Positions 1-20,177 of a stretch of DNA of 20,177 nt are shown one piece after another. Source of the stretch: a virus. The translations under genes were made by a program, and so were the position numbers. Within the stretch, counting starts at the first letter, position 1, and every line of letters starts with the position of its first letter. The DNA lies in the IMG/VR virus record IMGVR_UViG_3300014913_000576, positions 1 to 20,177 of that record; one strand, given 5' to 3'. The notes under the pieces were generated by a model, which was given only the letters and a program-made list of their open reading frames with translations, did not search any database and was not told the DNA's origin.

Positions 1-26
1 AAAAAAAAAAAAAAAAAAAAAAAAAA
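1..26. repeat. Poly-A run at the window edge
   Basis: An uninterrupted run of 26 A residues opens the window and is followed by ordinary AT-rich sequence. Nothing in it suggests a gene. It may be a true homopolymer next to the structured region that follows, or a tailing or assembly artefact at a contig end. The sequence alone cannot decide. Confidence 0.9.
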
Positions 27-69
27 CTAGTTTCTTGAGAATTTATGCTTTATATATTTTTGAGCGAAA

Positions 70-201
70 TAAAAGATTATGTTGTGCACTGTTTTCGCTG
101 AGAGGATTGGGGGCGTTTCCGCCCCCTGTTACTGTGGTTGTGCAGAAGCACAGAGAAGTGTGATATGCTCGATGGCGAGCTGTGCGTAACATAATCTTTT
201 A
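70..201 (+). other. Long stem enclosing three hairpins (candidate structured RNA or origin structure)
   Basis: Positions 71-89 pair with 182-200 as 19 bp with only two G-U wobbles; the outer 13 pairs (AAAAGATTATGTT with AACATAATCTTTT) are perfect, and T70/A201 adds one more. The enclosed 92 nt contain three local hairpins: GGGGGCG/CGCCCCC (109-115 with 120-126, loop TTTC), TGTGC/GCACA (139-143 with 148-152, loop AGAA) and GCTCG/CGAGC (167-171 with 176-180, loop ATGG). The whole is a closed multibranch fold with no convincing ORF. It lies just upstream of the replication operon and its promoter, so it could be a small RNA, a leader transcribed from the left, or a single-strand initiation or origin structure. 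No promoter for it is clear within the window. The pairing is seen; the function is inferred. Confidence 0.6.
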
Positions 202-214
202 AACCTTAAAAAGC

Positions 215-258
215 AAGCATATTTTATGCTTGACTTATAAAAGTTACTGTGGTATGGA
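215..258 (+). promoter_or_regulatory. Sigma70-like promoter with a palindrome at the -35 box
   Basis: TTGACT (230-235) and TATGGA (253-258) are separated by exactly 17 bp, predicting a start near 265. A palindrome, AAGCATA-TTT-TATGCTT (215-231), overlaps the upstream edge of the -35 box and could be an operator. The 11-mer GTTACTGTGGT (243-253) ends on the first base of the -10 box and recurs at 128-138 and 3265-3275. ATGCTTGACTT (226-236) recurs exactly at the promoter before the primase gene. The promoter should read into the pseudoknot/terminator leader and, if the terminator is leaky or regulated, into the replication operon. Confidence 0.7.
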
Positions 259-264
259 GTTAAT

Positions 265-423
265 TACCATGACAACGACGACTTCGCATATATTATCGTG
301 TTTGCATAACGTGATTGGATCGCTGGTAACAGCCCAAATGTCATGGTATCCGTTATGCAGAACAATAGCCCCCTGGTTCCGTGCCACCCAAATTGTCCCG
401 CGGCCAGGGGGCTTTTCTTTTTT
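265..423 (+). ncRNA. Candidate pseudoknotted small RNA or attenuator leader
   Basis: Starting at the predicted transcription start, TACCATGACA (265-274) is perfectly complementary to TGTCATGGTA (339-348). TGCATAACG (303-311) is perfectly complementary to CGTTATGCA (351-359). The order A-B-A'-B' makes the two helices cross, which is an H-type pseudoknot. Between them is GCTG-GTAA-CAGC (322-333), a hairpin with a GNRA-type loop. A strong intrinsic terminator ends the unit. Start at a stem edge, compact fold and terminator together suggest a discrete RNA of about 155-160 nt, or a leader controlling read-through into the replication operon. An ORF from ATG 269 runs through it, but any Shine-Dalgarno would lie upstream of the predicted start. 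No known RNA family was recognised. Confidence 0.6.
367..423 (+). terminator. Strong intrinsic terminator
   Basis: GCCCCCTGG (368-376) pairs perfectly with CCAGGGGGC (404-412), and A367/T413 adds one pair. The stem is followed by TTTTCTTTTTT (413-423). The 27-nt loop can extend the stem weakly through CCG/CGG. The predicted start of the first protein gene lies 15 nt beyond the T-tract, so read-through is needed unless another promoter serves the operon. Confidence 0.85.
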
Positions 424-438
424 AGTGAGGGCGTAGCG

Positions 439-1422
439 ATGGCGCAACAATCATTGCATCGGCTGGGGCAGAAGACGGAAGCGTTGCTATTATCGTATTG
501 CGATGTGGATTATAAAGAATTATCCAACTGGCTTGGTTATATCAATCCTGCTTCATTGTGGGATGAGCCTATGAGTGATAGAGTATTCCGTTATCTGTAT
601 AACCGGGTGATCCAATACGGGCGGATATGCAATAGCTGTACCTATGCGGACATAGCGTTTGGGGATAAACACGGGGCTGGTATCTATTCAGGCACAAAGT
701 ACACTTCCGTGTATGGATCAGCTGGGGCATCCCAGCGCAAACGTATCCGGCAGGCGTTACAACGGTTGCAGCAGAAAAATTACATCAAGTTAATTTCCAC
801 CAAGACCAGCGGGTTTATTTATATTATCAATTATCATCATTGGCTGACCCGCTTTATCCCTTCTTTTAATCGTAAAAAACAGGACGTGTACGACCGTCTG
901 GTTGCTAAGACCAAATGGATTACCCTGATCGACACACATGCAATTGGTTGCCTAGATGTGGAGGATGGAATTATGGACATTGAAGAAGCACTCAAGAAAG
1001 CTGTCGAGCAGACTAAGACAGGGGAAACAAAACGCAAAGCACGAGTCAAGATTCGTTATCCTAATACCGCCAGTTTGATTGGTATGATTAACGAATATCG
1101 GGCTGACCGCAATATGCCCAAAAAGGACTGGACGGGGCGTAGCCGTGGTATGGTATCAACTTTTCTTCGGAATCAGGAAGGGGAAACGGTTCGTGAGAAA
1201 TTCAAAAAAGCGGAAGCCGAGCTAGTTCGTGCTATGGATGATTGGTCGTACATACGCAAGCATTTATCTATCGTCGGGGGTAATAACAGCATTCCTTATA
1301 ATTTTTCTTTTGAAGTCTTTTACGCAAACCGTGATACTATTCGTGACCTTTGGTTTGAGCAGGAGGCCCAAAAGACACGGAGGCACAAACAGTCTGAGAT
1401 AAGGGTGTACAAGTGGGTGTGA
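439..1422 (+). CDS. Winged-helix DNA-binding protein, putative replication initiator
   Basis: 327 residues. About residues 45-135 look like a winged helix: helical segments, an Arg/Lys-rich recognition region (QRKRIRQALQRLQQKNYIKL, about 99-118), then a hydrophobic beta pair ending FIYIINYHHW. The remainder is basic and helical. I chose ATG 439 because GAGGG lies upstream at good spacing and because the longer frame from 343 would run through the terminator. It is the first gene of a cluster continuing with a putative loader, a DnaB-like helicase and a primase, which suggests origin binding or helicase recruitment. No family was identified with certainty; a transcriptional regulator is the alternative. 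Confidence 0.6.
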   Translation: MAQQSLHRLGQKTEALLLSYCDVDYKELSNWLGYINPASLWDEPMSDRVFRYLYNRVIQYGRICNSCTYADIAFGDKHGAGIYSGTKYTSVYGSAGASQRKRIRQALQRLQQKNYIKLISTKTSGFIYIINYHHWLTRFIPSFNRKKQDVYDRLVAKTKWITLIDTHAIGCLDVEDGIMDIEEALKKAVEQTKTGETKRKARVKIRYPNTASLIGMINEYRADRNMPKKDWTGRSRGMVSTFLRNQEGETVREKFKKAEAELVRAMDDWSYIRKHLSIVGGNNSIPYNFSFEVFYANRDTIRDLWFEQEAQKTRRHKQSEIRVYKWV

Positions 1423-1967
1423 ATAATTTTATTGTGGAAATGTTTGATAGCCTTGACTGGCGTAACAGCCTGTTGCAGTCGTACCTGTCGATCGAATGCC
1501 GTGACCGGAATATAGAGACAGCGAAGCTGTTGTCGGAGAACCGTGTTGAGGCCCTGGAGAGCATTAGAGACGGATTTCTGTCTGGTTCTCGTGTCGTGGT
1601 TGTTCAGGTACCGGATATGATTGAGGCTGAGATTATTGGCTCCTGGACAGAAGTGATTTATGCTATTATGTTCGAGGTCAAGGCGGTTCGGGTTATGTAC
1701 AATACTTTCGTTGGTATTGTCCGTAAAGGTGAGGCCGAAGCTGTTGATTTGTACACCAAGGCCCCGTTTATTATTTTTATGTTTCCCGAGCTTGCTTTGA
1801 ATTCTGCTTGGGTGCAGGGTACCTTGGTGCAGAGTTTAAGCGGAAAAAAGCATATTATGATTATCACATCTAATCCAAAACAGATGTCGTCTGTATTCGG
1901 TGATCTTGTGTCCAAATCATTGAAAAAGATGGGCACACGAGTGATTGTTATGGGTGATCCGGCATGA
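1413..1967 (+). CDS. Degenerate AAA+-like protein, putative helicase loader
   Basis: 184 residues from GTG 1413, with GTG 1419 as a possible in-frame alternative; it overlaps the previous stop. After a helical N-terminus the pattern resembles an alternating beta/alpha ATPase core: strand RVVVVQVP (60-67), helix, strand AVRVMY (91-96), strand APFIIFMFPEL (117-127) at a Walker B position, and strand HIMIITSNP (147-155) at a sensor-1 position. No Walker A GxxxxGK[ST] motif is present after the first strand, so ATP binding is doubtful. Its place directly before the DnaB-like helicase, overlapping it by 4 nt, is where phages often keep a DnaC-like loader. The loader role is inferred from position and strand pattern only. 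Confidence 0.5.
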   Translation: MGVNNFIVEMFDSLDWRNSLLQSYLSIECRDRNIETAKLLSENRVEALESIRDGFLSGSRVVVVQVPDMIEAEIIGSWTEVIYAIMFEVKAVRVMYNTFVGIVRKGEAEAVDLYTKAPFIIFMFPELALNSAWVQGTLVQSLSGKKHIMIITSNPKQMSSVFGDLVSKSLKKMGTRVIVMGDPA

Positions 1968-3223
1968 GCATTGGATTTGGTTACATTCAAAAGCTACTGG
2001 ATACGAATACAGCACCAACGATATTATCCGAACATGGTTTATCCGCTTCTCATTTTGTTGGGGATGAGCGAGCAGCAATCGACTTTGTTATCAATTTCTT
2101 TTCTCAATACGGGGAGCTGCCTACCCGTGAGGTTATCTCCGCTGGAGCTGATATAACGTGGACTGAAATGCCTGACTCTCCGTTTGAGTTTTGGCGTGAC
2201 CAGATACAGGAACGTTTCACATTCAACCAAATCACTTCTGGCCTTCAGCATGTTCGTGATATACTACGTGAGGATGATGTTCAGCGGGCTGCCGGAGCTT
2301 TGCAGCAGTTGGCCGTCGGCCTGCAATCCACCTTGTCTGGTTTTGAATCATCGCTGGTTGCCGATATTCTGGTGCGTGTCATAGAACGTCATTCTGTGAT
2401 TCGTGAATCAGTCGATCTGATTGGAATATCGTTTGGGCTGCCATTTCTTGATGAGATGACAGGAGGAGCGCAGGGGGGTGATTTCATTGTTCTGGCATCC
2501 CGTCCAGGTGTAGGTAAGAGTTATTATTTCTTGCACGCAGCGCTGGAGGCATGGCGTGCGGGACATAGGGTCATGTTCGTCACACTGGAAATGACGAGTG
2601 ACCAATGCGTTATGCGCTTGGCGGCGCTCAGTACCGGCATTCCCCACACGTTGATAAAGATCGGGCGTTTATCTGATATTGCCGTTTCAGTGCTTCGTCA
2701 GCAGGTGGCTGTATTTCGGGAAAATAACGATAACTTTCGGTTTCTCGAAGCCTCTTTGGTGGGATCAGTCGAGGATATTATCTTGCGTATTCGTGAATAT
2801 CGCCCTGATGTTGTGTTTGTTGATGGTGCTTATATGTTGAAAGTTGCTGACACCAAACAGCGGTGGGATCGTGTCATGTCCGTGGCTGAGGAATTAAAGA
2901 AAACCTGTCTGCGTCTTTCTATCCCAATCTTTGCCAGTTATCAGCAGGGTAGGCAGGCAGTCAGGATGCGTGGCGGTACAGAGCAGGTAAGAGGATCGCT
3001 TGGCACTATCATGTACAGCGACGCTCCCGGACAGTTGGCTACAATAGCACTTGATCTACGCAACGACGATGCGGAAGTCAGTCAGTCCTTTACACTGAGC
3101 GCGGTACGTCACAAAGTTATGACTGTTCTGAAAGGAAGGGAAGGAGAGTCTGGCTCCGCCCTGATTCAGTATGATATGGCTCGGATGCGTATAGCACAGG
3201 AACGCATCATAGACGATGCTTAA
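1964..3223 (+). CDS. DnaB-like replicative DNA helicase
   Basis: 419 residues; ATG overlaps the preceding stop (ATGA). It has the two-part organisation of a DnaB/gp41-type SF4 helicase: a helical N-terminal half (about 1-150), then a RecA-fold motor. GGAQGGDFIVLASRPGVGKS carries Walker A (178-186). FVTLEM follows as motif H1a with the catalytic Glu, and DVVFVDG (282-288) is Walker B. A segment around SYQQGRQAVR and the following GSLGTIMYSD match the H3/H4 DNA-loop region. It would unwind the parental duplex as a hexamer at the fork, with the downstream primase and ssDNA-binding protein. The gene ends the first operon segment; a promoter follows in the 80-bp gap. Confidence in family is high. 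Confidence 0.93.
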   Translation: MSIGFGYIQKLLDTNTAPTILSEHGLSASHFVGDERAAIDFVINFFSQYGELPTREVISAGADITWTEMPDSPFEFWRDQIQERFTFNQITSGLQHVRDILREDDVQRAAGALQQLAVGLQSTLSGFESSLVADILVRVIERHSVIRESVDLIGISFGLPFLDEMTGGAQGGDFIVLASRPGVGKSYYFLHAALEAWRAGHRVMFVTLEMTSDQCVMRLAALSTGIPHTLIKIGRLSDIAVSVLRQQVAVFRENNDNFRFLEASLVGSVEDIILRIREYRPDVVFVDGAYMLKVADTKQRWDRVMSVAEELKKTCLRLSIPIFASYQQGRQAVRMRGGTEQVRGSLGTIMYSDAPGQLATIALDLRNDDAEVSQSFTLSAVRHKVMTVLKGREGESGSALIQYDMARMRIAQERIIDDA

Positions 3224-3228
3224 ATTTA

Positions 3229-3275
3229 ATGCTTGACTTTTCAATTTAGTTTTGCTAAGTAACAGTTACTGTGGT
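3229..3275 (+). promoter_or_regulatory. Promoter before the primase gene, with shared 11-mers
   Basis: TTGACT (3233-3238) and TAAGTA (3256-3261) are 17 bp apart, predicting a start near 3268. ATGCTTGACTT (3229-3239) and GTTACTGTGGT (3265-3275) are identical to 11-mers at the 230-258 promoter. Here the second lies at the predicted start, inside the palindrome ACAGT-T-ACTGT (3262-3272). The two promoters therefore probably share regulation. The -10 box is weak. Confidence 0.5.
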
Positions 3276-3303
3276 CGTTTAACATGATTGGATGTGATTG
3301 TAG

Positions 3304-4314
3304 ATGAATTCAGATGCTTGTTTATTATTTGCCCGATCTATCGGGATTGACGACGCCGAACTAGCTGACAACGGGATCGGTGAGGTATGGGTTCGGGGAA
3401 CATGCCCGCTTGGTTGGTTGCACGCTACGGGGCGTGACCGGAACCCGTCTTTTGGGATAAAAGTAAGCACCGATTCCGAATCATACTGGTATTGTTTTGC
3501 CCACGGTGGCGGGACACTGGCGGGACTGATACATACTTTGACATGGCACCGCAAATTTTTTCACCGGAAGGCGTGTGATATCTTGGCTACGTTTGAGAAT
3601 GCGGCAGAGGATTCATTTACCTCGCCAGAATACAATGACAGGTTTGTGGCGCATAACCAGTCGTGGCCTACCATAACACCAGTACATTCCAGCTATTTTG
3701 ATCCAATGTTTCCACGGATTGATATTACTAATCCGTCGGATGAGTTATATTTTTTGGTGCGTGAACGTAAAATATCGTTAGAAGTAATTTCGATGTTCGA
3801 CATCCGTTATTGGCCTGGTGAGTCGCTGGTTGTGTTCCCTGTGCGTAATCCGTCCGGTGATTTGGTTGCTGCCGTGACCCGTAATATATACAGCAAGCAA
3901 TTTCGCTTTCTAACCGCAGAGTGGACGGAAAATCCTAATCTTTCGTTTCCGTCCTTATTCGCATCGGGAAATTTTTTTGGGGAAAATTTGGCTGACTCGG
4001 GAAAACCCGTGCTATTGGTAGAAAGCGCCCTGGAGGCTGGTACGGTAGCCAGTTACGGTTTCCCGAATGTGATTGCTTCCTGTGGTTCCATGAATCGACA
4101 TCAGCTGGAGCGACTACGCAGATACAGTCAAGTATATGTTGGGATGGATGATGACCCACCAGGGAGAAAGACAGCCTCTAAAATCATAAAAGCGTATAAG
4201 GGAGTTATCAAACTTCGTATGGTTCGGTGGGGAGATGTCGGTATTACTGACCCAGGACAGCTGGACTCTCCGCAGCAGCTGAAAGATGCTTTATATCGTT
4301 CTGAGATTATATAA
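3304..4314 (+). CDS. DNA primase (zinc-binding plus TOPRIM domains)
   Basis: 336 residues. The N-terminal part is like the CHC2 zinc domain of DnaG primases but uses a C-H-C-H set: C34 and H40, then NPSF (47-50), then YWYCFAHGGG with C64 and H67. A TOPRIM domain follows, with LLVES (catalytic Glu 240) and GMDDDPPG (280-287; Asp 282-284). The role is RNA primer synthesis at the fork with the DnaB-like helicase. The protein is shorter than bacterial DnaG (about 580 residues) and has no obvious helicase-interaction domain. A 7-codon ORF (ATG 3284) ends in TGA overlapping this ATG, so the weak start may be translationally coupled. Confidence 0.88.
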   Translation: MNSDACLLFARSIGIDDAELADNGIGEVWVRGTCPLGWLHATGRDRNPSFGIKVSTDSESYWYCFAHGGGTLAGLIHTLTWHRKFFHRKACDILATFENAAEDSFTSPEYNDRFVAHNQSWPTITPVHSSYFDPMFPRIDITNPSDELYFLVRERKISLEVISMFDIRYWPGESLVVFPVRNPSGDLVAAVTRNIYSKQFRFLTAEWTENPNLSFPSLFASGNFFGENLADSGKPVLLVESALEAGTVASYGFPNVIASCGSMNRHQLERLRRYSQVYVGMDDDPPGRKTASKIIKAYKGVIKLRMVRWGDVGITDPGQLDSPQQLKDALYRSEII

Positions 4315-4365
4315 GGGCGGAATGCCCATAACAAAGCCGCAAGGCTATTAAATAACAGGAGGTTA
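4315..4365 (+). promoter_or_regulatory. Two-hairpin leader before the ssDNA-binding protein gene
   Basis: GGGC/GCCC (4315-4318 with 4324-4327) and AGCC/GGCT around a GCAA tetraloop (4335-4338 with 4343-4346) sit just after the primase stop. They are followed by AU-rich sequence and the strong SD AGGAGG before ATG 4370. This resembles the autoregulatory leader of T4 gene 32, where structure next to an unpaired AU-rich SD region lets excess SSB repress its own translation. The hairpins are seen; autoregulation is inferred. Confidence 0.4.
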
Positions 4366-4369
4366 AATT

Positions 4370-5095
4370 ATGGCTGAGAAAAAATGGTATTACACAGGCG
4401 ACGAAGGCGAGAAGCGGGCGGAGGAGGTCAAGGAGGAAATGATCAAACAGGCCACCGGTGCTCGACGATTTTGGCTGAAAGAGGGAAATGAGGCACTCGT
4501 GACATTTCTGGACAATACGCCATTTTTTATCCACGAGCACAATTTGCGTATTGGTGGAAAATGGGGAAATTATTTCACGTGCTTACAGGAGTTTGATAAT
4601 TGTCCTATCTGTGAGGCCGGACACCGACCATACTTCGCTTGTATTTACACAATTATCGACCATTCTACGTACAAAACAAAGGCAGGCAAGGAAGTTAAGA
4701 ACCAGAAAAAGTTGCTGGTTCTGAAGCGGACGGCATATGAGATTATTATGGATCGCAAAAAGAATGATCTGGATAATGATCTTACATATGTTGTGTTTCG
4801 TACAAAACGGCACAAAGCGGATGATCCTAATACCGGCGGTGATTGGGTAGTTAAGAAACGACTCGATCTGGCAACAGTAAAGCGATTCATCCCTTCTGAT
4901 ATTGATGTGAATGAACGGGATGATTATCTGAAGCCATTCAATTATATTGATATTTTTCAGCCGAAGGAGGCTGATGCGCTTCGTCGTATTGTTGGTGGGG
5001 CTGCTCCGGTTGGTTCTAATGCTGATCCGGCCACTTCCGCTGGGTCTGACGACATTCCTGCTATTGGTGATGATGATCTGGAAAAATATCTGTGA
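4370..5095 (+). CDS. Single-stranded DNA-binding protein, zinc-containing, gp32-like layout
   Basis: 241 residues with an excellent SD (AGGAGG). The order of parts fits a phage ssDNA-binding protein: a charged N-terminus, an aromatic and basic beta-rich core, a metal site in YFTCLQEFDNCPICEAGH (C71, C78, C81, possibly H85 or C91), and a flexible Gly/Ala/Asp linker. It ends in an acidic tail, DDIPAIGDDDLEKYL, typical of SSBs that recruit partner proteins. It would coat ssDNA for the helicase, primase and RecA encoded nearby. Sequence-level membership of a named family is less certain than the functional assignment. Confidence 0.82.
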   Translation: MAEKKWYYTGDEGEKRAEEVKEEMIKQATGARRFWLKEGNEALVTFLDNTPFFIHEHNLRIGGKWGNYFTCLQEFDNCPICEAGHRPYFACIYTIIDHSTYKTKAGKEVKNQKKLLVLKRTAYEIIMDRKKNDLDNDLTYVVFRTKRHKADDPNTGGDWVVKKRLDLATVKRFIPSDIDVNERDDYLKPFNYIDIFQPKEADALRRIVGGAAPVGSNADPATSAGSDDIPAIGDDDLEKYL

Positions 5096-5098
5096 TTA

Positions 5099-6463
5099 AT
5101 GTATTCTCAGGCAATCATAGGTACGCATTGTTTTGTACCGTCCAGTGAGTTAAAGAACGGGGTATCCGAAGCGAAGCGTCGCTTGACCGCTGTGTCAAAG
5201 TACGAAGAAGCAGACGGCTCACACAAGAGCGTGGCATTGTACGCCGAGCGAAATGGCTTATTTGGGGTACCCCGTTATTATTTTCAGGATATCCCGGCCA
5301 CTGATATAATTTATCAGGATTGTATTGGCTCTCCCGTTACATTCAAATTCAGGTCATCTAAAAGCCATCCTAAATATCCAATGCAACAGTCGTTAGTGGG
5401 AAGGTTCAAGCGATATGTGCGGGATGGTAAAACCGGATTTGTCATAGTTGCCCGGACAGGTACTGGGAAAACCTGTATTGGTCTAGAATGTATCCAACTG
5501 CTAGGCAGAACAGCATTGATAATTGTACCGAAGGAAGATTTATTGGGCCAATGGACACGCAGGATCAAGAAGCATACTGACATTAAAAACAGCGATGTCG
5601 GTATCATCCAGCAGGACAGATGTGAGTTTCAAGGCAAAAAAATTGTTATTGCCATGATGCATTCTCTGGCCCTGCGGAAGCGCCCGTATCCGGAGGAATT
5701 GTACTCATATTTTGGAACGGTCGTAGTTGATGAAAGTCATCGCGTGGGCGCTGCTAAGCTGGGCAGTGCGCCGATGCTATTCTCCGCTAGGTATCGTATC
5801 GGCATGTCCGCAACCCCGAAACGTAAAGATGGAATGGATATTGTGCTTCGTTATCATTTTGGGGAGGTATGGCTTTCGGCCACGGACGATGATTTACCGG
5901 TGCCTACGATTGTTGTGAAACATCTTACAGATACTCCACCAGTGAAGTTTTATCCAGGGGCATCGTTCATGGCGCGGCGGGCCAAGACAATATCGTCTGT
6001 CAGCAAAGACCCCAGTAGGAATATGCGGATTGCATCTTACGTGAATGCTATGTATACCAAAGATCGAAAGATTGTTGTGTTCTCTGATCGGTTACAGCAA
6101 CTGGATACGATTCGCCATTTTCTCTTGAACACTTACAGAATTCCGTCAAATGTAATTGGAAAATACATTGGTGGCGTAAAAGATTCTGAGCGTGTCAGAA
6201 TTGCAACCGATTGCAAGATTCTGTTGGCGACGTATCAGAGTATGGATATGGGAACGGATATTCCTTCCTTGGATGCTCTTGTGTTTGCTACCCCACGCAG
6301 CGATGTGGTACAACCAATCGGCAGAATATTAAGATTTGTGCGCGGCAAGAAACGCCCAGTGGTGCTTGATCTTGTGGATACGTCCATTTCCGACTGTATT
6401 GTCATGGCTAAAGCCCGTGAGCGAAAATATGCTGAGCTTGGGTATACGATCACTAAGATATAG
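5099..6463 (+). CDS. SF2 DNA helicase, UvsW/XPB-like
   Basis: 454 residues. Motif I is ARTGTGKT (118-125), motif Ia IIVPKEDLLGQW, motif II DESH (211-214), motif III SATP (237-240) and motif VI QPIGRILR (405-412). The DESH box, compact second RecA fold and presence in a phage recombination cluster fit the UvsW/XPB/RadD-type branch, which unwinds R-loops and drives branch migration or fork regression. ATG lies 3 nt after the SSB stop and has no visible SD, so translation is probably coupled to SSB. The N-terminal 90 residues are not recognised and may hold the substrate-binding part. Confidence 0.9.
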   Translation: MYSQAIIGTHCFVPSSELKNGVSEAKRRLTAVSKYEEADGSHKSVALYAERNGLFGVPRYYFQDIPATDIIYQDCIGSPVTFKFRSSKSHPKYPMQQSLVGRFKRYVRDGKTGFVIVARTGTGKTCIGLECIQLLGRTALIIVPKEDLLGQWTRRIKKHTDIKNSDVGIIQQDRCEFQGKKIVIAMMHSLALRKRPYPEELYSYFGTVVVDESHRVGAAKLGSAPMLFSARYRIGMSATPKRKDGMDIVLRYHFGEVWLSATDDDLPVPTIVVKHLTDTPPVKFYPGASFMARRAKTISSVSKDPSRNMRIASYVNAMYTKDRKIVVFSDRLQQLDTIRHFLLNTYRIPSNVIGKYIGGVKDSERVRIATDCKILLATYQSMDMGTDIPSLDALVFATPRSDVVQPIGRILRFVRGKKRPVVLDLVDTSISDCIVMAKARERKYAELGYTITKI

Positions 6464-6478
6464 ACATGGAGGTGCGTT

Positions 6479-6994
6479 ATGGCGGTATACGATGATAATC
6501 TAACTCCTAAGCAGCGGTATATGCGTGAGTATTATCGTATGAATAAAAAACATATACGGGCACGGAAACGCAGGAAGTACAGGGCCGATAAAGAGTATCG
6601 TCAGAAGATTCGTATGCAAGCAAGAGATAGATACCGGAAGTTAAAAGGCGATCATGTTCCTGTCTTCGGTGATTTGAGTGAGGAGCACCCAAATGTGATT
6701 GTGCGTGATGGAATTACCTATTATCCTATTGGGTATGCTGCCGAATCCGCTGATGTGTCTGTGCAAACAATTCGCAGATGGTGTAACCTTGGTATCATAC
6801 CAGAGACCATGAAAGAAGGCAAAGGTCGAAGATGGCGGTGGTTCACGTCGTATCAGATCATACTGCTACAACAGATGAAGGGATATAATTATATGTCTCA
6901 CGCGAAACGTCAGAAGGTGCGTGATTACTTGGAGGAACACTGGAATACACAGGAGGTGGATGATGCCGAAATCATCAAATTCGGTCCCGGCTAA
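6479..6994 (+). CDS. MerR-like helix-turn-helix DNA-binding protein
   Basis: 171 residues, SD GGAGG before ATG. The first 58 residues are highly basic and Tyr-rich (repeated YR/RK/KR), likely a nucleic-acid-binding extension. A MerR-type winged HTH follows at 81-131: YYPIGYAAESADVSVQTIRR, then WCNLGIIP and a basic wing (GKGRRWRWF). This matches the 'helix-turn-helix then W/Y-x-x-G-I/L-I/L-P' pattern of MerR and excisionase-like proteins. No effector domain is visible. It may regulate this operon or act as an architectural or excisionase-like protein in DNA transactions; the specific role is unknown. Confidence 0.75.
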   Translation: MAVYDDNLTPKQRYMREYYRMNKKHIRARKRRKYRADKEYRQKIRMQARDRYRKLKGDHVPVFGDLSEEHPNVIVRDGITYYPIGYAAESADVSVQTIRRWCNLGIIPETMKEGKGRRWRWFTSYQIILLQQMKGYNYMSHAKRQKVRDYLEEHWNTQEVDDAEIIKFGPG

Positions 6995-7268
6995 GATAAA
7001 AGCCAATCGTACTGTCTGTTATCAGGACGCCGAGACAGTTGAAAAGACGGAAGACAGAGAGATTGATGTTAACGTGTTTCAAACCAGCACGGCTACCGTA
7101 GCTGTCAAAAAAGGCATTACCAAAAATCTTGGGAATTATGAGTCTGTGAGGGTTGATGTTATGGTATCCTGCCCGTGCTACGTGGAGGAGATTGATTCAG
7201 TTTATGAGGATGTCAATGCTGTTGTGGAAGAAATGATAGAAGAACAGCTGCGGCAGATAGGGGAATAA
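6963..7268 (+). CDS. Small conserved-looking phage protein of unknown function
   Basis: 101 residues. I chose ATG 6963 because AGGAGG (6951-6956) lies 6 nt upstream; ATG 6960 is too close and the upstream frame start at 6921 has no SD. The protein has a disordered, basic N-terminus, a beta-rich middle (about DVNVFQTSTATVAVKKG, then a segment alternating with Val) and an acidic helical C-terminus (EDVNAVVEEMIEEQLRQI). It overlaps the preceding gene by 32 nt and touches the recA start (TAATG), so co-production with RecA is likely. It could be a recombination accessory, but no family was recognised. Confidence 0.7.
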   Translation: MPKSSNSVPAKIKANRTVCYQDAETVEKTEDREIDVNVFQTSTATVAVKKGITKNLGNYESVRVDVMVSCPCYVEEIDSVYEDVNAVVEEMIEEQLRQIGE

Positions 7269-8422
7269 TGGTAACCATCAGCGAGTATAAAGAACAACTG
7301 AACAAGAAATACGGGAATGGGACAATCGTGTCTGGCGGTAAAGTCACACGGGATGCTCCGCGAATCCCCACAGGCATTTATGCTCTTGATCTTATCACCG
7401 GCGGAGGCATTCCTATTTGGCGTACCGCTTGTTTTTGGGGTCCGAGTGGCTCTGGAAAAAGTACACTGGCCATGATGGTTATGATCGGTGCGTCACGCAT
7501 CTGCTGGCGCTGTTTCCGGTACGATTTTGCCTGTGTATGCGACGACAAGCCCCTAAAGAAAAAGTCGGCCTATGTGGATGTCGAGGGCACATTTGACGCT
7601 GTTTGGGCAGAATCACTTGGGTTAAGACAATCAGATTATGTTTATATTTCCCCCGACACAGGGGAATCGGCTGTGAATATTGCTGACAAGATATCGCAGG
7701 CGGATGATTGTGGGCTGGTGATCGTAGATTCTCTTGCCATGCTTGAACCGTCTGTTGAGCTGGATTCCCCTGCGGAAGATATGCAGGTAGGGCTTCAAGC
7801 ACGGCTAGTCGCTAAAATGTTCCGGAAAGTTACGTCCAGGATCATCAAAGCACGGAAGGAAGGACGGACAATATCTGCTATTTTTGTAAATCAGATCAGG
7901 GCCAAGATTGGTGGGAATACTAGATTCATGGCAGGTGATCCGGAGTCACAGCCTGGTGGGTATGCTGCGAAATTCGCATACAGCTTATCTATGCGTATTG
8001 GCAGCAGATATATAAATCCGTCGAAAGAGGCAACAAAGTTTGATAAACGAGGGAAGCCCTTGATTGTAAAAAGCTCTATCCGTATCAATAAACATAAGTT
8101 GATTGCTTTGGGGCTATCTGCTGAATACGAGATTGTAAAAACCCAATACGAAGATTATCCTGCGGGCACGGTACTTGATATCGGAGCAACGATAAATGGG
8201 GCAAAGGAATACGGGCTGCTGCGGAAATGCAGCCGTGGTTGGATATTAGGGGATGATGAAAAAGGGACAGTATATAGAGTCCAAAAAGATTTGATCGATG
8301 TACTAAAGCACAGCCCCAAAAGCCTTCTTTTGCTTAAATATCTTGTGGTCGAGAAGGCAAAACAGATAGAAATGCAAGCGATGACATCCGAAGATATTAT
8401 TGACGACCGGGTGCAATTATAA
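7268..8422 (+). CDS. recA: RecA-family recombinase with a four-cysteine insert
   Basis: 384 residues. Walker A is GPSGSGKST (58-66), the catalytic-Glu strand VDVEGTF (103-109, Glu 106), Walker B VIVDS (151-155), and the NQIR Gln switch lies at 208-211, followed by a Gly-rich loop-2 region (about 215-231). These assign it to RecA/UvsX strand-exchange ATPases, which form filaments on ssDNA. Unusual: between Walker A and the catalytic Glu lies a Cys-rich insert with C79, C82, C89 and C91 followed by a Lys-rich stretch, like a small zinc knuckle. ATG overlaps the previous stop. Neighbouring SSB, SF2 helicase, nucleases and resolvase support recombination-dependent replication. Confidence 0.93.
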   Translation: MVTISEYKEQLNKKYGNGTIVSGGKVTRDAPRIPTGIYALDLITGGGIPIWRTACFWGPSGSGKSTLAMMVMIGASRICWRCFRYDFACVCDDKPLKKKSAYVDVEGTFDAVWAESLGLRQSDYVYISPDTGESAVNIADKISQADDCGLVIVDSLAMLEPSVELDSPAEDMQVGLQARLVAKMFRKVTSRIIKARKEGRTISAIFVNQIRAKIGGNTRFMAGDPESQPGGYAAKFAYSLSMRIGSRYINPSKEATKFDKRGKPLIVKSSIRINKHKLIALGLSAEYEIVKTQYEDYPAGTVLDIGATINGAKEYGLLRKCSRGWILGDDEKGTVYRVQKDLIDVLKHSPKSLLLLKYLVVEKAKQIEMQAMTSEDIIDDRVQL

Positions 8423-8901
8423 TGCATATGTACTGCTCTGTGTGTGGTAACTCATTTGATATAAGTAGGATAGATGCGAAAGCCACACATCCTGATTTAG
8501 ATGTTTTCTGCGGTTTACACTGCTTGATGCGTCGGGTGTTCGTGGGTGGTTGTGCCGGTGTTCTTGACACAGTCCCCAAACCGTCGTGGATGTGCGGATT
8601 TGTAGGCAGACGGTCTACCTACGAGGAGATCGCCGAGCGTTTTTTTGGGTGGCATGGCTTGCGCTTATCATATGAGCCTTTTGCTATTCGGCTGGCAGAC
8701 GGAAGCAGGTATATTCCTGATTTTTACTCACAGAAATTTAATTTATTATTGGAGGTAAAGGGTAAGTGGGCTAACAACGGAAAACGCAAATTATCATCGG
8801 TGCTGTCTATATTACCGGCTAATTCTTTAATACTGATTCCTACTCACAATATAAAACAGATGGAGACCAAGTGCAAAAAACATCTAGTCTTTCCCGTGTA
8901 A
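8422..8901 (+). CDS. PD-(D/E)XK endonuclease, TnsA/DUF1064-like, with zinc finger
   Basis: 159 residues, ATG overlapping the recA stop (TAATG). The N-terminus has a likely zinc site: C5-x2-C8 and C30-x3-C34. The C-terminal half reads YEEIAERF (67-74) as the N-terminal acidic helix, then RYIPDF (96-101), then LLLEVKGKW (108-116). This is the E...PD...E-x-K signature of restriction-fold nucleases, closest in style to TnsA and DUF1064 proteins. It may cut branched or damaged phage DNA or host DNA. The next gene starts inside it (GTG 8871). Substrate cannot be predicted. Confidence 0.75.
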   Translation: MHMYCSVCGNSFDISRIDAKATHPDLDVFCGLHCLMRRVFVGGCAGVLDTVPKPSWMCGFVGRRSTYEEIAERFFGWHGLRLSYEPFAIRLADGSRYIPDFYSQKFNLLLEVKGKWANNGKRKLSSVLSILPANSLILIPTHNIKQMETKCKKHLVFPV

Positions 8902-9803
8902 TTCGTCGCCGGGCTGGTCGTGGAATAGATAACAGCCAGACATCAGGTATTACCGATCCAGTAGAGCTTGCTGTTGCTTTTTGTGACCTTAGTGTTCGTC
9001 GGGAAATCCAATACGGATTGCCTCGTGTATCTTCCTTGTACGATCTTTGTGTCCGTGAGTATATTTTAGGGCATAAATTACGACGCAGTCATGTCCGGTA
9101 TACGGATGCTAATTTATCAGTTATTTTTGATATAGGGCATTCTGTTCATCGAATGATACAGGAATCTAATCATTATTTTAACAATATGAAAATGGGTTAC
9201 TGGGCCTGCCTGCGCTGCGGAAAAAAATATACGGATGAAATACAATTTAGACCAATCATATGCAGAGGCTGTAATAAAAAGCATCAACAATTTCGTTATA
9301 TCGAAGTTGAATTAGAATTACCGGGGCTAACGGGGCATGTTGATCTGATTATTAAGAATAACTCTATGGATAAACCACGGGTGGGCGACATCAAAAGCAT
9401 CCGAAAGGAAGATTTTGTATCGTTAATACGTCCGTTTCCGGAGCATATTTATCAGATAACAGGATATATTTATATGCTATCCGAGCTGCGCTCTAAAAAC
9501 AGGATTGGTCTTGATATAGACGATACGCTTGGGTATGTTATTTATATATCCAAGGAACATCCCGGAAAAAATAATTTTCCAATAAAGATATTTCCGGTAT
9601 CGCCGGAGTCTGTTTATTGCGATGATATTAAGAAAAAGATATTTTCATACTTGAATTATTATGATTATAAGACAAGGACGGTGAGAGGATTACCCGCACC
9701 GGTAGACGAGTGCTCATCCGGGAATTGGAATGTTTTTCGCAGTCGCCAATGCCCGGTAAAAAAAGAGTGTTTAATGTACGCTGAGAAATACGAGGGGTTA
9801 TGA
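8871..9803 (+). CDS. Cas4/RecB-like exonuclease with putative Fe-S cluster and zinc ribbon
   Basis: 310 residues from GTG 8871, with GGAG upstream. RecB/Cas4 nuclease motifs appear in order: a His in the GHSVH motif (89-93), GHVDLI (155-160, Asp 158), GDIKSI (172-177, Asp 173, Lys 175) and HIYQITGYIYML (192-203, Gln 195, Tyr 199). Cys 60 (LYDLCVREYI) together with C281, C294 and C300 near the C-terminus matches the widely split four-Cys 4Fe-4S arrangement of Cas4/AddB nucleases. An additional zinc ribbon, C113/C116 and C131/C134, is inserted before the active site. The likely role is end resection feeding RecA, in place of T4 gp46/47. There is no CRISPR array here, so a CRISPR role is not supported. 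Confidence 0.85.
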   Translation: MQKTSSLSRVIRRRAGRGIDNSQTSGITDPVELAVAFCDLSVRREIQYGLPRVSSLYDLCVREYILGHKLRRSHVRYTDANLSVIFDIGHSVHRMIQESNHYFNNMKMGYWACLRCGKKYTDEIQFRPIICRGCNKKHQQFRYIEVELELPGLTGHVDLIIKNNSMDKPRVGDIKSIRKEDFVSLIRPFPEHIYQITGYIYMLSELRSKNRIGLDIDDTLGYVIYISKEHPGKNNFPIKIFPVSPESVYCDDIKKKIFSYLNYYDYKTRTVRGLPAPVDECSSGNWNVFRSRQCPVKKECLMYAEKYEGL

Positions 9804-10354
9804 AGATAATAGGAATTGATGCGAGTCTTACATCTACGGGTGTGGCGTGTTTGCAGAAGGACAGGCAAAAATTATTTTTAATTAAAACCAAACCAAAGGA
9901 TTTTAATCACCCAATAAAGCGTTATCGGTATATTGCGGCCACGGTCGCTGAACGATGCACGAAAGAGCTTGGCGGTTCGTTAGCAGGTGTGCATTGGGGA
10001 ATTGAGGGATACGCAATGTATCGAAAACTTGGAAAATTGACTGAGCTGGCGGAGGTTGGGGGATTGATCAAGCAATTCATGTACAGCCTGTCTGGGAATT
10101 TTCCAATTACTGTGGCTCCCACAACCCTGAAAAAATTTATTACCGGAAAGGGTGTAGGGCGTGGCAAGGAACATATATTACTCTATTGTTATCAGAAATG
10201 GGGTATTGCGTTCAAATCGGATGATACGGCAGATGCTTTCGGTATAGCCAAGCTGGTTGACGCTGTGGTCTATCGTGAGTCCACTGATCTTTATAAATAT
10301 GAGAGGGAATGTGTGGACACAATAATAAATTCGCACCCGTGGTTAAAAAGATAA
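9800..10354 (+). CDS. RuvC-like Holliday-junction resolvase
   Basis: 184 residues, ATG overlapping the preceding stop. The RNase H-fold resolvase acidic residues are visible: GIDASLTSTG (5-14, Asp 7), WGIEGYAM (66-73, Glu 69), and SDDTADAFGIAKL (140-152) with Asp 142 and Asp 145. Length is normal for RuvC (about 170). It would cleave four-way junctions created by RecA and the SF2 helicase, debranching phage DNA before packaging. It closes the recombination operon segment; a fresh promoter begins 20 bp after its stop. I give no gene symbol because phage RuvC-like proteins diverge from bacterial RuvC. Confidence 0.88.
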   Translation: MKIIGIDASLTSTGVACLQKDRQKLFLIKTKPKDFNHPIKRYRYIAATVAERCTKELGGSLAGVHWGIEGYAMYRKLGKLTELAEVGGLIKQFMYSLSGNFPITVAPTTLKKFITGKGVGRGKEHILLYCYQKWGIAFKSDDTADAFGIAKLVDAVVYRESTDLYKYERECVDTIINSHPWLKR

Positions 10355-10373
10355 CGGATGTCCAATTTTATAC

Positions 10374-10402
10374 TTGACAAATTTTTCTTGTTATGGTATA
10401 TA
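10374..10402 (+). promoter_or_regulatory. Strong sigma70-like promoter
   Basis: TTGACA (10374-10379) and TATATA (10397-10402) are separated by exactly 17 bp, predicting a start near 10409 and a 5' UTR of about 38 nt. The UTR includes a small ATGAT/ATCAT inverted repeat and AAGGAGA as SD. This promoter gives the AAA+ gene and its followers expression independent of the recombination genes. Confidence 0.8.
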
Positions 10403-10446
10403 GACGGCAATGATGGTCAAATCATATTAACCCAAGGAGACAGTTC

Positions 10447-12018
10447 ATGCGAAAAAAACAATTGCCGTTATCGACGTATCTGTTGGCCGGATTTCCTCTA
10501 ATGTATATTAATTCGTGCGAGGAGCAACGGGTAATCAATGAAGTCCAGAAGGCTGCGTCGGAGGCGAGCAATAGCGCCTCCACCAATTTTCAATTCTCGT
10601 TTTTGGTGTGGCGATGCACCACCGGTTTTGTTCGACTATCTGCCACCGGAGATGATGATAGTATTGGCAACACGACGGCGCTAAACACTGCTATTGAGCA
10701 TCTTATGACTATACAACAGGATCAGCCTACGATTGCCATGATTATGAACCCGCGTAAGTTTATGGATAATCACGTGGTTACGCAGGCAATCAAGGATGCG
10801 GCATCCCATTTACGTCTGGTCGGCAGTCATCTTATCCTGGTCGGCCCGGAGGTGACGATACCACCGGAGCTTGAGCACGACATTACATTTATCGATTTCC
10901 CTTTGCCGGACAAGGAAAGGCTGCAAGGATTGCTTCAGGAAATCGTGAAATATAATCTCAAGAAACCGGTACAGGCCAAGCTGATCGAGACTGCTGCTGA
11001 AGCGGCGTTGGGTATGACCGAGATAGAGGCCGAGAATGCTGCTGCATTGTCACTCACAGAGACAGGCACTCTTGACATTGCGTTATTGCAAAGCGAAAAG
11101 GAACAGGCTATTCGCAAGTCAGAGGTGCTGGAGTTTGTGCATACGGATGAGACGATAGATGACGTCGGTGATTTTGATTTGTTGCGCGACTGGATTTCCA
11201 GACGTCGCACGGCTTTTGATGCCAAGGCCAAGAAGTACGGTTTACCTGTACCAAAAGGAATTCTGGTAGCGGGAATCCCAGGCACCGGGAAGAGTTTATT
11301 GTCAAAAGCCGCTGCCAATTTTCTTGGCATTCCGTTGATCAAATTCAATGTTGGTTCCATCTTCAAGAAGTATGTTGGTGATTCCGAGGCCAGTGTTAGG
11401 TCAGCGCTGGCCTTGGTGGAAACGATTTCTCCGGTGGTATTGTGGATTGACGAGATGGACAAGAGTTTCTCCGGTATTACTGGACAATCGAGCGACTCAG
11501 GAGTTACTAAGCGTGTATTCCAGACCATTCTTACATGGATGCAGGAGACTGATTGTCGAGCATTCCGGATTGCTACGGTTAATAACATGGAGCATTTACC
11601 GCCAGAATTATACCGCGCCGGTCGCTTTGATGCCTTGTTTGCATCTGATCTTCCGGAGATGGATGGCCGCAAAGAGATATACGAGATTCATATCAGAAAA
11701 CGCAACCGTGACCCAAAAAAATATAATATCACCAAGATAGCCGCTGCCTCTATCGGATTTACCGGCGCAGAAATTGAATATTCAGTATGTGAGGCGATGT
11801 TTACCGCCTACGCCGATGGGGGCAGAGAATTTACGACCGATGATATTCTGAGGGCTATTAAAGAGATTATCCCGCAGTCGGTTGCGGACAAGGATAAGAT
11901 AGATAGAATCCGTAAATTTTGTGAGCAAAAGGCACGACCGGTTAGCTCCCGCACGGCAATTAACAAAACAGCAACACCGAAACTGAAACGGGTTGCACGG
12001 ACAAAAGCAAAAAAATAG
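10447..12018 (+). CDS. AAA+ ATPase, Ycf46-like
   Basis: 523 residues with SD AAGGAGA. The N-terminal 230 residues resemble the degenerate ATPase-like part of Ycf46 proteins (YPLIYV-type opening, here FPLMYINSCEEQRV). A full AAA+ module follows: KGILVAGIPGTGKSLLSKA with Walker A (275-283), Walker B VVLWIDEMD (330-338), sensor 1 ATVNN (376-380) and the arginine-finger segment RAGRFD (390-395). The tail is Lys/Arg-rich. Ycf46 relatives occur in cyanobacteria, plastids and some large phages; their function is poorly known. A role in remodelling a host or replication complex is a guess. It heads its own transcription unit ending at the terminase. Confidence 0.88.
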   Translation: MRKKQLPLSTYLLAGFPLMYINSCEEQRVINEVQKAASEASNSASTNFQFSFLVWRCTTGFVRLSATGDDDSIGNTTALNTAIEHLMTIQQDQPTIAMIMNPRKFMDNHVVTQAIKDAASHLRLVGSHLILVGPEVTIPPELEHDITFIDFPLPDKERLQGLLQEIVKYNLKKPVQAKLIETAAEAALGMTEIEAENAAALSLTETGTLDIALLQSEKEQAIRKSEVLEFVHTDETIDDVGDFDLLRDWISRRRTAFDAKAKKYGLPVPKGILVAGIPGTGKSLLSKAAANFLGIPLIKFNVGSIFKKYVGDSEASVRSALALVETISPVVLWIDEMDKSFSGITGQSSDSGVTKRVFQTILTWMQETDCRAFRIATVNNMEHLPPELYRAGRFDALFASDLPEMDGRKEIYEIHIRKRNRDPKKYNITKIAAASIGFTGAEIEYSVCEAMFTAYADGGREFTTDDILRAIKEIIPQSVADKDKIDRIRKFCEQKARPVSSRTAINKTATPKLKRVARTKAKK

Positions 12019-12030
12019 AAAGGAGGCAAC

Positions 12031-13032
12031 ATGCCACGAAAAAAAGCAAGTACCACCAAGGCAAAAAAGAAGACCACGAAGGCTGTGACTGTATCAAGGG
12101 CAATCAAAGTACGCAAAGAGGTTATCGACCTTCGGAAGACGATTGAGACAAATTATCTGGAGCTTGCCAAACGCTTCTCCGAGATTCGGGAAAAGCAGTA
12201 TTACAGGGATTATGGGTTCCAGTCCTTTGCCTCGTATTGTGAAATGGAGTTGGGCATCAAATCTCGTCGAGCAATCTATCTGTCGGATATCTGGAATATG
12301 GTGTCAGAGTATCACTTGTCTATTCCACAAATCAGATCAATTGGGTGGACTAAAGCGAAAGAGCTTACTCGCGTGCTCACTGCCGATAATGCCAAGGAGC
12401 TGATTGCCTTGGCAAAGGATATGAGTGTGGGTGAGTTGCAGCAGGAAGTAAGGAAGTTGGCCTCTCCTGGTGTTACTGTCACTCCGCCACCTACGACCCT
12501 GACAAAGATTGAATTCCGCTTGGATGAATCGGAGGCCGATGTGATTACATCAGCCCTGGAAGCGGCCAAGAGCATGATCGAGACCGAGAATGGCACCACC
12601 GCACTTGAGCATATTTGCTCTACCTGGCTGCAAGAACATGAGGATGCAGCTCCGCCGTCAGTGGAATCCATCATTGCATATGTGAAGCGGGTATTCGGGG
12701 TTGACTTGGTTGAGGCCACAACGATTGTTGCAGACAGTCCCGATGATGCCACGGAGCAGCTGAGTGACGATGCTGGTGATGAGCAGCAAGAGGAGGGGGA
12801 TGATCCCCTGGTATTGCTAGATAAGTTACGCACCAAAAAACAGCTTCGAGCTTTTATTAAAGACAATGCCCTCGGCGTGCGTATTTCTAGGAAGGATAAA
12901 ATTGCGGACATCAAGAACAACATCCGCGATGCTATGGATGCTATTGCTGGTTCAGACAGCGCCGATGAACCGTCGGACGAAGACATCGAAGTCGATGAGG
13001 AAGACATCAATGCTATTTTAGGAATTGGTTGA
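12031..13032 (+). CDS. Basic/acidic bipartite protein, putative DNA-binding
   Basis: 333 residues, excellent SD (AAAGGAGG). Residues 1-30 are extremely Lys-rich. About 30-145 is helical with a possible HTH (LAKRFSEIREKQYYRDYGFQ, then SRRAIYLSDIW), reminiscent of phage DUF3102-type proteins. A Pro-rich linker (150-157), a second helical domain (160-230), an acidic linker, and a short SAP/LEM-like helix pair (264-305: LDKLRTKKQLRAFIKDNALG...KIADIKNNI) follow. The C-terminus is acidic. SAP-type helix pairs often bind DNA. The function is unknown; the bipartite charge and the neighbouring AAA+ ATPase would suit a chromatin-like or partition-related role, but that is speculation. Confidence 0.75.
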   Translation: MPRKKASTTKAKKKTTKAVTVSRAIKVRKEVIDLRKTIETNYLELAKRFSEIREKQYYRDYGFQSFASYCEMELGIKSRRAIYLSDIWNMVSEYHLSIPQIRSIGWTKAKELTRVLTADNAKELIALAKDMSVGELQQEVRKLASPGVTVTPPPTTLTKIEFRLDESEADVITSALEAAKSMIETENGTTALEHICSTWLQEHEDAAPPSVESIIAYVKRVFGVDLVEATTIVADSPDDATEQLSDDAGDEQQEEGDDPLVLLDKLRTKKQLRAFIKDNALGVRISRKDKIADIKNNIRDAMDAIAGSDSADEPSDEDIEVDEEDINAILGIG

Positions 13033-13175
13033 TGTCCAAACCTCCTGGTATGGGCCAATATATTGATGATCGGCATTTCTTATTCAAGTTATCGTCTGAT
13101 GATAACCGTGGGATGTCGATCATCCTTAATTATGGTTTTGAGGGGAGGGTTGTTGATGTCAGCAAGAAGATATGA
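13032..13175 (+). CDS. Small 47-residue protein of unknown function
   Basis: The ATG overlaps the preceding stop (TGATG) and the ORF runs 47 codons, overlapping the start of the next small gene by 20 nt, like the tight coupling around it. The protein starts MSKPPGMGQYIDDRHFLFKL and continues with a short beta-like region, ending VVDVSKKI. Residues 4-9 (PPGMGQ) are encoded by copy 1 of the dispersed 26-nt element. An internal ATG (13050) inside the element is a possible alternative start. No family was recognised. Coding status rests on position and overlap rather than on homology. Confidence 0.5.
   Translation: MSKPPGMGQYIDDRHFLFKLSSDDNRGMSIILNYGFEGRVVDVSKKI
13041..13064 (+). repeat. Dispersed 26-nt element, copy 1 (diverged at its 3' part)
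   Basis: CCTCCTGGTATG is followed by GGCCAATATATT. It matches the consensus over the first 12 bases and in GCCAA. Unlike other copies it lies in the first codons of a probable small gene, reading K-P-P-G-M-G-Q. The nearest downstream purine-rich SD (GGGGAGGG, 13142) is about 90 nt away, so local SD masking is doubtful here. Confidence 0.75.
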
Positions 13176-13347
13176 TACTGTTCGTACAGACAAGCGAAGA
13201 ACGAAATGCAGATGTCCTAAATGCCGTCGATACCATCATGCTGCGGTGTTCTACACAGGCAGAGGCATCTGCTGGAAATATTGTGACTCATGTGCACAAA
13301 CACTACATACAGTAGGGTATTACGATGGCGAGTCCAAAAAAGTATGA
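13156..13347 (+). CDS. Zinc-ribbon microprotein
   Basis: 63 residues. ATG 13156 was chosen because GGGGAGGG lies 6 nt upstream; longer in-frame starts lack an SD and read through the previous gene in another frame. A basic N-terminus leads into C18, C20-x2-C23 and then C39, C43-x2-C46, which should form one zinc ribbon. Similar small phage zinc proteins bind nucleic acid or inhibit host proteins; no partner can be named. It overlaps both neighbours, so translation is probably coupled. Confidence 0.7.
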   Translation: MSARRYDTVRTDKRRTKCRCPKCRRYHHAAVFYTGRGICWKYCDSCAQTLHTVGYYDGESKKV

Positions 13348-14278
13348 GGATCGTATGGATATTGATAAGCGCGGATTGTTTGAGATGTATCGAAATGGGC
13401 TGCGCGTAGGGATACGACGCGGCTCTGGATCAAGCATCGTGGCTGCTTTTAATGCGCTGTGGCAATATCATCGTGACTTTTTGGTGGAGCAGGAGTTGCA
13501 GCTTGTTGGTGTAGATGAGCTCTGGGGCAGCCTTGCTTTAGCCGCCGAGACTACCAAGACAGTGCAGGGACTTATAAAAGCAGGGAAAGAGGATGCAGCT
13601 AAGCGGGCAGCTTTCAAATTTATCCGGACATTAGCGTTAGCAAAAGGAAACCGATCTCCGTACTATTTAATGCGGGTTGCCACTGAGCCGTGGATAAAAA
13701 AATCCACGTTAAACATATCACGGCAATTGCCGAAGCGGGAGCTGGATATTGCGCTGAAAATAACTAGCCCACTACTATCCACATCGTTTTGGTCTCCGTT
13801 ACAGAAGGCAGCAAAACAAAAGGCCACTAAGGATTATGTAAGGCGCTGCCGTTCTCTCTATGACCAGTCTATAACAAATTACGATAAGCGGTTGGTAGCA
13901 TCGGCAGCTATAAAGGCTGTGGTGGAACCATCCGCTGTTCCTGTGATAACAGATGCAATCAATTGCATGTCTGTGCATTTCGGGGAGAACGAGAAAATAT
14001 CATGGAATTTTGTTCATCCTGATAGTTATGTCGGTGGCGTGGCCTTATCAGAAGTGTCCAAGCTGCTACGAATTCCTAAATCAACAATACGCATAGCGTG
14101 GTTGACCAAATATGTTGATAGGGAAATAAATGCATCCCGATCATTGTGGCAATCAATCTATACCAGCCGTGCTAACGTGCTTACATCAAACACCGACTGG
14201 CACAATTATGCCGTTCACCTGATGGTAGTGTGCCATGATTGGATCAATACATATGGAAGAATCGCTAGAAGAAATTGA
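13325..14278 (+). CDS. Helical protein of unknown function (faint RarA C-terminal-like pattern)
   Basis: 317 residues, starting inside the previous gene with GTAGGG upstream of ATG. The protein is almost all helical and has no P-loop. Residues about 30-75 (RRGSGSSIVAAFNALWQYHR... then GVDELWGSL) have the rhythm of the helical collar domain of RarA/MgsA and clamp loaders, where the motif is R-x-(S/G)-D-x-x-A and S-E-D-I-G-L-A. This resemblance is weak and by eye only. The C-terminal 80 residues contain a possible HTH (LSEVSKLLRIPKSTIRIAWL). Its position before the terminase genes could mean a packaging or clamp-related function; neither is established. Confidence 0.65.
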   Translation: MASPKKYEDRMDIDKRGLFEMYRNGLRVGIRRGSGSSIVAAFNALWQYHRDFLVEQELQLVGVDELWGSLALAAETTKTVQGLIKAGKEDAAKRAAFKFIRTLALAKGNRSPYYLMRVATEPWIKKSTLNISRQLPKRELDIALKITSPLLSTSFWSPLQKAAKQKATKDYVRRCRSLYDQSITNYDKRLVASAAIKAVVEPSAVPVITDAINCMSVHFGENEKISWNFVHPDSYVGGVALSEVSKLLRIPKSTIRIAWLTKYVDREINASRSLWQSIYTSRANVLTSNTDWHNYAVHLMVVCHDWINTYGRIARRN

Positions 14279-15083
14279 AAAACAAACGATGGACGGTGTT
14301 GTAGACCAAGCTCTTGTAGACAAGGCGGTCGAGAATCGGTTATTGCTGCGTCTACGCAAAGCCGCCTATTATCTTCCCAATGGCCGAAAGGCCGCTAAAG
14401 TGTCAATAATCGGGAAAAATCTTACGGATGCCCAGCTGCTTGAGGTATGGGGGCGGTTATCTCATGCAAAAAAAACCGGCACCCCTGTGTATGATGAGCT
14501 AGCAAGGAAGATACAAGAAGACTGGGGGCAGCTCAAAGAGTATACTCGGTGGGCTGTTTCAAGAGCACTCCAGTATTACGAGCAGCGCATATTCGGACTA
14601 CTTGGGGTTGTAGAGTCTATCCCGGAATTAAAAGAATGGGCAAATACAAAGCTGGCGGCTGTGCGTAAGATAGTCAAGCGGGTTGACGGTCTGGAAACGC
14701 TGTCCGATGCCATTCATTTACAGATGAATCGTATTGAGATGGCAGTTGATCTGGAACAAAAGCCGAAGAAGCCAAAACTGACACCATTTTTGAACAAGGA
14801 ATTTGATATTCTTACGAAGATGGTAAAGACATACATGGAATACCAGCTGGAATTCGGCGTGGTTTCCCGGCAGCCACATAAGTTACAAGTGGGGATGCTA
14901 CAAGAGGGGTTTAATAAACAAACCCGCCGGATCGAGCAAACCGTTGGACGGGACCCGATGATTCAGGCAACTACACGGTTTCTGGATATACTGAGGAACA
15001 AGAAACCGGATGAATGTCTGGAGCTTCCCCCGCCAGATGAGGAAATAATAGAGGCCGAAGTAGAGGAACCGGAAGCGTCGTGA
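14253..15083 (+). CDS. Putative terminase small subunit (positional)
   Basis: 276 residues from ATG 14253; an alternative ATG at 14235 has no better SD, and TTGGA precedes the chosen one. The protein is helical throughout. It has a possible HTH-like segment (about VSIIGKNLTDAQLLEVWGRL), a central helical hairpin, a Pro/Lys linker (KPKKPKLTP) and a C-terminal helical region ending in an acidic tail. The small terminase subunit usually lies directly upstream of the large one and is helical and DNA-binding. Here the two overlap by 4 nt (GTGA). Length is greater than many small subunits (about 150-200), and no family signature is certain. Confidence 0.5.
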   Translation: MEESLEEIEKQTMDGVVDQALVDKAVENRLLLRLRKAAYYLPNGRKAAKVSIIGKNLTDAQLLEVWGRLSHAKKTGTPVYDELARKIQEDWGQLKEYTRWAVSRALQYYEQRIFGLLGVVESIPELKEWANTKLAAVRKIVKRVDGLETLSDAIHLQMNRIEMAVDLEQKPKKPKLTPFLNKEFDILTKMVKTYMEYQLEFGVVSRQPHKLQVGMLQEGFNKQTRRIEQTVGRDPMIQATTRFLDILRNKKPDECLELPPPDEEIIEAEVEEPEAS

Positions 15084-17302
15084 AATATTTATCAGAGACA
15101 TCGCTGGAGCAGGATATTCGACAAGCCGCTTCCGGAATATTCCCAGACGATGATAAAAAAGCTATCGGATTTCTTGAATCCGCACTGATGGACCTGCAAT
15201 CTTCCGTTCTGAGTCGAACGTACAAAGGTGTTCGGTATTACCCGAAGGACGAGTCTGTGTATTTCGTGGAGAATTGGATACAAGCCTACCTAAATAACGA
15301 TGCCTCGTACCTGCTGGCTCCGCGTGGATTGACTCGTAAAATTGTTGATGTGGAGGAATTCGCCTGTTCCAGCGAGTACCTTGGGTTGGGTGGTTCGATC
15401 CGGTATCGTATTTTGCAGGAATTGAAGAGGCTAAACAGTGGTCAGGGTTATATTGAGGTTGTATTGGGTGGTGGTATTGGGATAGGAAAGAATTTTTTCG
15501 CTGACATCGCTATATTGTACGACATCTATAAACTTTCCTGTCTGAAATCTCCACAGCTTGAATACGGACTGGCGCCAGGATCGTCGATTGTGTTCGTGTT
15601 ACAGTCAATAAACGAGACCTTGGCACGGAAAGTCGTATTTCGCTCCATCCGGACTAAAGTATTGTCATCGCCTTATTTCAAGCGCTACTTTCCTCCGGAC
15701 CCTAAGATAAAAACTGAATTGATATTCCCCAACAACATTTCTGTGGCTCCTATAACAGCAAGTGATACATCTGCACTCGGTACGAATGTTTTCGGGGGCT
15801 ATTTAGATGAGATAAATTATCACCCTAAGCGCCTACGATCTCAGCTGACCGTGCTCAGAGGAGATTCTGAGTACGATAAAGCCACGATCCTATACCAAAC
15901 CATGCGGAGGCGCATGAAGTCACGTTTCATGATGCGCGGCTCTATTCCTGGGCGTATTTATTTGGTTGCTTCTGCCAATTATCCGCAAGATTTCATCAGC
16001 AGGAAGATAGAGGAGGCCAAAGAGGATAAAACAATCTTTGTCATGAATATGCCTCAGTGGGAATCGCACCGACTGGCGGATGGTTCTCTAGACCCGAAAA
16101 AATATAGCGGGCATATGTTCACGGTGGACTTAGGAAATGCCCAGAAGCCTGCCCGGATTTTAGCAGACCACGAAGACCCGGATGATATTGAGAACACCAT
16201 CCAGGTTCCTGTTGAATATCTAAAAGATTTCACGGCGAATATAGATGATGCCTTGCGGGACATTGCGGGTATGCCTCGCTCGAAAAAAACCATGTTCATG
16301 CCAGCGATGGCTATTATAAAACAAGCCACGAAAACGTATAATAAGATAGTCAAGGTACCGGGAAGACAACTGTTTTATGAGAACAAAGTCGATATATCTG
16401 TGTATAAGGATCATCAGTTACGAGATTTGGTGGACACCAGACATATAGACGGCCCCATCCGTAACTGGCGTGAATATGGTTTTGTCCGTGAGCCAGCCTT
16501 TGGTGTTCATATAGATGCTGGTCTATCCGATGACTGTTGTGGAATTGCGGTTGGGCGTGTACTGGGATTATCTGAGGTGAATGAGCTGCGCTCGTATATA
16601 CCAGGGGCGGATAAATTTGTTGCTTACGGAGGCGGGATAAAGGCTCCGATCATATTTATTGATGGTATTCTGTCTATTCGTCCGCCGACAGGCGATGAGA
16701 TTGATCTGACGAAGGTGCAAGGTATTATCTTCACACTGATAAAAATGGGTGTAAATATCAGATGGTTGTCGATGGACCGCTTTGCATCCCCCCAGATGCT
16801 GCAAATGATTCGCAAGTATCGTAACGTAAGCACACGAACCTTATCCGTGGATCATCCTCTTACCCCATATATGGACTATAAGATACTGTACAAGGAGAAC
16901 AGGATTATCCATCCGAATCATCCTGATCTGATCCGTGAATTACGTAACCTGGAGTTGGACCGGAAAAAGGGAGTACACGGCAAGGTGGATCACCCTGTGG
17001 TGGATTCTACTGGAGAGAAAGGCAGCAAAGATTTGGCCGATGCGGTGTGTGGGGTGACGGCATTACTGATAAACCTGAAAGACACATACCGATTCAGGAA
17101 CACGGAGCCGGGAGTAAATCAATATGCCTTGGCGGATATTCCAGGTCCGGATGTAGCGAAGGATAGCGAAGACTATTTGGTGATGGAGGAAGAACAAGAT
17201 ACATCCAAGTCTTCCCGTAGAAGCGCAAGAAATCCGGAAAGACCTCGCAGGGGGGCGACAAGACGAGAGAGAGCTACACGGTTCCGACATCGAATGCTGT
17301 AA
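15080..17302 (+). CDS. Terminase large subunit
   Basis: 740 residues, GTG start overlapping the previous stop. The ATPase half has VVLGGGIGIGKNFFADI (Walker A 130-138) and FGGYLDEIN (Walker B with catalytic Glu, 238-246). The RNase H-like nuclease half shows HIDAGLSDD (Asp 479, with 484/485), WLSMDRF (Asp 566) and SKDLADAVCG (Asp 651, Asp 654), the standard acidic triad. The Walker A position normally S/T is Asn 138, which is atypical. The C-terminal 30 residues are Arg-rich (SSRRSARNPERPRRGATRR), possibly for DNA or portal contact. It powers DNA translocation into the procapsid and cuts genome ends. It is the last gene of its unit; a promoter follows. Confidence 0.93.
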   Translation: MKYLSETSLEQDIRQAASGIFPDDDKKAIGFLESALMDLQSSVLSRTYKGVRYYPKDESVYFVENWIQAYLNNDASYLLAPRGLTRKIVDVEEFACSSEYLGLGGSIRYRILQELKRLNSGQGYIEVVLGGGIGIGKNFFADIAILYDIYKLSCLKSPQLEYGLAPGSSIVFVLQSINETLARKVVFRSIRTKVLSSPYFKRYFPPDPKIKTELIFPNNISVAPITASDTSALGTNVFGGYLDEINYHPKRLRSQLTVLRGDSEYDKATILYQTMRRRMKSRFMMRGSIPGRIYLVASANYPQDFISRKIEEAKEDKTIFVMNMPQWESHRLADGSLDPKKYSGHMFTVDLGNAQKPARILADHEDPDDIENTIQVPVEYLKDFTANIDDALRDIAGMPRSKKTMFMPAMAIIKQATKTYNKIVKVPGRQLFYENKVDISVYKDHQLRDLVDTRHIDGPIRNWREYGFVREPAFGVHIDAGLSDDCCGIAVGRVLGLSEVNELRSYIPGADKFVAYGGGIKAPIIFIDGILSIRPPTGDEIDLTKVQGIIFTLIKMGVNIRWLSMDRFASPQMLQMIRKYRNVSTRTLSVDHPLTPYMDYKILYKENRIIHPNHPDLIRELRNLELDRKKGVHGKVDHPVVDSTGEKGSKDLADAVCGVTALLINLKDTYRFRNTEPGVNQYALADIPGPDVAKDSEDYLVMEEEQDTSKSSRRSARNPERPRRGATRRERATRFRHRML

Positions 17303-17318
17303 TCGTATAAGAAAAGTA

Positions 17319-17347
17319 TTGACATTTCTATTTTAATGTGATATAGA
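17319..17347 (+). promoter_or_regulatory. Strong sigma70-like promoter for the accessory region
   Basis: TTGACA (17319-17324) and TATAGA (17342-17347) are 17 bp apart, predicting a start near 17354. The 5' UTR then contains copy 2 of the dispersed element (17375-17400) about 20 nt from the RNA end, followed by SD AGGAGG and ATG 17424. The element is thus transcribed here rather than serving as the promoter. Confidence 0.8.
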
Positions 17348-17374
17348 AAGTTAATCTGTTTTACAAGGGGACGG

Positions 17375-17400
17375 TACCTCCTGGTATGAGCCAAGATAAA
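17375..17400 (+). repeat. Dispersed 26-nt element, copy 2
   Basis: TACCTCCTGGTATG is followed by AGCCAAGATAAA. CCTCCT (17377-17382) is fully complementary to the SD AGGAGG (17414-17419) of the next gene, with 31 nt between, so the leader could fold to mask the SD. The in-frame PPG reading has no start codon upstream: a TAG lies ten codons before it. Confidence 0.85.
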
Positions 17401-17423
17401 TCAACAAAAGAAAAGGAGGCAAA

Positions 17424-17864
17424 ATGCAGAGAGCAAAGACAATTCTCGTCAACAAGATCGGGAAAGAGGCCGCAGATGAAGTTATGAAGGCCGTGGAATC
17501 TTATTATTCCGCCGAAAAACAGATGGAAAAAGCCAGGCGTGAGTTTGAAAAGAGCACGGGATTTCTGGTCAAAGTTATGGCTGAGGCCAAAGAGACGATT
17601 CTGACTATTGCCGAGGAGCATAACCTCCGGTCAGTTAAAGCAGGGCAGTTGACCTGTGCGATCAAATCACGGAAGACCACCAAGATTGATGCAGGGAAGC
17701 TGTGGGGACTGGCGATCAAGAAGGGACTGGCCAAGCAGTATTACACCATTGTCAATCCTCTTGTGGGCAAGGCGAAAGCACTGTTCGGAGCGAAAGTGCT
17801 GAAAGATTCCGGGGTGCTTACCGAGGAAGTGAATAAGTATCACAGCATCAAGGTAACCAAGTAG
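17424..17864 (+). CDS. Coiled-coil protein of unknown function
   Basis: 146 residues with a near-ideal SD (AAAGGAGG). Residues about 15-66 are a charged heptad-like helix (AADEVMKAVESYYSAEKQME onwards), likely a coiled coil. The C-terminal 80 residues start with a beta-rich stretch (LRSVKAGQLTCAIKSRKTTK) and end in a Lys-rich helical part. The layout resembles several small phage proteins with an N-terminal coiled coil, including Gam-type end-binding proteins, but I see no specific Gam signature. The strong promoter and SD suggest high expression, possibly gated by the dispersed element. A pseudoknot-forming 3' UTR begins 2 nt after the stop. Confidence 0.75.
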   Translation: MQRAKTILVNKIGKEAADEVMKAVESYYSAEKQMEKARREFEKSTGFLVKVMAEAKETILTIAEEHNLRSVKAGQLTCAIKSRKTTKIDAGKLWGLAIKKGLAKQYYTIVNPLVGKAKALFGAKVLKDSGVLTEEVNKYHSIKVTK

Positions 17865-17865
17865 C

Positions 17866-17961
17866 CGTAGCCACTGTGTGTTCATGATACTACATTTGCC
17901 GTGATGTGTAGCGGTTACAGCCTACACAGTGGTTATGCCAGGCCGCGGCGGCTGTAATCGC
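17866..17961 (+). ncRNA. Second H-type pseudoknot, in the 3' UTR
   Basis: Stem A pairs 17866-17879 (CGTAGCCACTGTGT) with 17924-17937 (ACACAGTGGTTATG): 14 bp with two G-U. Stem B pairs 17911-17922 (GCGGTTACAGCC) with 17950-17961 (GGCTGTAATCGC): 12 bp with one G-U. The order A-B-A'-B' with a single nucleotide between B and A' makes the helices cross and probably stack. Loop 1 is 31 nt and can hold a small CTACA/TGTAG hairpin; loop 3 is 12 nt and GC-rich. A terminator follows 20 nt later. This may be a processed small RNA, an mRNA-end stabiliser or a protein-binding site. No known family was recognised. Confidence 0.6.
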
Positions 17962-17981
17962 ACTCCTTGTCGAGTCTGTTT

Positions 17982-18026
17982 TGAGAGGGTCACAGGCAAA
18001 TTGCGGCAGACCCTCTCACTATTTTT
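17982..18026 (+). terminator. Intrinsic terminator
   Basis: GAGAGGGTC (17983-17991) pairs perfectly with GACCCTCTC (18009-18017), extended by T17982/A18018, with a 17-nt loop and the tail CTATTTTT. It ends the transcript carrying the coiled-coil gene and the pseudoknot. The next gene begins 53 nt later, so it needs read-through or a start in between; TTGCGG (18001) and TTTAAA (18024) form only a weak promoter. Confidence 0.8.
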
Positions 18027-18037
18027 AAATATCCTTG

Positions 18038-18063
18038 TACCTCCTGACATGAACCAAAATAAA
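18038..18063 (+). repeat. Dispersed 26-nt element, copy 3
   Basis: TACCTCCTGACATG is followed by AACCAAAATAAA. CTCCT (18041-18045) can pair with AGGAG (18066-18070), the SD of the zinc-finger gene, across a 20-nt loop. The internal ATG opens the mini-ORF M-N-Q-N-K, whose TAA stop (18064-18066) adjoins the SD. If the element itself were a promoter with AATAAA as -10, the RNA would start after the SD, which argues against that role. Confidence 0.85.
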
Positions 18064-18078
18064 TAAGGAGTAATTCAC

Positions 18079-18279
18079 ATGGGAGAAGTACATGATCTGT
18101 GGCACGAGGAATGCTCTAAACCATTCTCCATTGCTGCGGGCCGCTGTTCTGATCGTTGCCCTACATGCCAGTATCCATTATCTACTGATCTTCGCGGCTA
18201 CCATTTCTGTCGTAATTGCTTAGCTGCCGCAGCAGAGGTGCTACGTAATGTCAATAGCCTGGAATCTGTCTGTCAGTAA
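18079..18279 (+). CDS. Zinc-finger microprotein
   Basis: 66 residues with SD AAGGAG. Cys 27-x2-Cys 30 and Cys 44-x2-Cys 47 form a treble-clef or zinc-ribbon-like site (CPTCQYPLS... then HFCRNC); C12, C23 and C65 are extra. Function is unknown; such proteins in phage accessory regions often bind nucleic acid or host proteins. It overlaps the next ORF by 32 nt and is preceded by dispersed-element copy 3. Confidence 0.7.
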   Translation: MGEVHDLWHEECSKPFSIAAGRCSDRCPTCQYPLSTDLRGYHFCRNCLAAAAEVLRNVNSLESVCQ

Positions 18280-18787
18280 TGTTCAAGGTGTGGACTTGAT
18301 ACCTGACTTTGTCAACTTTATCAGGAAGAGTGTGGATAAGCACCTAAAGAACCATATCGCTGTGATTGGCGTGGAATCTGTCCAGTTTGAGATAGACCGT
18401 GATCATATAAATCCTGCGTTTCTATCTATCACAGACTCAGCGTGCTGTGATACCGTTTGGAGCGCAAACGTTACGCACACTATATTTCGTTTACGAATTG
18501 TCATTCGTTGTGCTTTTACCGCAGACCCTATTCTCCCGTGGGAGAGTAGTTTGCGGATATCCGATCAGCACGAAGCGCTTCGTATTTGTAGTGAGGGTCT
18601 AGTATGCAGTGCTCGTGTTCGCTCTTGGATATTTGAAACCATAACGCAATTGGTATTGCGTTTGGATGATATTACAAGAAGAAATTGTGATGTGTCCGTA
18701 CCTCCTACCATGAGCCAAAATATCAAGGATACCAAACAACATCGGGTGATACGACTGCGAAAAGAAATTTTAGCCAAGATTAAGTAA
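18248..18787 (+). CDS. Unknown protein ending in the element-encoded peptide
   Basis: 179 residues, with GAGGTG before ATG 18248. The protein is mixed alpha/beta with no recognisable family. Residues 152-158 (VPPTMSQ) are encoded by copy 4 of the dispersed element; a strongly basic tail of about 20 residues follows (KDTKQHRVIRLRKEILAKIK). The ATG inside the element (18710) is in the same frame, so a separate 25-residue basic peptide could also be made. The basic tail may therefore be a separate module joined by the element, but this is inference. Confidence 0.6.
   Translation: MSIAWNLSVSNVQGVDLIPDFVNFIRKSVDKHLKNHIAVIGVESVQFEIDRDHINPAFLSITDSACCDTVWSANVTHTIFRLRIVIRCAFTADPILPWESSLRISDQHEALRICSEGLVCSARVRSWIFETITQLVLRLDDITRRNCDVSVPPTMSQNIKDTKQHRVIRLRKEILAKIK
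18699..18724 (+). repeat. Dispersed 26-nt element, copy 4 (inside a reading frame)
   Basis: TACCTCCTACCATG is followed by AGCCAAAATATC, inside the 18248-18787 frame and read V-P-P-T-M-S-Q-N. TCCT (18703-18706) could pair with AGGA (18726-18729), only 4 bp, so SD masking is weak. No gene start follows until 18888. Confidence 0.8.
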
Positions 18788-18843
18788 TAAAGATTACAAT
18801 AGTTTTCTGCCTAACTATTTAATATATATGTTGTTTTTACTAT

Positions 18844-18865
18844 TTGTATTCAGATTGTATTCAGA
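18844..18865 (+). repeat. Tandem 11-bp repeat
   Basis: TTGTATTCAGA occurs twice back to back (18844-18854 and 18855-18865) in the AT-rich 100-bp gap, ending 22 nt before the GTG of the leader ORF. The 11-bp period is about one helical turn, as expected for a paired operator, but no clear promoter is placed around it. Confidence 0.7.
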
Positions 18866-18887
18866 AAAAAAATAGGGAGGTATTATC

Positions 18888-18989
18888 GTGTTGAAATTTA
18901 TATGGTTTTTACTCACTCATCGTTCGTTTCCTTTGCCTCTTTACTTATACCCGTTACCTCCTGGTATCGGCCAAAATAAATGGAGGTAA
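18888..18989 (+). CDS. 33-residue leader peptide containing the PPG motif
   Basis: GTG start with a strong SD (AGGGAGG, 18874-18880) 7 nt upstream. The peptide is hydrophobic and Pro-rich, ending YLYPLPPGIGQNKWR, where LPPGIGQNK is encoded by dispersed-element copy 5. The stop codon TAA (18987-18989) directly follows the SD GGAGG (18982-18986) of the next gene and lies in the 3' arm of a hairpin that masks that SD. Translating this leader would open the hairpin and place a terminating ribosome at the next start, 6 nt away. PPG is a known EF-P-dependent stall motif, so pausing here could tune the coupling. It may be purely regulatory. Confidence 0.6.
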   Translation: MLKFIWFLLTHRSFPLPLYLYPLPPGIGQNKWR

Positions 18990-18990
18990 C
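18953..18990 (+). promoter_or_regulatory. Perfect 9-bp hairpin masking a Shine-Dalgarno (dispersed-element copy 5, 18955-18980)
   Basis: GTTACCTCC (18953-18961) is the exact reverse complement of GGAGGTAAC (18982-18990), with a 20-nt loop formed by the rest of the element. The 3' arm contains the SD for ATG 18996. The folded form should block initiation; ribosomes crossing the leader ORF would unfold it. This is the best-formed of the six element copies. Confidence 0.7.
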
Positions 18991-18995
18991 TTGAC

Positions 18996-19106
18996 ATGCT
19001 TTGGATGTTTTTATGGATAGCATTGGCGTGTGGCTTGGGCGTATTGCTTGGTTATTTTAGTTGCTGGTGTGATGTGTCCTATTTAATCAGGGAAGGGGCG
19101 AGTTAG
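18996..19106 (+). CDS. Single-span membrane microprotein
   Basis: 36 residues, ATG 9 nt after GGAGG. The sequence MLWMFLWIALACGLGVLLGY is a clear transmembrane helix, followed by FSCWCDVSYLIREGAS, which has two Cys and a mildly charged end. There is no signal cleavage site, so it should stay in the inner membrane. Such short membrane proteins in phage accessory regions can be superinfection or lysis modulators; no specific role is supported. Its translation appears gated by the hairpin and leader ORF just upstream. Confidence 0.65.
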   Translation: MLWMFLWIALACGLGVLLGYFSCWCDVSYLIREGAS

Positions 19107-19123
19107 TTGTTGGACAAGATGGC

Positions 19124-19354
19124 GTGGTAGTGTGGCATGAAAAAGGAAACAAACACGGCCAACTCCAAACCAATCTTTTGCTGTTGTTGCCTCAGTTGCG
19201 GGACATTGCAGTTGAAGAAAAGAATGATGTTGCCATTGCGTTCGTAGATATTATCCATTCCGTAATTCATAACAATAACTCGAACACCACTATCATACCT
19301 CCTGGAATGAGCCAAAATAAAAACGGAACCAAAATAAAAATCAAGCCAAAATAA
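19124..19354 (+). CDS. Unknown small protein ending in element-encoded residues
   Basis: 76 residues from GTG 19124, with only a weak TTGGA upstream; GTG 19130 is possible. The N-terminal part is amphipathic helical (LQTNLLLLLPQLRDIAVEEK), then a hydrophobic segment and an Asn-rich stretch. IIPPGMSQNK is encoded by element copy 6, and the Lys-rich end lies in a periodic repeat whose 17-bp period is not a multiple of three. The last 15 residues are therefore probably a by-product of the repeat rather than a selected protein sequence. No family was recognised. Confidence 0.45.
   Translation: MVVWHEKGNKHGQLQTNLLLLLPQLRDIAVEEKNDVAIAFVDIIHSVIHNNNSNTTIIPPGMSQNKNGTKIKIKPK
19296..19321 (+). repeat. 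Dispersed 26-nt element, copy 6
   Basis: TACCTCCTGGAATG is followed by AGCCAAAATAAA, in frame as I-P-P-G-M-S-Q-N-K in the 19124-19354 ORF. It leads straight into tandem partial copies of its own 3' half. No SD lies within 60 nt downstream, so its context differs from copies 2, 3 and 5. Confidence 0.85.
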
Positions 19355-19386
19355 TCAAGCCAAAATAAAAGTCGAGCCAATATTTT
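19311..19386 (+). repeat. Tandem array of GCCAAAATAAA, about 17-bp period
   Basis: GCCAAAATAAA or a close variant starts at 19311, 19328 (ACC), 19345, 19359 and 19376 (diverged, GCCAATATTTT). Spacings are 17, 17, 14 and 17 bp. The unit equals the 3' half of the dispersed 26-nt element. The non-codon period suggests conservation or expansion at the nucleic-acid level. Confidence 0.8.
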
Positions 19387-19408
19387 GACATTTAGCATAA
19401 CAATTAAC

Positions 19409-19555
19409 ATGAGATTCTTGGTGCTTAACCTCATCCCTAACAGCCACAGCACCGCTGCGCTGAGCGCGGACACTGTATTCGTGCAATCAATTGCATGTTG
19501 TGTTGTCTGGCTATTCGCTCTTGCCAATAGGTTACATAAAAGAGATAGAAACTAA
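19409..19555 (+). CDS. Possible 48-residue membrane-anchored protein
   Basis: ATG to TAA over 48 codons. The C-terminal half contains a hydrophobic segment (VQSIACCVVWLFALANRL) followed by HKRDRN, the layout of a tail-anchored or single-span protein with a positive cytosolic end. There is no Shine-Dalgarno before the ATG, and TTGACA (19385) has no good -10 partner, so expression is uncertain. A 17-nt palindromic sequence shared with the 13325 gene lies inside it (19482-19498). Confidence 0.35.
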   Translation: MRFLVLNLIPNSHSTAALSADTVFVQSIACCVVWLFALANRLHKRDRN

Positions 19556-19597
19556 GCGTCATTTTATTATCGTATCAGAATAAATAGGAGGATATAA

Positions 19598-19927
19598 ATG
19601 CGGGCGGTAAAAGCAGATTTAATAATGTCATATCTCATTCAAACTGCGGTTAGAATCATGGATCGTACCCCGGAGCGGTACCGGCGTGCGACGCACGGAA
19701 TAAATTTACTCCACGCAGACGGGCGGGAGCAAGCACTAGAGTATTTATTACAACAAGCTAAGCAGGTGGACGATATCGAAGTGAGACAAATCATACACAA
19801 AATAACGCAAATCATCCGTACAATTCCGATTGATAGCGGGGTGATCCAGCAAAAGCACAGCACACACCCAACGGGAGGCTGGCATGACGCTGACAACGAG
19901 GAAGTCCGGGGTCATAAAAGTTATTGA
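19598..19927 (+). CDS. Small helical protein of unknown function
   Basis: 109 residues with a strong SD (AGGAGG) before ATG, preceded by AATAAAT as at element copies 3 and 5 but without the CCTCCT half. It is predominantly helical: an N-terminal amphipathic helix (LIMSYLIQTAVRIMDRTPER), a central helical region with GREQALEYLLQQAKQV, and a polar Gly/His-rich C-terminus likely disordered. No family was recognised. It is the last likely + strand gene; the remaining 250 nt lack a convincing one. Confidence 0.6.
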   Translation: MRAVKADLIMSYLIQTAVRIMDRTPERYRRATHGINLLHADGREQALEYLLQQAKQVDDIEVRQIIHKITQIIRTIPIDSGVIQQKHSTHPTGGWHDADNEEVRGHKSY

Positions 19928-20177
19928 TCCGTAGTTTATTCCTGTATATTTCGCATCAATCTTTCTCGCCATAACCACACACCACCTCCTGTATTATAAT
20001 CAGTGCCCTTGTTGTATCTTATCCTATGGCCTGGCTGTCTTCCGTGCGACGGCGGCGGAGGACATGGCGGGGCGGTCGGCGCGCGACAAAAAAATAAAAA
20101 CTCAAAAATCTTATTACAATAAAAAAAATAAAAATACTGCCCGACTTATTACAAGCGATCTCGATTATTTACTAAAT
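19928..20177. other. Right-end region without a convincing gene
   Basis: The stretch contains an AGGAGG-type SD on the minus strand (+ strand CCTCCT 19985-19990) ahead of a minus-strand GTG (19978) that would read back across the 19598 gene. It also contains a TATAAT-like sequence, a very GC-rich patch (about 20046-20089) and then an A-rich tract to the window end. A 23-codon Arg-rich + strand ORF at 20026 has no SD. No terminator was seen. Confidence 0.6.

Follow-up and report, generated by a model that had tools for sequence, protein, structure and literature searches.

The window analysed here, a stretch of 20,177 nt that makes up an entire IMG/VR record (linear, from a tailed phage), contains six copies of a 26-nt element with the consensus TACCTCCTGGTATGAGCCAAAATAAA, all six on the plus strand and free of indels. 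Nearly every accessory gene group is preceded by one copy, and ACCTCCT, the complement of AGGAGGT, is invariant in six of six copies. ACCTCCT is the anti-Shine-Dalgarno (anti-SD) sequence of the ribosome. The reading favoured here, tentatively and at somewhat less than even confidence, is that the 26-mer is an mRNA leader element read by a putative trans-acting factor. A preliminary description of the sequence had reported the repeat and proposed a family of translational switches; the present analysis confirms the former and lends partial support to the latter.

From left to right, the replication part of the fragment encodes a DnaB-type helicase, a primase, an SSB-like protein, a helicase, a UvsX/RecA-like recombinase, an exonuclease, a RuvC-like resolvase and an AAA ATPase. 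These are followed by a ParB-like protein (12031..13032, plus strand, PHROG 17202), two overlapping genes, the terminase large subunit (15080..17302, plus strand), which contains no 26-nt element, and ORFans, including the gene downstream of copy 2 (17424..17864, plus strand). Gene starts were called in this analysis, with uncertainty attached to the short ORFs at 13032 and 18888. The closest terminases are 33-40% identical and belong to Vibrio phage SIO-2, the Stenotrophomonas phages Summit and DLP_5, and IMG/VR contigs; in scans of terminase large subunit alignments the best identity was 39-40%. Single-protein scans with the terminase large subunit, the AAA protein or the product of gene 17424 yielded no close relative of the phage. 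One related locus (L030) has its gene order in common with the fragment, at a protein identity of about 27-40%. To our knowledge, regulation in this clade of uncultured phages of 80-120 kb is unstudied.

Copy 1 (13039..13064, AACCTCCTGGTATGGGCCAATATATT) begins 7 nt past the stop codon of the ParB-like gene, within a likely coding mini-ORF (13032-13175), and copy 2 (17375..17400, TACCTCCTGGTATGAGCCAAGATAAA) is located in the 5' leader of gene 17424. Copy 3 (18038..18063, TACCTCCTGACATGAACCAAAATAAA) and copy 5 (18955..18980, TACCTCCTGGTATCGGCCAAAATAAA) are followed by genes 18079 and 18996, respectively, which each start 41 nt on. Copy 4 (18699..18724, TACCTCCTACCATGAGCCAAAATATC) and copy 6 (19296..19321, TACCTCCTGGAATGAGCCAAAATAAA) lie within the 3' ends of ORFs 18248-18787 and 19124-19354; gene 18888 follows 189 nt on from copy 4. 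A position weight matrix (PWM) scored the copies at 36.2-42.0 bits and the next best site at 5.4, which bears out the six-copy repeat, and a search with the 18-mer core at up to 3 mismatches returned exactly these six copies, where shuffles predict 0.03. The core as originally quoted is exact only in part, ACCTCCTGGTATG being found in copies 1 and 2 and GCCAAAATAAA in copies 5 and 6. Five copies had been placed in under 2 kb, and they do fall inside 1.95 kb. Spacing from copy to copy is irregular (256-4336 nt), and replication iterons were rejected on this account.

The invariant columns are 2-8 (ACCTCCT), 12-13 (AT), 17-20 (CCAA) and 22-24 (ATA). CCTCCT occurs seven times on the plus strand of the 20 kb, six times inside elements. 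Ten of the 16 invariant positions lie beyond this CCTCCT arm, and A2 is invariant in all copies, yet able to pair in copies 4 and 5 only. Behind copy 6, the right half of the element (AGCCAAAATAA) is repeated as about five tandem units with a spacing of 14-18 nt (19310..19393, plus strand), units that appear to behave as an autonomous recognition motif would. Taken together, the invariant positions outside the arm, the retention of A2 without a partner and the tandem right half imply that something must read the sequence itself; the element is therefore described as an arm plus a recognition motif, and a regulator that binds DNA stays close behind the favoured reading. Several other descriptions of the repeat were rejected. 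A palindromic operator TACC-N4-GGTA is broken in copies 3, 4 and 6, and an inner TGG/CCA mini-hairpin is intact in only four of six copies, its CC being invariant even where the partner is lost. Read on the reverse strand, with AGGAGGTA as SD for leftward genes, the copies inspected by eye are not followed by a start codon at a workable distance. A tRNA-like RNA was dismissed, with no tRNA found and no Rfam match; a scan of 12500-20177 against Rfam gave nothing relevant at E values up to 5.

The elements divide the right part of the fragment into seven units, namely the ParB-like gene, 13156 to the terminase, 17424, 18079-18248, 18888, 18996-19124 and 19598. An element is present in each gene gap of at least 50 nt between the ParB-like gene and 19598, and also at the 3' junction of the ParB-like gene; the replication genes contain no copy, and none of their three clear gaps of at least 50 nt (before 3304, 4370 and 10447) holds one. 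The elements stand 15-276 nt upstream of a start codon. Measured from the start of the element to the start codon of the next unit, the distances for copies 1 to 6 are 117, 49, 41, 189, 41 and 302 nt, so that three of the six copies begin 41-49 nt before starts. The probability of at least three of six falling in one 9-nt bin under random placement is 0.0005.

All six copies carry the CCTCCT arm, a sequence complementary to an SD or start region. The predicted folds pair it with the next gene's SD in copies 1, 2, 4 and 5. The arm of copy 1 is joined to GGGGAGGG, the SD of gene 13156, in a predicted stem-loop (13041..13149, plus strand) that spans 117 nt and reaches -45.7 kcal/mol, against -35.4 +/- 2.8 for interval-shuffled sequences, which makes it stabler than 100 of 100 shuffles. 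The arm of copy 2 pairs over 6 bp with AGGAGG of gene 17424 (17414..17419), UACCUCC of copy 4 pairs with GGGAGGTA of gene 18888 (18875..18882), and GTTACCTCC at copy 5 has a 9-bp complement in GGAGGTAAC, the SD of gene 18996 (18982..18990). For gene 18079 the SD AGGAG (18066..18070) offers a 5-nt complement to the arm of copy 3, but the predicted fold places this arm on GGGAG just past the ATG (codons 2-3), so that the SD stays open. Copy 6, 302 nt from the start codon, has no SD partner in its predicted fold and is not predicted to pair with AGGAGG of gene 19598 (19586..19591). All SDs named are on the plus strand. The complementarity of 6, 5 and 9 bp claimed earlier for copies 2, 3 and 5 is present in the sequence but is not what the fold of copy 3 uses, and copies 1 and 4, which also reach the next SD (at 117 and 189 nt), had been missed.

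Opening the SD was computed to cost 8.0 kcal/mol in copy 1, 9.9 in copy 4 and 8.7 in copy 5, compared to 0.5-4.0 kcal/mol for 11 other genes of the fragment. In copies 1, 2, 4 and 5 the arm is the upstream 7-mer whose release most cuts this energy, with gains of 4.8, 0.8, 4.2 and 2.1 kcal/mol, respectively. Only leaders 1 (z -3.2) and 5 (z -2.7) are stabler than shuffles; those of copies 2, 3, 4 and 6 are not (z between -0.5 and +0.7). Shuffled intervals retain about 5 arm-SD pairs in copies 1, 2, 4 and 5. A CCTCCT near a strong SD pairs almost automatically, and folding alone is therefore no proof of selection for pairing. The sequence of the arm is also constant where the SD partner differs (copies 3 and 5).

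If the 26-mer is an mRNA leader element, its 5' block UACCUCCU would be the anti-SD arm, able to fold onto the next gene's SD and hold it closed, as the folding models predict for copies 1, 2, 4 and 5. The 3' block, AU...CCAAnAUA, would be exposed in the loop as a recognition or processing site for the putative trans-acting factor, which could be a protein, an sRNA or an RNase and would decide whether the arm stays paired. We infer the direction of control as well as the factor itself. With a copy before each gene group, the accessory genes would come under common translational control. That the phage has in this way built a regulon from one repeated RNA module (anti-SD arm plus CCAAnAUA), with a single factor opening or shutting several accessory ribosome binding sites at once, is compatible with the observations, though we regard it as rather doubtful. 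SD sequestration is normally described one gene at a time; a repeated anti-SD module before several accessory genes would, if true, represent a translational regulon.

The mRNA-leader reading, and with it the proposed family of translational switches, is backed by the invariant ACCTCCT, the location of all copies on the coding strand, the placement of three of them 41-49 nt before starts, the SD opening energies, the rank of the arm as strongest upstream determinant in copies 1, 2, 4 and 5, the stability of copies 1 and 5, the presence of copy 2 in a sigma-70 transcript (see below) and the tandem right half. It is weakened by the other half of the element, which is equally conserved without pairing, by the fold of copy 3 and the lack of an SD partner for copy 6, by leaders 2, 3, 4 and 6 being no stabler than shuffles, by the near-automatic pairing, by an arm that is unchanged where its SD partner changes (copies 3 and 5), and by the position of copies 1, 4 and 6 in likely coding sequence.

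These last three copies lie within ORFs that show in-frame codon bias. A likely ORF runs through each of four copies, always in the same reading frame, and an open but apparently non-coding frame at copy 3 agrees; this would speak for a repeat kept as protein, either a PPGMSQNK tail or a leader peptide whose PPG or PPD would stall ribosomes. We consider this very improbable. Since every other frame meets a stop codon in at least one copy, however, a common frame is inevitable. The third positions of CCT CCT, CAA and AAT are fixed while the encoded residues vary (G/D/T, S/G/N and N/D/Y), which points to selection on the nucleic acid and not on PPGMSQNK, and no ORF initiated by ATG, GTG or TTG runs across copy 2. 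The protein motif was rejected on the basis of the codon third positions and the forced frame.

The 26-mer may instead be an asymmetric DNA site of a phage regulator, similar to the operators and stoperators of mycobacteriophage L5, its identity with the anti-SD being coincidental; this close rival is a serious possibility. A repressor bound in one orientation at the start of transcription units, or inside them, could then quite possibly block initiation or elongation. Such a site would explain the extended linear conservation, with its blocks and variable middle, the single orientation relative to transcription, and the occurrence of copies in short gaps and gene ends, with copy 2 just 3' of a promoter. 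L5-type sites are likewise asymmetric, orientation-bound, intergenic and most variable in the middle (PMC9283540). As a DNA site needs no pairing partner, copies 3 and 6 are unproblematic. On the other hand, the anti-SD block and the high SD opening energies would be left to chance (a given 6-mer arises in a 26-mer with a probability of about 0.5%, before other notable motifs are counted), the fragment has no known repressor candidate, and the repeats of related loci are palindromic or of the sigma-70 type, not long and asymmetric. If the element is a DNA operator, a system like the L5 stoperators would be added to this clade of uncultured phages of 80-120 kb. Alternatively, the element could be a linker where recombination joined accessory cassettes, with no regulatory role. 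Its copies are sharply bounded, each at a gene boundary and between ORFan genes, and the ORFs entering copies 3, 4, 5 and 6 stop 0-20 codons after them. Internal columns vary while the blocks are invariant, however, which suggests a recognised sequence and not simple recombination identity; a related phage with shuffled cassettes was not found, and we judge the linker decidedly improbable.

A phage-specific promoter with the RNA start in the right half of the element is unlikely. Transcripts of its own would then lack the anti-SD arm and read-through RNA would be silenced (cf. T4 gene e and I-TevI); T4 late transcripts that begin within the 5' arm do escape the hairpin (PMC3014915). Each gene group has one copy ahead of it, and no good sigma-70 promoter was found near copies 3-6. 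Against this, the copies have no -35/-10 hexamer pair at 16-18 nt spacing in common inside the element, and in copies 3 and 5 the right half, rich in AT, runs up to the SD. In related phages of the clade, each unit has its copy of a repeated sigma-70 promoter, TTGACAAA-N11-TGTGA-nAnAAT, and a promoter of this type, TTGACA-17-TATAGA with an extended -10 (TGA), is located 5' of copy 2 (17319..17347, plus strand), so copy 2 is transcribed. With sigma-70 promoters in use in the clade and one of them preceding copy 2, a promoter for a phage polymerase is improbable, in line with the doubt already voiced in the preliminary description. A T7-type RNA polymerase (PF00940) was not found in 24 related records, with only a fragment at hand and the control of the search silent too, which makes this absence weak evidence.

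Further copies were sought in relatives, as the preliminary description had suggested, and none carries the 26-mer above chance. Pattern scans of IMG/VR, GTDB genomes and the 24 related records, and PWM scans over 1.9 Mb of loci, gave isolated matches, no more often than chance would, and the element was not found in the syntenic L030. On these scans it appears to be confined to this phage or to relatives not yet sampled.

The sigma-70 promoters of the clade (TTGACAAAC...) resemble the element in that related loci have one copy per gene unit, but they are standard promoters and the 26-mer has no -35/-10. In T4 genes e, soc, 49 and I-TevI the SD is paired with an upstream mRNA arm, and expression depends on whether that arm is present or open (PMC3014915). 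The likeness lies in a complementary arm upstream of the SD or start on the same mRNA. The T4-type leaders are individual hairpins, whereas here one 26-nt module is repeated before unrelated genes, much of its conservation extends beyond the arm, and an internal promoter is only putative. A narrow literature search found no repeated SD-sequestering module in phages. The stoperators of L5 and other cluster A phages, 13 bp long and more than 20 per genome, are bound by a known, monomeric repressor (PMC9283540). Like the 26-mer, with six of six copies on the coding strand, they are asymmetric repeats in one orientation to transcription in short intergenic spaces; the 26-mer differs in its length, in its number of six copies in the fragment and in its anti-SD block, and is known from sequence alone. 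Cluster K mycobacteriophages carry SAS/ESAS, short directional repeats of unknown function near the starts of mostly accessory genes (PMC3203893). SAS (GGGATAGGAGCCC) is located immediately 5' of the start site, whereas the 26-mer does not match this consensus directly before a start site, carries the SD complement and begins 41-302 nt before start codons. In one arm of its genome, Citrobacter phage Mordin (Felix O1-like) has a 26-bp repeat before the translational starts of eight hypothetical genes (PMC4611695). As published, neither the cluster K nor the Mordin repeats contain an anti-SD block; the Mordin consensus, CCAACAATCCTAAACTGGAGAATCTA, has no block in common with the 26-mer and contains GGAG, not its complement.

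The palindrome TGCAATnnATTGCA occurs in the window at positions 13954-13967 and 19482-19495, and degenerate versions of it lie at 939 and 6202. It is strongly enriched in the clade of uncultured phages related to the window phage (loci L026-L137). With at most one mismatch allowed, 256 matches were found in 112 loci, versus 5 for a control palindrome, and several related records carry 11-39 exact copies each, versus none of the control. TGCAATnnATTGCA is possibly a binding site for a regulator of the clade or for the ParB-like protein. In other relatives its place is taken by different palindromes. The closest syntenic relative, L030, contains three apparently intergenic copies of GTGCACACGTGTGCAC, at 3465, 4981 and 13017.

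Sigma-70 promoters with the motif TTGACAAAC...TGTGAGAnAAT and an extended conserved spacer recur in seven related loci (L038, L039, L078, L075, L031, L049 and L058), where each gene unit 3' of the terminase gene has one such promoter. L077 (11738-19730) has about five copies of a promoter-leader arrangement in which TATACGTGTATAAT is the promoter and ACAAACGGATTAAAC, the conserved leader downstream of it, immediately adjoins start codons. The start-associated repeat CCATGGAGGGA stands ahead of start codons in L074, with seven copies (1966, 14955, 16469, 18033, 19186, 19392 and 21489).

About five tandem units of AGCCAAAATAA(N), corresponding to the right half of the 26-nt element, are located at window 19310-19393 with a spacing of 14-18 nt. 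Two inverted repeats, both perfect, lie in the intergenic stretch 17864-18037: one is CCACTGTG...CACAGTGG, the other GAGAGGGTC...GACCCTCTC followed by CACTATTTTT. This stretch, which has neither tRNA nor Rfam matches, may perhaps form a structured RNA or a weak terminator. A 28-nt similarity of the pattern TTA-TGTG...TAAC-TGATTGGAT is present in two copies (window 293-320 and 3266-3293), located 38-50 nt upstream of the gene starts at 343 and 3304, respectively.
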